Shown here: one piece after another, positions 1 to 64,000 of the stretch
Layout: each line of letters starts with the position of its first letter
How positions within the stretch are numbered: the stretch's first letter is position 1
Assembly (NCBI RefSeq): GCF_025399835.1
Contig: NZ_JAODVR010000001.1
Coordinates: 1,984,001 to 2,048,000, forward strand
Source: Haloarchaeobius sp. HME9146
GTDB taxonomy: Archaea; Halobacteriota; Halobacteria; Halobacteriales; Natrialbaceae
Direction of reading: 5' to 3'
Length of the DNA: 64,000 nucleotides
The notes under the pieces: generated by a model
Database searches by the model: none
The model's input: the letters and a program-made list of their open reading frames with translations, nothing else
Told to the model about the DNA's origin: nothing
Position numbers and translations under genes: made by a program

Positions 1-660
1 CTGTTGTGTACTCTGGAGGATGGGTGTCCGAATCCCGTGGACACGGGTCTGCCCCGACCGAAGCGCGTCGACAATCTGGTCCGAACTGACTTCGGCTGCT
101 CGGTCGACCGGCTCCTCGAGTTCGAACACGGTGTAGGCGCGACCGACGTTCATCAGGTAGTGGGCGTCGCTGCCACCGACCTGCCCGTAGTTGAGTTTGT
201 CCGCGAACTTGCGGGCGCGCCGGTTCTGGTACCCGGTGAACACCATCGAGTTGTAGACCTCGATGGCGTCGCAGTCTGTGAGACGGGACTTTCGAACGCC
301 GTGGCGGGTCCGCTGGAAGGGATGGGGAACGACGGCAGCGCCACCGTGCTCGCGAACGATTTCGACGGTTTCGGCGAGGGGTTCGCCACGTGGCGGGCGT
401 TCGTCCACACCGATCGCGAGGAGGTGCCCGTCGGCGGTCGACACTTCGACCCCTGGAACACCGACGAGGCCGAACTCGCGGGCGATATCTGCCGCGTGTC
501 GCGAGGCCTCGATTCGGTCGTGGTCGGTGATGACGACGCCATCGAGGCCGATGTCAGCGGCGTGTTCGAGGATGAGTTCGACGGGTTCGTGGCCATCGTA
601 CGACGCGTCGCTGTGGACATGTAGGTCCAGTGCAAGCAACGTCCCGTCTCTCCCCGGCAT
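1..660 (-). CDS. PHP-domain metal-dependent phosphoesterase (3' end outside window)
   Basis: The reading frame is open from an ATG at 660 to the window edge (220 codons), so the C-terminus is missing. The polymerase/histidinol-phosphatase (PHP) signature is complete in what is present: LDLHVHSDAS at residues 11-20 (HxH metal pair), ITDHDR near 44-49, a GVEV glutamate near 67-70, a VPHP histidine near 112, and GGSDAH near 162-167. This spacing matches stand-alone TrpH/YciV-like PHP proteins, which hydrolyse phosphate esters such as 3',5'-nucleotide bisphosphates or RNA 5' ends. The substrate here cannot be told from sequence. It is transcribed away from the DUF1508 gene, so the two share an intergenic promoter region (661-809). 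Confidence 0.88.
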   Translation of the reverse strand, partial: MPGRDGTLLALDLHVHSDASYDGHEPVELILEHAADIGLDGVVITDHDRIEASRHAADIAREFGLVGVPGVEVSTADGHLLAIGVDERPPRGEPLAETVEIVREHGGAAVVPHPFQRTRHGVRKSRLTDCDAIEVYNSMVFTGYQNRRARKFADKLNYGQVGGSDAHYLMNVGRAYTVFELEEPVDRAAEVSSDQIVDALRSGQTRVHGIRTPILQSTQQ

Positions 661-809
661 GCACATACCTCCGTCTTGCTGGATAGAATATCTTGTGTTC
701 GAGAGAGTCGAGGCAGCTGCCCCAACGTCTCCCCACCCAACCGGTCAGTCTGACAGGAGCTTCACCGCACGGAAGGTTTCCTTATCGCCTCAGAGACCGT
801 AGCACGAGC

Positions 810-1007
810 ATGGCTAAAGCCACATTCGAGCTGTTCACGGACAAGAAAGGCGAGTTCCGCTGGCGGCTTCGCCACGACAACGGGAACATCATCGCGACCG
901 GTGGCGAGAGCTACACGACCAAGGCCAGCGCGAAGAAGAACATCGAGAGCGTGAAGAAGAACGCGAGCGGTGCCGAGGTCGTCGAAGTCGCCAAGCCCGC
1001 GAAGTGA
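810..1007 (+). CDS. DUF1508 (YegP-like) mini-protein, 65 aa
   Basis: A 65-residue protein starting MAKATFELFTDKKGEFRW. It has a single DUF1508/YegP repeat: a strand, a GEFRWRL turn, a strand with GNIIATGGESY, then a lysine-rich helix. Haloarchaeal homologues are solo domains like this one; bacterial YegP has two copies. The function is unknown. A TATA-like stretch (CCTTATCG, about 778-785) lies about 27 nt before the ATG, which suits leaderless expression. A T5 tract at 1030-1034 just after the stop could end transcription. Longer in-frame upstream codons belong to the promoter region and were not used. Confidence 0.88.
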   Translation: MAKATFELFTDKKGEFRWRLRHDNGNIIATGGESYTTKASAKKNIESVKKNASGAEVVEVAKPAK

Positions 1008-1063
1008 TGGTTCAGACCCGCGAATCTGGTTTTTGCACGTGACACAGCCCGTCGAGCGATCGG

Positions 1064-2182
1064 CTACTCGTGTTCGAGCGTGACGACGACGCCTGCATGG
1101 TCGGACGGATAGATTGGGGACGGCACGGCCGGCTCCAGCCCGGAGAGGTCAACTGTCTGCGTGAGTCCTGTTCGATAGCCACTCACTGCACTGAACCCAC
1201 TTCGAGGGGACCGACCGCGGTGGAACACGACGTCGATCTGTCGGTCCAGCGTCCCCGATGTGAGGTCCTCCGAGAAGGTGCACGTGGGGTCGTGTGCATC
1301 GGTTGCATCGAAATAGGCGTCGTCGAATCGATCCGCGCGCAGTATCTCGTACGCGTTGAACCCGGCATCGCTCGGATCACTGTTGATATCACCGATCAGG
1401 ATGGTATCGTTCCGCCCCATCACGTCGAGGAGTTCCAGCGCCTGCAGCTCCCGAACGCCTGCCGTCACGTCGAGGTGCGTGTTGAACACGTCGACGCCGT
1501 CGTATCTGACCTTGACCCATCCGAAGTTGGCGTAGAATATCTGCAGTCGGCCGTCGATGAAGATGGGGATCGGGACCTGTGCATCGTACGTCCCGGATTC
1601 GGTGTGCTTGGCCTTGATGCGCCTGGCAACGTCTGCCCGGACGAGAATCGCGTCGCGGTCCCTGAAACGCAAGGTTCCAGCCACGCCCTGGTACTCGACC
1701 GGAATGGTCACGTCCGCGTTCCAGTTGACCGCGGCAACCTGGTAGGGCACGCCGTCTGCAGCGAGCGCGTCCGTGAGTAACGTGAGGTGGTCGATGACGA
1801 ACGACTCCGAACCATCCGACGGTGTGAACTCGAAGAGGCTGACCTCCTGCAGTCCGACGAGCTGCGGCGATTCGGGGTCGGCCATCACGAGCTCCTCGGC
1901 GATGGCCTTCGCCCGCTCGGAGAACGGTCGCACGTCTGCAATCTCGGCCAGGAGGGTACTCGCCGCGGTTTCCGGATTCAGGGACGTGATTACGTCCAAC
2001 AGATTGCCACCGAGGTAGAGGTTCCGGGTTGCGATAGTGAGCGACGAGTTCCGTCTCGCAGTCGCCGTGCCCGCAAACGCGGTGGCCCCGAGGAGGCCAC
2101 CTGCCGTGAGCGCACCGCGTTTCAACGCGCCACGTCGTGTGACCCCAGTTGCACTCTCGATTCGGTCCGTTTCCGAGGACAT
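1064..2182 (-). CDS. Tat-exported endonuclease/exonuclease/phosphatase (EEP) family protein
   Basis: A protein of about 372 aa from the ATG at 2182. The N-terminus has a twin-arginine signal (VTRRGALKR, then a hydrophobic stretch ending in an Ala-rich ATA region). The mature part reads as the DNase I-like EEP fold: LTIATRNLYLGGN at its start, a QLVGLQEV glutamate motif, FNTHLD, ILIGDINSDP (catalytic Asp/Asn) and a C-terminal YPSDHAGVVV (SDH). Such proteins can be secreted nucleases, phosphodiesterases or sphingomyelinase-like hydrolases, and the substrate cannot be called. An ATG at 2209 is an alternative start; the one at 2182 gives a more typical n-region. Likely extracellular or wall-associated. 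Confidence 0.85.
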   Translation of the reverse strand: MSSETDRIESATGVTRRGALKRGALTAGGLLGATAFAGTATARRNSSLTIATRNLYLGGNLLDVITSLNPETAASTLLAEIADVRPFSERAKAIAEELVMADPESPQLVGLQEVSLFEFTPSDGSESFVIDHLTLLTDALAADGVPYQVAAVNWNADVTIPVEYQGVAGTLRFRDRDAILVRADVARRIKAKHTESGTYDAQVPIPIFIDGRLQIFYANFGWVKVRYDGVDVFNTHLDVTAGVRELQALELLDVMGRNDTILIGDINSDPSDAGFNAYEILRADRFDDAYFDATDAHDPTCTFSEDLTSGTLDRQIDVVFHRGRSPRSGFSAVSGYRTGLTQTVDLSGLEPAVPSPIYPSDHAGVVVTLEHE

Positions 2183-2611
2183 CTGCACTGAACGGATGGC
2201 TCCAGTCATATGGCAGAAATCGCGTCTGGAGCGCAAAGCTAAGTTCACGTTTGCAGAATATCCAGGTTACTGAGTGGTCTGTCCCTATCCGCAGAATCAC
2301 GTGTGACCACTCACCGGACGAGAAGACAACGGGTCGAGTCCCGAACGAAATGCGTTACTCGGATAGAACAAACAGTATTTTGATAGAGTATTGGACGGCG
2401 AGGGGCGTCGTCTCGTGGGAAGACGGGTTGGACTGTCCAACAGACGGATAACGATAGGGTCCCATCCCAGCCGGAGCCTCCAATTATCCACACGCACCCA
2501 CGAATCATCCATTCCATCCCCATGCGGTCCCCCTCCGCCCGGCAAACTGCTCCACCCGGGAATGTCACCGCAACCGGGAGGACTTTGCCACGACCGGTCG
2601 TCGGCCCTCGC
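2183..2611. other. 429-nt intergenic region, no supported gene
   Basis: It holds the divergent promoter regions of the EEP protein and aroA. Reading frames here are short, rich in Arg/Pro/Ser and unlike haloarchaeal proteins. The only clear structure is a perfect palindrome (GTTGGAC-T-GTCCAAC) at 2427-2441. TATA-like stretches are present near 2370-2385 and 2490. An aroA-frame extension back to an ATG at 2522 is open but judged untranslated. Confidence 0.5.
2427..2441. promoter_or_regulatory. Perfect 7-bp inverted repeat, possible operator
   Basis: GTTGGAC, one base, GTCCAAC. It lies 170 nt before the aroA ATG and about 245 nt from the divergent EEP gene. No T-tract follows on either strand, so an operator is more likely than a terminator. 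The regulator is unknown. Confidence 0.35.
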
Positions 2612-3892
2612 ATGGACGTCTCTCTCTCGCAGTCGACGGTCCGGGGCACGGCACGCGCCCCGCCCTCGAAGAGCTACACGCACCGAGCGATACTCGCCGC
2701 GGGGTTCTCGAGCGAAGCGGTGGTTCGCGACCCGCTCCTGAGCGCCGACACCCGCGCGACCATGCGCGCGGTCGAAGGTTTCGGTGGCACCGTCGAACCC
2801 GCCGGTGATGACCTGGACGTCGCAGGATTCGACGGCCAGCCCGAGGTCCCGGCCGACGTGCTCGACTGTGCGAACAGCGGGACGACGATGCGGCTCGTGA
2901 CCGCCGCGGCTGGGCTCGCCGACGGTATCACCGTCCTGACCGGCGACGAATCACTCCGCTCCAGACCGCAGGGTCCCCTGCTCGACGCGCTCGAACAGCT
3001 CGGCGGACGGGCTGAGAGCACCCGCGGGAACGGGCAGGCACCGCTCGTCGTGAAGGGCCCCATCTCGGGAGCGACCGTCGCCATCCCGGGCGACGTCTCC
3101 TCGCAGTACATCACGGCACTTCTCATGGCCGGCGCCGTCACCGAGGACGGTATCGACATCGACCTCGAAACCGAACTCAAATCGGCTCCCTACGTCCAGA
3201 TTACGCTGGACGTGCTGGAGTCGTTCGGCGTCGAGGCCACACAGACCGAAGACGGATTCAGTGTCCCCGGCGGACAGACGTACGACCCCGACGGCGAGTA
3301 CGCGGTCCCCGGTGACTTCTCCTCCATCTCGTACCTGCTTGGCGCGGGCGCGGTCGCGGCCGATGGCGAGCTGGTCGTCGAGGGTGCCCAGCCCAGTGCC
3401 CAGGGCGACACCGCCATCGTCGACATCGTCGAGCGGATGGGCGCCAGCGTGGACTGGGACCGCGAGGCCGGGACGATCTCGGTCGAGCAGTCCGACCTCT
3501 CTGGTGTGACGGTCGACGTGGGCGACACGCCGGACCTCCTGCCGACCATCGCCGCGCTCGGTGCCATCGCCGACGGGGAAACCCGCATCACCAACGCCGA
3601 GCACGTCCGGTACAAGGAGACCGATCGGGTCGCCGCGATGGCCGAGGAACTGACCAAACTCGGTGCGAGCGTCACCGAACACGAGGACGAACTCGTCGTC
3701 CACGGGAAGGACTCGGAACTGGTCGGGGCCACCGTCGACGGTCGCGGTGACCACCGCATCGTGATGGCCCTGTCGCTCGTCGGACTCGTGGCCGACGGCG
3801 AGACGACCATCCAGGGCGGAGAGCACGTTGACGTGTCGTTCCCCGACTTCTTCGACGTGCTGTACGAGCTGGGCGCGGACGTGCGTCGGTAA
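2612..3892 (+). CDS. aroA: 3-phosphoshikimate 1-carboxyvinyltransferase (EPSP synthase)
   Basis: A 426-aa protein, a normal length for AroA. It joins shikimate-3-phosphate and phosphoenolpyruvate, the sixth step of the shikimate pathway. Visible signatures: [10 protein letters not shown] near residues 15-24 (substrate Lys/Ser), the NSGTTMRL motif near 87, [20 protein letters not shown] (catalytic Asp region) and [11 protein letters not shown]. Two similar six-repeat lobes are apparent. I chose the ATG at 2612 because the protein then begins [14 protein letters not shown], matching the family; the 30 codons upstream are Pro/Arg-rich. Chorismate synthase lies 1.5 kb downstream on the same strand. 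Confidence 0.96.
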
Positions 3893-3964
3893 TCGCGCCG
3901 CTGGAGCCGATTCAGATCGAATCGACCGGTAGCATCTTTTCTTCGGCGATTGAACCGACACGAT

Positions 3965-5200
3965 ATGCTTCGGACGGCTGTCGCGGACGAGCTCCGGGAC
4001 GAGTTCCTCCAGGACGGGTATCTCTTCCCGGACTACGACGGATACTGTTTCGGGAACCTCCCGCACAGTATCGCGTCACTGTTCGGCGTCGACACTGGTC
4101 GGACCCTGCCAGGGGACGTGTTCGAGGGCGTAGAGGCCGGTTTCGAGAACGTCCTCGTGGTGCTCGTCGATGGCTTCGGCTGGACCCAGTGGCAGCGCGA
4201 GCACGAGCGACACGACTTTCTCGGGAGATTGAGCGACCAGGCGCGAGTAACACCACTCACGTCCATCTATCCGAGCGAGACGGCTGCGGCTATCACGACC
4301 TTCCACACCGGTTCCCTGCCTGCCGAACACGGTGTCGTCGGCTGGAACGTGTACGACCCCGTGGCGAAGCGGCCCTTTACCGCGCTCCCGTTTGAGCACA
4401 GGGACGGCTCGCCGCCAGCGATACCGCGCGAGTCGGTCGCAGCTGCGGAGTCCATCTACCCGAATCTCGCGGCTGCCGGGGTCAACTGTCACCATATCGT
4501 GCCATTCCCGTCGATTCCTGACGGTGTGACGAGGCACCAGTACGACGGACTCGAAGATGTGCCAGAAACGCTGCGGGCCGCGTTCGAAGCCGCCGTCAGC
4601 CCGGCGTACCACTACCTCTACCTGCCGCAGGTCGACCACGAGGCCCACCACACCGGAACGCGGTCTGAGGCGTACAGGGAGACGGTCAGCGACGTGTTCG
4701 AGACGGTCGAAACGGCGCTCTCGACGATAGACGACGAGACGGCAGCAGAGACATTGCTGTTGCTGACGGCGGACCACGGGCACGTCGACACCGACCCGGG
4801 GCGGAACGTGAATCTCGACCGCCTCGACTGGCTCGTCGACTCACTCGACCGGGATGTGACCGGCGAACCGATACGCTTCGCTGGCAGTCCACGGAACCGC
4901 CACCTTCACCTCGAGGAGGGGTCGGTCGACGCTGTCGCGTCCCGCTTCCGAGACGAGTTCGACGTACGCGTATTCGACAGGGCCGCGGTGCTGGAGCGCG
5001 AACTGTTCGGCGACGTGAGTCCCTCGGAGACGTTCCGGCGACGACTCGGCGACCTGGTCGTCACACATCGCGACCGTGGTCTCGGATGGGGCGACCACGA
5101 ACCGACCGAGATAGAGTTCGTCGGGATGCACGGGGGCCTCCACCCCGACGAGATGCTGACGCAGGTGGCAGCGGCACGGCTCTCCGACGTGCTGGTCTGA
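3965..5200 (+). CDS. Type I phosphodiesterase/nucleotide pyrophosphatase-like (alkaline phosphatase superfamily)
   Basis: A 411-aa protein between aroA and aroC. It has the alkaline-phosphatase-superfamily metal ligands of the nucleotide pyrophosphatase branch: LVVLVDGFGW (first Asp), PSETAAAITTFHTG with the nucleophilic Thr, PAEHGVVGWN, QVDHEAHHTG and LLTADHGHVDT. There is no signal peptide or TM segment, so it is probably cytoplasmic. The substrate (nucleotide or other phosphodiester) is unknown. The ATG at 3965 follows a TATA-like CTTTTC tract by about 27 nt; an in-frame TTG at 3950 is rejected for that reason. It could be read with aroA, but a promoter of its own is visible. Confidence 0.85.
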   Translation: MLRTAVADELRDEFLQDGYLFPDYDGYCFGNLPHSIASLFGVDTGRTLPGDVFEGVEAGFENVLVVLVDGFGWTQWQREHERHDFLGRLSDQARVTPLTSIYPSETAAAITTFHTGSLPAEHGVVGWNVYDPVAKRPFTALPFEHRDGSPPAIPRESVAAAESIYPNLAAAGVNCHHIVPFPSIPDGVTRHQYDGLEDVPETLRAAFEAAVSPAYHYLYLPQVDHEAHHTGTRSEAYRETVSDVFETVETALSTIDDETAAETLLLLTADHGHVDTDPGRNVNLDRLDWLVDSLDRDVTGEPIRFAGSPRNRHLHLEEGSVDAVASRFRDEFDVRVFDRAAVLERELFGDVSPSETFRRRLGDLVVTHRDRGLGWGDHEPTEIEFVGMHGGLHPDEMLTQVAAARLSDVLV

Positions 5201-5451
5201 CCGGTGGTGGTGCGGAGGACGGCTGTTGCTCACCAGTCCTGGGGTCGCGAACAGGCGACACGGTAGCCCCGGATGGAGCAGGTTCCCGGCACGGTGTGTC
5301 GCACAACCGCTGCACGTGTCGGGGTGGCTCAGGCGCGGATACCACTGCTGGCCGCGGCTTCCGTCTTGAACCCTCGTGCTGACCGGCCGATGAACAGTCG
5401 CTTCTTGCACATTGTACAACACCTAAATCCCCGGGAACCGGAAACGGGGGT

Positions 5452-6597
5452 ATGAACGGGAATCGGTTCGGTCGCCTCTTCCAGGTGACCACCTTCGGCG
5501 AGAGCCACGGCGAGGCGATGGGCGTGACGGTCTCGGGCTGTCCCGCCGGCCTCGAACTCGACGAGGAGGACATCCAGCGAGAGCTCGACCGACGCAAACC
5601 AGGACAGTCGATGATAACCACGAGCCGGGGCGAACCCGACGCGGTCTCCATCAAGTCCGGCGTGCAGGACGGCTACACGACGGGGACGCCCATCGGGATG
5701 GTCATCGAGAACAAGGACGCACAGTCGGGCAAGTACGAGCCCTTCATCACCGCGCCGCGGCCGAGCCACGGCGACTTCACCTACTCGGCGAAGTTCGGCA
5801 CGCGAAACTGGGGCGGCGGCGGTCGCTCCTCCGCGCGCGAGACCGTGAATTGGGTCGCGGCGGGGGCCATCGCACAGAAGATTCTGGCAGCTGAGGGCGT
5901 CGAGATCAAGGCGCACGTGAACCAGATCGGCGACATCGAGGCTCCCGAGGTGACGTGGGAGGAGATGCTCGAACACACCGAGGAGAACGAGGTCCGGTGT
6001 GCGCACCCCGAGACGGCCGAGCAGATGCGCGACCGCATCAACGAGTACCAGCAGGAGGGCGACTCCATCGGCGGGAGCATCTACTTCGAGGTCCGCGGTG
6101 CGCCTCGCGGGCTGGGCGCGCCCCGGTTCGACTCGCTCTCGGCGCGCCTCGGCCAGGCGATGATGGCGGTCCCGGCGACGACCGCCTTCGAGTTCGGGCT
6201 GGGTCGGGAGGCCCGGCGCTACACGGGGAGCGAACGCAACGACGACTGGGAGTTCGGCGAGGACGGCGACCCGAAACCGGTCGAGAACGACCACGGCGGC
6301 ATCCAGGGCGGCATCAGCACCGGCGAACCCATCTACGGCGAGGTGACGCTGCACGCGCCGACCTCCATCCCGAAGAAGCAGAAGACGGTCGACTGGGAGA
6401 CCGGCGAGGAGGTCGAGGCGCAGGTCATCGGTCGCCACGACCCGGTGCTTCCGCCGCGGGGCGTCCCGGTCGTCGAGGCGATGCTGGCGCTGACGCTGGT
6501 CGACTTCATGCTGCTCGGCGGGCGCATCAACCCGGACCGCATGGACGGCCAGGTAGGCGAGTACCGGACCGACTACCACCCGTCGAAGCCCGAGTGA
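5452..6597 (+). CDS. aroC: Chorismate synthase
   Basis: A 381-aa protein that makes chorismate from EPSP using reduced FMN, the last shikimate step. Signatures: FGESHGEAMG near residues 18-27, the DxRKPGQS-like region, RPSHGDFTYSAKFG, the GGGRSSARETVNWVAAGAIA segment, GGIQGGISTGEPI and the basic C-terminal part with RHDPVLPPRGVPV. Length and start agree with archaeal AroC. A TATA-like CCTAAAT about 25-30 nt before the ATG supports leaderless transcription. Together with aroA it marks a shikimate-pathway locus. Confidence 0.97.
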   Translation: MNGNRFGRLFQVTTFGESHGEAMGVTVSGCPAGLELDEEDIQRELDRRKPGQSMITTSRGEPDAVSIKSGVQDGYTTGTPIGMVIENKDAQSGKYEPFITAPRPSHGDFTYSAKFGTRNWGGGGRSSARETVNWVAAGAIAQKILAAEGVEIKAHVNQIGDIEAPEVTWEEMLEHTEENEVRCAHPETAEQMRDRINEYQQEGDSIGGSIYFEVRGAPRGLGAPRFDSLSARLGQAMMAVPATTAFEFGLGREARRYTGSERNDDWEFGEDGDPKPVENDHGGIQGGISTGEPIYGEVTLHAPTSIPKKQKTVDWETGEEVEAQVIGRHDPVLPPRGVPVVEAMLALTLVDFMLLGGRINPDRMDGQVGEYRTDYHPSKPE

Positions 6598-6615
6598 CGC
6601 CGGGGAACGGCTCGG

Positions 6616-7116
6616 TCAGTCGCGGTCGAGCAACGTGACGCGGAGCAACACCGTGTCGTGGACCGCCGGAACGAGTTCTTCGACGGTCGGGAGCCGGTGT
6701 CCCTCGATTCTGAGCCCGAGCAGTCGGGCGTTGACAGGGTTCTCGACGAGCCGTGCGCGGGCGAAGGCGGCGACCGCCTCGTCGTCGGGGACCGCCGTCG
6801 CGATGCCGAGGACGGTGGTCCCCCGCAGGCGGAGGCGGACCTCGCGCCCGCCTTCGAAGTTCTTCCACCAGCCGGACCGGGTGATGATGGCTACGTCGTA
6901 GCCCTCGTCGACCTCCCAGTAGGTCACCGGAATCGAGTACTCGCGTCCGGTCTTGCGGCCCGTAAACCGGATGAGACAGAAACAGTGGCTCAGGAACACG
7001 TGGAGTGGCGAGGCCAGCAGCAGCCGAACGAGTGGATTGACGAGTCTGACGAGCGGGCGTGGCGCGGGCTCGACGCGCTCGACTCGTATCGGTGCCGCAG
7101 CCGCTGACGTGCCCAT
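6616..7116 (-). CDS. Ddn-like nitroreductase/deazaflavin-family protein (copy 1)
   Basis: A 166-aa protein of the split-barrel nitroreductase/quinone-reductase family related to mycobacterial Ddn (DUF385). It shows the family core FTGRKTGREYSIPVTYWE, a short strand, then GWWKNFEGG and a strand pair RLRLRGTTVLG. Members use F420 or flavin, and haloarchaea have F420. The N-terminus is Ala/Arg/Pro-rich with a hydrophobic patch near residues 25-50. It is followed upstream on the same strand by a second, diverged family member, so the pair is probably an old tandem duplication. The substrate is unknown. Confidence 0.78.
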   Translation of the reverse strand: MGTSAAAAPIRVERVEPAPRPLVRLVNPLVRLLLASPLHVFLSHCFCLIRFTGRKTGREYSIPVTYWEVDEGYDVAIITRSGWWKNFEGGREVRLRLRGTTVLGIATAVPDDEAVAAFARARLVENPVNARLLGLRIEGHRLPTVEELVPAVHDTVLLRVTLLDRD

Positions 7117-7193
7117 GTCGGAGCTAGGGGTCGTGTGGCAATAACGCGGGCCTCATCCATCACACCGCTGGGTGGTTTTCGGGCAGCGGAGGC

Positions 7194-7787
7194 TCACTCC
7201 TGCGTGCTCGTGGTCATGAACGGGCCACCGAACTCGCGGTCCGTCGTGTCCCCGCCGCCATCGTTGTCCAGGTCGATTGTCAGCAGGGCCGTGTCCTCCA
7301 GCGCCCGCAGGAAGTGGGCCCGGATAGGCTCTCCGTCGCCTTCGACGAGGACGCCGATCTTCTTCCCGGCGTCCCGGCCGTATGCAACGACGTAGTCGCG
7401 TGCGAACCGTGCGACCGACCGTCGCCGGTCCGAGATCGTGGTCGCGACGGTGTGCCACTCGTCATCGAGGAGGAGCGACAGCGTCGCGCCCTCGGCGAGT
7501 GGTTTCCACCAGTCTCCGCGGCCGATGATGTACAGTCGGTTCTCGTTGTGCGGGAGGTGATGGACGCCGATCCGGGTCGTTCGCGCCTGCCCAGTCGTGG
7601 GGTCCACGACCCGCGCAAGTGTCAGCGCGTCGTCGAACCGGTCCCGAAGCGACGTACGCAACAGCAGGTTGGTGAACGGCCCGAGCAGCGCGTACCGGAA
7701 CCGGCGCTCCAGCGGGCGCGTCTTGGTCACTCGGACCGGGAGGCCACCACCCTTGGCTTCGAATGGGTGTCTCGTCTCCGAACTCAT
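7194..7787 (-). CDS. Ddn-like nitroreductase-family protein (copy 2)
   Basis: A 197-aa protein related to the next gene downstream. Parallels include a basic, hydrophobic N-terminal helix (FTNLLLRTSLR), TTRIGVHHLPHNENRLYIIG in place of the TGRKTG strand, and GDWWKPLAEGATLSLLL matching GWWKNFEGG. It has lost the TGR-type turn, so cofactor binding may differ. The gap to copy 1 is 77 nt, so they may be co-transcribed. A TATA-like TCACTAAT lies about 28 nt before the ATG. Weaker family assignment than copy 1. Confidence 0.65.
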   Translation of the reverse strand: MSSETRHPFEAKGGGLPVRVTKTRPLERRFRYALLGPFTNLLLRTSLRDRFDDALTLARVVDPTTGQARTTRIGVHHLPHNENRLYIIGRGDWWKPLAEGATLSLLLDDEWHTVATTISDRRRSVARFARDYVVAYGRDAGKKIGVLVEGDGEPIRAHFLRALEDTALLTIDLDNDGGGDTTDREFGGPFMTTSTQE

Positions 7788-7983
7788 GGGTGAGATAACG
7801 CGGTTCGGAAGGATTAGTGAACGCTAACCGAGGCGTGAGTACCGCTAGCACGCACCGCAAAATTTGCAACAAGTTCCAGCGTTTATCACAATTAATCCGT
7901 GCTAATGTATAGCAAAGGCTTTAGTCGCACTCGGTCGAACTTTAGGACACTAAGGTCTCAGCGAGGGGCCGTGATTACCGAGC

Positions 7984-9894
7984 ATGACTGATGATGAACT
8001 CATCTGGCGAATCGCAGGGGGTTCCGGTGACGGGATCGACTCGACGAGTCAGAATTTCGCGAAAGCCCTGATGCGTGCCGGGCTGCACATTTTCACACAC
8101 CGACACTATCCGTCGCGCATTCGCGGCGGCCACACGTATGTGGAGATCCGCGCATCTGGGGATGACGTACAGTCTCGGGGAGACGGGTACAACTGCTTGC
8201 TCGCCCTTGGCGACTCGTTCGCCCGTAACCCGAAAGAAGAAGCCGTCTACGGCGACGAGGAGATCAAGCCGCTCTCGGAGAACCTCGACGAGCTCCGCGA
8301 AGGTGGAATCATCGTCTACGACAGTGGCCTGTTCGACGAGGAGGACATCGAGGAGCTGAACCTCGAAGAACGCGCCGAGGAGAACGGCTGGCACCTCTAC
8401 CCGTTCGACCTTCGCGGTCTCGCGAAGGAGCACGGCCGCGAGGTCATGCGTAACACCGCCGGTGTCGGTGTCACTGCCGCACTGCTGGGCATGGACCTCC
8501 AGCACATCGAGGACCTCATGCAGGACGCGATGTCCGGCGACATCCTCGAGAACAACCTCTCCATCCTCGAGGAGGCGTACGAGATGGCAGAGGAGCAGTT
8601 CGACTTCGAGCACGACCTGCGCGTCCCGACCGGCGACCACGACGAGGACCAGGTCCTCGTCTCCGGGTCGAACGCCATCGCCTACGGTGCCATCGACGCT
8701 GGCTGTCGCTTCATCGCCGGCTACCCGATGACCCCGTGGACCGACGTGTTCACCATCATGTCCCAGAACCTGCCCGAGATGGGCGGCATCTCCGAGCAGG
8801 TCGAGGACGAGATCGCCGCGGCCGCACTGGCCGTCGGTGCCAGCCACGCGGGCGTCAAGGCCATGTCCGGGTCGTCCGGCGGTGGCTTCGCGCTCATGTC
8901 CGAGCCGCTCGGTCTCGCCGAGATGACCGAGACGCCGCTCGTCCTCATCGAGTCCATGCGTGCCGGTCCCTCGACCGGGATGCCGACCAAGCCCGAGCAG
9001 GGTGACCTCGAACACGTCCTGTACACGAGCCAGGGCGACTCCCAGCGCGTCGTCTTCGCGCCGGGGAACATCGAGGAAGCGTACGAGCAGACCCGGATGG
9101 CGTTCCACGTCGCCTACGAGTACCAGATTCCGGTGATGCTCATCTACGACCAGAAGCTCTCCGGCGAGAACCAGAACCTCGACGAGAGCTTCTTCGACCG
9201 CGAGCCCGACCCGACCCTCGGCTCGACGCTCACGGAGGAGGAACTGACGGAGGCGGCCCACGACGTCGCCGGGAAGTACCACCGCTACGAGACCGACCCC
9301 GACGCGACCGAGAACGGCGTCAGCCCCCGCTCCCTGCCGGGGCAGAAGGGCGGTCGCTACCTCGCCTCGGGTAACGAGCACTGGCCGTCGGGCCACATCG
9401 CCGAGGACCCCGACAACCGCGTCATGCAGATGGACCGCCGCAAGCGCAAGCTCGAGTCCATCCGCCAGGAGCTGGACGAGGAGCACGAGACCCAGCAGAC
9501 CTACTTCGGTCCGGAGGACGCCGACTACGGTATCATCACCTGGGGCTCCTCCCAGGGCAGCGTCGAGGAGGCCATCGACCGCCTCAACGACGACGGCCAC
9601 TCCGTGAAGGGCCTCAGCGTCTCCGACATGATGCCGTTCCCGGAGACCGAGGTCAGCGAGTTCATCGAGAGCGTCGACGAGGCGATGGTCGTCGAGATGA
9701 ACGCCACGGCACAGTTCCGCGGGCTCCTGCAGAAGGAACTCGGCCGCTACGGCGAGAAACTCTCCTCGCTGCTCAAGTACAACGGCAACCCGTTCGAGCC
9801 CGCCGAGATCGTCGAGGGCTACCAGATCAACCTCGAGGGTGGCTCGGAGGAACCGGCCGCACAGGTTCGAATCGAGCCGGCAGCAGGTGATTAG
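7984..9894 (+). CDS. korA: 2-oxoacid:ferredoxin oxidoreductase, alpha subunit (gamma-alpha fusion)
   Basis: A 636-aa subunit, the haloarchaeal form in which the gamma domain is fused before the alpha domain. The gamma part (about 1-190) starts with ELIWRIAGGSGDGIDSTSQN and RIRGGHTYVEIR. The alpha part has GSNAIAYGAIDAGCRF, AGYPMTPWTDVF, EDEIAAAALAVGASHAG and SGSSGGGFALMSE. With KorB it forms the TPP enzyme that oxidatively decarboxylates 2-oxoglutarate (or pyruvate) and reduces ferredoxin. Sequence alone does not separate Kor from Por; the fused order and the neighbouring Lrp fit Kor. A long promoter region (7788-7983) holds TATA-like boxes (CTTTAG) near 7918 and 7941. Confidence 0.92.
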   Translation: MTDDELIWRIAGGSGDGIDSTSQNFAKALMRAGLHIFTHRHYPSRIRGGHTYVEIRASGDDVQSRGDGYNCLLALGDSFARNPKEEAVYGDEEIKPLSENLDELREGGIIVYDSGLFDEEDIEELNLEERAEENGWHLYPFDLRGLAKEHGREVMRNTAGVGVTAALLGMDLQHIEDLMQDAMSGDILENNLSILEEAYEMAEEQFDFEHDLRVPTGDHDEDQVLVSGSNAIAYGAIDAGCRFIAGYPMTPWTDVFTIMSQNLPEMGGISEQVEDEIAAAALAVGASHAGVKAMSGSSGGGFALMSEPLGLAEMTETPLVLIESMRAGPSTGMPTKPEQGDLEHVLYTSQGDSQRVVFAPGNIEEAYEQTRMAFHVAYEYQIPVMLIYDQKLSGENQNLDESFFDREPDPTLGSTLTEEELTEAAHDVAGKYHRYETDPDATENGVSPRSLPGQKGGRYLASGNEHWPSGHIAEDPDNRVMQMDRRKRKLESIRQELDEEHETQQTYFGPEDADYGIITWGSSQGSVEEAIDRLNDDGHSVKGLSVSDMMPFPETEVSEFIESVDEAMVVEMNATAQFRGLLQKELGRYGEKLSSLLKYNGNPFEPAEIVEGYQINLEGGSEEPAAQVRIEPAAGD

Positions 9895-9897
9895 ACA

Positions 9898-10833
9898 ATG
9901 AGTGCATTCAACGCAATCGGAGAAGAACGCGACATCGAACGTGACGAGTACACACCGAAGAACGAACCCCAGCCGACGTGGTGTCCGGGATGCGGTGACT
10001 TCGGTGTCCTCAAGGCGCTGAAGCAGGCGCTTCCGGAAGTCGGTCTGAACCCGGAGGAGGTCCTGACCGTCACCGGTATCGGCTGTTCCGGGAAGCTGAA
10101 CAGCTACCTCGACAGCTACGGGTTCCACACCATCCACGGCCGCTCGCTGCCGGTCGCCCGTGCCGCCAAGCTCGCCAACGATGGCCTCGAAGTCATCGCG
10201 GCTGGCGGTGACGGTGACGGCTACGGTATCGGTGGGAACCACTTCATGCACACCGCCCGGGAGAACCACGACATGACCTACATCGTGTTCAACAACGAGG
10301 TCTTCGGCCTGACGAAGGGCCAGACCTCGCCCACCTCTCCCAAGGGCCACAAGTCGAAGACGACGCCGCACGGCAACACGAAGACGCCGATTCGGCCGCT
10401 CTCGCTGGCCCTGACCTCCGGTGCGACGTACATCGCGCGCACCGCCGCGGTCAACCCGAACCAGGCCAAGGAGATCATCAAGGAGGCCATCGAGCACGAC
10501 GGCTTCGCGCACGTCGACTTCCTCACCCAGTGCCCGACCTGGAACAAGGACGCACGGCAGTACGTCCCCTACATCGACATCCAGGACTCCGACGACTACG
10601 ACCACGACATCAACGACCGCGAGGAGGCCTCGCGCATGATGTACGAGACCGAGACCCAGCTCTACGAGGGGACGGTCCTCACCGGTCGCTACTACGTCGA
10701 CGACGAGGCAGAGTCCTACCAGGCCCAGAAGAAGGAGATCGGCGAGATGCCCAAGGAGCCGCTCGCGGAGCGGTACTTCGACGACGACTACGAGTGGGAG
10801 CGGAGCTACGACCTGCTCGAGCGCCACAAGTAA
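9898..10833 (+). CDS. korB: 2-oxoacid:ferredoxin oxidoreductase, beta subunit
   Basis: A 311-aa TPP-binding subunit, translated 3 nt after korA, so the two are coupled. PTWCPGCGDFGVLKAL lies near residues 24-39, GIGCSGKLNSY near 60-70, and the TPP/Mg motif GDGDGYGIGGNHF near 105-117, followed by NNEVFGLTKGQTSPT. The length is typical for haloarchaeal beta subunits. The C-terminal tail is acidic and rich in Asp/Tyr. No separate delta (ferredoxin) subunit is present, as is usual for the two-subunit halophilic enzyme. Confidence 0.94.
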   Translation: MSAFNAIGEERDIERDEYTPKNEPQPTWCPGCGDFGVLKALKQALPEVGLNPEEVLTVTGIGCSGKLNSYLDSYGFHTIHGRSLPVARAAKLANDGLEVIAAGGDGDGYGIGGNHFMHTARENHDMTYIVFNNEVFGLTKGQTSPTSPKGHKSKTTPHGNTKTPIRPLSLALTSGATYIARTAAVNPNQAKEIIKEAIEHDGFAHVDFLTQCPTWNKDARQYVPYIDIQDSDDYDHDINDREEASRMMYETETQLYEGTVLTGRYYVDDEAESYQAQKKEIGEMPKEPLAERYFDDDYEWERSYDLLERHK

Positions 10834-10919
10834 TCGCGGCCGCGACCGGACCCCTCGCCGTGCGAGGACCGGTTCACGGATTCAAAAGATATTTTTCTGC
10901 GTGGGAAAATCTGTTCACT

Positions 10920-11348
10920 ATGAGCACGCAGTCGACGGCCGACCGTATCCTCTCCGTTCTCGAAGAGGATGCCCAGGCCTCCTACGCCGAGATCGCGGAG
11001 CGGGCGGACGTGTCGAAACCGACGGTGAGAAAGTACATCCGACAGCTCGAAGACGACGGAGTCATCGTCGGCTATTCGGCAGACGTGGACCCGAAGAAGC
11101 TCTCCAGCCAGTCCATCGCGCTGGTCGGCATAGATGTCGACAGCGGGACCTACGTCGAGTCGACGCGCACCCTCAAAGAGCTGGATTCGGTGGAGTCCCT
11201 CTACACGTCCAGCGGTGACCACATGCTGATGGCCGAGGTGCGCGCGGCGGACGGCGACGCCCTCGGTGACATCATCCACGACGAGATACTCGCCATCGAG
11301 GGCGTGACCGCGGCCCACCCCTCGTTCCTGCAGGAGCGCCTGAAGTAA
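10920..11348 (+). CDS. Lrp/AsnC-family transcriptional regulator
   Basis: A 142-aa protein with an N-terminal winged helix (TADRILSVLEEDAQASYAEI, then VSKPTVRKYIRQLEDDGVI near residues 30-48) and a C-terminal RAM/AsnC effector domain (IALVGIDV, then SGDHMLMAEV and a final helix). Such regulators sense amino acids or 2-oxoacids. A strong TATA-like tract (AGATATTTTT, about 10888-10897) lies about 27 nt before the ATG. It sits 86 nt after korB on the same strand, so it may regulate 2-oxoacid oxidation, but that is inferred from position. A long upstream frame extension overlaps korB and is not real. Confidence 0.92.
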   Translation: MSTQSTADRILSVLEEDAQASYAEIAERADVSKPTVRKYIRQLEDDGVIVGYSADVDPKKLSSQSIALVGIDVDSGTYVESTRTLKELDSVESLYTSSGDHMLMAEVRAADGDALGDIIHDEILAIEGVTAAHPSFLQERLK

Positions 11349-11422
11349 CGCCGACTGCGTTCGACCGCGACCCCGCTTCCGCATCCCGCGCCCTTTTGGC
11401 TGCGTCGGCCCAACGTTTTCAC

Positions 11423-11905
11423 ATGCCCGTCTACCAGCGCGAGACCGTCGTCCGCGCGCCCTTCGAGACGGTCTGGGACTTCCACTCGCAGGTCTCCGGC
11501 CTCGAAGCGCTCACCCCTGGCTGGATGAACCTGCGCATCGAGTCCGTCACCGACGCCGACGGCGAGCCGGACCCCGACGTGCTGGACGTCGGGGCCGAGA
11601 TATCGATGTCGATGCGCCCGCTGAACGTCGGGCCGCGCCAGCGCTGGACCTCCGTCATCACCGACCGGGAGGAGGACGACGGTGCGGCGTACTTCCGCGA
11701 CGAGATGCGCGGTGGGCCCTTCCGGAAGTGGGTCCACACGCACAGCTTCTATGCGACCGACGGGGGCACGAAGATCGAGGACCGCGTCGAGTACCGGCTC
11801 CCCCTGAACGGCCTCGGTGACGCGGTCGGCCCGCTCGCCTGGGTCGGCTTCGAGCCGATGTTCCGGGCGCGTCACAAGGCGACGAAACGACTGCTGGAAT
11901 CCTGA
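11423..11905 (+). CDS. SRPBCC-family protein (cyclase/ligand-binding type)
   Basis: A 160-aa helix-grip protein. It begins MPVYQRETVVRAPFETVWDF (typical first strand and helix), has a long central sheet with MSMRPLNVGPRQRWTSVI and FVHTHSF-like strands (KWVHTHSFYATDGGTKIEDR), and ends in the amphipathic C-terminal helix FEPMFRARHKATKRLLES. SRPBCC domains bind lipids or polyketides or act in cofactor biosynthesis; no specific role can be assigned. A TATA-like CTTTTGG lies about 27-30 nt before the ATG at 11423. Confidence 0.82.
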   Translation: MPVYQRETVVRAPFETVWDFHSQVSGLEALTPGWMNLRIESVTDADGEPDPDVLDVGAEISMSMRPLNVGPRQRWTSVITDREEDDGAAYFRDEMRGGPFRKWVHTHSFYATDGGTKIEDRVEYRLPLNGLGDAVGPLAWVGFEPMFRARHKATKRLLES

Positions 11906-11976
11906 CCGAGCGACGAATCCGGCAAGGCAGAGATGTAGGCACGAGCCTTTTGCAGCGCCGAGTGCTATCACGAGAC

Positions 11977-12531
11977 ATGGCTCACGTAATCGTCGTTGGC
12001 GGCGGACCGGCAGGACTGTCCGCGGCCCTGTTCACCGCGAAGAACGGCCTCGAAACCACCGTCTTCGACACCGACGGGACGTGGATGCACAAGGCCCACC
12101 TGTTCAACTACCTGGGTATCGAGTCCGAGGACGGCTCCGCGTTCATGGAGGACTCGCGCGAGCAGGTCGACGACTTCGGCGTCGACCGCCACCAGGGCGA
12201 GGAGGTCACCGGCGTCGAGGCCACCGGGGGCGGCTTCACCGTCACCACCGAGGACGACGAGTACGAGGCGGACTACGTCGTGCTCGCGACCGGCGCGAAC
12301 CGCGACCTCGCCGAGGGCCTCGGGTGTGCCTTCGACGGGGACGTGGTCGACGTGGGCGTCTCCATGGAGACCAGCGTCGAGAACGCCTACGCGACCGGCG
12401 CGATGGTCCGCGACCAGGAGTGGCAGGCCGTCATCTCCGCGGGTGACGGCGCGGCCGCCGCGCTGAACATCCTCTCGAAGGAAGAGGGAGAACACTTCCA
12501 CGACTTCGACACGCCGGCAGACGCGGAGTAG
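11977..12531 (+). CDS. Short FAD-dependent pyridine-nucleotide oxidoreductase-like protein
   Basis: A 184-aa protein with one FAD-binding Rossmann unit: VIVVGGGPAGLSAALFTAKNG (GxGxxG) at residues 4-24, an E/D at the end of strand 2 (VFDTDG), a VVLATGAN strand near 105-112, and the second FAD motif in degraded form (YATGAMVRDQEWQAVISAGDGAAAAL). It resembles a thioredoxin reductase with the NAD domain and the CxxC redox pair removed. Similar short proteins are widespread in haloarchaea. The role and partner are unknown. The promoter box CCTTTTG lies about 28 nt upstream. Confidence 0.83.
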   Translation: MAHVIVVGGGPAGLSAALFTAKNGLETTVFDTDGTWMHKAHLFNYLGIESEDGSAFMEDSREQVDDFGVDRHQGEEVTGVEATGGGFTVTTEDDEYEADYVVLATGANRDLAEGLGCAFDGDVVDVGVSMETSVENAYATGAMVRDQEWQAVISAGDGAAAALNILSKEEGEHFHDFDTPADAE

Positions 12532-12549
12532 GAACTCGACACCGATTTT

Positions 12550-13407
12550 TCAGGACTGCGCCAGCACCACACCCGCGAGCACCAGCACCCCACCCACGAC
12601 CGTCGTCGCGGTCACCGGCTCGGAGAGATACACCGCACCAAGCACGACTGTCACGGCCGGTTCGACCGTGCTCAACACGCTGGCTCGACTCGCGCCGACG
12701 CGCTGGATGCCAGCGAAGAAGGCGAAGATGGGGACGATGGTGGCGACCAGCGCGATGCCGACGACGACCGACCACTGGCTCGGACTCGACGGGACCGATA
12801 GGGTTCCGGTCAGGCTCCCGACCGCGATGAACGCCCCCGCCGCGGCCGGGAGGACGTGGGCGGTCAGGGTGCGGGGCCGAACCGAGTCGAGGGCCATCCC
12901 GCTGGCCGTGATGTAGCCTGCGTAGACCACCGCGGCGACGAGCACGATGGTCACGCCGAGCGGGTCCGCCCCGGCCGGGTCGACGCCGAGGACGAGTGCC
13001 ACACCGGCGAGGCAGAGGATAAGCGCCGCAACGAGGCGAGGGGTGATGGTCTCGCGGCCACTCAGGAGTGCGAGACAGACCACGAAGGCGGGGTAGGTGT
13101 AGAGCACGATGCCCGCGAGCCCCGCGGTCAGGTAGCCCAGGCCGACGAAGTAGAGGCCGCTCATCAGGGCGTACCCGAGGGTCCCGAGCCCGAGCGCGAC
13201 CGCGAGGCCGCGACCCGTGAGGAGTTGGGCGTTCCCGCGCAGGCCGAGCACCGCCCAGACGAGCAGGCTGGCGATGACGAACCGGGACGCCAGCAGCGTC
13301 GGGACCGTCAGCCCGGCCGCGTCGGCGAGCTTCCCGAAGATGCCGAGCGTGCCGAAGCCGACGGCTGAGACGATGACGAGCAGCGCCCCGGTTGTCTCGT
13401 CGTTCAC
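12550..13407 (-). CDS. EamA/DMT-superfamily transporter (copy 1)
   Basis: A 285-aa, ten-helix protein made of two EamA repeats. It starts with GTG (MNDETTGALLVIVSAVGFGT), has the FGKLADAAGLTVPTLLASRF first-repeat signature and a second repeat ending in LSEPVTATTVVGGVLVLAG. It probably moves a small metabolite or amino acid across the membrane; the direction and substrate are unknown. It is convergent with the FAD protein (18 nt between stops, with a T5 tract at 12546-12550) and divergent from a second EamA gene. Confidence 0.9.
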   Translation of the reverse strand: MNDETTGALLVIVSAVGFGTLGIFGKLADAAGLTVPTLLASRFVIASLLVWAVLGLRGNAQLLTGRGLAVALGLGTLGYALMSGLYFVGLGYLTAGLAGIVLYTYPAFVVCLALLSGRETITPRLVAALILCLAGVALVLGVDPAGADPLGVTIVLVAAVVYAGYITASGMALDSVRPRTLTAHVLPAAAGAFIAVGSLTGTLSVPSSPSQWSVVVGIALVATIVPIFAFFAGIQRVGASRASVLSTVEPAVTVVLGAVYLSEPVTATTVVGGVLVLAGVVLAQS

Positions 13408-13504
13408 GACCGGTCGAACTCGGTGTGCCCTGAAACCTCTCGCGATTCTCGCTGGGAGTGCCGATTCCGCAAGCAGTAAAGCCCCATCTCACATCGGTGG
13501 CGCT

Positions 13505-14452
13505 GTGTTCGCTGGACTCGCCGCCAGGACCGACGACGTGCCGCCGTGGGTGGCCCTCGTCGTGGCCGTGCTCGCCGTCAGTACGAGTGCCCCGCTCGTC
13601 CGCCTCTCGGAGGCCCCGAGCACCGTGAAGGCGCTCTACCGCGTCGCGTTCATGACGGCCATCGTCGCCCCGCTGGCCCTGCGACGGGGCTCCGGCGACT
13701 TCCAGCGCATCGGTCGGAAGGACCTCGGTGTGGCGATGGTCGCGGGTATCGCGCTCGCGGGCCACTTCGCGCTCTGGTTCGTGAGCCTCGATTTGACGAC
13801 CATCGCCGCCAGCGCGACGCTCGTCCAGACGCAACCCCTGTTCGTCGCGCTTGGTGGTTGGGCACTGCTCGACGAGCGCGTGACGACGAAGACGGTCGTC
13901 GGCATCCTCGTCGCGGTGCTCGGGGCGTCGCTGATGGGCCTCGACGCAGCGTCGAGTACGACCGCCAGCGCGCCCTTGCTCGGCAACGTGTTGGCGGTGC
14001 TGGCGGCCGCGATGGCCTCCGGCTACGTGCTCGCAGGCCGGTCGCTCCGCCAGCGGATTCGCGTCTTTCCCTACGTCACCGTCGTCTACGCGGCCTGTAC
14101 CGTCGTCCTTCTCGGAGTGGTGCTGGTGCAGGGACATCCCCTGCTTGGGTACGAACTCAGAGAGTGGGTCCTGTTCGCCGCGATGGCGGTGGGGCCGGGT
14201 ATCTTCGGGCACACCGTCGTGAACTGGGTGCTCGAACGTGTCGAGTCGTGGGTCGTGAGCGTCTCCCTCTTGGGCGAGCCGGTCGGGAGCGCACTGCTCG
14301 CGCTGGCGCTCTTCTCGGAGATACCGGGACTGCTCACACTCGCTGGCGGGGCCGTCGTGCTCGCCGGTATCGGGGTGACGGTGTGGTCGCGGGACGCCGA
14401 GGCGGCGGAAGACGGGAAAACAGAGGGCGCTCAGTCGTCCGACTCGGCGTAG
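13505..14452 (+). CDS. EamA/DMT-superfamily transporter (copy 2)
   Basis: A 315-aa, ten-helix EamA protein, divergent from copy 1 across 97 nt. The frame has no ATG before the first helix; a GTG at 13505 (giving MFAGLAARTDDVPPWVALVV) follows a TATA-like CAGTAAAG by about 27 nt and is the best start. The repeats show LYRVAFMTAIVAPLALRRG, LFVALGGWALLDERVTTKT and LLGEPVGSALLALALFSE. The C-terminal 22 nt overlap the convergent queC 3' end. It is only distantly similar to copy 1, so this is not a recent duplication. Confidence 0.88.
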   Translation: MFAGLAARTDDVPPWVALVVAVLAVSTSAPLVRLSEAPSTVKALYRVAFMTAIVAPLALRRGSGDFQRIGRKDLGVAMVAGIALAGHFALWFVSLDLTTIAASATLVQTQPLFVALGGWALLDERVTTKTVVGILVAVLGASLMGLDAASSTTASAPLLGNVLAVLAAAMASGYVLAGRSLRQRIRVFPYVTVVYAACTVVLLGVVLVQGHPLLGYELREWVLFAAMAVGPGIFGHTVVNWVLERVESWVVSVSLLGEPVGSALLALALFSEIPGLLTLAGGAVVLAGIGVTVWSRDAEAAEDGKTEGAQSSDSA

Positions 14453-15174
14453 TTCGGGCGTTCTGCGTACTCGATGGGGTCCCGCACCCCGACGTTCTGG
14501 AACGCCTCCAGTCTGAAGGCACAGGAGTCACAGGTGCCGCAGGCGGGCTCGTTCGCCCGGTAGCAGCTCCAGGTGTGCTCGTAGGGCACGTCGAGTTCGA
14601 CGCCGCGGGCCGCGATGTCGGTCTTCGACCACTCCACGAACGGGGCCTCGATGCTGATCTTGGTCTCCGGCTTCGTCCCCACGTCGACCAGCTTCTCGAA
14701 CGCCTCGAAGAACGCGGGCCGGCAGTCCGGGTAGCCTGCGAAGTCCTCGGAGTGCGCGCCGATGAAGACGGCCTCACAGTCGTTGGCTTCGGCGTACGAG
14801 ACGGCCATCGAGAGCAGGTTCGCGTTGCGGAACGGGACGTACGAGGACGGAATCTCGTCGCTGTCGGGGTCGGCGTCCTCGACGTCGATGTCGTCGTCGG
14901 TCAGCGAGGACGCGCCGATCTTCGCGAGGTGGCTCGTCTCGATGTGGAGGAAGTCGGCGGCGTGGACCTCCTCGGCGAGCCGGCGGGCGCACTCGTACTC
15001 GCGGGCCTCGGTGTTCTGGCCGTACGAGGTGTGGAGCAAGTAGAGCTCGTAACCCCGTGACTTCGCCTCGTAGGCGGCGGTCGCTGAGTCCATCCCGCCG
15101 GAGGCGAGGACGACGGCGCGCTTCTCGGTGGTTTCGGTGGACGATTCGTCGGTCGGAGTGGTGTCGGATGCCAT
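14431..15174 (-). CDS. queC: 7-cyano-7-deazaguanine (preQ0) synthase QueC
   Basis: A 247-aa ATP-dependent enzyme that converts 7-carboxy-7-deazaguanine to preQ0, the archaeosine precursor. It has the PP-loop ASGGMDSATAAYEA near residues 24-37, YVPFRNANLLSMAVSYAE, and the C-terminal zinc site CYRANEPACGTCDSC (four Cys). A 20-residue Thr/Ser/Glu-rich N-terminus precedes the PP-loop. It is the last gene of the minus-strand run queD-queE-RNA ligase-like-queC, starting 24 nt after the ligase-like stop. Confidence 0.96.
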   Translation of the reverse strand: MASDTTPTDESSTETTEKRAVVLASGGMDSATAAYEAKSRGYELYLLHTSYGQNTEAREYECARRLAEEVHAADFLHIETSHLAKIGASSLTDDDIDVEDADPDSDEIPSSYVPFRNANLLSMAVSYAEANDCEAVFIGAHSEDFAGYPDCRPAFFEAFEKLVDVGTKPETKISIEAPFVEWSKTDIAARGVELDVPYEHTWSCYRANEPACGTCDSCAFRLEAFQNVGVRDPIEYAERPNYAESDD

Positions 15175-15198
15175 GGGTGGGTTCTGGTGTGTCTGTGG

Positions 15199-16050
15199 TC
15201 AGGTACTGTCGATGCGTTGGAACAGCGAATGGACGCGGCCGGCGACCGCCGACGTGACGGCGGCCGGGTCGACCGGACTCTCGTGGTGGGTGATGCGGCC
15301 GTACTCGGCGCGGAAGACCCGGTCGACGGCGCGCTGGTGGATGGCTTCGGGCCGCGGCGGGCTGCCACCCGCGCGGTCGGTCAGGTCGCGGACGATACGG
15401 CGGACCATCCCCTCGGTGACGACGCGCTCGGCGAACTCCTCGGCGCTGGCGTCGACCGGGGTCGGGCCCTCCTGCAGGTCGACGCGGTCCGATTCGATGG
15501 CGGCCCGGAGGCCGCGCTTGTTCTTCACGACGACGCCCGCGGCGGGGCCGTCGTACCACGCGGAATCGGGGACCTCGTAGCCCTCGGGGTCGAAGTGCTT
15601 CGCCGGGACCTCTCGGTCGAAGGTGTTCACGGATGCGAGCCCGATGCCCTCGACGACCTTCTCCGCGATGTCCGGGGGCAGGAAGGCGTCGCGGTCGGCC
15701 CGCCAGACGTCGAACCCGACGAAGCTCGGGACACGGTCCCAGTCGTAGTCGATGGTCTGGCGGTGCATCGCCACGCCGTAGACGACGAGGTCGCCGGCGC
15801 TGTCGACGGCGTCCTGCAGGGCCGCGCGGTCGACCGTCTCGCGGACGTGTCGAACCGCGTGGCGATACTCCTCGGGGACCTGGTCGTCGGGCCAGTCACG
15901 GTTCCGGTCCCCGAAGGCGAGGACGCCCGTGTCACGCAGGGTTAACCGGAGGTGCGCCCCGTCGAGCTTCTCCGTCAGCCAGAGGTGGCCCTGGTCGAAC
16001 AGCTCGTCGGGAGCGTCCGCGGCATCGGGGATGGGTGGGTAGGGGTGCAT
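15199..16050 (-). CDS. RNA-ligase/nucleotidyltransferase-family protein inside the que operon
   Basis: A 283-aa protein from the ATG at 16050. The adenylylation motif TEKLDGAHLRL places the nucleophilic Lys at residue 28 with D30-G31, as in covalent nucleotidyltransferases (KxDG). A downstream AGVVVKNKRGLRAAI supplies motif IV/V-like lysines. The segment SFVGFDVWRAD resembles motif III. This is the RNA-ligase (T4 Rnl2/REL-like) fold rather than DNA ligase: there is no OB, zinc or BRCT domain, and length is at the small end. It lies between queE and queC with 13- and 24-nt spacers, so it is almost certainly co-transcribed with preQ0 synthesis. The substrate is unknown; a role in tRNA handling is inference. 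Confidence 0.8.
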   Translation of the reverse strand: MHPYPPIPDAADAPDELFDQGHLWLTEKLDGAHLRLTLRDTGVLAFGDRNRDWPDDQVPEEYRHAVRHVRETVDRAALQDAVDSAGDLVVYGVAMHRQTIDYDWDRVPSFVGFDVWRADRDAFLPPDIAEKVVEGIGLASVNTFDREVPAKHFDPEGYEVPDSAWYDGPAAGVVVKNKRGLRAAIESDRVDLQEGPTPVDASAEEFAERVVTEGMVRRIVRDLTDRAGGSPPRPEAIHQRAVDRVFRAEYGRITHHESPVDPAAVTSAVAGRVHSLFQRIDST

Positions 16051-16063
16051 CGGTCCTGGTGAC

Positions 16064-16846
16064 TCAGGTCTCGGGCGCGTCGTTCCAGAGGTCCACGTGC
16101 AAGCGTGGTGTGTACCGGTAGCCGTACTCCATCGCGAGTTCGGCGACGGGCTGGCGGGTCTCGGCGAGTCGGTCCCGGGTCGCACCCTCCGGCATGAGTA
16201 GAATCTCGTCGTCGCGGATGGGGTCCTCGGCCGCGTCCCGAACCGACTCGACGAGCGACTCGATTTCGGGCATGTCCTCGGGGCCGGTGACGACGAACTT
16301 CAGCTGGCGGTCGTACGCGTCGACCAGTCGGGCGAGCGTCTCCACGTCGATGCGCTCGCGCTCGTGGCGCTCGGCCCAGTCGTCGCTCTCGACCGGTTCG
16401 CCGTCGTCGCGCAACGTCTCGGGCGTCGGCGTGCTGTTCGCGAGTTTCGGCGAGATAGAGGCCAGGTCGATGGGAGCGTCGCGGTAGATGGTCCCGTTCG
16501 TCTCGACGGTGGTGTGGTAGCCCCGCTCGTCGAGTTCGTGGAGGAGGTCGACGACGCCCTCGTGGATGAGCGGTTCGCCGCCGGTGACGACGACGTGGTC
16601 GGCCTGCTTGTGGGACTCGACCTCGCTCACGATGTGCTCGATGTCCATCCAGGCGTGGGTCGGCTCCCACGACGTGTGGTAGGAGTCACAGAACCAGCAC
16701 CGGAGGTTGCAGCCACTGGTCCGGACGAACACGCTGGGGACGCCCGCGAGGACGCCCTCGCCCTGCACCGAGTAGAACAATTCGTTGATGGGGAGGTCAC
16801 CATCGGTTCCTGCTTCCTCATGCGGTGCCTCGCTCGTGACGGGCAT
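16064..16846 (-). CDS. queE: 7-carboxy-7-deazaguanine synthase (radical SAM)
   Basis: A 260-aa radical SAM enzyme that ring-contracts 6-carboxytetrahydropterin to 7-carboxy-7-deazaguanine. It shows INELFYSVQGEGVLAGVPS, the cluster motif SGCNLRCWFCDSYHT (CxxxCxxC), VVTGGEPLIH and LKFVVTGPED. A 20-residue acidic N-terminal extension is present. The ATG follows the queD TGA with one base between, so translation is coupled. The C-terminus ends RLHVDLWND, usual for the family. Confidence 0.96.
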   Translation of the reverse strand: MPVTSEAPHEEAGTDGDLPINELFYSVQGEGVLAGVPSVFVRTSGCNLRCWFCDSYHTSWEPTHAWMDIEHIVSEVESHKQADHVVVTGGEPLIHEGVVDLLHELDERGYHTTVETNGTIYRDAPIDLASISPKLANSTPTPETLRDDGEPVESDDWAERHERERIDVETLARLVDAYDRQLKFVVTGPEDMPEIESLVESVRDAAEDPIRDDEILLMPEGATRDRLAETRQPVAELAMEYGYRYTPRLHVDLWNDAPET

Positions 16847-16847
16847 C

Positions 16848-17315
16848 TCAGAACTCGCTCCCGCCGCAGAGTTCGGCCGTCTCGGCCACCTGGACGGAGA
16901 CGTCGGTGACGTTGTCGGGGAGGCGCTCCATGAACTTCTCCTCGAGGAGCAGAGACATCACTTCGGCCGTCGGCGGGTGGTCGAGGACGACCAGCCCGTC
17001 TGCGTCGCCGGCGGCGTCGAAGGCATCGACGAGGGGGTCGCCGTCCTCGACGAGGAACCGGTGGTCCCACTCGTCGATTATCGAGGTAATATCGCCCTTG
17101 TCGACAACCCACCCCTCCTCGCTGAGGGTGCCGGTGATGCTGACGGCTATCTCGTAGTTGTGGCCGTGCGGGCGCGAGCACTTACCGTCGTGGTGGAGGA
17201 TGCGGTGTCCCGCGCTGATTCGGATTGGCCGGTCGCGGCCGACGTGGAGCGTCCGTTCGTGTCCTGTGAGGTCACGGACGCCCGACTCGGTCTCTTCGAG
17301 TGCGCCTGGAGTCAT
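16848..17315 (-). CDS. queD: 6-carboxytetrahydropterin synthase QueD
   Basis: A 155-aa PTPS-family enzyme that makes 6-carboxytetrahydropterin from dihydroneopterin triphosphate. Zinc histidines are in ISAGHRI and RPHGHNYEI; the catalytic Cys lies in HHDGKCSRPHGHNY, followed by EWDHRFLVEDGDPL. It is the first gene of the minus-strand preQ0 operon. TATA-like bases (GATAATATCC, reverse strand, near 17320-17332) lie just before the start, consistent with a leaderless or short-leader mRNA. Confidence 0.95.
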   Translation of the reverse strand: MTPGALEETESGVRDLTGHERTLHVGRDRPIRISAGHRILHHDGKCSRPHGHNYEIAVSITGTLSEEGWVVDKGDITSIIDEWDHRFLVEDGDPLVDAFDAAGDADGLVVLDHPPTAEVMSLLLEEKFMERLPDNVTDVSVQVAETAELCGGSEF

Positions 17316-17453
17316 ACCTGGATATTATCCGAGTAACACTTGAATCTGCTGATGCGCAGACTCGTCGCTTCCGGTGCGGCGGTGCCTCGACGAGGGCCTC
17401 GGACGAAACAGCCTCACCAGTGGGGGTGAAGCCTGCAGGAGAACGCGGCGTGG

Positions 17454-17825
17454 TCAGTCGTCCATCTTGTCCTGGAGGCGGTTCTTCGCCTCCGAGCGCT
17501 CCTTGCGGGAGAACGATGGACCGGGGTCGGAGAAGTCGACGGCGATCTCGTCGAGCGTGCGTCGGTAGACGTTGGTTCGTCGGCCTTCGTCGGAGAGCTG
17601 ACGGCCCTCGCACTGGAGGAGGCCGGTCTCGACGAGCTCTTCGATCCGTCGGTAGCAGGTCGCGATCGGGATACCGACCTCGTCGCTGAGTTCCTGCGCC
17701 GACGTCGGCGTCTGTGCTGCACACAGTATCTCCGCGCTGTACTTGTTGCCGAGCGTCGAGAGGACGTCCATCGCGGGGTCGTCACCCTCGCCCTGCCAGC
17801 TTGTCGAAGCCATCCGATGACCCAT
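17454..17825 (-). CDS. Winged-helix (ArsR-like) transcriptional regulator
   Basis: A 123-aa protein (119 aa if the ATG at 17813 is used). The helix-turn-helix core is NKYSAEILCAAQTPTSAQEL then SDEVGIPIATCYRRIEELVE near residues 48-67, with a wing at GRRTNVYRRT. This HTH_20/ArsR-like form is common in haloarchaea and usually lacks a metal site; none is seen here. An inverted repeat (17824-17841) covers the start codon and a TATA-like AAAAGA lies about 25 nt before the ATG at 17825, which suggests autoregulation. The target is unknown; the divergent UbiA-like gene shares the promoter region. Confidence 0.85.
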   Translation of the reverse strand: MGHRMASTSWQGEGDDPAMDVLSTLGNKYSAEILCAAQTPTSAQELSDEVGIPIATCYRRIEELVETGLLQCEGRQLSDEGRRTNVYRRTLDEIAVDFSDPGPSFSRKERSEAKNRLQDKMDD

Positions 17826-17841
17826 TCTCGATTATGAGAAT
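17824..17841. promoter_or_regulatory. Inverted repeat over the regulator's start, possible autoregulatory operator
   Basis: ATTCTC-GATTAT-GAGAAT: two perfect 6-bp arms spaced by 6 bp, giving a centre-to-centre distance of about one helical turn. It overlaps the predicted leaderless start of the winged-helix regulator and lies about 80 nt before the divergent prenyltransferase ATG. Its position downstream of the TATA box would block transcription if bound. Confidence 0.5.
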
Positions 17842-17920
17842 TGAATCTTTTGGCGGGCTGATGAAGTAAGACGAGTGACACGTAGGGGTGTTTAGGTGGG
17901 TGGAACCACTAGCTACGGCC

Positions 17921-18820
17921 ATGACTCGGGCCGGGACACGCCAGTTGTCTGCACTCTGGGGGATGTCCCGACCGTCCCAGCTTGCACTCATCCTCGTGGT
18001 GTATGCCCTCGGTGTCGCGATGGCGGCGGCCCGGGGGTGGACAGTCGACTCGATGGCCGTGCTCGTCGGCGGTGGTGCCCTGCTGCCGACCGCGGCCAGC
18101 ATCCACTACGTCAACGAGTACGCCGACCACGAGACCGATGCACTGACCGAACGGACACGCTTCTCCGGCGGGAGTGGTGCCCTGGCGCGCACCGGCCTGT
18201 CGCCGCGACTCGCACTCCACGCCGCGGTCGCGAGTCTCACCGTCGGAACGGCCGTGACCGTCGCCGGGTTCGCGACGGGGCTGTTGCCACCGGTTCCACT
18301 CGTGCTCCTCATGGCCATCGCGGTAATCGGGTGGGCCTACTCGGTCGGCCCCGCACTCGCCTGGAACGGCCTCGGCGAGGTGACGAACGCGGTCCTCGGT
18401 GGCCTCGTCTTGCCGCTCTACGGGTTCGCGGTCGTCGGGGCTGACGTGGATGCGAGGGCGGTCCTCGCGGTGCTCCCGTTCGCCATCTACGTGTTCACGA
18501 ATCTGCTGGCGACCCAGTGGCCGGACAGGGACGCGGACGCCACCGTCGGGAAGCGGACGCTACCGACGCGCTGGTCTCCCCACCGACTCCGGCGGGCGTA
18601 CCTCGCGAGCGCGACGCTCTCGCTGGGGTCGCTGGCGGTGCTCCCGTTCCTCGGCCTCCTGCCGCCGACCGTCGGCTGGTCGAGTCTGGTCCTCGTTCCC
18701 GTCGCCGTCCTCGCGGCCCAGCGGTTCACCGTCGTCCGGTCGCCGTTCCCGACCGTGGCAGTGATGGTCGCCATGGCTGTTATCCAGTTGCTCGCGTGGC
18801 TGCGACTGGCGTTCTGGTGA
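17921..18820 (+). CDS. UbiA-family prenyltransferase (substrate unknown)
   Basis: A protein of about 299 aa with eight or nine TM helices. The two Asp-rich motifs of UbiA enzymes are present: NEYADHETDALTE near residues 67-79 (NxxxDxxxD) and WPDRDADATVGKRTLP near 203-218. It probably transfers a prenyl chain to an aromatic or other acceptor in the membrane. It differs from the more canonical GGGP-type enzyme at 39036. I chose ATG 17921, about 30 nt after a TATA-like TTTAGG; a GTG at 17888 would add 11 residues. It is divergent from the winged-helix regulator. Confidence 0.88.
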   Translation: MTRAGTRQLSALWGMSRPSQLALILVVYALGVAMAAARGWTVDSMAVLVGGGALLPTAASIHYVNEYADHETDALTERTRFSGGSGALARTGLSPRLALHAAVASLTVGTAVTVAGFATGLLPPVPLVLLMAIAVIGWAYSVGPALAWNGLGEVTNAVLGGLVLPLYGFAVVGADVDARAVLAVLPFAIYVFTNLLATQWPDRDADATVGKRTLPTRWSPHRLRRAYLASATLSLGSLAVLPFLGLLPPTVGWSSLVLVPVAVLAAQRFTVVRSPFPTVAVMVAMAVIQLLAWLRLAFW

Positions 18821-18879
18821 CCGAGCGCCCCCGTTCGGGGGTCAACGTTTTTACTGACCGGGGCAGATACCCCAACAGG

Positions 18880-19452
18880 ATGTCAACGGACCTGCCAGAC
18901 GAGTTGCTGGATATCGACGTCGAGAACCCGGAGGACGAGCCCGAACGCGAGATCCAGAGCGACCGCTCCCCCGAGAACGAACCGGACGAAGTCGAACGGT
19001 TCGTCGTGTTTCGAATCGGCGAGCAGCGCCTCGCGGTCAGCGTGGACGCCGTAAAGAGTATCGTGAAGGTGAAAGAGTGGACGCGGGTCCCGCGGACCTC
19101 GCCAGCCATCGACGGCATCATGGACCTCCGCGGGGAGATCACCGCGGTCATCGAACCGCGTGTCCACTTCACCGTCGAGCAGGAACCGTCGGGACTGAAC
19201 CGCCAGCGTATCATCGTGTTCGACCGTGCCTCGGACAAACAGGGCGTCGGTATCCGTGTCGACGACGTCATGGGGGTCGAACTGGTTCCCCTCCGCTCCA
19301 TCGTCCCGAGCGAGCACGCCGAGGACGAGGCTGGCGAGCACCCACTCGTGACCGCGGTCATCTACCACGAGGAGGATGGTCAGGTCGTCGACACGATGGG
19401 GTTGCTGGACATCAAAGGACTCATACAGGCGTCCGGGCAAGGAGCCCAGTGA
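18880..19452 (+). CDS. cheW: Chemotaxis coupling protein CheW
   Basis: A 190-aa protein that bridges transducers and CheA. An acidic N-terminal extension of about 40 residues (Asp/Glu-rich) precedes the CheW SH3-like core: RFVVFRIGEQRLAVSVDAVK, the IDGIMDLRGEITAVIEPRVH signature, and VGIRVDDVMGVELVPLRSIV. A TATA-like GTTTTTA lies about 30 nt before the ATG, fitting a leaderless mRNA. It heads the chemotaxis block, 127 nt before cheY. Confidence 0.95.
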   Translation: MSTDLPDELLDIDVENPEDEPEREIQSDRSPENEPDEVERFVVFRIGEQRLAVSVDAVKSIVKVKEWTRVPRTSPAIDGIMDLRGEITAVIEPRVHFTVEQEPSGLNRQRIIVFDRASDKQGVGIRVDDVMGVELVPLRSIVPSEHAEDEAGEHPLVTAVIYHEEDGQVVDTMGLLDIKGLIQASGQGAQ

Positions 19453-19579
19453 ATCGTACGGGCCTATTCCGCCGGTAACCGAGTCGTCACCGGTCCGTTC
19501 TACTGATTATCGCCGCTGATAACGGGGCAACAGCATTTATGTCTACGCTTCGTCTACCGTGGCTTGGTGTATTAACTGA

Positions 19580-19942
19580 ATGTCGACAGGGGTGCTCATC
19601 GTGGACGACTCTCATTTTATGCGGAACCTCCTCAGGCAGATTCTGGAGGACGAGTACGATATCGTAGGAGAGGCGTCCAACGGGGCCGAAGCGGTCAAAC
19701 TGTACAAAGAAGAGAATCCGGACATCGTGATGATGGACATCGTGATGCCGAAATGTAACGGTATCAAGGCGACAGCCGCCATCAAGAAGCTGGACCCGAG
19801 TTCACGTGTCATCATGTGCACATCGGTCGGCCAGCGCGAGAAGATGAAGCTCGCGGTCAAAGCCGGTGCCGATGGCTACGTGACCAAACCATTCGAAGAA
19901 CCCAGCGTTCGCAAAGCGCTGAAAGACGTCGTCCCTGCATGA
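19580..19942 (+). CDS. cheY: Chemotaxis response regulator CheY
   Basis: A 120-aa stand-alone receiver domain. The acidic pocket is VDD (residues 8-10), the phospho-acceptor is D53 in IVMMDIVMPKCNG, and the switch Thr and Lys appear in MCTSVGQREK and YVTKPFEE (Lys near 103). In archaea phospho-CheY acts through CheF on the archaellum motor. A TATA-like CATTTAT near 19534 gives a short leader, and a TTATC-N6-GATAA inverted repeat lies just upstream (19507-19522). The stop overlaps the cheB start (ATGA). Confidence 0.95.
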   Translation: MSTGVLIVDDSHFMRNLLRQILEDEYDIVGEASNGAEAVKLYKEENPDIVMMDIVMPKCNGIKATAAIKKLDPSSRVIMCTSVGQREKMKLAVKAGADGYVTKPFEEPSVRKALKDVVPA

Positions 19943-21045
19943 CGAGCGTGCTGGTTGTCGACGATTCGCAGTTCATGCGAACGGTCATCGGCAACATCCT
20001 CGCGGACAACGGGTACGAGGTCTACAGCGCCAGCAACGGCAAGAAAGCAGTAGCAGCGGTCGCCGAACACGACCCCGACATCGTCACGATGGACGTCCAG
20101 ATGCCCGGCATGAACGGCATCGACGCCGTCACCGAGATCATGGCGACGAACCCCACCCCTATCCTCATGCTCAGCGCACACACGAGCAAGGGTGCAGACG
20201 AGACGTTCGAGGCACTCGATAAGGGCGCGGTCGACTTCCTCGCCAAACCGAGCGGCGAGGTGTCGCCGAACATCGCGAGCCTCGCGGATCGGCTCGTGGA
20301 GAAGGTCCGGGCGGTCGAAGGTGTCGACGCGACCTCGATGACCGAGCCCCGCGCCACAGCCACCGCGGCGGCCGGGTCCACGGACGAGGGCGCGTGGCCC
20401 ACCCACGACACGGGTGGCGACAGCGAGACGACGGCCAGCGGGCCGTACGTCAAGCATCCGACCATCGTCATCGGCGCATCGACGGGCGGTCCGAAGATCG
20501 TCGAACAGATCGTCACGAGCCTCCCGGTCGCCCTCGGCGCGAAGGTGCTGGTCGTCCAGCACATGCCCGCGTCGTTCACCGACCGCCTCGCCGCCCGCCT
20601 CGACAGCCTGTCGAACTACGACGTCTACGAAGCGACCGACGGGCTCCGTCTGCGTGACGGCGACATCGCCATCGCACGTGGGGACTACCACATGGAGGTG
20701 GTCTCGAACGTGGCCGGGAACGTTCGCATCCGGCTCACGCAGGAGGAGCGCCGCCACGGCGTCCGTCCCGCCATCGACGTGACCATGGAGACGGCAGCCG
20801 AGCGCGTCTCGGACCCACTCTGTGGCGTCACGCTCACCGGGATGGGCAAGGACGGCGCGGCCGGCATCGCGGCCATCAAGGAAGCTGGCGGCGCGACCAT
20901 CGCACAGGACGAAGCATCGAGCCCCGTCTTCGGTATCCCGAAGCAGGCTATCGAGACCGGGTGTGTCGACCAGGTGCTCTCGGCGACGGACATCCCCGAG
21001 GGCATCTGTTCCGTATTCAGCCAGGAGGCACAGAGCCATGGATGA
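19939..21045 (+). CDS. cheB: Protein-glutamate methylesterase/deamidase CheB
   Basis: A 368-aa protein with a receiver domain (residues 1-120; D52 in TMDVQMPGMNG) and a C-terminal methylesterase. The catalytic Ser is in VIGASTGGPKIVEQI (near 180), the His in VQHMPASFTDRLAARL and the Asp in TGMGKDGAAG. It removes methyl groups from transducers and deamidates them. The linker (about 125-165) is Ala/Thr/Asp-rich. It overlaps cheY by 4 nt and cheA by 8 nt, indicating an operon. Confidence 0.96.
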   Translation: MTSVLVVDDSQFMRTVIGNILADNGYEVYSASNGKKAVAAVAEHDPDIVTMDVQMPGMNGIDAVTEIMATNPTPILMLSAHTSKGADETFEALDKGAVDFLAKPSGEVSPNIASLADRLVEKVRAVEGVDATSMTEPRATATAAAGSTDEGAWPTHDTGGDSETTASGPYVKHPTIVIGASTGGPKIVEQIVTSLPVALGAKVLVVQHMPASFTDRLAARLDSLSNYDVYEATDGLRLRDGDIAIARGDYHMEVVSNVAGNVRIRLTQEERRHGVRPAIDVTMETAAERVSDPLCGVTLTGMGKDGAAGIAAIKEAGGATIAQDEASSPVFGIPKQAIETGCVDQVLSATDIPEGICSVFSQEAQSHG

Positions 21046-24000
21046 GTACCTCAGGGACTTCGTTCAGGAGTCCGAAGAGAACATCACGGAACTGAACAAC
21101 GCGCTCCTCGAGCTCGAGCGCTCCCCCGACGACGACGAGGCGATGGGCCGCATCTTCCGGATGGCTCACACCCTCAAAGGAAACGCGGGTGCCATGGGGT
21201 TCGAGGATGCATCGAACCTCGCACACGCGATAGAGGACCTCCTCGAAGCTGTCCGGTCCGGACAGATCGAGGTCACGCCGGAGCTCATGGACGTGATATT
21301 CGGCGGCGTCGACGAACTCGAGACGATGCTGGACGACGTCCGCGCCTACGGTGAGATCCGGACGGATGCGTCCGAGACCATCGAAACCCTCCGGGAGGTC
21401 AAGGAGGCCGAGACGGGTATCCCGACGATCACGGACCCGGACGATGCGGCACTCGACGAGGCGGTCGAGGCCGCGAGAGACCTCACGGACGAGAACCACG
21501 ACGTCTACCACGTCAGACTCGCCATCGAGGAGAACGACGAGCGACAGAACGGCCGACTGGTCGTGAAGGCGCTCGCAGACGCGTTCGACCTCCTCGGCAC
21601 CGTCCCCGAGGAGGACACGCTCGCCGCGGGCGAGTACGACGGTACCCTCGACGCGGTGTTCGGCAGCGCCGTCGGCGAGGCGGCCATCTCTGCCGCACTC
21701 GAACCCGTCGACGCGGTCGCGGACGACCGCATCACGGAGGTGACCGAGCGCTACGAGGCGTCACGCGTCGAGGAAGGCGTCATCGAGGACGAGTTCGACG
21801 ACCTCTTCGAGGAGGACCCGGGCTCGGACATCGACTCCTCGGCCGCACAGGACATGTCCGTCGACGACCTCCTCTCGGAGTTCGACGAGTACGACGACCT
21901 CGACGCCATGGTCGAGGAGATGGACGACGTCTCCGGGTTCGACGACCTGGGCGACGCCGGCTCCTTCGACGACATCGACTTCGGCGACGACCTCGCCGAC
22001 GACGGTGACAGCGTCGCGGAACCCGCTGGCGAAGCGGGCGGCGACGTCGAGGAACCCGACGAGCCCGAGACCGCCGCCGAACCCGACCCAGCGCCATCCG
22101 AAGACCCCGACGAGGAGGTCGACGATGCGGCTGCGACCTTCGCGGAACTCAAACAGGAGGTCGACCCGGTCGGTTTCGACGAACTGCAGGACGAACTCGC
22201 CGAACTGGAGTTCGACGAGTACTCCGACGAGGAGGAGGTCGGCTTCGACGAACTCCTCGGAGACGACTTCGAGGAGCGAGACGACGACTTCTTCTCGCAG
22301 GGCGAGTCCGCGGTCAGCAGTGGCCAGGACGAGGTCAGCATGGCGGACCTCGTCGGCGACGACGAGGTCTCCGGGTTCGAGGATGCCGAAGACGAGTCCG
22401 ACGAGGACCTCGACCTTGGTGAGGACCTGGACCTCGACGAGGAGTTCGGCGAAGCGGTGGACGATTCGGCGGACGAAGCGGTCGATGCGGCCGACAGCAT
22501 CGACGCAGACGCCGATGAGTCCAGCGACTCCCCGGCCGAGGCGGACGCGGACGAGCCGGCTGTCGAAGCCGACGCGCCCGCAGATGTCGAGGTCGACCTC
22601 GGGTTCGAGGAGTCGGACGACGACCTCGGGTTCGAGGACGCAGGTACCGACTCAGAATTCGACGAGGTCGAGGCTGCGCCCGAGTCCGAGGACGTCGACA
22701 CCGAGTTCGACGACGTCGACACCGAATCCGGATTCGACGAGGTCGATACCACGACCGAGCCCGAGGACGCGACTGTCGGCTTCGATGACGCGGCATCGAG
22801 CGACGAGTTCGACGACGATATCGAGACCGACTTCGATACGGACGAATCCACCGAGACCGCCGACGAGGCCGCAACGGTGAACACGGCTGAAGCGTCCGCC
22901 ACCGAGGCAGACGTGGACGCCGAGGTTGCGGCGGACGCTGACGTTGCGGCGGACGACGACGTGGACGCGGTCGACGATTCCGCGGCCACCGACGAGTTCG
23001 CCGACGCCGACGACTCGGCCGAGGTGGCGGACTCCGCCGAGGAGCCCAAACCCGCAACCACTGCAGACACCGACGACGAGACGGACGACTTCGGCAGCTT
23101 CGACGGTGCTGACGACTTCGGTTCCGGCTCGGTCGGCGGCGCCGCCTTCGACGACGACCTCGGCGACGACTTCGAACTCGACACTGCGGACCCCTCGGAG
23201 ACCGCCGCCGCAGCCGCCGAGGCCGAATCGGTCGACGAGCCCGAGGACGACGACCTGACGGACGAGGAATCCGACCTCGACGAGGGCGTCGCGCTCGGTG
23301 ACGAGTACGTGGACCTTGACCCGGCGACCCCGGCGGATGGGGACACCGAAGCCGAGGCCTCGGCGGAATCCGACGAGGCGGACACCGCGACACCGACCGA
23401 CGACGAGGACCTTTCGCCCCTCGAGCGCGCCCGTGCCCGTTCGGACCTCGACCTCGACGACGTCGAGGTCGGCGAGTTCGAACTCGACGAAGCGGAGGCA
23501 CAGGCGAGCACCGAGACGACGGTCGAGACCGGTGATTTCGACGCGATTGGAAGCAGCGATTTCGACTCGGGTACCGACAGTGTCGCCGACTCCGGTAGCT
23601 TCGGTGGGCTGGACGACTCGGGTCTCGACTACGGCGACTTCGACGAACCCCCAGCCGACTCGACGGCAGACGAAGACGGCGGGGACGAGCCCGACGACAC
23701 CGCGCCGAGCGGCCCGGTCGTCGACGGCTCGGAGTACGAGGTCGATATCCAGACCCTCGGCGACGAGGACGACGAAGCCGACTCGGAGGGCGAGATACAG
23801 TCCATCCGCGTCGACGTCGAGCAGGTCGACCGCCTGCTGAACCTCGTCGAGGGGCTGGTCACCAGCCGCGTTCGCCTGCGCCGCACCGTCGAGGAGGGGG
23901 CCGACCCCGCCGAACTCGACGACGAACTGGACGAGCTGGAGGACCTCACCGGTGAACTTCAGGACACCGTGATGGACGTCCGGCTCGTGCCGGTGAAGAT

Positions 24001-24928
24001 GGTCGTGAACACGCTCCCGCGCGTGGTCCGCGACATCTCCCGCGAACAGGACAAGCAGGTCGCGTTCGAGATGGAGGGTGAGTCGGTCGAGGTCGACCGC
24101 TCCATCCTCGACCAGATCTCGGACCCGCTGGTCCACATCGTTCGCAACGCGGTCGACCACGGTATCGAATCGCCCGACGAGCGCGAGGAACTCGACAAGC
24201 CCACCGAAGGGCAGGTCACCTTGCGAGTCGAACGCGCCCGCGACCAGGTCGTCATCGAAGTCGAAGACGACGGTCGCGGGCTCGACCCTGACCGCCTCCG
24301 CGAGGAGGCCGTCGAGGAGGGCATCCTCACCGAGGCGGAAGCAGCGGAGCTCCCCGACTCGGAGGCGTACGACCTCATCTTCCACCCCGGGCTGTCGACG
24401 GCGTCGGAGGTTACCGACGTCTCCGGCCGCGGTGTGGGGATGGACGTCGTCAAGAGCACCGTCAACGACCTCGACGGCACGGTGACCGTCGAGTCGGAGC
24501 AGGGCGAAGGAACCACCATCCGGATGCTGCTCCCCGTCACCGTCGCTATCGCGGACGTCCTGTTCGTGGAGTCCGGTGACGAGGAGTTCGGCGTGCCGGT
24601 CAAGGTCGTGCGCGACATCGGCCCTGCGGTCGACGTGCGTGAGGAGGACGGACAGGAGGTCATCGTCGACGGCGACGAGACGCTCCCGCTTGTCCGCCTG
24701 AACGAAGCCCTCGGGACGCCCGGGACCCCCCGTAACGGCACGGGGATGTACCTGCGCATCCGGAGCGGCGTCAGACCGCTCGCGATCCACTGCGACGAGG
24801 TTCGCGGGCAACAGGAGGTCGTCGTCAAGCCCTTCGAGGGCGTACTCGGCGGCATCCCCGGCCTGAGCGGGGCGACGGTGCTCGGCGAAGGTGAAGTCGT
24901 GAACATCCTGGATGTGAAGACACTATGA
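21038..24928 (+). CDS. cheA: Chemotaxis histidine kinase CheA with a giant acidic linker (1296 aa)
   Basis: About twice the usual length. P1 (Hpt) has MAHTLKGNAGAMGF with phospho-acceptor H44. A P2-like CheY-binding domain covers about 152-245. Residues about 246-917 are a low-complexity Asp/Glu/Ala/Ser linker with short recurring units such as VGFDEL, DLGFED and TEFDDVDTES. The catalytic core then starts: P3 dimerisation helices (DVEQVDRLLNLVEGLVTSR), P4 ATPase (HIVRNAVDHGIESPDER N-box, EDDGRGLDP, SGRGVGMDVV) and a P5 CheW-like domain to the end. A strong AGGAGG at 21023-21028 supports the ATG at 21038, which overlaps cheB. No frameshift is needed and codon use in the linker matches the neighbours, so the insert looks native. 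Confidence 0.96.
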   Translation: MDEYLRDFVQESEENITELNNALLELERSPDDDEAMGRIFRMAHTLKGNAGAMGFEDASNLAHAIEDLLEAVRSGQIEVTPELMDVIFGGVDELETMLDDVRAYGEIRTDASETIETLREVKEAETGIPTITDPDDAALDEAVEAARDLTDENHDVYHVRLAIEENDERQNGRLVVKALADAFDLLGTVPEEDTLAAGEYDGTLDAVFGSAVGEAAISAALEPVDAVADDRITEVTERYEASRVEEGVIEDEFDDLFEEDPGSDIDSSAAQDMSVDDLLSEFDEYDDLDAMVEEMDDVSGFDDLGDAGSFDDIDFGDDLADDGDSVAEPAGEAGGDVEEPDEPETAAEPDPAPSEDPDEEVDDAAATFAELKQEVDPVGFDELQDELAELEFDEYSDEEEVGFDELLGDDFEERDDDFFSQGESAVSSGQDEVSMADLVGDDEVSGFEDAEDESDEDLDLGEDLDLDEEFGEAVDDSADEAVDAADSIDADADESSDSPAEADADEPAVEADAPADVEVDLGFEESDDDLGFEDAGTDSEFDEVEAAPESEDVDTEFDDVDTESGFDEVDTTTEPEDATVGFDDAASSDEFDDDIETDFDTDESTETADEAATVNTAEASATEADVDAEVAADADVAADDDVDAVDDSAATDEFADADDSAEVADSAEEPKPATTADTDDETDDFGSFDGADDFGSGSVGGAAFDDDLGDDFELDTADPSETAAAAAEAESVDEPEDDDLTDEESDLDEGVALGDEYVDLDPATPADGDTEAEASAESDEADTATPTDDEDLSPLERARARSDLDLDDVEVGEFELDEAEAQASTETTVETGDFDAIGSSDFDSGTDSVADSGSFGGLDDSGLDYGDFDEPPADSTADEDGGDEPDDTAPSGPVVDGSEYEVDIQTLGDEDDEADSEGEIQSIRVDVEQVDRLLNLVEGLVTSRVRLRRTVEEGADPAELDDELDELEDLTGELQDTVMDVRLVPVKMVVNTLPRVVRDISREQDKQVAFEMEGESVEVDRSILDQISDPLVHIVRNAVDHGIESPDEREELDKPTEGQVTLRVERARDQVVIEVEDDGRGLDPDRLREEAVEEGILTEAEAAELPDSEAYDLIFHPGLSTASEVTDVSGRGVGMDVVKSTVNDLDGTVTVESEQGEGTTIRMLLPVTVAIADVLFVESGDEEFGVPVKVVRDIGPAVDVREEDGQEVIVDGDETLPLVRLNEALGTPGTPRNGTGMYLRIRSGVRPLAIHCDEVRGQQEVVVKPFEGVLGGIPGLSGATVLGEGEVVNILDVKTL

Positions 24929-24953
24929 ACGGACGAAACCACAGGAGGCAATC

Positions 24954-25559
24954 ATGAGTTTGATGGTCGACATTCGGAAGCTGAGTTTCATCAACGAGAT
25001 GGCGAAGGTCGGGACCAACGGGGTCGCCGACAACATGAGTAAACTGACAGGCGAGGATGCCCGGATGGAGGTGACGAAGACGAACTTCATCGACATCCAG
25101 GACATCAAGAAGCAACTGGACGCCGGCAAACGTGTCGGCGTCAGGGTGCGCCTGATGGAGCCCCCGCACGGGCACATCCTCATCCTGTTCCCCGAGTCGA
25201 GCGCGAAGAAGATCACCGCGCTCATGCTCTCGGACATGGTCGACGACATGTCCCAGGTATCGGGCGAGATGGCTCGCTCGGCCGTCGAAGAGCTCGGCAA
25301 CATGATGGCGTCGGGCTTCATCGACGGCTGGGCGGACGTGCTCGGCCGCACCATCGACATCGCGACACCGCAACTGGTGTACGCACCGGCCGGTGAGATC
25401 GTCGAACGGACCGCAGGCCTCGGCGGCGAGGACCTCGCGCTGTTCTTCGACTCCAACCTGACGGTGCCGAGTTACGACATCAACGCCGAGATCTACGCCT
25501 TCCCGAACCTCGAAGAGTTCGTGGAGATGGTCAACAATATCGAAGCCAGGCCGACATGA
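24954..25559 (+). CDS. cheC: CheC-family CheY-P phosphatase (single domain)
   Basis: A 201-aa protein of the CheC/CheX/FliY family. The second phosphatase motif is intact: SAVEELGNMMASGFIDGWAD (ExxN). The first, near residue 14, reads NEMAKVGTNG, so the Asn position is Lys and that half-site is probably inactive. An AGGAGG at 24943-24948 sits 5 nt before the ATG, an unusually strong ribosome site. It follows cheA by 25 nt and overlaps the next gene by 4 nt (ATGA). Confidence 0.92.
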   Translation: MSLMVDIRKLSFINEMAKVGTNGVADNMSKLTGEDARMEVTKTNFIDIQDIKKQLDAGKRVGVRVRLMEPPHGHILILFPESSAKKITALMLSDMVDDMSQVSGEMARSAVEELGNMMASGFIDGWADVLGRTIDIATPQLVYAPAGEIVERTAGLGGEDLALFFDSNLTVPSYDINAEIYAFPNLEEFVEMVNNIEARPT

Positions 25560-26800
25560 AACTGGACATCACCGCACTCGGGACCTTCTACGACATGGCT
25601 CGGGAAGGTGCCGGCCTCGCCGCGGGTCGCCTGACGCGCATGACCGACGTGGACACCCGCGTCGGCGTCACGAAGCTGAACTTCATGCGCGGCTCGGAGA
25701 TCCGGACGGAGTTTGAGGACGACGTGCCCAAGGTGGGCATCCGCGTCGAACTCTCCGGCGGGCTGGACGGGCACTCGATAATCATCTTCGAGCGCGACGC
25801 GGCCCTCAGCATCGTCAAGACGCTGGTCGGTGAATCCGACGCCGACGAGTTCAACGACATGAACCGCTCGGCGATGACCGAGGTCGGCCAGATCATGAAC
25901 GCCGGGTTCATCGACGGCTGGGCGGACGTGCTCGGGACCGTCATCGACGTGTCGACGCCGGAGTTCGTCGAGGGGACGACCGCGGAGCCGTTCCTCGGCG
26001 ACCTCGAGGCAGCACCCGACGAGGGCGACCTCGCGCTGTTGTTCCAGAGCCAGATCGAGGCGGTCGACACGGAGATCGGGTTCAAGCACTACCTGTTCCC
26101 CGAGCGGGAGTCGATGGCGGACATCCTCGAACAGCACGGCGACCCCGACAGCCGGGGTATCGAGTACGACAAGCTCGCCGGCTTCGACGAGATGGCCCAG
26201 CAAGGGGCGAAAGAGGTCGCCTCGAACATCACGACGCTCACCGGCATCGAGACGAGCGTGAAGATCCGCCGCCTGAAGTTCGCCTCGCTGGAGGCGATTC
26301 CCCAGGAGATCGACGACGAGATGCTCGTCGGCGTGGCGCACGAACTCGACGGCACCCCCTCCGGGTACCTGCTGTTCCTGTTCGACGAGCGCTCGGCCCG
26401 CGAGGTCGTCGAGGCGACCGTGCCGAACCCGCCGGACGACGAGTTCGGTGACCTCGGCAAGAGCGCCATCAAGGAGCTCGGGAACATCATGGCCTCGGGC
26501 TTCATCGACGGCTGGGCGAACGTGCTGGACACGACCATCGACCACTCGCCGCCGCAGTACATCCACGACTTCGGGGCGGCGGTCATCGACCCGGTCATCA
26601 TCCAGCTCGGCGAGAACCAGGACTTCGCGTTCGTCTTCGACACGGTCATCAAGGCCGACGACCGCGAGTTCGACTGTTCCATCTACGCCATCCCGGACGA
26701 GGAGGACCTCGAACGGGCGCTCAACAACCTCGACATCGAGCGTATCGCCGACGCCGAGACGAAAGCAGACTTCCCGATAGATGAAGTGGAGAACGCATGA
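25556..26800 (+). CDS. cheC: Two-domain CheC-family protein
   Basis: A 414-aa tandem fusion of two CheC domains (about 1-200 and 205-405). Each has the long helix pair and the GFIDGWADVL/GFIDGWANVL signature. Of four possible ExxN phosphatase motifs, only the last (AIKELGNIMASGF) is intact; the others read YDMAR, TEVGQ and DEMAQ. The first domain may therefore be a binding module, perhaps for CheD. It overlaps both neighbours by 4 nt (ATGA), so it lies in the che operon. Confidence 0.9.
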   Translation: MKLDITALGTFYDMAREGAGLAAGRLTRMTDVDTRVGVTKLNFMRGSEIRTEFEDDVPKVGIRVELSGGLDGHSIIIFERDAALSIVKTLVGESDADEFNDMNRSAMTEVGQIMNAGFIDGWADVLGTVIDVSTPEFVEGTTAEPFLGDLEAAPDEGDLALLFQSQIEAVDTEIGFKHYLFPERESMADILEQHGDPDSRGIEYDKLAGFDEMAQQGAKEVASNITTLTGIETSVKIRRLKFASLEAIPQEIDDEMLVGVAHELDGTPSGYLLFLFDERSAREVVEATVPNPPDDEFGDLGKSAIKELGNIMASGFIDGWANVLDTTIDHSPPQYIHDFGAAVIDPVIIQLGENQDFAFVFDTVIKADDREFDCSIYAIPDEEDLERALNNLDIERIADAETKADFPIDEVENA

Positions 26801-27318
26801 AGACGTACGGAAGTGAACCAGGCGCGCCGGAGCCGGTCCAGGTCGGTATCTCGGAGTTCGTCGTCAGGGGCAAGGAGTCTGAGGACACGCTCAAGTCTTA
26901 CGGACTCGGCTCCTGTCTGGCAATCGCCCTCTACGACCCTGACACCCGAATCGGCGGACTGGCACACGTCATGCTCCCCGACGGTGACGCCGCCGACGGG
27001 GCCGACACGCAGCCCGGCAAGTACGCCGATACGGCCATCCGCGCGATGCTCCGCCGGATGGTCGAGAAGGGTGCGGCGTACACCTCGGTCGAAGCGAAGA
27101 TAGCGGGCGGGAGCGACATGTTCCAGTTCGAGTCCTTCGGTGAGGGCGTCGGCAAGCGGAACGTCGCCGCGGCCAAGGAGGAACTCGAGAAGCTCGGCGT
27201 CCCCATCATCGCGGAGGACGTCGGCGGCCAGCGCGGCCGCACCGTCGAGTTCGACGTGCAGACCGGGACGCTCCGGATCCGGACTGCAGACAGCGAGCAC
27301 GCGGTGGAGGAACTGTGA
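26797..27318 (+). CDS. cheD: Chemoreceptor glutamine deamidase CheD
   Basis: A 173-aa protein. The catalytic Cys is in SYGLGSCLAIALYDP (near residue 38) and the His in GGLAHVMLPDG (near 55). The C-terminal half carries the KIAGGSDMF and NVAAAKEELEKLGVPI signatures. It deamidates transducer Gln residues and binds CheC. It overlaps the double CheC by 4 nt and cheR by 4 nt (GTGA). Confidence 0.95.
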   Translation: MKTYGSEPGAPEPVQVGISEFVVRGKESEDTLKSYGLGSCLAIALYDPDTRIGGLAHVMLPDGDAADGADTQPGKYADTAIRAMLRRMVEKGAAYTSVEAKIAGGSDMFQFESFGEGVGKRNVAAAKEELEKLGVPIIAEDVGGQRGRTVEFDVQTGTLRIRTADSEHAVEEL

Positions 27319-28118
27319 CGGAGGAGGAGTCTTTCCTCCGAGTCGCCACCTACGTCGAAGACCAGATCGGGTTCGCGACCAGTCATTACAACGACAGCTA
27401 CCTGAAGCGGCGGCTCTCCTCGCGGATGCGCCGGACCGGCGCGGCCGACTACGACGAATACCTCGACATCCTCAAGGATGACGGGGATGAGCCCAAGGAA
27501 CTGCTCGACGCGCTCTCGATCAACGTCACGGGGTTCTTCCGGAACCCGGACGTCTGGGAGGGAATCCGGTCGGTGTTGCGTGACCTCTCCGCCGAGCAAG
27601 ACCGGGTCCACGTCTGGTCCGCCGCCTGTGCCGACGGTCGCGAACCGTACTCGCTGGCGATGCTCGCCCTCGACGACCCGCGGGTCGATGCCGAGAAGTT
27701 CCACATCTACGGGACCGACATCAACGACGAGGCCCTCCGGACGGCACAGGAGGGCGTCTACCGCAGCACCCGGACCGTCGATATCGAGGACCAGCTCGGC
27801 TTCCTCTCGAACTTCCACGCCTACGTGGACAAACAGGAGAACCGCTTCGAGGTGACCGACCGGGTGAAGCGCAAGGTCACCTTCGCCAAGCACGACCTCA
27901 TCAACGACCGCGCGAAGTCCGGCTTCGACCTGGTCATCTGCCGGAACCTGTTCATCTACATCGACAACGAGTACAAACAGCCCATCCTCGAGACCATCGC
28001 GCGGTCACTGCGCCCCGACGGCTATCTCGTCATCGGGAAGGCAGAGACCATCCCGCCACAGCTCAAGTCGGCGTTCTCCGTCCTCGACGGTCGCCTCCGA
28101 ATCTACCAGCGGGAGTAA
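27315..28118 (+). CDS. cheR: Chemotaxis methyltransferase CheR
   Basis: A 267-aa SAM-dependent enzyme that methylates transducer Glu residues. It has the N-terminal helical domain (YVEDQIGFATSHYNDSYLKR), then SINVTGFFRNPDVWE, the SAM motif VWSAACADGREPYSLAM and ICRNLFIYIDNEYKQ, ending with a beta-subdomain. In the SAM motif the usual CSTGEE is CADGRE, common in halophiles. It starts with GTG overlapping the cheD stop and is the last gene of the plus-strand che run. Confidence 0.95.
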   Translation: MTEEESFLRVATYVEDQIGFATSHYNDSYLKRRLSSRMRRTGAADYDEYLDILKDDGDEPKELLDALSINVTGFFRNPDVWEGIRSVLRDLSAEQDRVHVWSAACADGREPYSLAMLALDDPRVDAEKFHIYGTDINDEALRTAQEGVYRSTRTVDIEDQLGFLSNFHAYVDKQENRFEVTDRVKRKVTFAKHDLINDRAKSGFDLVICRNLFIYIDNEYKQPILETIARSLRPDGYLVIGKAETIPPQLKSAFSVLDGRLRIYQRE

Positions 28119-28256
28119 CTCCCGTCCCTGTCCGTTCTTCGGTCGCCTCGTCTCACCAGCGATGCGGCCGCTCTCACATTCAAACTCGTTGCCAGGCGCT
28201 CGCGACGCTCAGCGGGTAGACCGTACAAGAACCAAAGTGACCGAGAGAAGACGGCG

Positions 28257-31200
28257 TTACTCGTCGTCGTTCGGCTCGGACTGGGCAAACGAGAACATGT
28301 CGTCCTCGTTGACGTCCTCCTCGTCGACGTCCAGGTCTTCCTCGTCGGACTCGTCACCGAAGTCGATGTCCTCCATGCCGGGGACCTCCTTCGTCTCAGC
28401 ATCGTCCGGTTCGTCCTCACCGGACTGTTCGACCGCCTCGTCTTCGAAGTCGAGCGCTTCGTCGAGCTCGCGGTCTATCTCTTCGGTGTCCTGCGCGTCG
28501 GCCGCTTCGGCGTCCGCACCGAAGGAGAGGCCGGTCGTCGGCTCGGCATCGGACTCGTCGTCGGCCTCGGCGGACTCTGCAGCAGCGTCCGCCGGGTCGT
28601 CCTCGGCCAGATCGTCATCGACCGGGTCGGCCACGACTGGGTCGTCCTCGACGGCCGAGTCGTCGGTCTCCCAGCCGGCTGGGGCCTCTTCGGTGTCCCA
28701 GCTCGCACCGGTCGGCTCGTCGGGCTCCCACTCGGGGTCGCCCGAGTGGTCCCCCTCCGCCGGCTCGTCTGCATCCCAGTCGGCGTCAGCCGTGTCGTCG
28801 TCGAAGCCGTCGTCGGCTGCCCAGGAGCCACTCGTGTCGGTGGTCGTGTCCCAGGCATCGCCGGTGGTGGACTCATCGAGGTCCGCGTCGGTCTCGACCG
28901 CATCGGCGTCGACGGTCTCCCAGTCATCGCCCGACTCCTCGAGTTCGGTGTCGGCGACTGGCTCGGTGTCGGCTTCCAGCTCCGCTTCGGGAGCCGGTTC
29001 GGCCTCGATGGCCTCGTCTGGTCCGTCCAGTTCGGTGGCCGGTTCCGCATCGTCCTCGACGGCCGGTTCTGAGTCGACGCTCGATTCATCATCGTCGGCC
29101 GGTTCGTTGTCGACAGCCGGCTCGGTTTCGGTGGCCAGTTCGTCGTCGACAGCCGGCTCGGTTTCGGTGGCCAGTTCCTCCTCGACAGCCGGCTCGGAAT
29201 CGACTGCCGGCTCGGCAGCGTCGGTCTCGTCGCCACCCTCGAACGGCTCGAATCCTTCGAACTCGTCGTCGGCATCTGAACCGAGGTCGATGTCTGCTTC
29301 GTAGTCCACCGGCTCGTCAGTGTCTTCCAGGTCCGGCTCGTCGGGCTCGTCCGAAACGACCGGTTCCCCGGCGACGACCGCGTCGTCTTCCGAATCGTCG
29401 TCCACGGGGGGTGCCGGCTCGGCTTCAGGGGCTGGCTCGGCTTCGAGTGCCGATTCAGCGTCCGCGTCCACGTCCTCGGCGATGTCGCCACCGAGTTCGA
29501 TGTCGGTGTCGAGGTCGTCCTCGGTCTCCGCGGCGTCCGCTTCTTCGGGCTCTTCCTCGCCGAACGCGATGCCCGGCGAGTCGTCTTCCTCCTCGTCGCT
29601 CGACTCGAGCGATTCCGTGTCGGGTGCACCCAGCGGTTCTGGGTCTGCCTCGTCCGCCGGAATCGGGTCCGACTCGACCGGTTCCGCCTCGCCGGCGGCG
29701 TCGGCCGGTCCGTCGAGCGTCGGTGCTGCATCAGCGTCCTCGGTCGGCTCGTCCGCCGGCGTCGCGGCCGCATCGAGGCTGTACTCGTCCGGGTCGACGT
29801 CGTCGACGTCGTCGAGGTCGCCGAGTGCGTCGCCGTCACCCTCCTGCTCGATGGGCGAGAAGGTCCCGTCGTCGAGCGGCGCGAACTCCTCGTCCTCGGA
29901 GGCCGACCCTGCACCCGCGTCCGTGGTCGGCGTGGTCTCCTCGCCGAACGTCGCCGGCGAGCCGAGACCACCCTGGGAGTCGGACGGGGCTTCCATCGGT
30001 TCCTCGAGTTGCCGGTCGTCGTCGACGGCGTCGGTGTCGGTCTCGGTTTCGGGCTCCGGTTCGGCGGTGAAGTCCGAGTCGTCGAGGTCGAGGTCCGTAT
30101 CACCGGTGGTCAGTTCGCCGACTGCCTCCGCCGCGGCCTCGATGTCCTCGGGGTCACGCGTCTCCACGTCCTCGAAGAGCTCCTCGCCGGTACCGAACTC
30201 GTACTCGTCGTCCACATCCGTCTCGAAGCGGTCGAGTGCCTCGCTCAGGCGGGACGCCTGGTTCGCGAGGTCGCTCGCGGACTTGCTGACCTCGGTGAGC
30301 GCCGTGGTCTGTTCCTCTGCTGCTGCGGCGACGTTCTCTGCCTCCGCGGTCGTCTCCTCGGAGATGGTCGCTGCGTCGTCGACCATCGCGACGACCTCTT
30401 CGGTCGAGGCCGCCTGTTCCTCGGTCGCGGCCGAGATCTCCTGAACACCGGTGTTCGTCTCGGTCGCGTAGCCCGCAATCTCGTCGAGTGCGGTGACGGT
30501 CTCCTCGACGGCGTCGGTCGTCGCGGATATCTGTTCGCTCGCGCCCTCGACCGAGCGGACGGACTGGCGGGTCTTCGACTGGATGGTCTCGAGGCGCTTC
30601 TCGATGTCCTCGGCTGCGTCCTTCGTCTCCTCTGCCAGGTCCTTGACCTCCTGTGCGACGACGGAGAACCCTTCGCCGGAACTGCCCGAGCGTGCCGCCT
30701 CGATGTTGGCGTTCAGCGCGAGCATGTTCGTCTGCTCTGCGATCTCTGAGATGAAGTCGATCAGCTCGTCGATCTGCTCCATCTCGTTCTCGAGGTCACC
30801 CATCTGGTCGGTGACGACCTCACGGTTGTCCTCGAGTTCCTGCATCCGGTCGATTGCCTCCTGGGCCGCGTCACGACCACTGCGGCCGGTCTCTGCGGTC
30901 CGTTCTGCCAGGTCCGCCACCTCGTTCGAGGAGGATGCGATCTCCTCGATGGTGGTCGAGAGTCCGGACATCTCCTGACTGACCCGCTGGAGGCTGTCGT
31001 TCTGGCGGTCCGCACCGTCGGAAATCTCCTGGATGGATTCGGTCACCTGCTCGGAGGCGGAGCGGACCTCTTCGCTGGAGGCCGTAACCTCCTCGGAGGA
31101 GGTCGCGACCTCGTTCGCGAAGTTCTTGAGCTGGGCGGTGGTCTCCTCGATCTCGCCGATCATGTGGTTGAACTCGCGAGCGATGTCGGCCATCGCCTCG

Positions 31201-32483
31201 GACTCGGACTCGGCGTTCATCCGCTGGGTCATGTCCCCATCGGAGACGTGCTGCATCACGTCGCGGTACTCGTCGGCCTTGCGCTCGAGGTGGCGGTTCA
31301 TCTGCTCCGCCTCGGCCCGTGCGAGCTCTGCTTGCTCACGGGCGTCCCGTGCCTCCTGGATCTGTTCCCGGAGGGCGTCGCGCATCGAACCGAACCCGTT
31401 GTAGAGTCGGCCGATGTTGTCGATGCGGTGCGTCTCGAAGTCGACGTTGAGGTTGCCCTCCTCCATCTGGGTCGTCTTGGAGGTGAGGCGGTCGATGGCC
31501 GACGCAGTGTTGCGTCCGATGACCGTTCCGACGAGGACGATGAGCGTCATGCCGGCGAGCGTCGCGTAGAGGCCCCACTGACTCACGTCGTTAACGAAGC
31601 CGTAGACGTTCGAGGTGGGCGCACTCACGGTGACGACCATGTCGCGGCCTTCGACGTTGGCGTAACTCGTCACGTACTCGTCGTCGGCGTACTGGTCACC
31701 GACGGTGCTCGCGACCGGGCCGGGGGCCGAGCCGAACTGCTCGACGCCGGGACCCGTCTGGGAGAGCTGGTAGAAGTTGGCACCGGGGTACGCGTCGCCG
31801 GTGATGTTCGCGTTGTTCGAGAACACGATGTCGTTGTCGGACCCGAGAATCATCGTGGTCTCGCCGTCGTCGACGGCCATCGTCTGGCCGTAGTTCGTCA
31901 CGTCGACGGTGGTGACGATGACCTCACTGCCACTGCTCGCTTTGACCGGGTAGGCGTACGCCACGACGGTGGTTCCCTCGTGGTCCGTGTAGGAGCTGTA
32001 GACGACACCGGAATCGCCGTCGACCGCGGTCTTGCTCGCGAGTTCACTCGCCCAGGGCGTCTGGAGCTGGCCGAGGGCTGCGTCTTCCATCTGGTTCGCC
32101 GTGGTGGCGGTGACCGTGTTGGATTGCAGCTTCACGTAGTACATGTCCCGGACGCCACGTTCGAACTGTAACACCTGCGTCCGGCCCTCGAGAAGGGCGT
32201 CGATCTCGGATTCGTTTCCGGATTCTACGTCGCTACTCCAGGCGACGTTCTGTGTGATGACGATGTTCCGTTCGTCCCATTGGCGCAAGTTCCGTGCTTC
32301 TTGCACTGCACGGTCTTCGAGTCTATCGTTGACGCTGTTCTCTACTTCCTCTGTGATCTGGCCAGTCGCGACGAACCCTACCGCCCCGACCGCCAGGCCC
32401 ATTATGAGGAGCGCGATACCGAATTTCAGCGCATAACTTCTCCGAATAAAGTTTGGTATGAGTCGACGAAGCGGGCCCAGCAT
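28257..32483 (-). CDS. Methyl-accepting chemotaxis transducer with a ~650-aa acidic C-terminal tail (1408 aa)
   Basis: From ATG 32483: TM1 at about 20-42, an extracellular Cache-like sensor (about 43-300), TM2 near 300-322, two HAMP segments (about 320-450), then the methyl-accepting coiled coil with hairpin tip EIAEQTNMLALNANIEAARS near residues 575-595. After about residue 757 comes a very long Asp/Glu/Pro/Ala/Ser tail with degenerate repeats (for example ATETEPAVDDEL), ending in an acidic, Phe-containing peptide. The signalling part alone is normal length. The tail is conserved in frame and has no stop or frameshift. It faces the che operon (139 nt between cheR and its stop), so it is a likely dedicated input. 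The ligand is unknown. Confidence 0.94.
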   Translation of the reverse strand: MLGPLRRLIPNFIRRSYALKFGIALLIMGLAVGAVGFVATGQITEEVENSVNDRLEDRAVQEARNLRQWDERNIVITQNVAWSSDVESGNESEIDALLEGRTQVLQFERGVRDMYYVKLQSNTVTATTANQMEDAALGQLQTPWASELASKTAVDGDSGVVYSSYTDHEGTTVVAYAYPVKASSGSEVIVTTVDVTNYGQTMAVDDGETTMILGSDNDIVFSNNANITGDAYPGANFYQLSQTGPGVEQFGSAPGPVASTVGDQYADDEYVTSYANVEGRDMVVTVSAPTSNVYGFVNDVSQWGLYATLAGMTLIVLVGTVIGRNTASAIDRLTSKTTQMEEGNLNVDFETHRIDNIGRLYNGFGSMRDALREQIQEARDAREQAELARAEAEQMNRHLERKADEYRDVMQHVSDGDMTQRMNAESESEAMADIAREFNHMIGEIEETTAQLKNFANEVATSSEEVTASSEEVRSASEQVTESIQEISDGADRQNDSLQRVSQEMSGLSTTIEEIASSSNEVADLAERTAETGRSGRDAAQEAIDRMQELEDNREVVTDQMGDLENEMEQIDELIDFISEIAEQTNMLALNANIEAARSGSSGEGFSVVAQEVKDLAEETKDAAEDIEKRLETIQSKTRQSVRSVEGASEQISATTDAVEETVTALDEIAGYATETNTGVQEISAATEEQAASTEEVVAMVDDAATISEETTAEAENVAAAAEEQTTALTEVSKSASDLANQASRLSEALDRFETDVDDEYEFGTGEELFEDVETRDPEDIEAAAEAVGELTTGDTDLDLDDSDFTAEPEPETETDTDAVDDDRQLEEPMEAPSDSQGGLGSPATFGEETTPTTDAGAGSASEDEEFAPLDDGTFSPIEQEGDGDALGDLDDVDDVDPDEYSLDAAATPADEPTEDADAAPTLDGPADAAGEAEPVESDPIPADEADPEPLGAPDTESLESSDEEEDDSPGIAFGEEEPEEADAAETEDDLDTDIELGGDIAEDVDADAESALEAEPAPEAEPAPPVDDDSEDDAVVAGEPVVSDEPDEPDLEDTDEPVDYEADIDLGSDADDEFEGFEPFEGGDETDAAEPAVDSEPAVEEELATETEPAVDDELATETEPAVDNEPADDDESSVDSEPAVEDDAEPATELDGPDEAIEAEPAPEAELEADTEPVADTELEESGDDWETVDADAVETDADLDESTTGDAWDTTTDTSGSWAADDGFDDDTADADWDADEPAEGDHSGDPEWEPDEPTGASWDTEEAPAGWETDDSAVEDDPVVADPVDDDLAEDDPADAAAESAEADDESDAEPTTGLSFGADAEAADAQDTEEIDRELDEALDFEDEAVEQSGEDEPDDAETKEVPGMEDIDFGDESDEEDLDVDEEDVNEDDMFSFAQSEPNDDE

Positions 32484-32668
32484 ATGCTCGAAACGGTGGG
32501 TACCAGAATATAAAACAACACCGGAGATTATCACGAATGAAAACCGGGTAAACCGGCGACTTTACCCGTGCCTCTTTAAGTTGACGGCCGTTTTCGCTTT
32601 CGGCAATTCTGTCTGGCTCGCTTCGAGTGTGATAAAGTACAAGCGGGTCACCGACGAACGAGGTGACG

Positions 32669-33862
32669 ATGGGTCCCGCGGAACTCACCGAGTACGTCGA
32701 ACACGCGAGCGAGGTGGTCGCGGCCTCGTCGGAACTGGGGATGCGAAACACCCAGCTCAGACTGGTCGAGCCGTTCCTGGAGACGCTCGGTTGGAACGTC
32801 AGAGCACCAGAGGTCGAAGCCGCCTACGAGGTCCCCGCGGCCGACGTCAGGGTCGACTACGCGCTGCTCGCGGACGGCCGACCCGCCGTGTTCGTCCTCA
32901 CAGAGCCCTGCGAGGACACTCTCGAGGCCGAAGCCCGGACGTCCCTCTTCGACGCCATGCGCGAAACAGATGTGGGCTGGGGCGTCCTCACGAACGGCCG
33001 GCAGTTCGCGTTCGTCGGCCGACGAGATGGGCGTGACGAATGGGTCGAGAGTTCGCTGGCGGAACTCCCCGAGACCACGACCGTACTCGAACGGTTCACC
33101 CGTGCCAGCGCACTCGAGCGTGCCCGGTCCCGGTCGCGAGCCGAACGGGCGCTGGCGGCCGAGCGGCTGGCGGGCGCTGGCGAGGAGCTTGTCGACGACC
33201 TCGTGGCGGAGCTGCTGGAGACGACCGACGGGGCGGCGGCCGCGGATATCGAGACGGCGACACGGGAGTTCGTCAGGCGACTGACCCGGTCGTTCCAGCC
33301 CGACGACGAGGAGGGTGCGGGACAGTCGTCGACGGCGACGACTGATGTGGAACGGGATACGTCGACGACCGACGATGACGGCGACGATTCGGAGCCAGAC
33401 GAGCGCGAGGCATCAGCCGACAGGTTCGACGACGAATCCGACGACGAATCCGACGACGAGTCCAGCCAGACTGCCGAGGGCGTCCAGACCGTCGCCACCG
33501 CATCGGCTGGCAGTGATGGGGAGTACGTTGCCCGGTTCTTCAGGGACCGAACCTCGGTCGGGGCGGTCGGGAGTTCGACGGTCGCAGGGACGATGGCACA
33601 GGTCGTCGACTATCTCATCGAGCACCACCATCTCTCGCGATCGGTGTCGCTCCCGTACTGTCCGGAAGACGACGGCGTGGCTGTGCTCCACCGCGAGCCC
33701 AGGCATCCGACTGGGGAGCCGATGCGACCAGCGGTCGAACTCGACACGGGGCCGTACCTCTGGACCGGTGGCGACGTCGAGGCACAGCGGACGCGCCTGG
33801 AAGACCTCGCCTCACGGGCAGGGCTTCGGGTGATGTTCCAGGGCGACTGGAGCCCCCGGTAA
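32669..33862 (+). CDS. Haloarchaeal protein with a restriction-enzyme-like N-terminal domain
   Basis: A 397-aa protein. Residues about 20-125 look like the HSDR_N/type I restriction N-terminal fold (NTQLRLVEPFLETLGWNV, DVRVDYALLADGRPAVFVLT, WGVLTNGRQFAFV), with D/E and a later acid-lysine pattern only partly kept. A charged coiled segment follows, then an acidic low-complexity linker with a direct DDES repeat, and a C-terminal domain starting SDGEYVARFFRDR. No restriction helicase or methylase is nearby. Related proteins are common in haloarchaea without known function. TATA-like TGATAAAG lies about 30-35 nt upstream; a GTG two codons earlier is an alternative start. Confidence 0.7.
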   Translation: MGPAELTEYVEHASEVVAASSELGMRNTQLRLVEPFLETLGWNVRAPEVEAAYEVPAADVRVDYALLADGRPAVFVLTEPCEDTLEAEARTSLFDAMRETDVGWGVLTNGRQFAFVGRRDGRDEWVESSLAELPETTTVLERFTRASALERARSRSRAERALAAERLAGAGEELVDDLVAELLETTDGAAAADIETATREFVRRLTRSFQPDDEEGAGQSSTATTDVERDTSTTDDDGDDSEPDEREASADRFDDESDDESDDESSQTAEGVQTVATASAGSDGEYVARFFRDRTSVGAVGSSTVAGTMAQVVDYLIEHHHLSRSVSLPYCPEDDGVAVLHREPRHPTGEPMRPAVELDTGPYLWTGGDVEAQRTRLEDLASRAGLRVMFQGDWSPR

Positions 33863-33893
33863 CCGGCGCAGCCGACTGTTCTGAGCGAGCGGT

Positions 33894-33971
33894 TCAGATG
33901 GCGAGGACGATGAATCCCACCATCGGCACGATGAGCATGAGGACACCGATGAGTGTTCTGAGTACAGCCAT
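33894..33971 (-). CDS. Small single-TM membrane protein, 25 aa
   Basis: ATG at 33971 to TGA at 33894: a very short frame whose product is almost all hydrophobic after MAVLRTL (then an Ile/Val/Met/Leu stretch with one Pro and two Gly), giving one TM helix. It lies in an otherwise empty 254-nt gap, with an AT-rich stretch about 30-45 nt before the start. Haloarchaea carry many such mini-membrane proteins. Too short for statistics, so confidence is moderate. Confidence 0.5.
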   Translation of the reverse strand: MAVLRTLIGVLMLIVPMVGFIVLAI

Positions 33972-34043
33972 GTTCGAATAGTTCTTTGTGTTCACTGCAC
34001 ATAATAATTTCTACTATAGTATTGGAATTTAATGTGTTCCGGG

Positions 34044-34062
34044 CCGGTATCATCGATACCGG
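34044..34062. promoter_or_regulatory. Perfect 8-bp inverted repeat between divergent genes
   Basis: CCGGTATC-ATC-GATACCGG. It lies about 55 nt before the GST-like gene's start and about 75 nt from the divergent mini-membrane gene. No T-tract follows it, so an operator or an mRNA hairpin is possible. The GST gene's TATA-like GTTAATG is about 28 nt before its ATG, downstream of this element. Confidence 0.4.
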
Positions 34063-34116
34063 AAGTCGACTGGGGCCTGCGGCAGTCGTTAATGCCCCCG
34101 GGCCGATAGGGACCGC

Positions 34117-35109
34117 ATGAACATGCTCGTCGACGGCGAGTGGCGCGAGGGCGCGTACGAGACGACCAACGACGACGGTGAGTTCGACCGACAGGAGACC
34201 AGCTTCCGGGACTGGATAGCCACCGACGACGATGCCCGGTTCCAGCCCGAGCCGGGCCGGTACCACCTGTACGTCTCCCGGGCGTGCCCCTGGGCACACC
34301 GTGCGATGATTGTCCGGCGGCTGCTCGGACTGGAGGACGCGGTCTCCATGGACATCGTGGACCCCTACCGCGATACCGACGGCTGGCAGTTCACCCCCGA
34401 GAAGGGCGACTGCACCACGGACTCTGTCATGGGTGCTGACTACCTCCGGGAGCTCTACACCGCAGCCGACGACTCCTTCACCGGTCGCGTGACCGTCCCC
34501 GTGCTCTGGGACCGCGAGGAGGAGACCATCGTGAACAACGAATCCGAGGAGATAATCAAGATGTTCGCGGATGCGATGGTCGGCGTCGGGACCACCGGGG
34601 TCGACCTCTATCCGGCGGAACTCCGTTCGGAGATCGACGCGGTCATCGAAGACATCTACGACCCCATCAACAACGGTGTCTACCGGGCCGGGTTCGCAGC
34701 GAGCCAGTCCGCCCACGAGAACGCCGTGACCGAACTGTTCGACGCCCTCGACCACTGGAACGAGGTGCTGGCCGACCAGCGCTATCTCGTCGGCGACCGG
34801 TTGACGCTCGCGGATGTCTGCCTGTTCACGACGCTGGTCCGGTTCGACGAGGTGTACCACACCCACTTCAAGTGCAACGTCCGCCACATCACCGACTACG
34901 AACACCTCTGGGGGCACACCCGCGAACTGTACCAGTTGCCGGGCGTCGCCGAGTCGGTCAACATGGCCCACATCAAGGAGCACTACTACACGACCCACGA
35001 CGACGTCAACCCCAAGCGGCTCGTCCCCGTCGGCCCGGACCCAGCGTTCACGGAGCCACACGGTCGCGGTGACCTCCCCGGTGGCCCGCCGGCAGGCCTC
35101 TCGGACTGA
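34117..35109 (+). CDS. Glutathione-S-transferase-like (glutathionyl-hydroquinone reductase type) protein
   Basis: A 330-aa protein of the Xi/YqjG class. It shows the thioredoxin-like start RYHLYVSRACPWAHRAMIVR with a catalytic Cys, VPVLWDREEETIVNNESEEI, and a C-terminal all-helical domain with YLVGDRLTLADVCLFTTLVRFD. YqjG enzymes reduce glutathionyl-hydroquinones. Haloarchaea use gamma-glutamylcysteine rather than glutathione, so the thiol partner likely differs. It begins MNMLVDGEW; a second in-frame ATG is two codons later. Leaderless promoter. Confidence 0.9.
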   Translation: MNMLVDGEWREGAYETTNDDGEFDRQETSFRDWIATDDDARFQPEPGRYHLYVSRACPWAHRAMIVRRLLGLEDAVSMDIVDPYRDTDGWQFTPEKGDCTTDSVMGADYLRELYTAADDSFTGRVTVPVLWDREEETIVNNESEEIIKMFADAMVGVGTTGVDLYPAELRSEIDAVIEDIYDPINNGVYRAGFAASQSAHENAVTELFDALDHWNEVLADQRYLVGDRLTLADVCLFTTLVRFDEVYHTHFKCNVRHITDYEHLWGHTRELYQLPGVAESVNMAHIKEHYYTTHDDVNPKRLVPVGPDPAFTEPHGRGDLPGGPPAGLSD

Positions 35110-35270
35110 CGACGACCCGTGCTGCTCTGAGAGGGTCGATCTACGCGCCGGGTACCGCTTTTCGGGAGCTCGATTCAAGAGCCGTCGCAGTCGGCCGTTA
35201 CAGGACTTGCGTTTTCGAAGTCGCCAGTCAATTTCACACCATTTGCAGTTCGTTCAATGCCCATTAGAAT

Positions 35271-35300
35271 TATATACACAATATTCGTGTGTAAATATAG
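35271..35300 (+). promoter_or_regulatory. AT-rich promoter with a TACACA-N7-TGTGTA inverted repeat
   Basis: Tandem TATA-like boxes (TATATA near 35271-35276 and AAATATAG near 35293-35300) flank a perfect 6-bp inverted repeat at 35275-35293, immediately before the pilin-vWA gene (ATG 35314). The layout suggests a regulated promoter with a short leader. Confidence 0.45.
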
Positions 35301-35313
35301 TTAGGTTGGGACC

Positions 35314-38300
35314 ATGCAATCGCCATCACAGACCACTACCACACGCGACCGACGAGGCGTGTCACCTATCGTCGGACTCGTCGTCCTGATGGGCCTCGTC
35401 GCCGTCGCGTCGGGGTTCATCCTCCTGAACGCGGTGTCGGTCACCGAGTCGGTGCAGCAACAGAACGAGATTCGAAGCGCGGAACTCACCCTCGAAGAGG
35501 CCAGTGCCCGGTTACGCACGCTCTCGTTCAGGGACGTCGGCGACGTGAGTTCCATCGACCTCACGGGAAAGAACGCGGAGGACGCGACCATCCGTGACGA
35601 CGGGACGGTGACGTTCCAGATAAACGGCCACGCGAACTGCCAGGCGTCGATGGCACTGGGCTCCGTCGTCTACGAGAACGACGACGGTGACACCGTCGCC
35701 TACCAGGCCGGTGGCGTCTGGAAGAACACCAGTTCGGGGTCGGTGATGGTCTCTTCGCCCGGCCTCGACTACCGCGTCTCCGACGACCCCCGACCGATTC
35801 GGACCCTCGACTTCCCGGTGGTGAACGTCGAGGGTGCCATCGACGGCGACGGGGAAGTCACCGCCCAGAAGGTGACGAACGCCAGCGAGCGAGCCGCACT
35901 GGAGCAACGACTCTGTCTGCCGGTCTCGACCAACGCCAGCATCGACCGCGTGCGGACCATCACGATAACCATCGAGAACTCGTCCTACATCGAGGCGTGG
36001 AACCGGTACATGCAGGACGAGTTCGAGGGCAACGTCATCGACAGCGAGTACGACCAGGCGAACAGCAGTCTCTCGTACACGGTGCCCCTCGGACAGGCAG
36101 TCTCCCCGGGCGAGTTCGTCGTCGAGGACGCCGAGGTCAAGGCCGGTATCTGGGGGACCGGCACGACCGACGTCGTCTTCGAGAGTTCCCCCGCCCCGGT
36201 CGGCACCGAGACGCTGGTCGACAGCTACGACTCGGCGGTGGCACCACACGCGGTCCAGAGCGGCTCGGCGGCGCTCGTGGTGAACAACGGGTCGATAACC
36301 GTCCGCCAGGGCGTCGAGATTCGCGGTGACGTGGCCGTCGATGGCGACGTGACCATCCAGGGGAACGCGGCCGACCCGACCCGCATCGACGGGAACGTCT
36401 CGTACAACGGGAGCAATACCACGCCGCCGGACCACCAGTACGACGTGACCGGGTCGTGGCACGACGGCTTCGCGTACACCGGGAACGCGATTCCGCGCGC
36501 CGACGACGACGTCGAGTTCGCCGTGGACTCGGCGCTGCTCTCGAACCACAACGACGAGACGCCCGTGTTCGACGCGAGTCACCTCGACTCGGTTCGCCAG
36601 TCGGGCACCGTCGACGGCGGCGTCTACCTCGCCGAGAACTTCGACGTCGATTCGGGTGAGACCGTCACCTTCGACACCAGCAGCGGCGACGTGGTCGTCG
36701 CGGTGAACCGGTCCGTGGACGTCCAGGGGCGCATCGAGGTCGAGGGCGATGGGCAGGTCCGCCTGTTCGTGATGAACGACGTGACCGTCGGCGGGGCCGT
36801 CACCGCGCTCGGACCGGGGGGCTCACCGACGAACAACTCGACCCGGTTCTGGACCTACGCGCGCAGCGGCGCGGACGTGACCTTCGAGCCGGGGTCGCGC
36901 TACACCGGCGTCACCTACGCACCAGGGTCTTCCGGGACGACGACGCTCGAAGCGAACTGGCCGGGCGACCACGCGGAGGTGTTCGGTGCCGTCGTCGGTG
37001 GGGAGACCGTCGTCGAGAAGGGAGCACAGCTCCACTTCGACGAGAACGTCCGGACCGGGAACCTCGACTCCGACGGCGACGGCATCCCCGACTCGGCCGA
37101 CCCCGACGACACGGTCGCAGACGGGGACCTGGACGGCGTTCCGGACAGCTACGACGACTGTCCGGCAGCCGCCCAGAGCCACACCGGTGAAAACGGTTGT
37201 GCCGGCGTGGACGAAGACGAGAGCAAGAACGCGCTCGTCGTGAACCAGTCGAAAGCGCGCGTCAGCGTCGCCGGGACGGTCGTCGCGGACGTCGTCGAGA
37301 CGACGAAGACGGTCGGCGAACGCGAACCCCTCGACGTGGTGTTCGTCATCGACGACTCCGGCTCGATGGGGACGGAGCAGGTCCAGACCTACGATGACCC
37401 GAGCCAGTGGACGAGTGTCCGTGGAGGCTGTGAGAACGTCTACATCCCACGCGGCGACACCGACCTGATATACGACGGCCGCTACTACCAGGGCGTGAGT
37501 GGGCCGGGCTATCTGAATCTGTGCAACGGCGATAGCTATCGCGTCCAGGAAGCGACCGTCCAGGACGGCTTCAGATGGCACATCACGTACGACGACGGGT
37601 CGACGGTGAGCAAGGTGGGCGGTGCGACCGTCGACACCGACGACATCGACGCGGTCACGGTTGTCAACGTCGGCAACGACCCGACCGACGAACGCGAGAA
37701 GGCGATGCAGACCTTCATCGGGCTGTTGAACGCGTCCCGAGGTGACCAGGTCGGTGTCGTCTCGTTCAGCACCGCCAACAATCCGGACGCGGTGGTTCGA
37801 CACGACATCAAGACCCGCGGGCTCGACTTCGACGGCGCGAACACCAGCCTGAACCTCCAGTCCACGGGTGGCACGCCGATGGAAGACGCCATCGAACGGG
37901 CCGAGAAGGAACTCGAGCAGGGCGACAACGACAAGAAGGTCATGGTGTTCCTCACCGACGGTCGCCCCGACGGTGACGAGGACGACGTCCTCCAGGCCGC
38001 CGCCGACCTGCCGGACAACATCCAGATACAGACGGTCGGTCTCGGCGGGAACACCGACGAGGACCTCCTGAAGGACATGGCGAGCACCACCGACGGGAAC
38101 TTCTCGCAAGTGGGTGACTCCGAGGACCTCGAAGAGACCTTCCGGAAGATCGCCGGCGACGTGACCGAGGAGACCGTCACGGTCATCCAGCACAAGAACA
38201 CCAGCCTCTCCCTGAACTTCGGCGGGCAATCCGTCGAACTCGACGACGTCAGCGTCGAGCCCGATGGTACCGACACCGTCGAATCGGTCGATATCGACGC

Positions 38301-38979
38301 CATCGACGTCGGCGACTACTTCTCGGTCGCGGCGACCTCGCACAACTGCGAGAACATGACCGCGGCCTGGGACACTGTCGAGCACAACGGCGAGGAGTAC
38401 GACTACGTCACCTGCGACGGCATCAACCAGACGACCCCGACCTACCAGTCGCAGTCGAACGCCTCCGACACGCACCACGAGACGTTCGTCGACGGCGACG
38501 CGGTCCCGCCGTCCTCGGCGTTCACCGCCGGCTGGTACAAGGACAGCTCGACGCCGTTCCGCGACGTCATCTCGAACTACGAGAGCCGGACCGGGCTGGA
38601 CCTCATCGACGAGTCCAGCGGGGAGTTCGACCTCGGCGAGAACGACGCCATCATCGTCGTCAGGCTCAACCACGACGCCGAGGACACCGACTTCGTCGTG
38701 TTGCACTTCGATGCGTACGACACCACGGTCAGCTATCCGGACCCGCCCGGTTCGCCCGACGAGACGGACGACGACTCGGGGAGCAACCGGAGCAGCGACA
38801 ACAGCTACGTCGTCGACATCGACCGGGACACCATCGAGGTCGGCGACAACGAGTCGAATCGAATCGCAGTCCTCCCGGGTGTCTCCCACGCGCCGGTCGA
38901 CGCCGCAGTCGCGGCCAGTCAGCCGGCCGGTCCATCGCTGACGCAGACCGCGGCCCTCCGTGCTCGGCCAGTTGCCTGA
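35314..38979 (+). CDS. Giant pilin-like surface protein with TSP3 repeats and a vWA domain (1221 aa)
   Basis: N-terminus RRGVSPIVGLVVLMGLVAVA (residues about 13-32) matches the haloarchaeal type IV pilin-like class III signal/TM. Then: a DUF7289-like beta-rich region (about 40-300), a right-handed-beta-like region with alternating GDV/VDG repeats (about 320-560), a thrombospondin type 3 calcium motif (DSDGDGIPDSADPDDT near 586) and a vWA domain near 670-920. The MIDAS is complete: DDSGSM, TGGTPMEDA and FLTDGRPDGDED. A C-terminal acid/Ser-rich region (to about 1180) lacks a TM or PGF/LPXTG-like anchor. It is probably pilus- or membrane-tethered and adhesive, binding through metal ions. Very large compared with ordinary pilins. 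Confidence 0.85.
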   Translation: MQSPSQTTTTRDRRGVSPIVGLVVLMGLVAVASGFILLNAVSVTESVQQQNEIRSAELTLEEASARLRTLSFRDVGDVSSIDLTGKNAEDATIRDDGTVTFQINGHANCQASMALGSVVYENDDGDTVAYQAGGVWKNTSSGSVMVSSPGLDYRVSDDPRPIRTLDFPVVNVEGAIDGDGEVTAQKVTNASERAALEQRLCLPVSTNASIDRVRTITITIENSSYIEAWNRYMQDEFEGNVIDSEYDQANSSLSYTVPLGQAVSPGEFVVEDAEVKAGIWGTGTTDVVFESSPAPVGTETLVDSYDSAVAPHAVQSGSAALVVNNGSITVRQGVEIRGDVAVDGDVTIQGNAADPTRIDGNVSYNGSNTTPPDHQYDVTGSWHDGFAYTGNAIPRADDDVEFAVDSALLSNHNDETPVFDASHLDSVRQSGTVDGGVYLAENFDVDSGETVTFDTSSGDVVVAVNRSVDVQGRIEVEGDGQVRLFVMNDVTVGGAVTALGPGGSPTNNSTRFWTYARSGADVTFEPGSRYTGVTYAPGSSGTTTLEANWPGDHAEVFGAVVGGETVVEKGAQLHFDENVRTGNLDSDGDGIPDSADPDDTVADGDLDGVPDSYDDCPAAAQSHTGENGCAGVDEDESKNALVVNQSKARVSVAGTVVADVVETTKTVGEREPLDVVFVIDDSGSMGTEQVQTYDDPSQWTSVRGGCENVYIPRGDTDLIYDGRYYQGVSGPGYLNLCNGDSYRVQEATVQDGFRWHITYDDGSTVSKVGGATVDTDDIDAVTVVNVGNDPTDEREKAMQTFIGLLNASRGDQVGVVSFSTANNPDAVVRHDIKTRGLDFDGANTSLNLQSTGGTPMEDAIERAEKELEQGDNDKKVMVFLTDGRPDGDEDDVLQAAADLPDNIQIQTVGLGGNTDEDLLKDMASTTDGNFSQVGDSEDLEETFRKIAGDVTEETVTVIQHKNTSLSLNFGGQSVELDDVSVEPDGTDTVESVDIDAIDVGDYFSVAATSHNCENMTAAWDTVEHNGEEYDYVTCDGINQTTPTYQSQSNASDTHHETFVDGDAVPPSSAFTAGWYKDSSTPFRDVISNYESRTGLDLIDESSGEFDLGENDAIIVVRLNHDAEDTDFVVLHFDAYDTTVSYPDPPGSPDETDDDSGSNRSSDNSYVVDIDRDTIEVGDNESNRIAVLPGVSHAPVDAAVAASQPAGPSLTQTAALRARPVA

Positions 38980-39035
38980 GGCACGGCCCGACGCCAATCA
39001 CGCCTTTTTTGCTGTATCACCAGACAGTGAAGCGT

Positions 39036-39908
39036 ATGAGTGTCACAGACCGGGTCACGGGACTGGTCGAACTGACCCGGCCGGTGAACGCCGTCGCCGC
39101 CGGGTTCCTCACGTTCATCGGGGCGTTCGTCGCCGTCGGTGCGGACGTGACGGCCGTCTCCGGCGGCATCGAGTCTCCGGCGATTCGGACGCTGGCAGCC
39201 GGCGTCACCACGGTCCTCGCGACCGGCGGGGGCAACGCCATCAACGACTACTTCGACCGGGACATCGACCGCATCAACGCGCCGGACCGGCCGATTCCCC
39301 GCGGCGCGGTGAGTGCCCGTGGCACGCTGGCGTTCAGCGTGCTCCTGTTCGCGCTGGCGGCCGCGTTCGCACTGGTGTTACCTGCGCTCGCCATCGGTAT
39401 CGCGGTGTTCAACCTGCTGGCGCTGGTCGCGTACACCGAGTGGTTCAAGGGAACTCCCGGGTTCGGGAACCTTCTGGTGGCGTACCTCGGTGGCAGCACG
39501 TTCCTGTTCGGTGGGGCCGCGGTGGGAGATGCAGCCGCCTCCGCAACGTTGTTCCTACTCGCCGCGCTCTCGACGGTCAGTCGAGAGGTCATCAAGGACG
39601 TCGAGGACATCGCTGGCGACCGGGAGGAGGGATTGCGGACGCTGCCTATCGCGGTCGGTGAGCGGCGGGCGCTTCTCCTCGCGTCGACCGCCCTCGTCGC
39701 GGCCGTCCTTGCCAGTCCCGTCCCCTTCCTCCGGGAGACGCTCGGTATCGCCTACCTCGTCGCTGTCCTGCCGGCGGACGCCCTGATGCTGTACGCGGCC
39801 TACGAGGGCTTCAGCGACCCGACCGCGAGCCAGACCCACCTCAAGTACGGGATGTTCCTCGCGGCCGCGGCGTTCATCGTCGGTCGGGTCGCCGTACTGG
39901 TCGCGTAA
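39036..39908 (+). CDS. Digeranylgeranylglyceryl phosphate synthase (UbiA family)
   Basis: A 290-aa, eight- to nine-TM protein. Aspartate motifs are NAINDYFDRDIDRINAPDRP (residues about 67-86) and KDVEDIAGDREEGLRTLP (about 187-204), as in archaeal DGGGP synthases, which add the second geranylgeranyl chain to form archaeal membrane lipids. The ATG at 39036 follows a T6 TATA-like tract by about 28 nt. It starts with VTGLVELTRPVNAVAAGF, usual for the family. A generic UbiA prenyltransferase cannot be fully excluded. Confidence 0.9.
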   Translation: MSVTDRVTGLVELTRPVNAVAAGFLTFIGAFVAVGADVTAVSGGIESPAIRTLAAGVTTVLATGGGNAINDYFDRDIDRINAPDRPIPRGAVSARGTLAFSVLLFALAAAFALVLPALAIGIAVFNLLALVAYTEWFKGTPGFGNLLVAYLGGSTFLFGGAAVGDAAASATLFLLAALSTVSREVIKDVEDIAGDREEGLRTLPIAVGERRALLLASTALVAAVLASPVPFLRETLGIAYLVAVLPADALMLYAAYEGFSDPTASQTHLKYGMFLAAAAFIVGRVAVLVA

Positions 39909-40062
39909 CCCCCGAGAATCACCGACGGCGATGAGTTGTGATGCCGTAGTGATGATTTTAATCAAAAGTACTATAAGCCGGATACTGTATTCTCATACCA
40001 TACGAGGGAACCGGTCTCGACACCAACCGGACGGCACTGGTCCCGAGTGATGTAGAAACGCC

Positions 40063-40695
40063 ATGTATGACCTGGCCGACGTTCTACCGGATGCGGAACT
40101 CTCTCCCGGCACGAACCTGCTGGTTGCCGGTCCACCGCTGACGGGGAAACGACAGATCGCGCTGGACATCCTCGCTAGTGGCTCCAAGCAGGGCGAGGGC
40201 ACCATCGTAGTTACCACCAAGGACAGCGCCCAGAAGATCTTCGACCAGTACGAGGGTCGCGTCGACGACATCGACGCGGTCGACATCGGCATCGTCGACT
40301 GCGTGACGAAGCAACGAGGCGTCAACAACGTCACCGACGACGCCCGGATCAAGTACGCGTCGTCGCCGGTCGACATGACGGGCATCGGTATCAAGCTCTC
40401 CGAGTTCCTCGAGGAGTTCTACGAGGTACGAGGCCACCGCAAGAACCGTATCCTGCTGCACTCCGTCTCGACGCTCCTGATGTACTCGGACCTCCAGACC
40501 GTCTTCCGCTTCCTCCACGTGTTCACCGGCCGCGTCCAGTCCGCCGACGCGCTCGGCGTCTACATCATCGACTCGACGGCCCACGACGACCAGACGATGA
40601 ACACGCTGAAACAGCTGTTCGACGCGGTCATCGAGGTCGAGGAGAACGACGACGGCGAACCGACGCTCCACACCGCCGGTATCCCGTCGCAGTAA
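40063..40695 (+). CDS. RAD55/KaiC-like RecA-superfamily protein with a degenerate Walker A
   Basis: A 210-aa protein with a RecA/KaiC core. NLLVAGPPLTGKRQIALDIL near residues 18-37 is the P-loop position; the GxxxxGK is kept but the next residue is Arg, not Thr/Ser. Then IVVTTKDSAQKIFDQY (Walker-A-following strand), a LLHSVSTLLMYSDLQ motif, and LGVYIIDSTAHDDQT (Walker B region). Single-domain haloarchaeal RAD55-like ATPases are common and may act in signalling rather than recombination. A TATA box (CTATAAGC near 39972) lies about 90 nt upstream, so the mRNA may have a leader. Confidence 0.78.
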   Translation: MYDLADVLPDAELSPGTNLLVAGPPLTGKRQIALDILASGSKQGEGTIVVTTKDSAQKIFDQYEGRVDDIDAVDIGIVDCVTKQRGVNNVTDDARIKYASSPVDMTGIGIKLSEFLEEFYEVRGHRKNRILLHSVSTLLMYSDLQTVFRFLHVFTGRVQSADALGVYIIDSTAHDDQTMNTLKQLFDAVIEVEENDDGEPTLHTAGIPSQ

Positions 40696-40742
40696 CCGGA
40701 CCGCCCGGCACGCTTTTCGGTCCCGCAGCCGTCTCTTCAAGT

Positions 40743-41150
40743 ATGCCAGTCCAGAGTGACACCAACCTTCGCGAGGTTCTCGAGTACGACACGGTCGCCG
40801 TCGTCGGCTGCTCGAACTCGCCCGGCAAGGCCGCCCACGACATCCCGAAGTACCTGCAGTCACACGGCTATCGAATCGTTCCTGTGAACCCCTTCGCCGA
40901 CGAGATTCTCGGCGAGCCAACCTACGACTCGCTCGCGGACGTCGAGGAGGAGATCGACGTCGTCGACGTGTTCCGTCCCTCCGAGGAGGTCGCGGGCATC
41001 GTCGACGAAGCACTGGCCCGTGACGACGTGAAGGTTATCTGGACCCAGCTCGGAATCCGTGACGACGATGCCGCGAAGAAGGCGGAAGATGCGGGCATCC
41101 AGGTGGTTCAGGACAAGTGCATGAAGGTCGAGCACTCCCGACTCGTCTGA
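40743..41150 (+). CDS. CoA-binding-domain protein
   Basis: A 135-aa single CoA_binding_2 (Rossmann) domain: TVAVVGCSNSPGKAAHDIPKYLQSHGY near residues 17-43, then IVPVNPFADEILGEPTYDSL and VVDVFRPSEEV, ending VIWTQLGIRDDD and CMKVEHSRL. It is the YccU-like stand-alone form. The enzymatic role is unknown. TATA-like bases (CTTTTCGG) lie about 30 nt before the ATG. It is convergent with cysteine synthase (4 nt between stops). Confidence 0.92.
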   Translation: MPVQSDTNLREVLEYDTVAVVGCSNSPGKAAHDIPKYLQSHGYRIVPVNPFADEILGEPTYDSLADVEEEIDVVDVFRPSEEVAGIVDEALARDDVKVIWTQLGIRDDDAAKKAEDAGIQVVQDKCMKVEHSRLV

Positions 41151-41154
41151 CGGC

Positions 41155-42135
41155 TCAGCCTTCCCACTCCTCGTACGGCCGGTAGATACCCTTCGAGAGG
41201 TATCGCTCGGAGGAGTCGGGGAAGACGGTGACGACCGAGTCGTAGGGAGCGTCTATCTCGCCGCTCGCGATGCGCTCGGCGACGCCGATGGCGGCGACGC
41301 TCGCGGCACCAGCCGAGGACGCGACCAGGTGGCCTTCCTCGCTGGCGAGGCGCTGGACCTCGGCGTGGGCGGCCTGGTCGGCGACCTGGATGATGTCGTC
41401 GACGAGGTCGGGCTCGAACAGCTTGTTGGTGGTCGTGTCGTGGGTGCCGATACCCTCAATCTTGTAGGCGTCGGCGTCCGGGTGGTCGCCCTTGAACTCG
41501 CTGTAGAGCGAGCCCTCGGGTTCGACCGCGCCGACGTAGGTCTCGGGGTTCTGCTCGCGGTGGTACCTCGCGATGCCCATGAGGGTCCCGGCGGTGCCAC
41601 AGCCGGCGACGACTGCGCCGACTTTCCCGTCGAGGGCGTCGTATATCTCGGGGGCGGTGGTGGCGTAGTGCGCCTCGGTGTTCAGCGGGTTCTCGAACTG
41701 CTGGGGGACGACGGCGTTGTCGAGTTCCGAAGCGAGTTCGTGGGCGCGGTCGATGGCCCCGCCCATGTCGTCCTCGGTCGGGGTGTTGATGACCTCGGCA
41801 CCGAGCGCTCGCATGAGCTGTTGCTTCTCGAGCGAGAAGCGTTCGGGGACGACGAAGATGGCGTCGAGGCCGAGCTGGCCGGCGGCGACCGCCAGCCCGA
41901 TGCCGGTGTTGCCCGCGGTCGGCTCGATGACGGTCCCGCCCGGTTCGAGCTGGCCGTCTTCGAGCATCCGTTCGAGCATGTACTTCCCGATGCGGTCTTT
42001 CACGCTGGCACCAGGGTTGAACGATTCCAGCTTCGCGTAGACGGGAACGTCGTCGGGGGCGGCGTGAACCCGCACGAGCGGCGTCTCACCGACCGTCTCC
42101 AGCACCGAGTCCAGCGGTTCCTCGTGGGTCGTCAT
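41155..42135 (-). CDS. cysK: PLP-dependent cysteine synthase-family enzyme
   Basis: A 326-aa fold-type II PLP enzyme. The PLP Lys is in FNPGASVKDRIGKYM (near residue 46), the Asn loop in EPTAGNTGIGLA near 70-81, and the phosphate-binding GCGTAGTLMG near 178. The loop has Ala where O-acetylserine sulfhydrylases often have Ser (TSGNTG), a variant also seen in cystathionine-synthase-like members, so substrate choice is open. There is no CBS or regulatory domain. It makes Cys from an activated Ser and sulfide, or a related beta-replacement. Confidence 0.9.
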   Translation of the reverse strand: MTTHEEPLDSVLETVGETPLVRVHAAPDDVPVYAKLESFNPGASVKDRIGKYMLERMLEDGQLEPGGTVIEPTAGNTGIGLAVAAGQLGLDAIFVVPERFSLEKQQLMRALGAEVINTPTEDDMGGAIDRAHELASELDNAVVPQQFENPLNTEAHYATTAPEIYDALDGKVGAVVAGCGTAGTLMGIARYHREQNPETYVGAVEPEGSLYSEFKGDHPDADAYKIEGIGTHDTTTNKLFEPDLVDDIIQVADQAAHAEVQRLASEEGHLVASSAGAASVAAIGVAERIASGEIDAPYDSVVTVFPDSSERYLSKGIYRPYEEWEG

Positions 42136-42171
42136 ACTGGGGCAATAGTTGCCGCCGCCCGATAGGTGTTT

Positions 42172-42543
42172 TTACTCGCTCGTGCTGGCAGAACTGGTCG
42201 TCCCCTCGTCCGGTGCGGTGCCTTCCTCTTCGACGGGGATGTCCTCGGCCGTGGAGTCGGCATCGGCGACCGCCTCGGCTGGGGATTCCGCCTCGGTGAT
42301 GAGCTCGTCCGCGAGGAGTTCACCCACGTCGATACCCTCCTTCTCTGCGAGTGCCTCGAGGATCACGCGGTGCTCGGTGAGCTCCGTCTCGAGTTCACCG
42401 ACCGTCTTCGTGGTCGCGTCCACGTCGTTCTCGATCTGTGTGAGGCGCTCCCTGACGTCCTTGAGCTGTGCGTAGAGCTGTTCTGCGCGCTCTGAAACCG
42501 TCTGGAGGGTCTGTAGCATCTTGCCTGCCGAACCAAGTCCCAT
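42172..42543 (-). CDS. DUF5798-type coiled-coil protein
   Basis: A 123-aa haloarchaeal protein. A coiled coil spans about residues 5-70 (KMLQTLQTVSERAEQLYAQL then heptads through ELETELTEHRVILEAL). After a short conserved KEGIDVGELLADE motif the C-terminus is an acidic Ala/Glu/Thr/Ser tail of about 40 residues. The function is unknown; the family is cytoplasmic. It lies 36 nt upstream of cysK on the same strand. Confidence 0.8.
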   Translation of the reverse strand: MGLGSAGKMLQTLQTVSERAEQLYAQLKDVRERLTQIENDVDATTKTVGELETELTEHRVILEALAEKEGIDVGELLADELITEAESPAEAVADADSTAEDIPVEEEGTAPDEGTTSSASTSE

Positions 42544-42619
42544 ACTGATATTATCGCCCCCGGGGATGTTGTGCGTTCCGCCTCGCGATGGAGTGACACG
42601 CCTGCGCTCCGGCGGGCGC

Positions 42620-44170
42620 TCAGTCGGCCGCTTCCACCGTCTGAAGGTCGTCGGCGAGCGCTGTCATCGCGGCACCCGGAGTCGAGTCACCCGAAAGGGC
42701 GGCGTGGACCCGCTCGACGACCCGTTGCGATTCCTGGGGCCAGACCTCAGTCACCGGTCGCGGTATCGTGTTCTCGACGGCGTAGGCCAACTGCGGGAGG
42801 TACGGCCCGAGGGGGTTCGCGTCGGCCGGGAGCGAACTGAAGAGTCCCGTCTCCGGGGGCAAGAGCGCCAGCTTCTCGAAGAGGAACCGTCTGACCCTGT
42901 CGGTGGTGACGGCTTCGAGGACGGAGACGGCCTGTTTCTGGAGATCCGACGGGGCATACGGGTTCACCAGGAAGTGCCAGCCGCCGAGCGCCGCCACCGA
43001 GCCGCCGGTTTCCGGGTAGTCGGTCCGGGACCGCGGGACGCCCGTCGGCAGGGGCATCACACCGAGGTCCGACCCGAACTGCTCCTCCCGGGCGTTGATC
43101 TCGATGGCGTACGGCCAGTTCTTGTGCATCACGACCCGCCCCTCGGTGAACGGGTTCCGGGACGGCTCCTCGGTGTACTCCAGGACCTCGGCGGGCGCGA
43201 TGTCGCCCGCGACCCGGTCGAGCGTGTCCGGTGCGTCGGTCCCGTGGATGAACGAGCGCAGCAGCCGGAGGGCGTCGAGCACCGGGTCTTCCTCGACCGT
43301 CACGGGGCGCTCGCCGACCGGGCCGAACAGGTACTTCTCGGGCGAGCCGAAGTACGCGCCCCCGAGCGAGGACATGACCTCGTTGAAGGTGCAACACGAG
43401 AGGCCGATGTACCTGTTCGCCTGGAAGGTGTAGCCCTGCGTGTCGGTCTGTTCCATCGTGTCCTTCGTGACCTGCGAGAAGAGTTCCCAGTCAGGCGGGT
43501 CCGTCGCCCAGTTCGCCCCTTCGGGGTCGTAGCCCGCCGTCTCGAGCAGGTCCTTCCGGTACTGGATGGTCGGGGCCTGGACGAACACCGGGAGCCCGTA
43601 GAGTGCCCCGTCTCGGTCACTCGCTGTCTCGACCAGCGGTTCGACGTACTCGTTCTCGACGCGCGAGGCGACCGGGGCGGAGAAGCGCTCCGAGAGGTTC
43701 GGGAACGGGAAATTCCGGAGGAACGGCATCGCCCACCCGGAGTCCATCATCATGATGGTCGGCTCGGGCTGTTCAGCCTCGAGCAACTGCTGGTACCGGT
43801 TCTGGCGCGTGATGGTCGTGTGTGGGCCCTCCAGGAACTCGACCTCGACGTCACCGCCCAGCCCAGCACCGTGTAGTTCGTCGACGACCTCGTCGCCGAT
43901 CTCCGCGAACCGGCTGTCCGCGTGGATGGTGACCGTCGTCGGCCGGTCGTCGTCGCGACTGGTCGTCGAGCGTGCCGTGGTCGTCTCCGTCACGTCGAAC
44001 GACGACCGCTGCCCGTCGTCGCCGTCGTCGTCGTCATTCGCGACCTCGACCCCGACGAGTGTCCCGAGCCCGAATCCGACACCGGTCCCTGCCGCGACCT
44101 GGAGGACGCTGCGTCTGTCGACGAGTCCCCGAGATTGCAGGGACCCGGTACGGGGAGAATCGTCTCGCAT
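42620..44170 (-). CDS. Tat-exported extracellular solute-binding protein, orphan
   Basis: A 516-aa protein from ATG 44170. The twin-arginine signal is VDRRSVLQVAAGTGVGFGLG, followed by an Asp/Thr/Ser-rich linker instead of a clear lipobox Cys. The body reads as an SBP family 1 (sugar-binding) protein: TVTIHADSRFAEIGDEV, MMMDSGWAMPFL, VQAPTIQYRKDLLETAGYDP, FTEGRVVMHKNWPYAIE, ALGGWHFLVNPYAPSD. It would present a sugar or oligosaccharide to an ABC importer, but no permease or ATPase gene is near. A MIT-like C-terminus is normal. Confidence 0.88.
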   Translation of the reverse strand: MRDDSPRTGSLQSRGLVDRRSVLQVAAGTGVGFGLGTLVGVEVANDDDDGDDGQRSSFDVTETTTARSTTSRDDDRPTTVTIHADSRFAEIGDEVVDELHGAGLGGDVEVEFLEGPHTTITRQNRYQQLLEAEQPEPTIMMMDSGWAMPFLRNFPFPNLSERFSAPVASRVENEYVEPLVETASDRDGALYGLPVFVQAPTIQYRKDLLETAGYDPEGANWATDPPDWELFSQVTKDTMEQTDTQGYTFQANRYIGLSCCTFNEVMSSLGGAYFGSPEKYLFGPVGERPVTVEEDPVLDALRLLRSFIHGTDAPDTLDRVAGDIAPAEVLEYTEEPSRNPFTEGRVVMHKNWPYAIEINAREEQFGSDLGVMPLPTGVPRSRTDYPETGGSVAALGGWHFLVNPYAPSDLQKQAVSVLEAVTTDRVRRFLFEKLALLPPETGLFSSLPADANPLGPYLPQLAYAVENTIPRPVTEVWPQESQRVVERVHAALSGDSTPGAAMTALADDLQTVEAAD

Positions 44171-44289
44171 CCCTTGGTTCGTGTACGCACAGCGCACACT
44201 TCAAACCCCAGACCGGCGGCCGATACCCGGCGCGGCGGGTGCCTGCTGCCTTCGCGGCGTTTATGTCCCGTCCGCGACGAGTCTCGCCT

Positions 44290-44712
44290 ATGAACCGGTT
44301 CCGGACCCCCCCGACAGTCGGTATCGTCGCCGCTGTCGCGTTCGTCGTCGCCGTCTTCGTCCCGTACGTCACGCTCTCCGAGACCGCCATCTCGGGGCTG
44401 TCGACGTACTACGGCGTGGGCATCGTCTCCCCGGCGTATCTCTCCCTGTTCGCGCTCGTCGCGGCCATCGTCTTCGCGGCCGGGCGCGAGGGTCGCACCG
44501 AGCCGGACCTCGCCGCCGGGGTCACCCTCGTCTTCGGCCTGGTGATGGCGTTCCTGACGCTGTCCTGGGCGCTCGACGCCGGCAGCATCGTCAGCAGCCT
44601 CGGTACCGAGGACTGGATGGAGTACCACCCGTGGGCCGTCCTGCTCTGTAGCGTCGCTGTCGCCGCCTGTAGTGCCTGGTACGCCCGCGTCCTCGGCCTG
44701 TTGTCGGTCTGA
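44290..44712 (+). CDS. Four-TM haloarchaeal membrane protein (DUF7548-like)
   Basis: A 140-aa protein with about four TM helices. It starts MNRFRTPPTVGIVAAVAFVV and has a short polar loop (LSETAISGLSTYYG), a pattern I associate with a haloarchaeal family of unknown function. ATG 44290 lies about 120 nt from the divergent solute-binding protein gene. No domain beyond the TM helices is seen. It precedes the SRP RNA gene, in the same direction. Confidence 0.7.
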   Translation: MNRFRTPPTVGIVAAVAFVVAVFVPYVTLSETAISGLSTYYGVGIVSPAYLSLFALVAAIVFAAGREGRTEPDLAAGVTLVFGLVMAFLTLSWALDAGSIVSSLGTEDWMEYHPWAVLLCSVAVAACSAWYARVLGLLSV

Positions 44713-44767
44713 GCCCCCAGACCTGCCGAGCGAAACCGGCCGCCGTCGAACGGTTCGAGTCGAAAGG

Positions 44768-44776
44768 TCCTTAAGA
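44768..44776 (+). promoter_or_regulatory. TATA-like box of the SRP RNA gene
   Basis: CCTTAAGA, about 25 nt before the predicted RNA 5' end at about 44797. No ORF starts at this spacing, which fits a promoter for a structural RNA. Confidence 0.5.
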
Positions 44777-44796
44777 GGCAAGCGGCTACGATGGAG

Positions 44797-45107
44797 TGGA
44801 CTAGGTCGGGCAGTTAGGCCCTGCTCCCAACCCGCGATATGGTCTTTAGCGGGGACCGAATCCTGAGGGCGTCCGGTCAGACCCGGTCGGGCCTCGGGAG
44901 TCGACGTAGAAGCCTCGTCCGTCGGGGACGGCGGTCGACGGGGTCCATCCGCAGGGATGGCACTCCGTCGTTGGTCGGCGGTAATGAGTCAGGCACGGAA
45001 GTGAGCAGCTCACCGTCGGACACCCGTCGCTCGATGGGTCGCGGGGTGGAGGAGACGACCGAGATTCCCCGTCCGGGAACGCCGGGCAATCCCAGGCGTC
45101 CACCATT
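44797..45107 (+). ncRNA. ffs: Signal recognition particle RNA (7S RNA)
   Basis: Archaeal-type SRP RNA of about 311 nt. The ends pair (GTGGAC near 44797 with GTCCAC near 45098-45103, helix 1). Helix 6 is perfect: CCATCC, a GCAG tetraloop (SRP19 site), GGATGG at 44945-44960. Helix 8 carries the SRP54 site GTCAGGCACGGAAGTGAGC at about 44988-45006. The 5' domain contains the long GGGCAGTTAGGCCCTGCTC element seen in haloarchaeal 7S RNA. It directs membrane-protein ribosomes to the translocon. The exact ends are estimates (a few nt either way). Confidence 0.93.
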
Positions 45108-45217
45108 CATATCGCATTCATCCCTTCCAGCCGCGGCTATCCCCCGTTCGTCCGGACTCTCACGCCTACTGAGGAGTGATTCGGTATTTGGGTCAGCATC
45201 TCGTCACTAGAGGTAGT

Positions 45218-45262
45218 ATGGTCTTGGTATCGCCGAACCGGGCACCGGAGGGAGACGCGTGA
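45218..45262 (+). CDS. Putative 14-aa leader ORF overlapping a GTG start
   Basis: ATG 45218 to TGA 45260-45262; its stop overlaps the downstream GTG start (GTGA at 45259-45262). A TATA-like GTATTTGG lies about 28-32 nt before the ATG, so a leaderless transcript could begin here, and GGAGG (45247-45251) inside it serves the downstream gene. It may couple translation or be a chance frame; see the similar case at 51888. Confidence 0.35.
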   Translation: MVLVSPNRAPEGDA

Positions 45263-46326
45263 GTACCGAGACGGGCACTCGTGAGACAGCCGGCAGCCAT
45301 CACGAGCCACAGGCGCGTTTCGACCTGCTGTCACCGACGGACGGGCCGGTCGCGGCCGGACTCTGGCTGGTCCTGTTCTACTTCGTGGTCGACCGGCTGT
45401 CCGGCCCGGCAGTCGTCGCCATCCAGCGCTGGGAGCCCGCGGTCGCGGCGGACTCGGTGACGACGTGGCTCGCGGTGCTACTGTGGCTGGTGGTCGGTGC
45501 GGTCGTCGTGAAACAGCTCGTCCGACAGGTGACCGCCAACCCGCGGTCGTTCGACTCCCCGACGGAGCGACTGGCGTTCCTCGACCGCGACCGACCGACC
45601 CAGACCGCCTACGTGTTCTACACTGCGACGGTGCTGGTCGGGCTGGTCGTCGCTGCGGCGGTCTGGCCGGCCGTCGGCACGTTGCTGGACCGGCTGTTCG
45701 CGATGGTGCTCGAACGACAGGACGGCGCGACGTTCGACGTGCAGTCGGCCGCACTGCTCGGCGCGTTCTTCGTCGGGTTCGCCGTCGCGGCCCGCGCTGC
45801 CGACCGGCTGGTCGTCGGCGGGTGCCGCGACCTGCTCTACCGGTCGCTCCAGCCGACCGACGTGGCGGCGTCGGCGACCGCCCGGGCCGACGCGATGCGA
45901 CTCGCCGGCTGGGCCGCCATCGCCGTCGCCGTCGTCCTCGTGGGGTACTGGCTCGTGTTACTCGGCAGTGGTCAGGTACCGGCCGTCCAGGACGAGCCGC
46001 TCCCGCTGACGCCCAGGCTCGTGGGACAGGTCGGCACCGGCATCGCGCTCCTCGTCGCCGGCACGGCACTCGTGACCGAGCGGTCGTACGCGATTCGAGC
46101 CTTCCTGGTCGCGGCGGGCCTGCTCGCCTACGCCTTCGTCGACGCCGTCGGCTACTTCGTCCAGCAGGGTGACACGGTTGGCGTCGGCCTCTTCGTCGCG
46201 CTGACCGTGGTCGCCGTCGGCGTCGCCCGGCCGGTGATCGCGCGGAGCTGGTTCGACGCGCGACGGACCGAACAGGTCAGCACCGCCGAGGGCCCCACTG
46301 TCGAGGAGTTCTCCGACGACGACTGA
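45259..46326 (+). CDS. Polytopic membrane protein of unknown function (355 aa)
   Basis: GTG start 7 nt after a GGAGG. Residues 1-30 are polar; then about eight TM helices in two groups (about 30-165 and 180-335), separated by a PTERLAFLDRDRPTQT-type loop and an ARADAMRLAG loop. The C-terminus is acidic (EEFSDDD). No transporter or enzyme motif is recognised. It may be a haloarchaeal-specific family. It is convergent with mscS (50 nt between stops). Confidence 0.75.
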   Translation: MSTETGTRETAGSHHEPQARFDLLSPTDGPVAAGLWLVLFYFVVDRLSGPAVVAIQRWEPAVAADSVTTWLAVLLWLVVGAVVVKQLVRQVTANPRSFDSPTERLAFLDRDRPTQTAYVFYTATVLVGLVVAAAVWPAVGTLLDRLFAMVLERQDGATFDVQSAALLGAFFVGFAVAARAADRLVVGGCRDLLYRSLQPTDVAASATARADAMRLAGWAAIAVAVVLVGYWLVLLGSGQVPAVQDEPLPLTPRLVGQVGTGIALLVAGTALVTERSYAIRAFLVAAGLLAYAFVDAVGYFVQQGDTVGVGLFVALTVVAVGVARPVIARSWFDARRTEQVSTAEGPTVEEFSDDD

Positions 46327-46375
46327 CGAACGAGCGGACTGACGAACGAACGGACCGGCGAGGAAAGAACCGCAG

Positions 46376-47290
46376 TCAGTCGTCTGCGGTGACGACTTCC
46401 GAGAGCTGTGCCACGTCGAGGGAACCGCCGATGGTGCGGTTCGGGTAGGGGATGTCGATGCCCTCCTCGTCGAAGCGCTCCTTGACGGCCTGGACGTACT
46501 CACCGCGGGTCCGGACGAAGTCGGCGCGCGACGGGTTGTCGATCCAGATGCGGGACTTCAGCCCGACGGAGGAGTCGCCCAACTCGGTGAGTCGGACCGT
46601 CGGCTCGGGGTCGTCCATGATACCGTCGTGTTGCTCTGCTTCCTCGACGATTATCTCGGTCGCCTTGTCGATGTCGTCGTCGTACCCGATGCCGAACAGG
46701 AACTGCAGACGGAGCTGGTCCTTCGCGACCGGGTTCTTGATGACGCCGTTGGTCAGCTGCGAGTTCGGCACCGTCAGGAGCTCGTTGTCGAACGTCCGGA
46801 CACGGGTGACGCGCAGGCTGATGTCCTCGACGATTCCCGAATACCCGTCCCACTCGATCCAGTCGCCGATGCGGAAGGGCTTGTCCGTGAAGATAAACAC
46901 GCCCGCGACGAAGTTCGCGATGACGTCCTGCATCGCGAAACCGATGGCGAGCGTGGCCGCCGCACCGATGGTGGCGAGGGCGGTCAGGATGTTTCCGAAG
47001 CCGGCGAACGCGAACGCGAAGCCGATCGCGGCGAAGATTATCGCGAAGTTGGTTATCTTCCGGAGGGGAATCCGGGCGTGTTTGTCCAGTCCCCGGCGGT
47101 CCATGAGCGTCCCGACGAGCGGGAGGACGACGATCCGCCCGATTGTGTAGACCCCGAGGAAGCCGACGAGGAACAGGATGGCCGAGGCCACATCGGCTGC
47201 GTACGCTTCCGGGACGCCGGCGTCGAACAGGGCCCTGGCGAGCCCGTCGAGGCCCGCGCCGTTCCCCTGCAGGAGTACGCCCCCGAACAT
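46376..47290 (-). CDS. Small-conductance mechanosensitive channel (MscS family)
   Basis: A 304-aa protein from ATG 47290. Three TM helices: TM1 near 35-55, TM2 near 80-105 and the pore-lining TM3 (ATIGAAATLAIGFAMQDVIA, near 110-129). The MscS beta domain has FIFTDKPFRIGDWIEWDGYSG and VPNSQLTNGVIKNPV, then an alpha/beta C-terminal domain ending in PNRTIGGS. It opens under hypo-osmotic shock. The ATG shares its A with the yhbY stop (TGATG), so it is in the rnp4-yhbY-mscS operon. Longer upstream ORF sequence is Arg-rich and spurious. Confidence 0.93.
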   Translation of the reverse strand: MFGGVLLQGNGAGLDGLARALFDAGVPEAYAADVASAILFLVGFLGVYTIGRIVVLPLVGTLMDRRGLDKHARIPLRKITNFAIIFAAIGFAFAFAGFGNILTALATIGAAATLAIGFAMQDVIANFVAGVFIFTDKPFRIGDWIEWDGYSGIVEDISLRVTRVRTFDNELLTVPNSQLTNGVIKNPVAKDQLRLQFLFGIGYDDDIDKATEIIVEEAEQHDGIMDDPEPTVRLTELGDSSVGLKSRIWIDNPSRADFVRTRGEYVQAVKERFDEEGIDIPYPNRTIGGSLDVAQLSEVVTADD

Positions 47291-47535
47291 CAGTTGTAGA
47301 CGGCAGTGTTCCCGCGAACGTCGAACAGCTCGGCGTTCACGAGGGCTTCCAGTTCTTCGGCGAGCTCCTCGGTCGAGGTGCCCCCCCGGGCCGCCCGGAG
47401 GAACTTCACCTTCACCATCTGGTTTCCTTGTAGCTGGTCGTTCAACTCGTCGACGACCGCGTCGATACCGCCTTTGCCGACCCACACTGTCACATCGAGT
47501 TCGTGGGCCTCTCGGCGAAGCTCTTCGTTACTCAT
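47290..47535 (-). CDS. yhbY: YhbY-type CRM-domain RNA-binding protein
   Basis: An 81-aa protein from ATG 47535. Core: MSNEELRREAHELDVTVWVG, a KGGIDAVVDELNDQL helix, MVKVKFLRAARGG and a final RGNTAVYN strand. The GxxG-like motif of the CRM fold is VGKGG. YhbY proteins bind pre-ribosomal RNA; haloarchaeal copies sit beside the RNase P component gene. A 10-codon extension to 47565 is rejected. It overlaps the downstream mscS by 1 nt. Confidence 0.92.
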   Translation of the reverse strand: MSNEELRREAHELDVTVWVGKGGIDAVVDELNDQLQGNQMVKVKFLRAARGGTSTEELAEELEALVNAELFDVRGNTAVYN

Positions 47536-47642
47536 ACCCCCCGCTTTTGCGGCCAGCGCTTTCAATGTTTCACCAAACGTGCGAGGTCCAGGGGTGGACG
47601 AAAGAGCGGGTAGCGACGGCCGACAGGACCGATATCGGGGGG

Positions 47643-47918
47643 TTAGCGGTACGGGTACCGCGTGTGGTGCCCGCAGTCGCAGGTCACGACGACGTGGCCG
47701 TCCTGCAGTCGCGTCCGGGCGTTCACACCCGGGAGGAGGTAGGCGTCACAGTCGTCACAGGTGAAGCGTCTGAACCGGTACGGGAGCCGGACCCGGTTCC
47801 GCTCGGCGATGCGTCTGGCGAGCCGGACGTACTCTCGGGCACGGTCGAACTCGCCGTTGCGCGTCGCCTCGCGGGCGAGGGCGTCCAGCCGGTCGATTCG
47901 CTCCTCCGCGATGGTCAT
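47643..47918 (-). CDS. rnp4: Ribonuclease P protein component 4
   Basis: A 91-aa Rpr2/Rpp21 homologue. An N-terminal helical pair (AEERIDRLDALAREATRNGE, then RAREYVRLARRIAERN) precedes the zinc ribbon: CDDCDAYLLPGVNAR with CxxC, and CDCGHH with CxC. It supports tRNA 5' maturation. Together with yhbY (107 nt downstream) and mscS it forms a minus-strand operon. Confidence 0.93.
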   Translation of the reverse strand: MTIAEERIDRLDALAREATRNGEFDRAREYVRLARRIAERNRVRLPYRFRRFTCDDCDAYLLPGVNARTRLQDGHVVVTCDCGHHTRYPYR

Positions 47919-48031
47919 CTGTCCGTGGGTTCCGCCCCGACGACAAAAGGGGTACCGTCTTGCTGGTGTCGTGCGGCGAACCCGCGACGAGTCGCAAGCT
48001 ATTTTTCTGTCGTCCGAGGACCGACACGACA

Positions 48032-49096
48032 GTGCGCGTCCTGAACCACCTCGAACTCGAATCCCAGTTGGAGCGAAGCGGCATCGGCACCGCCGCCGAC
48101 CAGCAGCGCGAGTCCCTGGCGCGGGCCGCCCCCGACATCGACGTCGTCGACTCGCCCTGGACCGACGGCTCCATCCCGGACGCCGCGTTCGCCAAACTCG
48201 CGTTCGACGAGGACCTCTTCGCCGACTACGACCTCGCTCACTGCAACATGATCGGCCCGGAGTCGCTGGCCGTGGCCCGCCACGCCAAGCGCAACGACAT
48301 CCCGCTGGTTCTCCACGCCCACGTGACCAAGGAGGACTTCCGGGGGTCGTTCCGGTTCTCGAACGCGGTCGCGCCAGCCCTCGGCCAGTATCTCAAGCGG
48401 TTCTACTCGCAGGCCGACCTCGTGCTCTGTCCCTCTGAGTACACCAAGGGCGTCCTCGACGACTACCCGCTCTCTGCGCCCATCAAACCCATCTCGAACG
48501 GTATCGACCTCGACTCGATGGCCGGCCACGAACCCTTCCGCGAGGAGACCCGCGAGGAGTACGACCTGGAGGGCATGGTCGTCTTCGCCGTCGGGAGCGT
48601 CTTCGAGCGCAAGGGCCTGACCACCTTCTGCGAACTCGCACAGGCGACCGACTACGACTTCGCGTGGTTCGGGACGTACGACGAGGGGCCACACGCCTCG
48701 AAGACCGTCCGGAAGTGGACCCAGAACCCACCCGAGAACCTCACCTTCACCGGCTGGGTGGACGACAAGCGCGCCGCGTTCGCCGCCGGTGACGTGTTCT
48801 GCTTCCCGTCGAAGGTGGAGAACCAGGGCCTCGTCGTGCTGGAGGCGATGGCCTGCGAGAAGGCAGTCGTCCTGCGTGACATCCCCGTCTTCCGGGAGTA
48901 CTTCGAGGACGGCCACGACTGCCTGCTCTGTGAGACCAACGCGGAGTTCGAGGCCGCCCTGGACCGCCTCGACGAGAACCCCGACCTCCGCCGCCGGCTG
49001 GGCGAGAACGCCCGCGAGACCGCCGAAGAACACAGTCTGGAGACCATCGGCGCGGAACTGGCGGACACCTACCGCGACCTCCTCTCGGCCGACTGA
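48032..49096 (+). CDS. GT4-family glycosyltransferase (GT-B fold), copy 1
   Basis: A 354-aa protein. A GTG start at 48032 follows a TATTTTT box by about 27-32 nt; an ATG-free extension upstream is not needed. N-terminal Rossmann-like domain with HCNMIGPESLAVARHAKRN, HAHVTKEDF and LVLCPSEYTKGVLDDY; C-terminal donor domain with SNGIDLDSM, FAVGSVFERKGL and the E(x7)E pair in KVENQGLVVLEAMACEKAVV. It probably transfers a sugar from a nucleotide donor to a lipid or glycan; substrates are unknown. A second GT follows after 41 nt. Confidence 0.9.
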   Translation: MRVLNHLELESQLERSGIGTAADQQRESLARAAPDIDVVDSPWTDGSIPDAAFAKLAFDEDLFADYDLAHCNMIGPESLAVARHAKRNDIPLVLHAHVTKEDFRGSFRFSNAVAPALGQYLKRFYSQADLVLCPSEYTKGVLDDYPLSAPIKPISNGIDLDSMAGHEPFREETREEYDLEGMVVFAVGSVFERKGLTTFCELAQATDYDFAWFGTYDEGPHASKTVRKWTQNPPENLTFTGWVDDKRAAFAAGDVFCFPSKVENQGLVVLEAMACEKAVVLRDIPVFREYFEDGHDCLLCETNAEFEAALDRLDENPDLRRRLGENARETAEEHSLETIGAELADTYRDLLSAD

Positions 49097-49137
49097 AGTC
49101 ACGCCTTTTAAGTGTTCGTCGCCTGATTACGGCGATA

Positions 49138-50238
49138 ATGACGCAACAGGTTGCGGCCTTTACCGACACCTATCTCCCGACGGTAAACGGCGTGACCTAC
49201 ACCATCAAGTCCTGGCGGGAGCGATGGAACCGCCAGGACGGCTGGATGGACGTGGTGTACCCCGATTCCGACGGGCACTCGCCCGACGCAGGCGAGTACC
49301 CGGTCCGGTCGGTCCCCTTCCCGTTCTACGAGGGCTTCCGCGTCGGTGCCCCACAGATCCCCGACGCCGTCGAGAACGCGGACGTCATCCACGCACACAC
49401 CGCGTTCGCGCTCGGCCTCGCCAGCCTGCGACTCGCGCGCTCGGAGGACAAACCGCTCGTCGCCTCCTACCACACGCCGACCGCGGAGTACGCGGAGTAC
49501 ATCTCGCCGTCGCAGACGCTGGCCGGCGGCCTCCAGCGTCTCAGCAAGCGGTACGAGCGCTGGTTCTACGACCGCGCCGACCTCGTCATCACGCCGTCGG
49601 GGCCGACGCGCCGCCACCTCACCGAGGTCGTCGGCGTCGATACGCCGGTGCGGGTCGTCTCGAACGGCATCGACACCGAGCAGTTCCAGCCGGTCGACGC
49701 AACCGGGTTCCGCGAGAAGTACGACCTCTCGGGCACCCTCGTCGGCTACACCGGCCGCCACGGCTACGAGAAGGAACTCGACCAGATACTCGCGGCCACG
49801 GAGGGGCTCGACGCGACCGTCGTCTTCGGCGGCGACGGGCCCGCCCGCGAGGACCTCGAGGCCGAGGCACGGAAACGAGACGTGGACGCACGGTTCCTCG
49901 GGTTCCTCGACCGCGAGGAGATGCCCGCGTTCTACTCCGCCCTCGACGTGTTCACCTTCCCCTCGCCTGTCGAGACGCAGGGACTCGTCGCCCTCGAGGC
50001 CAACGCCTGCGGGACGCCGGTCGTCGGTGTGAACGCCGGCGCACTCGCCGAGACGGTCGACGACGGCGTGACCGGGTATCACTTCGAGCGCGGCGACCGG
50101 GACGGGTTCCGAGCGGGCATCGAGCGCGCCCTCGAGGACCGCGACCGCCTCTCCGAGAACTGTCTCGCTCGTCGAGACGAGGTGAGCATCTCCAACGCGG
50201 TCGACCGACTCGCCTCGCTCTACGACAGCGTGTCGTAA
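49138..50238 (+). CDS. GT4-family glycosyltransferase (GT-B fold), copy 2
   Basis: A 366-aa protein with FTDTYLPTVNGVTYTIKSW at the start (residues 8-26), HAHTAFALGLASLRLA, YHTPTAEYAEYIS and VISPSGPTRR-like acceptor elements, and a donor domain with SNGIDTEQFQPV, YTGRHGYEKELDQILAA and ETQGLVALEANACGTPVVG. It resembles alpha-glycosyltransferases acting on diacylglycerol-like or glycolipid acceptors; a glycolipid role is plausible but inferred. It has its own TATA-like CTTTTAAG about 30 nt before the ATG. It overlaps the convergent membrane gene by 19 nt. Confidence 0.92.
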   Translation: MTQQVAAFTDTYLPTVNGVTYTIKSWRERWNRQDGWMDVVYPDSDGHSPDAGEYPVRSVPFPFYEGFRVGAPQIPDAVENADVIHAHTAFALGLASLRLARSEDKPLVASYHTPTAEYAEYISPSQTLAGGLQRLSKRYERWFYDRADLVITPSGPTRRHLTEVVGVDTPVRVVSNGIDTEQFQPVDATGFREKYDLSGTLVGYTGRHGYEKELDQILAATEGLDATVVFGGDGPAREDLEAEARKRDVDARFLGFLDREEMPAFYSALDVFTFPSPVETQGLVALEANACGTPVVGVNAGALAETVDDGVTGYHFERGDRDGFRAGIERALEDRDRLSENCLARRDEVSISNAVDRLASLYDSVS

Positions 50239-50471
50239 TCACGCTCGAACAGCGATTTCTCGCGTCTGAGTCCGTCCAGTACCGTCCCCAGCAAGAACAA
50301 CCCCGCCAGCAGCGCCAGCGCCAGACCGAGTCTGTCACTCACGCCACCGGTGGACAGTACCCGTAGCGCCGTCCCGAGCAACGCGAGTGGGAGCAGCGAC
50401 AGGGCGATTCGCGTGTGCGGCTCCGGCAGCTCGTCGAGAACCGCGTAGAGAAGCACTGCCGAGAGCGACAT
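50220..50471 (-). CDS. Small membrane protein of unknown function (83 aa)
   Basis: An 83-aa frame from ATG 50471 with two or three hydrophobic segments (SAVLLYAVLDELPEPHTRI, IALSLLPLALLGTALRVL, LGLALALLAGLFLLGTVL) and a charged C-terminus (RREKSLFERDYD). Its 3' end overlaps the GT copy 2 gene convergently. No motif is recognised. Four codons upstream (50483) offer another start. Confidence 0.6.
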   Translation of the reverse strand: MSLSAVLLYAVLDELPEPHTRIALSLLPLALLGTALRVLSTGGVSDRLGLALALLAGLFLLGTVLDGLRREKSLFERDYDTLS

Positions 50472-50519
50472 CTCGGCACACAAGTTGTGAGAGTCTCCGA
50501 CAAAAAAGTGACGGAGCGG

Positions 50520-50927
50520 TTATCGGTCTTCGAGCGCGTCCGCGATGCGCTTGAGCGCGCGGGTCTGGTCGCGGAGTTCGTCACGCATCTGGCGGACCTC
50601 ACGGACCAGTTCCTCGTTGTCGGCACCGCCTTCCTCGCCACGACCGCCGGGGCCGCCGGGACCGCCACCCATCATGCCGCCCATCATCTGGGCGAACGGG
50701 TTGCCGCCACCCATACCGCCGGGACCGCCGGGGCCGCCGCCCATACCGGGGCCGCCACCGCCGCCGCCCATCATCTCTTCCATGCGCTCGCGTCGGTCCT
50801 CGTCGGACTCCTCCTCGCGTCGCTGTCGAATCTCCTCGACACGCTCTCGGAACGACTTGGACTCTCCGTCCTCCTCGCCTGCTTCTTCGCCCGGGGCCTC
50901 TTCGCTGTGGTCTTCGTCGTTTGCCAT
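50520..50927 (-). CDS. Gly/Met-rich low-complexity haloarchaeal protein (135 aa)
   Basis: An acidic N-terminal part (about 1-25), a charged helix (SFRERVEEIRQRREEESDED) near 23-42, a Gly/Pro/Met-rich stretch about residues 50-95 (runs of MGGGPGG) and a C-terminal coiled-coil-like helix (VREVRQMRDELRDQTRALKR). The layout suggests an oligomeric scaffold or RNA/membrane-associated protein, but no family is recognised. ATG 50927 gives MANDEDHSEE; an extra five codons are possible. Confidence 0.68.
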   Translation of the reverse strand: MANDEDHSEEAPGEEAGEEDGESKSFRERVEEIRQRREEESDEDRRERMEEMMGGGGGGPGMGGGPGGPGGMGGGNPFAQMMGGMMGGGPGGPGGRGEEGGADNEELVREVRQMRDELRDQTRALKRIADALEDR

Positions 50928-51002
50928 ACCGTCGCGTTCCATCTCCGTACCGAAAAGGGTTTTTCTCGCGGGCAGGTGGGTCGGTCGCCACCTGTCGGCC
51001 GT

Positions 51003-51767
51003 TCAGGAGAAGACGGCGAGACTCGACTGCAGGTCGCGCTCGGGTGCCCGCTCCTCGACGCCGTAGCCGACCAGGTCGCGGAGGTCGACGGCGTAGGTCG
51101 TGCCGGCGTTGTCCAGCACCAGCACCCGCCCTTTCACGCCGACGACCTCGCCGGCCAGGACGGTCTCGGCGACCGGCTGGACCGACAGGTCGAGGCCGTA
51201 GTCGAAGGTGAACGTCTCGATGGGGTCGAACCTCGCGAGGAGGTCGGTCCAGGCCGGTTCGTCGACCGTGGTTCCGAACCCGGCGAGTTTCGTGGGGACG
51301 CGGACCCGGTCCCGCAGGGGCACCTCCCGGGCGTGTTCGGCCTCCAGTTGCCGGGCGATGCGGCCGTCGGAGACGGTGTGGATGTGGGCGGCCCGGTCGG
51401 CCCCCTGCTCGCGGAGGCGCGTCTCCAGCCGCCACGAGCGGGTGACGCCGACCTTGAACGTGTCCGGGGCGAACGCGGCCAGATAGACCGCGTGTTCCTC
51501 CTCGCAGCTGTCGAGCGGTTTGTCGCAGTCGCCCGTACAGATTGCACACTGCCAGGTGCGCTGGTGCTGGTAGCAGTAGGGCGTCTCGTCGCGGTCGCAC
51601 GGGCGGTGTTCCTCGTCGGAGAGGGCACCCGCACACCAGCGGTCGCCCAGGGTGTACGCGAACTCGGCCCCCGGGTCGAGGCGCTGGCGGGTCGTCGTCC
51701 CGTCCTCGGCGAACACCAGGGCCGGCGCGCGCGACTCGCGCTCGGTCTCGTAGCCGACGATCTGCAC
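51003..51767 (-). CDS. DUF2797 zinc-binding protein
   Basis: A 254-aa protein with GTG start at 51767 (MQIVGYETERESRAPAL). Clustered Cys/His zinc ligands (CDRDETPYCYQHQRTWQCAI, CTGDCDKPLDSCEEEHAVY) lie near residues 57-95. The segment FKVGVTRSWRLETRLREQGA recalls a GIY-YIG-like strand-helix; DUF2797 is thought to be a nuclease-like fold but is unproven. C-terminal SH3-like strands follow. It is divergent from the RND/MMPL gene. Confidence 0.87.
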   Translation of the reverse strand: MQIVGYETERESRAPALVFAEDGTTTRQRLDPGAEFAYTLGDRWCAGALSDEEHRPCDRDETPYCYQHQRTWQCAICTGDCDKPLDSCEEEHAVYLAAFAPDTFKVGVTRSWRLETRLREQGADRAAHIHTVSDGRIARQLEAEHAREVPLRDRVRVPTKLAGFGTTVDEPAWTDLLARFDPIETFTFDYGLDLSVQPVAETVLAGEVVGVKGRVLVLDNAGTTYAVDLRDLVGYGVEERAPERDLQSSLAVFS

Positions 51768-51809
51768 ACGCCGAGGTAGCGCTGTTCGGGGTAAAGTCGT
51801 GTCGTTCGA

Positions 51810-51845
51810 CGAGTTATAATCTGAAAACGATTATACCCTAACTCG
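51810..51845. promoter_or_regulatory. Nested inverted repeat before the RND/MMPL exporter
   Basis: Inner perfect arms TATAATC-N7-GATTATA (51815-51835), with outer CGAGTT and AACTCG arms (51810-51815, 51840-51845) offset by a 4-nt insert on one side. It lies between the divergent DUF2797 and exporter genes, about 43-95 nt before their starts, beside a TATA-like TTTATCATAA. A repressor site is likely; efflux genes often have one. No TetR-like gene is adjacent. Confidence 0.5.
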
Positions 51846-51887
51846 TTTATCATAACGGTTTTCTATCGGACCGTCGAAGCGCGGAAT

Positions 51888-51941
51888 ATGACGACACATC
51901 AGTTCTCTCGGGTATCGCCCAGCGAGGTGGGCCCGACGTGA
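51888..51941 (+). CDS. Putative 17-aa leader ORF overlapping the exporter GTG start
   Basis: ATG 51888 to TGA 51939-51941, its stop overlapping the exporter GTG (GTGA). A TATA-like TTTTCTAT about 25 nt before the ATG would make it leaderless, while GAGGTG (51924-51929) inside it lies 8 nt before the GTG. The peptide is polar (His/Ser/Arg/Pro). Its layout matches the leader at 45218; coding status is unproven. Confidence 0.4.
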   Translation: MTTHQFSRVSPSEVGPT

Positions 51942-54520
51942 ACGCGGACCGCATCGCCGAGGCCATCGTCGAACACAGCAAGCTAGTCATCGTCCTCCTG
52001 TTCATCGCCACGCTCGTCGTCGGGAGCGGTGCCTCGCAGGTCGACCAGTCGGCCTCGATGGACAGCTTCCAGACCGAGACCGAGGCCGCGGACAAGCTGG
52101 AGTACATCGAGCAGAACTTCCGGACCGAGGGCCAGAACCGGACCACCGTCCAGGTCGTGGTCCGTGGCGACAACGTCCTGTCGAAGGAGTCGTTGCTCTC
52201 GACGTTGCGCTTCCAGCAGGCACTGTACGAGAACGAGACCGTCGACGGGACGCTCGCCGACACACCCGCGGTCGTCGACGTGTCCAACGCGGTCGCCATC
52301 GCGGCCATCCAGCGCGAGCGTGCCCAGGGTGGGCAAGCGGGGGACGGTTCCGGTGGCGCTGGCGAGGGTGGACAGGCACCGCCCGCAGCGCCCTCGCTCG
52401 ACGAACAGATATCGGCCGTCGAGTCCCTGAACGAGTCCGAGGTCGACAGCCTCGTCAGTGCAATCCTCGGCGACAGTTCGCAGGGCGGGGACGGCGGTGC
52501 CGCCCCCGGCGGTGACGCGCTCGCGCTCATGCCCATCGACTACGACCCCGGCTCGACCACCGCCGACGCCCGCGTGATGCTCGTCTTCCAGTCGGTCCCC
52601 GCGGAGTCTGGCGGGACCGACCTCCCCGAGGACGTGGCCGCGGGGCAACTCGCCGTGCAGGACATGGCCGAGGACGACCTCGGCAGCGACTCGTTCGTCT
52701 TCGGCATCGGTATCGTGAACGACGAGACGGGGCGGTCCATCGGTGACAGCTTCACCATCATCGGGCCGCTGGCACTGATCCTCGTCATCGTCACGCTGGT
52801 CATCGCCTACCGGGACCTCGTCGACATCGTCCTGAGTACCCTGGGCATCGGCCTCGTGCTCGTCTGGATGCAGGGGTTCATGGGCTGGGCCGGCATCGAC
52901 TTCTCGACGACGCTCATCGCGGTGCCCATCCTGCTCATCGGGCTGGCTATCGACTACGCCATCCACGTGTTCATGCGCCACCGCGAGGCGCGCGAGGAGG
53001 ACCCGGACGCCTCGGTCGGCGTGACGATGAAGCGGGCCCTCGCGGGCGTCGGCGTCGCCCTGGTCTGGGTGACGGTCACCACGTCCATCGGGTTCCTCTC
53101 GAACCTCTCCAGCCCGCTGCCACCGCTCCAGAACTTCGGGCTGACGAGTGCGGCCGGCATCGTCGCCGCGCTCTTCGTCTTCGGGGCGCTGATTCCCGCG
53201 CTCAAGGTCGAGGTCGACGGCCTGCTCGAACGGTTCGGGTTCGACCGGCGCAAGAAACCCTTCGGCGGGGAGGGCCGCGGGGTTGGCCGCCTGCTCGCCA
53301 TCGGGAGCATCGGCGCGAAGCGCGCCCCCATCGCAGTCCTGCTCGTCGCTCTCCTGCTCAGCGCGGGCGGGGCCTACGGCGCGACCCAGGTCGACACCAG
53401 CTTCGACCGGAGCGACTTCCTTACCGAGGAGCCGCCGGGCTGGATGAAGGAGTTACCGGAGCCGTTCTCGCCCGGCGAGTACAACATCAGACAGAACGCG
53501 GAGTACATCAACGGGAAGTTCCTCCAGCAGGACTCGTCCTCGAAGGCCGAGTTGCTCATCCAGGAATCGGGCGGGTCGATAACCGACCCGGACACCCTGG
53601 AACGTGTCCAGCAGGTGCGCGACCGGGTGCGCGACAGCGAGACCGTCATCACGCTCGCCGACGGGGAGCCCCGAATCGTCGGGCCGCTCTCGACCATCCA
53701 GCAGGTCGCCGCCCGGAACGACTCCTTCGCCGAGACGGTCGCAGACGCGGACACAGACGGTGACGGCGTCCCCGACCGGAACCTGCAGGCGGTCTACGAC
53801 CAGCTCTATCAGGTGTCGCCCGACGATGCTCGGCGCGTCATCGCCCGGGACGACGGCGAGTACGTCGCACTGCGCATGCAGGTCGCCATCCAGGGTGGCT
53901 CGCCGGTCCCGCAGGTCAGAGACGAGATGCAGGCCGCGGTCGAACCGGTCCAGGGCAACGGCCTCACCGCCACCGCGACCGGCCAGCCCGTCCTCACCGC
54001 CATCATCCAGGACGGACTGCTCGAGACGGTCGTCGTCACCCTCGTCGTCACGGTGCTGGCCGTGCTGGCGGTCCTCGTCATCGGGTACCGGCTCTTCACC
54101 GGGTACGGGTCGCTCGGGGCCGTCACCCTCCTCCCCGTCGTCCTCTCCCTGGCGTGGGTGCTGGGGGCGATGTGGCTCCTGAAGATCCCGTTCAACGCCC
54201 AGACCGCGCTCATCACCAGTTTGGGAATCGGCCTCGGCGTCGACTACAGCATCCACATGTCCGAGCGCTTCACCGACGAACTCGAGCGACTGGGAAGCGT
54301 CGACGACGCGGTCTCGGCCACCGTCGGCGGGACCGGCGGCGCGCTCCTCGGGAGTGCCGTGACGACGGCGTCCGGGTTCTCGGTGCTCGCGCTCGCCATC
54401 GTCCCGTCGCTCCAGCGCTTCGGTATCGTCATCGGCCTCGCCATCGTATTCGCGTTCGTGGCGGCGGTCCTCGTCTTCCCGAGCCTGCTGGTGCTCTGGG
54501 GTCGCGCCGTCCCCGAGTGA
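51938..54520 (+). CDS. RND/MMPL-family exporter (HAE3-like)
   Basis: An 860-aa protein with the RND two-repeat plan: TM1 near 13-33, an extracellular domain, a TM2-6 bundle near 270-425 (GIDFSTTLIAVPILLIGLAI with charged helix residues), TM7 near 465-485, a second loop with an acidic TDGDGVPDRN segment, and TM8-12 near 695-855 (SLGIGLGVDYSIHMSERF). Asp in GLAIDYAIHVF and GLGVDYSIHM fit proton-coupling sites. It may export lipids, hopanoid-like or hydrophobic compounds; the substrate is unknown. It starts with GTG after an internal SD. Note the Gly-rich, low-complexity insert near 128-152. Confidence 0.92.
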   Translation: MNADRIAEAIVEHSKLVIVLLFIATLVVGSGASQVDQSASMDSFQTETEAADKLEYIEQNFRTEGQNRTTVQVVVRGDNVLSKESLLSTLRFQQALYENETVDGTLADTPAVVDVSNAVAIAAIQRERAQGGQAGDGSGGAGEGGQAPPAAPSLDEQISAVESLNESEVDSLVSAILGDSSQGGDGGAAPGGDALALMPIDYDPGSTTADARVMLVFQSVPAESGGTDLPEDVAAGQLAVQDMAEDDLGSDSFVFGIGIVNDETGRSIGDSFTIIGPLALILVIVTLVIAYRDLVDIVLSTLGIGLVLVWMQGFMGWAGIDFSTTLIAVPILLIGLAIDYAIHVFMRHREAREEDPDASVGVTMKRALAGVGVALVWVTVTTSIGFLSNLSSPLPPLQNFGLTSAAGIVAALFVFGALIPALKVEVDGLLERFGFDRRKKPFGGEGRGVGRLLAIGSIGAKRAPIAVLLVALLLSAGGAYGATQVDTSFDRSDFLTEEPPGWMKELPEPFSPGEYNIRQNAEYINGKFLQQDSSSKAELLIQESGGSITDPDTLERVQQVRDRVRDSETVITLADGEPRIVGPLSTIQQVAARNDSFAETVADADTDGDGVPDRNLQAVYDQLYQVSPDDARRVIARDDGEYVALRMQVAIQGGSPVPQVRDEMQAAVEPVQGNGLTATATGQPVLTAIIQDGLLETVVVTLVVTVLAVLAVLVIGYRLFTGYGSLGAVTLLPVVLSLAWVLGAMWLLKIPFNAQTALITSLGIGLGVDYSIHMSERFTDELERLGSVDDAVSATVGGTGGALLGSAVTTASGFSVLALAIVPSLQRFGIVIGLAIVFAFVAAVLVFPSLLVLWGRAVPE

Positions 54521-54526
54521 GGCCGC

Positions 54527-55177
54527 CTACTTCGCGACCGGAATCCTGACCAGGTCGTCGTCCAGCCACTCCGGGTCGCTCCCGAGGAACGCCCCGACGC
54601 GCTGGACGTACTCTTCGTCGTCCATCCCCAGAGTCCCCTTCGACATGTCCAGCGTCACGGCGTCGAGATGGTCGAGGACCTCGTCGTCGCCGGCCATCAC
54701 GGACATGAACTCGTCGGGGGCGACCGGTTCACCGGCCTTCAGACGGGCGGCGACCGAGTCCAGTTCCTCCCGGCGCTCGACCTGCACGTCGAGGGAGACG
54801 GTCACGTCGACCGTCGTTCCGAAGCCTTCGGCGGCGTAGGCCTCCTCTGCCCGCGTGATGGCCGGGGCGAGCACGTGCTCGAAGTCCATGCCGGTCTCTT
54901 TCAGCCCCATGTAGCTGAACGCCAGCATCCCGACAAGGCCGTACTCGAAGGCGGGGTCGTCCAGGCCCTTCTCGAATATCTGGCGACGGTCCTTGCGCTC
55001 TAAGTTCCGGATCAGCAGGTAGAAGTCCACGATGCCGTTCGTCACCCGGTTGCGGATGCGCGCCTCGGCGTTGCGCTTCGACTGCTCGTGTGTCATCTCG
55101 GTCAACCCGAGCAGGTACTCGCGGTCCGCCGGGGACAGGAAGCCGCGGGGTCGGTCGGGCTCGAACTCCATCTCCAT
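54527..55177 (-). CDS. Uncharacterised haloarchaeal protein (216 aa)
   Basis: A soluble acidic protein starting MEMEFEPDRPRGFLSPADRE. The N-terminal third (LLGLTEMTHEQSKRNAEAR, IRNRVTNGIVDFYLLIRNLE) is helical and looks like the conserved part; the remainder is alpha/beta with DVTVSLDVQVERREELDSV. No catalytic motif is recognised. It is widely found in haloarchaea by general pattern, but I cannot name a family. It stops 6 nt from the convergent exporter stop. Confidence 0.8.
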   Translation of the reverse strand: MEMEFEPDRPRGFLSPADREYLLGLTEMTHEQSKRNAEARIRNRVTNGIVDFYLLIRNLERKDRRQIFEKGLDDPAFEYGLVGMLAFSYMGLKETGMDFEHVLAPAITRAEEAYAAEGFGTTVDVTVSLDVQVERREELDSVAARLKAGEPVAPDEFMSVMAGDDEVLDHLDAVTLDMSKGTLGMDDEEYVQRVGAFLGSDPEWLDDDLVRIPVAK

Positions 55178-55264
55178 AGATAGCTTCCGGTTATGCCGAC
55201 GGCGGATATAGATGTGCCGGGTTCACGGACAAAACCTATGTCGCCCCCGACAGTACCCCGCCGT

Positions 55265-55600
55265 ATGTCACTCTCGGGCACACTCGAGGCGGCGTCGACA
55301 GCCGACGGTGTTACGTTCACGTTCACCGTCGAGAACACCGGTAGCGACCCCGTCGAACTCCAGTTCTCCGATGGCCAGACCCACGACGTGCTCGTCATCG
55401 AAGACGAGGACACCCAGGTCTGGTGCTGGAGCGAGGGCCAGATGTTCATGCAGATGCTCCAGCAAGAGACCATCCCACCGGGCGACCACGTCACCTACGA
55501 GTGCGTCTGGGAGGACCCCGAGCCCGGGGAGTACGTCGCCGAGGCGTTCCTGTCGGCGTCGAATTCGGACTGCGAGGCGTCGGCGGAGTTCTCTGTCTAG
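55265..55600 (+). CDS. BsuPI-related intracellular protease-inhibitor-like protein
   Basis: A 111-aa beta-sandwich protein: FTFTVENTGSDPVELQFSDG near residues 18-37, VWCWSEGQMFMQML, the IPPGDHVTYECVW segment and PGEYVAEAFL, as in BsuPI (PF12690) intracellular subtilisin inhibitors. No signal peptide is visible from ATG 55265. Its position, just before three subtilase genes, invites the idea that it restrains them, but these proteases are Tat-secreted, so the link is inference. An upstream ATG at 55193 would add a Pro/Thr-rich tail and is rejected. Confidence 0.8.
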   Translation: MSLSGTLEAASTADGVTFTFTVENTGSDPVELQFSDGQTHDVLVIEDEDTQVWCWSEGQMFMQMLQQETIPPGDHVTYECVWEDPEPGEYVAEAFLSASNSDCEASAEFSV

Positions 55601-55865
55601 GCGGTCACGCCGGCGCTGTCGCGCGCCGGATCTCGAACCCACAGCGCGGTCGATTTTCCGGTGATTCTATCTGGTTCGTCTCCGGAGCAGCCACGCAGAC
55701 GTGGAATGTTTCTGGCAAGTATTGCGATTTATTTTCTAAATTAGCTAGTCGAATATGAATCAATAGCGAGTAGAATTAGCGATTAGAAGTATTATTGTTA
55801 AATCTAGTGGCCGTTCGAGGCAGAACCCAAACTATATGTACCCGATGGTGATTACCGTTGGCTGG

Positions 55866-57056
55866 ATGTCTGACAAAGACTCACAACCGTCACGGCGTAC
55901 CATCCTGCAAGCGACCACCGGCGCTCTCGCGAGCGCGGGCATCGTCGGCCTCAGTTCGGCCAAGCCGGCCGACAAGGTCGAGGTGAACGTCGGGTTCGAC
56001 GGCCCGAGCGGACGCAACGCCACGCTCAGCGCGGCTGACGACGTCGTCCGCGAGTTCAACTTCGACGCCGCCACGATCCAGCTGCCGAAGAAGGGGGCGG
56101 AGGCGCTCGCACGGAACCCCAACATCCGTTACGTCGAAGAGAACGGGACCATGCACGCCCTCGCCGAGACGGAGGGCTGGGGCATCGACCGCGTCGACGC
56201 CGACGTGGCACACGCCAACGGCGAGACAGGGTCGGGCGCCGACATCGCCATCCTCGACACGGGTATCGACTCGGACCACCCCGACCTGCAGGCCAACATC
56301 GGCTCGGGCAAATCCTTCGTCTCCTGTAGCACGAAAGGTGGCTGTCGTTTCGGTGCGAAGCCCGCCGACAACACCTGCTACCAGTCCTGGGACGACGACA
56401 ACAACCACGGGACCCACTGTGCCGGCATCGCGAACGCGGTCGACAACACCGAGGGCGTCATCGGCGTCTCCACGGAGGCGACCCTGCACGCCGTGAAGGT
56501 CCTCGACAAGTGTGGCTCCGGCTCGTTCTCCGACATCGCCGCCGGTGTCGAGTACGTCGCCGACCAGGGCTGGGACGTCGGGAGCATGAGCCTCGGTGCC
56601 TCCTCGGGCTCCTCGGCGCTCCGTGACGCCTGCCAGTACGCCGTGAACGCGGGCGTGTTGCTCGTCGGTGCGGCGGGTAACTCCGGCCCGTGTACCGACT
56701 GTGTCGGCTACCCGGCCGCCTACCCCGAGGTCATGGCCGTCTCTTCCACCGCCTCCGACGACACCCTCTCGGACTTCTCCTCGACGGGACCGGAGGTCGA
56801 GATCGCCGCACCCGGGACGGACATCTACTCCTCCGTCGCGTCCAACGGCGGCTACGACACCTACTCGGGCACCTCGATGGCGACGCCGCACGTCGCCGGC
56901 GCTGCCGGCCTGCTGATGGCCAACGGCTACACGGCTTCCGAGGCGCGCGACCAGCTGACGAGCACGGCCGAGGACATCGGCCTCTCCTCGAACGAGTCCG
57001 GTGCCGGCCTGCTCGACGCTGCTGCCTCGCTCGGCCTCGACTCCTCGGACAACTGA
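55866..57056 (+). CDS. Tat-exported S8 serine protease (halolysin-like), copy 1
   Basis: A 396-aa protein with a twin-arginine signal (SRRTILQATTGALASAGIVG), an I9 propeptide (KVEVNVGFDGPSGRN through NIRYVEENG, about 37-94) and a subtilase domain. Catalytic D131 (AILDTGIDSD), H181 (NNHGTHCAG), N272 (GNSGPCTD) and S337 (GTSMATPHVAG) are all present. Several Cys pairs fit disulfides. There is no C-terminal PPC extension, unlike classical halolysins. An AT-rich promoter island (about 55730-55835) precedes it, with a TATA-like CTATATG near 55829. Extra insertion: a CRFGAKPADNTCY loop. Confidence 0.95.
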   Translation: MSDKDSQPSRRTILQATTGALASAGIVGLSSAKPADKVEVNVGFDGPSGRNATLSAADDVVREFNFDAATIQLPKKGAEALARNPNIRYVEENGTMHALAETEGWGIDRVDADVAHANGETGSGADIAILDTGIDSDHPDLQANIGSGKSFVSCSTKGGCRFGAKPADNTCYQSWDDDNNHGTHCAGIANAVDNTEGVIGVSTEATLHAVKVLDKCGSGSFSDIAAGVEYVADQGWDVGSMSLGASSGSSALRDACQYAVNAGVLLVGAAGNSGPCTDCVGYPAAYPEVMAVSSTASDDTLSDFSSTGPEVEIAAPGTDIYSSVASNGGYDTYSGTSMATPHVAGAAGLLMANGYTASEARDQLTSTAEDIGLSSNESGAGLLDAAASLGLDSSDN

Positions 57057-57169
57057 ACTTTCACTGGTCCCCTCTTCTGCGGTCGTGTTGGTGTTCTAAC
57101 CAGTAGCTGGCGGTGTACTCTCCAGGAATCCAAAATATTAATTACCAACGGTGTGTGGTACATGTTGTC

Positions 57170-58402
57170 ATGTCACGAAAGGAGGGGCGTGTCACGAGGC
57201 GCAGATTGCTCAAGACGACAGGGGGGACCCTGACCGCGGCGTCGCTCACAGGGCTGTCACAGGCAGCCGCCGGCGACACCGTCGAGGTCAACGTCGGGTT
57301 CGACGGCCCGAGTGGCCAGCGCGCCGTCGAACGGGCCGCATCCTCGGTCACACGTCGGTTCGCGTTCGATGCGATGACCGTGGAACTGCCAGCGAAGGCG
57401 GTCAGTGCGCTCGACCGCAATCCGAACATCCGCTACGTCGAGAAGAACGGGCTGATGCACGCCATCCCGAACCGACCGGGAACCCGCGCGCCACCAGGCG
57501 CGTGCTCGCCCTGGCCGAGCTGCGATGACGATGGCGGCGGCGGTGACACCAGCCAGACCCTGCCGTGGGGGATCGACCGGGTGGATGCCGAGGTCGCGCA
57601 CGCGAACGGGGACACGGGCGCTGGTGCCGACATCGCAATCATCGACAGCGGTATCGATGCCGACCACCCCGACCTGGAGGCCAACCTCGGGACGGGGAAG
57701 GCGTTCGTCAGTTGCCGCGGCGGCAGCTGCACCACGAGCTGGGACGACGACAACGACCACGGCACGCACTGTGCCGGCATCGCGGGCGCGGACGACAACT
57801 CCCAGGGTGTGGTCGGGGTCTCGACGGAGGCCACCCTCCACGCGGTCAAGGTCCTCGACAAGCGCGGGTCGGGGAGCTTCTCCGACGTGGCTGCCGGTAT
57901 CGAGTACGTCGCCGACCAGGGCTGGGACGTCGGGAGCATGAGTCTCGGTGCCTCCTCCGGTTCGCAGGCCGTGAAGGATGCGTGTACCTACGCCGACAGC
58001 AAGGGCGTCCTGCTCATCGCGGCGGCTGGCAACTCCGGGCCGTGCTCCGACTGTGTGGGGTACCCGGCGGCCTACTCCGAGGTCGTCGCCGTGTCCTCGA
58101 CGAACGACTCGGACGGGCTATCGTCGTTCTCCTCGACGGGGCCGGAGGTCGAGATCGCCGCGCCCGGCTCGTCCATCTACTCGACGGTGCCCGGCGGCTA
58201 CGACACCTTCTCCGGGACCTCGATGGCGTGCCCGCACGTCTCCGGGGCGGCCGGACAGCTCATGGCGACCGGCAGCTCGAACGACAACGCGCGCTCGACC
58301 CTGAAGAGCGCGGCAGAGGACATCGGGCTCGCCAGCAACGAGTCCGGGGCCGGCCTCCTCGACGTCGCCGCCGCACTGAATCTCGACTCGTCGGACAACT
58401 GA
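57170..58402 (+). CDS. Tat-exported S8 serine protease, copy 2
   Basis: A 410-aa protein with Tat signal TRRRLLKTTGGTLTAASLTG, I9 propeptide, then an inserted Cys/Trp/Pro-Gly linker (PPGACSPWPSCDDDGGGGD, about 108-126) before the catalytic domain. Catalytic D159 (here IIDSGID), H197 and S351 (SGTSMACPHVSG) are intact. AT-rich promoter (about 57130-57150), TATA-like AAATATTAATTA about 30 nt before the ATG at 57170. A hairpin plus T-tract terminator follows. Confidence 0.95.
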   Translation: MSRKEGRVTRRRLLKTTGGTLTAASLTGLSQAAAGDTVEVNVGFDGPSGQRAVERAASSVTRRFAFDAMTVELPAKAVSALDRNPNIRYVEKNGLMHAIPNRPGTRAPPGACSPWPSCDDDGGGGDTSQTLPWGIDRVDAEVAHANGDTGAGADIAIIDSGIDADHPDLEANLGTGKAFVSCRGGSCTTSWDDDNDHGTHCAGIAGADDNSQGVVGVSTEATLHAVKVLDKRGSGSFSDVAAGIEYVADQGWDVGSMSLGASSGSQAVKDACTYADSKGVLLIAAAGNSGPCSDCVGYPAAYSEVVAVSSTNDSDGLSSFSSTGPEVEIAAPGSSIYSTVPGGYDTFSGTSMACPHVSGAAGQLMATGSSNDNARSTLKSAAEDIGLASNESGAGLLDVAAALNLDSSDN

Positions 58403-58441
58403 GACCGGCACGAGCCAGCGACCAGACCGACACGGTCGCAC

Positions 58442-58496
58442 CAGCCGCCTCGGCTGCTGGTTCGCCTGGCAAGGTTTTTTCCAGAGGTTTATTTTT
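58442..58496 (+). terminator. Stem-loop plus T-tracts after protease copy 2
   Basis: CAGCCG-CCT-CGGCTG stem (58442-58456), followed by T6 (58475-58480) and T5 (58492-58496). Archaeal termination needs mainly the T-tracts, so the hairpin may be secondary. Confidence 0.55.
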
Positions 58497-58631
58497 GGAA
58501 GAACTAGTTTTCGGGCCGAAGAGACGATGACGATAGTATTCCAACACTCCTTATTACAAAATTATCTAAATTGTATGGCTAATTTCACGGTTAGAACAAA
58601 AGTTTTAATTGTAGGTGGGGTCTCGTCAACG

Positions 58632-59888
58632 ATGGACATGGCAGACAACAACAGTCAGATGTCGCGGCGGCGGCTGCTGAAAACCACGGGTGGGGCACTC
58701 ACGGCGACGGGAATCGTCGGCATGACACAGGCGAAGGCCGGAGCAGGTGGCGACTTCGTCGAGGTAAACGTCGGGTTCGACGGTGCACGGGGTCGTGCAC
58801 GGGCCGAGAAGGCGGCCAAGAGCGTCAACCGACGCTTCAACTTCGATGCGATGACCATCGAGGTCCCGGAGAAGGCAGTGAAAGGGCTGCAGAAGAACCC
58901 GAACATCCGCTACGTCGAACCGAACGGCCGGATGTTCGCCATCCCGCACCAGCCGAGCACGTACAAGCCCCCGGGCAAGTGTAGCCCGTGGCCGGACTGC
59001 AAGGACTCCGACGGCGGTGGCGGCGGCGACACGAGTCAGACCCTGCCGTGGGGCATCGACCGCGTCGACGCCGAGGTCGCACACGCCAACGGGAACACGG
59101 GCGCCGGTGCCGACATCGCCATCCTCGACACGGGGATCGACTCGGACCACCCCGACCTCCAGGCCAACCTCGGCTCTGGTACCGCGTTCGCGAAGTGCAA
59201 GGGCAAGAGCTGCAACTACGACTGGGACGACGACAACGAGCACGGCACGCACTGTGCCGGTATCGCGGGTGCGGACGACAACTCCCAGGGTGTGGTGGGT
59301 GTCTCCACCGAGGCGACCCTGCACGCCGTCAAGGTCCTCGACAGCCGCGGGTCCGGGTCGTTCTCCGACATCGCCGCCGGTGTCGAGTACGTCGCCGACC
59401 AGGGCTGGGACGTCGCCAGCATGAGCCTGGGCGGTTCCTCGGGCTCCTCGGCGCTCCGTGACGCGGTCCAGTACGCCGACAGCAAGGGCGTCCTGCTCAT
59501 CGCGGCGGCTGGCAACTCCGGTCCGTGTACCGACTGTGTCGGCTACCCGGCCGCCTACCCCGAGGTCGTCGCCGTGGGCTCGACGAACTCCTCGGACGAC
59601 CTCTCGTCGTTCTCCTCGACCGGTTCCGAGGTCGAGATCGCTGCGCCCGGTTCGGACATCTTCTCGACCGTCCCCGGCGGCAGCTACGACACGTTCTCGG
59701 GCACCTCGATGGCCTGCCCGACGGTCTCCGGTGCCGCGGGCCAGCTGATGGCCGATGGCGCGTCCGCCTCGCAGGCACGCGACACGCTCACCAGCTCGGC
59801 CGAGGACATCGGCCTCGCCTCGAACGAGTCCGGTGCCGGCCTCCTCGACGTCGCCGCCGCACTGAACCTCGACTCGTCGAACAACTGA
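58632..59888 (+). CDS. Tat-exported S8 serine protease, copy 3
   Basis: A 418-aa protein from ATG 58632 (an ATG two codons later is also possible). Tat signal SRRRLLKTTGGALTATGIVG, I9 propeptide, the same Cys-containing linker as copy 2 (PPGKCSPWPDCKDSDGGGGG), catalytic D166, H204, N near 296 and S359. In the Ser motif the residue after Pro is Thr instead of the usual His (GTSMACPTVSG), which is not catalytic but unusual. An AT-rich upstream region has a TATA-like TTTTAATTG about 27 nt before the ATG. Closest to copy 2. Confidence 0.95.
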   Translation: MDMADNNSQMSRRRLLKTTGGALTATGIVGMTQAKAGAGGDFVEVNVGFDGARGRARAEKAAKSVNRRFNFDAMTIEVPEKAVKGLQKNPNIRYVEPNGRMFAIPHQPSTYKPPGKCSPWPDCKDSDGGGGGDTSQTLPWGIDRVDAEVAHANGNTGAGADIAILDTGIDSDHPDLQANLGSGTAFAKCKGKSCNYDWDDDNEHGTHCAGIAGADDNSQGVVGVSTEATLHAVKVLDSRGSGSFSDIAAGVEYVADQGWDVASMSLGGSSGSSALRDAVQYADSKGVLLIAAAGNSGPCTDCVGYPAAYPEVVAVGSTNSSDDLSSFSSTGSEVEIAAPGSDIFSTVPGGSYDTFSGTSMACPTVSGAAGQLMADGASASQARDTLTSSAEDIGLASNESGAGLLDVAAALNLDSSNN

Positions 59889-59962
59889 ACGACTCGACGG
59901 TTCGGCGACCCTTCGACACTCCCCGGCCTTTCTGCCGTTTCGCTGTTCGCCGAGCGGTACTC

Positions 59963-60061
59963 ACCAGTACGGACGAGTTCATCGACAGCCTGGAGCACGA
60001 ATCCGGAACTGGCCGCCTCGACGCGGCTGCTGCGCTCGACAGCGACCCGAGGGACCACCAG
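59963..60061 (+). pseudogene. Decayed C-terminal stub of a fourth S8 protease
   Basis: Translated in frame from 59963, the DNA gives TSTDEFIDSLEHESGTGRLD then AAAALDSDPRDH. It lines up without gaps with the protease C-termini (TSSAEDIGLASNESGAGLLD then VAAALNLDSSNN in copy 3). The rest of the gene is gone: the 75 nt between the copy 3 stop and this match show no similarity, and no start or catalytic residue is near. This looks like the remnant of an unequal deletion or a decayed copy. It lies just before the 3' end of the SDR gene. Confidence 0.7.
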
Positions 60062-60078
60062 AAGGAGACGGGACGTTC

Positions 60079-61020
60079 CTACTCGTACTCGGCGCGCAGT
60101 TCCGTCAGCAGCTGCCGGGTCGCCTCGCGGACCGCTTCGTCGCTGGACTGGCTCGGCTCCCAGCCGAGCGCGGAGAGCTTCTCGATGGAGAGACGCATCT
60201 TCGGCACGTCACCGGTCCAGCCCCGGTCGCCGCCGGTGTACTCGTACTCGGGGTCGAGGCCCATCTCGTCGGCGACGATGTCGGCGATGGTGTTGACCGA
60301 GGTCGTGGTGCGAGTACCCAGGTTGTAGACGTTGTAGTCCTTCTCGGCGTGCTCGACCACGTGGCACATCGCGTCGATGCACTCCTCGACGTGGAGGTAG
60401 GACTTCTCCTGCAGGCCGTTCCCCAGGATGGTCAGTTCGTCCGGGTTCTCCAGCAACTTCTCGATGAAGTCGGGGACGACGTTCCCGCGCTGGTTCGGCC
60501 CGACGATGTTGGCGAAGCGGTACACCCACGCCTGGACGCCGTAGGAGTGCGCGTACGTCGAGATGATGGCCTCGTCTGCGAGCTTCGAGGAGCCGTAGAT
60601 GGAGATGGGTTCGAGGGGCGCGAAGTCCTCCGGGGTCGGCATGGGGGCCTCGCCGTACACCGTCGAGGACGAGGTGAAGGCGAGCTTGTCACAGCCGACC
60701 TCCTCCATGCGTTCGAGGACGTTGTACGTCATCGCGCCGTTCTCCTCGAACAGCTTGCGGTCGTCGTCGAAGTTGGTGTCGGTGTAGGCCGCGAAGTGGA
60801 ACACGATGTCGGTGTCTTCGGTGATCACCGAGGCCACGTCCTCGGGGTCACACATGTCGGCTTTCTCGAACTCGACCGTGTCGGGGACCTGGTCGCGTGT
60901 CCCCTTCGAGAGGTCGTCTGCGACGAGGACGTCGTTGTCCTCGGCGAGGTGTGCCGCGAGGTGCGAGCCGACGAGTCCCGCGCCGCCGGTGACGAGGACC
61001 CGCTTGTCGGTCAGCTTCAT
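60079..61020 (-). CDS. NAD-dependent sugar epimerase/dehydratase (extended SDR)
   Basis: A 313-aa protein: VLVTGGAGLVGSHLAAHLAE (GxxGxxG, residues 8-27), VADDLSKGT, FHFAAYTDT, catalytic SSSTVYGEA and YGSSK (Tyr/Lys near 143-147), RFANIVGPNQRGNVVPDFIE, and a substrate domain with YLHVEECIDAM. It probably converts a nucleotide-sugar, for instance UDP-glucose/galactose or a glycosylation intermediate. The nearest GT genes are 10 kb away. Reverse strand, divergent from nothing in the immediate 5' side except a methyltransferase 45 nt upstream, same strand. Confidence 0.92.
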   Translation of the reverse strand: MKLTDKRVLVTGGAGLVGSHLAAHLAEDNDVLVADDLSKGTRDQVPDTVEFEKADMCDPEDVASVITEDTDIVFHFAAYTDTNFDDDRKLFEENGAMTYNVLERMEEVGCDKLAFTSSSTVYGEAPMPTPEDFAPLEPISIYGSSKLADEAIISTYAHSYGVQAWVYRFANIVGPNQRGNVVPDFIEKLLENPDELTILGNGLQEKSYLHVEECIDAMCHVVEHAEKDYNVYNLGTRTTTSVNTIADIVADEMGLDPEYEYTGGDRGWTGDVPKMRLSIEKLSALGWEPSQSSDEAVREATRQLLTELRAEYE

Positions 61021-61065
61021 GACAGACGCTGGACCGCCGGTGAGTAAGTGCGTTCTGGTCCCGTC

Positions 61066-62109
61066 CTACTTAGGCAGCGTCCCGGTGACCAGCGTCACGC
61101 CCGGCGCCCGCCGGAGGTCGACCCGCTCCACGTCGGTGAACCCTGCCTCTCGCAACCACGCCTCAACCTGCTCGAACCGGTAGACCCGTCCGCCGAGGAG
61201 TACTCTGTACGTGAACCCGATGAAGTCGTTCATCGCCCGGGCGGTCGCGATGGGTCCCGCACCCTCGAACTGGTCCATGACAACCACGCTCCCGCCCGGG
61301 TCCAGCGCGTCGGCCGTGCGCTCGAACAGCCGCCGGTTCTCGGCCGGCGTGAACCCATGGACGACGTTGAACGCGAACGCGAGGTCGTAGCCGGACCCGA
61401 TGTCGTCGGCCAGCAGGTCTCCGCCGATGGTGTGGATTCTCTCCGCGAGCCCGGCGTCGGCCGCGTTCGCCCGGGCCACGTCGAGCGCGACCGGTGAGTC
61501 AACGACGGTCGCCTCGAGGCCGGGGGTCACCCGACACGCGCCGATGCTGTACCGGCCGTGGCCGCCGCCGAGGTCGACCAACCGCCGCTTCCCCCTCACG
61601 TCGACGTTGTCGAGCACCGGATCGAGCGCGAGCTTCGCGACCGCCTCGAACCCCCGCTGGGCGGTCGGCCACCGGTCGGGGTGGTCGTCCAGCCACTCGT
61701 ACACCGACTGCTCGGGCTCGCCGGTCCGCAGGACCGCGGTCGCGTTGTCGTCCCAGAACGGGTAGACCACGCTATCCCAGAAAGTGAACCAGTCCACGAG
61801 GCCAGGGTCGCCGACCATCCAGCGCTCGCTGAGGTCCGAAAGGGCGTAGGTATCCCCATCGGAATCGAGGTACCCGGCGCGGCCCAGGAACCGACAGAGC
61901 ATGTCGAGGGTCTCCTCGTGGGCGGCGAGTCGGGTCGCGAGGTCGTCGGCTGTCGCCGGGCCGTCGGCGAGCGCGTCGAACACGCCGAACTCGGCCGCAA
62001 GCGCGACCGACTTCACGGTCCCGCCGCCGAGCAAGTCGTAGATGGCGCCCGGCGCACGGTTGGCCCGGAGGATGTAGAGGCGTTCGAAGAGGTTCGGGAC
62101 GTGGGGCAT
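61066..62109 (-). CDS. SAM-dependent O-methyltransferase family protein
   Basis: A 347-aa protein from ATG 62109. The N-terminal helical dimerisation domain (FGVFDALADGPATADDLATR) is typical of acetylserotonin-O-methyltransferase-like enzymes. The SAM domain has RLVDLGGGHGRYSIG, TVVDSPVALDVARANA, and FAFNVVHGFTPAENRRLFER. An aromatic or small hydrophobic hydroxyl is the likely acceptor, but it is unknown. The 116-codon open extension upstream overlaps the trm56 region and is not real. Confidence 0.88.
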   Translation of the reverse strand: MPHVPNLFERLYILRANRAPGAIYDLLGGGTVKSVALAAEFGVFDALADGPATADDLATRLAAHEETLDMLCRFLGRAGYLDSDGDTYALSDLSERWMVGDPGLVDWFTFWDSVVYPFWDDNATAVLRTGEPEQSVYEWLDDHPDRWPTAQRGFEAVAKLALDPVLDNVDVRGKRRLVDLGGGHGRYSIGACRVTPGLEATVVDSPVALDVARANAADAGLAERIHTIGGDLLADDIGSGYDLAFAFNVVHGFTPAENRRLFERTADALDPGGSVVVMDQFEGAGPIATARAMNDFIGFTYRVLLGGRVYRFEQVEAWLREAGFTDVERVDLRRAPGVTLVTGTLPK

Positions 62110-62208
62110 CGGTCGTGGTTCGACTGCTTCCAGGAAGAAACTGCTGCCGGTCCTCGGCGTCTGACCCGAAACGAAACCCCCTAACGGGTGCCGCCAGTAC
62201 CGACGGCC

Positions 62209-62778
62209 ATGCAAGGAGAACCCGAGGTCGCCGTGGTCCGGCTGGCACACCGCCCGGGCCGTGACGACCGGATGACGACGCACGTCGGGTTGACGGCGCG
62301 CGCGCTCGGTGCGGACCGGGTCATCTACCCGGACAACGCCGACCAGTCCCGCCAGACCGTCGAGGACATCACGGGCCGGTTCGGCGGCCCCTTCGAGGTC
62401 GAACTGGTCGAGTCGACGAAATCCGTGGTCAGGAACTGGGACGGAAACGTCGCCCACCTCACGATGTACGGCGAGCGCGTCCAGGACGTCGAGGACGAGA
62501 TTCGTGCCTCGCGAGACGAGGACGACGAGCCGCTACTGGTCGTCGTCGGCTCGGAGAAGGTCCCGTTCGACATCTACGAGGCCGCCGACTGGAACGTCGC
62601 GGTGACGAACCAGCCCCACTCCGAGGTGGCGGGTCTCGCGGTGTTCCTCGACCACGTGTTCGACGGTCGGGAACTCGACCGCGAGTGGGAGGACGCCGAG
62701 AGCACGGTCGTCCCGAAGGCCACCGGAAAGAAGGTCGTACCAGCGGACGGAGAAGACGGCAATCCCACGGACGAGTAA
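62209..62778 (+). CDS. trm56: tRNA (cytidine(56)-2'-O)-methyltransferase aTrm56
   Basis: A 189-aa SPOUT-family enzyme that methylates C56 of archaeal tRNA. Starts MQGEPEVAVVRLAHRPGRDD; HVGLTARALGADRVIYPDN, the trefoil-knot region LLVVVGSEKVPFDIYEAADW and VTNQPHSEVAGLAVFLDHVF are family signatures. The C-terminus is basic-acid (KATGKKVVPADGED). It precedes tfe by 37 nt on the same strand. Confidence 0.93.
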   Translation: MQGEPEVAVVRLAHRPGRDDRMTTHVGLTARALGADRVIYPDNADQSRQTVEDITGRFGGPFEVELVESTKSVVRNWDGNVAHLTMYGERVQDVEDEIRASRDEDDEPLLVVVGSEKVPFDIYEAADWNVAVTNQPHSEVAGLAVFLDHVFDGRELDREWEDAESTVVPKATGKKVVPADGEDGNPTDE

Positions 62779-62815
62779 CAAGATTTAACCCGCTTACGGC
62801 CCCCATTTCGACATA

Positions 62816-63340
62816 ATGGCTTTTGAGGGACTGCTCGAAGACCCCGTCATCCAAAAATATCTCCACGAACTGGTGGGCCCGAAGGGCATGCCAGTGGCCG
62901 CGGCCCCGCCGGACGGCGAGGTCACGGACGAGGAGCTCGCCGAGGAGCTCGACCTGGAGCTGAACGACGTCCGCCGGGCGCTGTTCATCCTCTACGAGAA
63001 CGACCTCGCGACGTACCGCCGCGTCCGCGACGAGGACTCCGGCTGGCTCACCTACCTGTGGACGTTCCAGTACGAGAACATCCCGGAGAACCTGGAAGAA
63101 GAGATGTACCGCCTGCTCGACGCACTCGACGAACGGAACGACTACGAACGCGACCACGAGTTCTACCTCTGTGAGGTCTGTTCCATCCGGTTCGAGTTCG
63201 GCGAAGCGATGGACTTCGGCTTCGAGTGCCCCGAATGTGGGTCGCCGCTCGAGTCGATGGACAATGCCCGCCTCGTCGAGGCGATGGAATCACGCATCGC
63301 GAACCTTCGCGACGAACTGAACGTGGAAAGCAACGCATAA
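62816..63340 (+). CDS. tfe: Transcription factor E (TFE alpha)
   Basis: A 174-aa protein. N-terminal winged helix (LLEDPVIQKYLHELVGPKGM, then VTDEELAEELDLELNDVRRA) and C-terminal zinc ribbon (CEVCSIRFEFGEAMDFGFEC-PECGS, two CxxC pairs near 119-146). It helps RNA polymerase open promoters. A TATA-like GATTTAA lies about 30 nt before the ATG. The stop overlaps the DUF2110 start by 1 nt (TAATG). Confidence 0.95.
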   Translation: MAFEGLLEDPVIQKYLHELVGPKGMPVAAAPPDGEVTDEELAEELDLELNDVRRALFILYENDLATYRRVRDEDSGWLTYLWTFQYENIPENLEEEMYRLLDALDERNDYERDHEFYLCEVCSIRFEFGEAMDFGFECPECGSPLESMDNARLVEAMESRIANLRDELNVESNA

Positions 63341-64000
63341 TGGTCGTACTCGCGACCAAAGTGTACGTCGAGGGCGACGCCCGAGAGCGTGCCATGGACG
63401 GCCTCCGGTCGCTCGTGGACAACGCAGTTGGCGACCTCGACGTGACCTACGACATCGGTTTACGTAACGACGAGTTCCCGTCGGTGACACTGGACGGCGA
63501 CGACGCGGTCGCCGCCCGGAACGTCCTCCGCGAGGAGTGGGGCGAGATCGTCCCCGACCTCCAGGAGGGTGAAACCTACGTCGGGACCCTCGAACACTGG
63601 GACGACGACGGGTTCATCCTCGACGCGGGTCAGAACGTCCGCATCCCCGCCGACCAGCTCGAACTCGGTATCGGGCGACCGGAACAGATCCGAAACCGCT
63701 TCGGACTGGTCCAGCACCTCCCCATGGAGTTCGTCTACGGCGGCGACGAGCCCTCGCGGCTCTCCGACGGCGAGCGCGACCGCCTGTTCGACTGGACGCG
63801 TGGCACCGGCCGCGTGAACGTCAACAGCGCGACCCGCGGCGAGACGCGCGCGACGGTCAACCGCGCCGGTCACGCCCAGGACATCGTCACGGTCGAACGG
63901 CTCGGCCTGCTCGAACAGTCCATCATCTGCCGAGAGGAGACCGACGCGCCCGGCCTGCTCGCGAGCATCGGGAGCTACCTGCCTGCCGAACTCAAGTGCG
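63340..64000 (+). CDS. DUF2110 family protein (3' end outside window)
   Basis: ATG 63340 overlaps the tfe TAA by one base; the frame is open for 220 codons to the edge. It starts MVVLATKVYVEGDARERAM, has VGTLEHWDDDGFILDAGQNV (an S1/SH3-like strand set), DQLELGIGRPEQIRNRFGLV and later RVNVNSATRGETRATVNRAG. DUF2110 genes commonly follow tfe in euryarchaea, so it may be translationally coupled; the function is unknown. Confidence 0.88.
   Translation, partial: MVVLATKVYVEGDARERAMDGLRSLVDNAVGDLDVTYDIGLRNDEFPSVTLDGDDAVAARNVLREEWGEIVPDLQEGETYVGTLEHWDDDGFILDAGQNVRIPADQLELGIGRPEQIRNRFGLVQHLPMEFVYGGDEPSRLSDGERDRLFDWTRGTGRVNVNSATRGETRATVNRAGHAQDIVTVERLGLLEQSIICREETDAPGLLASIGSYLPAELKC

Follow-up and report, generated by a model that had tools for sequence, protein, structure and literature searches.

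The window, by which we mean the whole stretch of 64,000 nucleotides of Haloarchaeobius sp. HME9146 analysed here, comes from a haloarchaeal genome of 4.19 Mb that encodes eight MCPs. It carries a chemotaxis cluster with the order cheW, cheB, cheA, cheC, cheC-cheC, cheD and cheR, at whose end a transducer gene is placed convergently with cheR. The cheW ORF (18517..19452, + strand), whose start is probably set too early, encodes a CheW domain at residues 162-304; cheB (19816..21045, +) comprises a receiver and a methylesterase; and the cheA ORF (20822..24928, +) has its probable start at an ATG at ~21038 (MDEYLRDF). These are followed by a single-domain cheC (24954..25559, +), a cheC with two CheC domains (25556..26800, +), cheD (26797..27318, +; PF03975, 6.7e-33) and cheR (27315..28118, +). 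The same convergence of transducer and cheR is found in three genera of Natrialbaceae, and in a second family (f7) the long-tail receptor also adjoins cheR.

The transducer ORF (28257..32534, −) has 1425 codons, with its probable true start at Met18 (ATG at 32483, MLGPLRRLIPNFIRRSYALKFG), since a related receptor (L059) starts at the corresponding Met. Its HAMP domain (residues 339-390; 31365..31520, −; Pfam PF00672, 4.5e-9) and its MCP signalling domain (residues 556-723; 30366..30869, −; Pfam PF00015, MCPsignal, 2.5e-40), the latter forming a hairpin with methylation-type sites, place the protein among the haloarchaeal transducers (MCP/Htr); a site scan gave methylation-consensus matches at residues 478, 527, 702/703 and 737/738. 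Beyond the coiled coil, the protein continues into an acidic tail that is predicted to be disordered (residues ~776-1425; 28260..30209, −). Counted from residue ~781 to the C-terminus, this tail comprises 645 aa (D 22%, E 19%, A 14%, P 8.5%), with 266 Asp/Glu (41%) vs 4 Lys/Arg and a net charge near −260. A first-pass annotation had placed an acidic tail of about 650 residues behind the HAMP and signalling domains, which is borne out in both size and position. It had also described Glu/Asp/Pro/Ala/Ser repeats; here the compositional bias stands, but tandem units do not, because the tail contains one sizeable internal repeat only, of 36 bp (12 aa) in 2.8 copies (ELATETEPAVDD; 29097..29197, −). 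A frameshift or annotation artefact is ruled out as the origin of the tail, because GC at third codon positions keeps a coding-like pattern (0.82 in the tail vs 0.84 in the transducer body) and 40 orthologues carry the tail in frame. On the opposite (+) strand, the long open frames at window positions 28162-29304 and 29320-30444 are a Ser-rich shadow of the Asp/Glu codons, with no evidence for genes.

When modelled with AlphaFold2 on the 40-orthologue alignment, the region past the coiled coil reaches a pLDDT of mostly 38-50 and is predicted to be unstructured, save for one short helix close to where the tail begins (residues 795-805, model residues 91-101; 30120..30152, −). In an MCP, the C-terminal helix folds back in the direction of the membrane; the tail therefore begins membrane-proximal, away from the CheA/CheW tip. 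For a chain of 645 residues, the calculated contour length is ~230 nm and the end-to-end distance, roughly estimated for a self-avoiding chain, ~25 nm, which should suffice to reach the signalling tip or many neighbouring receptors. The suggestion that the end of the tail would be far from the receptor tip thus needs correcting, as the length of the tail would allow its end to come near the tip or adjacent receptors; the combination of a long reach with a small hook would favour serving many receptors in common rather than a single one.

Relatives of the sensor part are present in 117 of the 125 genomes of Natrialbaceae (f1), many of them in frames of 900-1590 codons, and such receptors occur in Natrinema, Natronorubrum, Natrialba, Halovivax, Natribaculum and Halorubellus. 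Long-tailed homologues, whose absence the first-pass annotation had regarded as decisive against a role for the tail, are therefore nearly universal in the family. The transducer terminates in ...DVNEDDMFSFAQSEPNDDE, an acidic, Phe-containing peptide as originally described, and both the tail in frame and the terminal peptide are kept in all 40 orthologues translated, far beyond chance. The peptide DDMFSFAQSEPNDDE (residues 1411-1425; 28260..28304, −) contains the invariant core D-x-F-x-F (here DDMFSF; 28287-28301, −); all 40 orthologues end in D-[VM]-F-[STAR]-F, with the consensus D[VM]F[ST]FG. In the 40-row tail alignment, D708, F710 and F712 are the sole invariant columns past the coiled coil, and the codons of the peptide vary synonymously (GTG/GTC/GTA, TTC/TTT, GGN) with the residues constant. 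Elsewhere the tails hardly align, drifting freely in length (72-645 aa, all acidic, the present transducer being the longest and its sister species reaching 609) and in sequence. Natrinema-type tails (L017, L019, L021, L023 and relatives) share internal GITF and GAEEILGI motifs that are not found in the window tail, and in one genus (g10; L258, L259) the second Phe is replaced by Leu, giving the variant ends DDSETFSLDG and DEGETFSLDG.

Because a drifting, disordered linker ends in one invariant short peptide, the tail is very probably, as judged from sequence conservation, a tether with a docking motif. The tail might instead be a mere halophilic acidic extension, serving solubility or acting as an entropic bristle with no specific partner: haloarchaeal proteins are typically acidic in composition, and a free drift of length and sequence would be in line with such a role. 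However, invariant D, F and F residues and the single preferred aromatic spacing described below cannot arise from composition, and among the other receptors of the sampled genomes tails of <60 aa predominate, which makes this explanation very unlikely. The least probable reading is that the tail phase-separates or builds a matrix around the array. Its length and low complexity would suit such behaviour, as would a segment in which seven Trp are set among acidic residues (DDWETVD ... AGWETDD, two of them W-E-T; 28662..28928, −) in two species, but a net charge near −260 and orthologue tails as short as 72 aa speak against it; the peptide rather than the bulk of the tail is therefore argued to be the conserved function. 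The Trp stretch is confined to this species and its nearest relative among the 40 orthologues, so that it does not represent the conserved function of the tail, and DDWETVD and AGWETDD were on the same grounds discarded as NWETF tethers.

Related endings are not restricted to the orthologue group. In the same genome, three paralogues with tails of 36-53 residues end in DDTFEFGDH, DEFVFGDTDD... and AFEFANYPE..., and four other receptors are devoid of an aromatic-x-aromatic end. In Halobacterium salinarum, a genome identified by a 3.5-kb stretch with 100% identity to the DSM 3754 record, one of 17 receptors ends in SSFTWADSQ; a second Halobacterium shows FDWEQ, Haloferax FQFDR and FNFDR, and Halorubellus FEFGTGDDA. 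Among 158 unique receptor tails, [FWY]x[FWY] occurs within the last 30 aa in 96, vs 4 expected (maximum 10 in 300 shuffles), a figure that is not a haloarchaeal frequency, because the sample is enriched in Natrialbaceae. The contrast between spacings is independent of this enrichment: aromatic spacings of 0, 2, 3, 4 and 5 are at chance level in the same tails, including spacing 2, the bacterial W-x-x-F type (5/158 vs 3.5 expected). Receptors without a close sensor match still carry the ending in 36 of 94 cases (2.3 expected). The wider consensus is D-D-[VM]-F-[TS]-F-[GA], located at a median of six residues from the C-terminus and mostly 2-12 residues before it, and the ending switched state at least 20 times across a tree built from 183 receptors. 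One transducer tail (L105, genome G366; GPLGGGDGPFDEGPFGGGDEG...DWSFEEMLDPGE) has a Gly-rich instead of an acidic linker and a W-x-F end.

Two further associations were considered and dropped. The peptide is not a general haloarchaeal protein ending, as among 20 additional loci that match the strict DNA pattern, C-terminal copies in real genes lie on MCPs, the remaining copies being internal or in spurious frames. Likewise, raw counts of methylation-consensus matches per receptor are higher with the peptide than without it (5.25 vs 2.85), but the difference is not significant with independent pairs on the tree and vanishes when ancestry is controlled for, so that a link to the number of methylation sites was abandoned.

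Recruitment of another protein by the end of the tail, as had been proposed, is thus well supported at the sequence level by an invariant D-x-F-x-F whose fixed spacing recurs in less related receptors. Short conserved ends behind disordered linkers are common recruitment devices, and the recruited protein could in principle be a positioning or turnover factor, for instance a MinD/ParA-type partner acting on the polar array, instead of an adaptation enzyme. Haloarchaeal arrays are spatially organised (PMC6509185), in agreement with such a role. Yet several receptors of the same genome carry the peptide, short-tailed ones included, and others do not, whereas positioning would need few, so that a factor of this kind is distinctly unlikely to be the partner.

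A second acidic element of the cluster lies in CheA, where a mostly acidic region of 806 aa, including a weak P2, separates the Hpt from the dimerisation domain (about 21362-23779, +). Such CheA linkers hold conserved Phe motifs (SVDDLLSEFDEYDDLDAMVEE, GSFDD, VGFDELQDELxELEFDEY and VGFDELLG). Nearly every Natrialbaceae genome with a CheA encodes a long one, in a frame of about 1090-1590 codons, and long CheA is likewise present in the second family f7, vs frames of 646-874 aa in 12 genomes of five other families; among the genomes tested, long CheA is thus confined to the two families with a long-tail transducer. Many Natrialbaceae genomes (e.g. G041, G042 and G079) carry a second, short CheA of ~670-835 aa, 52-57% identical, which suggests a second chemosensory system.

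This distribution raises the possibility that the docking site of the peptide is part of the core array itself, namely CheA, CheW or a domain beside the CheA linker, and that tail and linker together form a disordered scaffold with two arms, spacing arrays and gathering clients. Long CheA and the strict peptide occur together in 97 Natrialbaceae genomes; 11 genomes of the family have long CheA without the strict form, and in the eight from which receptors were read, six show an F-x-F variant and two, from one genus, FSL. The one genus of the family with only short CheA lacks the strict peptide in all five genomes, and in the one genome whose receptors were all read, none of the 12 shows an aromatic-x-aromatic end. 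In addition, tail length and CheA linker length correlate with r = 0.96 over nine loci, which belong to related species and amount to few independent points, and the conserved Phe motifs of the linkers, as well as the pairing of long tail and long CheA in f7 against short CheA in the five other families, fit the same picture. On the other hand, aromatic-x-aromatic ends are also present in Halobacterium and Haloferax, and CheA is short in the Halobacterium genomes tested; moreover, direct binding between two acidic arms is improbable. Docking on the core array is therefore regarded as unlikely. A similarly low likelihood is given to the broader proposal that Natrialbaceae and the neighbouring family possess an array with two co-evolved disordered acidic arms, one being the D-x-F-x-F tail and the other a 560-800-aa CheA linker with Phe motifs, which would share CheB, CheD, CheC and CheY as clients and concentrate the adaptation machinery; if true, this would be a kind of scaffold not known from bacterial arrays.

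Overall, the reading that we favour, with a probability of roughly 0.55, is that the tail is a flexible, membrane-proximal tether bearing a C-terminal docking peptide for a soluble Che protein. According to this reading, the peptide would adopt an extended form with both Phe on one face and bind a soluble Che protein, which would thereby be concentrated around the methylation sites of this receptor and of those next to it; the capture radius would be set by the length of the tail. The chances that the client is an adaptation enzyme are about even; the likeliest candidates would be CheB or CheD, or else CheR via a non-bacterial site, all three being encoded in the adjacent cluster. Published pull-downs from H. 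salinarum give no guidance in this choice, since Htr12 alone was fished only by CheR and no contact of CheD with an Htr was observed (PMC3579733). Should this reading be correct, the two Phe codons would offer a precise target for studying how archaeal receptors recruit enzymes, and receptors whose tethers naturally range in length from tens of residues up to 645 would bear on how length sets adaptation, the more so as related peptides are present in Haloferax and Halobacterium, genera of genetic models. Tethering of adaptation enzymes had been reported as almost absent from archaea, and a differently spaced conserved peptide on many haloarchaeal receptors suggests that it exists there in another form.

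In the literature searched, no description of a DDMFSF-type docking peptide in haloarchaea was found, and known systems provide three points of comparison. For Bacillus subtilis and Thermotoga maritima, methylation is described to proceed on receptors that lack a pentapeptide (PMC2577667); these species resemble the window cluster in their CheC and CheD gene set and a short-loop CheR, but many haloarchaeal receptors, unlike theirs, carry a conserved C-terminal peptide. Outside chemotaxis, bacterial SSB has a disordered linker followed by a short acidic tip, which is conserved and serves to recruit many proteins (PMC7145534). The disordered linker and the short conserved acidic end are shared with the transducer, although protein and partners are different ones and the analogy concerns the working principle only.

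The closest comparison is with the NWETF pentapeptide of Tar and Tsr, which follows a linker of ~35 residues (PMC7390727) and is bound by CheR and CheB (PMC7390727; PMC8609364). Both systems present a short aromatic peptide with acidic flanks at the C-terminal side of an unstructured linker, and do so on some receptors only. However, the aromatics are spaced F-x-F here and W-x-x-F there; the peptide lies mostly 2-12 residues before the end, with neither x-W-x-x-F nor x-[FY]-x-x-[FY] at the very C-terminus; and the linkers of this orthologue group measure 72-645 aa. The survey that found the bacterial pentapeptide in 0 of 2,730 Halobacteriales receptors (PMC7390727) returned the zero to be expected, since the motif sought has W-x-x-F spacing. 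The binding site on CheR differs as well: the window CheR has Glu at the position of Salmonella Arg197 and a loop four residues shorter, and none of the 19 haloarchaeal CheRs aligned has the pentapeptide-binding loop of the beta-subdomain, which rules out CheR as a reader via the bacterial NWETF site. As spacing and CheR binding site both fail, the transducer falls outside the NWETF class. For CheB, no diagnostic sequence feature for pentapeptide binding is known (PMC7698151), and the protein binds the NWETF peptide more tightly when phosphorylated (PMC8609364). By analogy, the principle of the NWETF tether can hold here as well, possibly with another interface or another partner.
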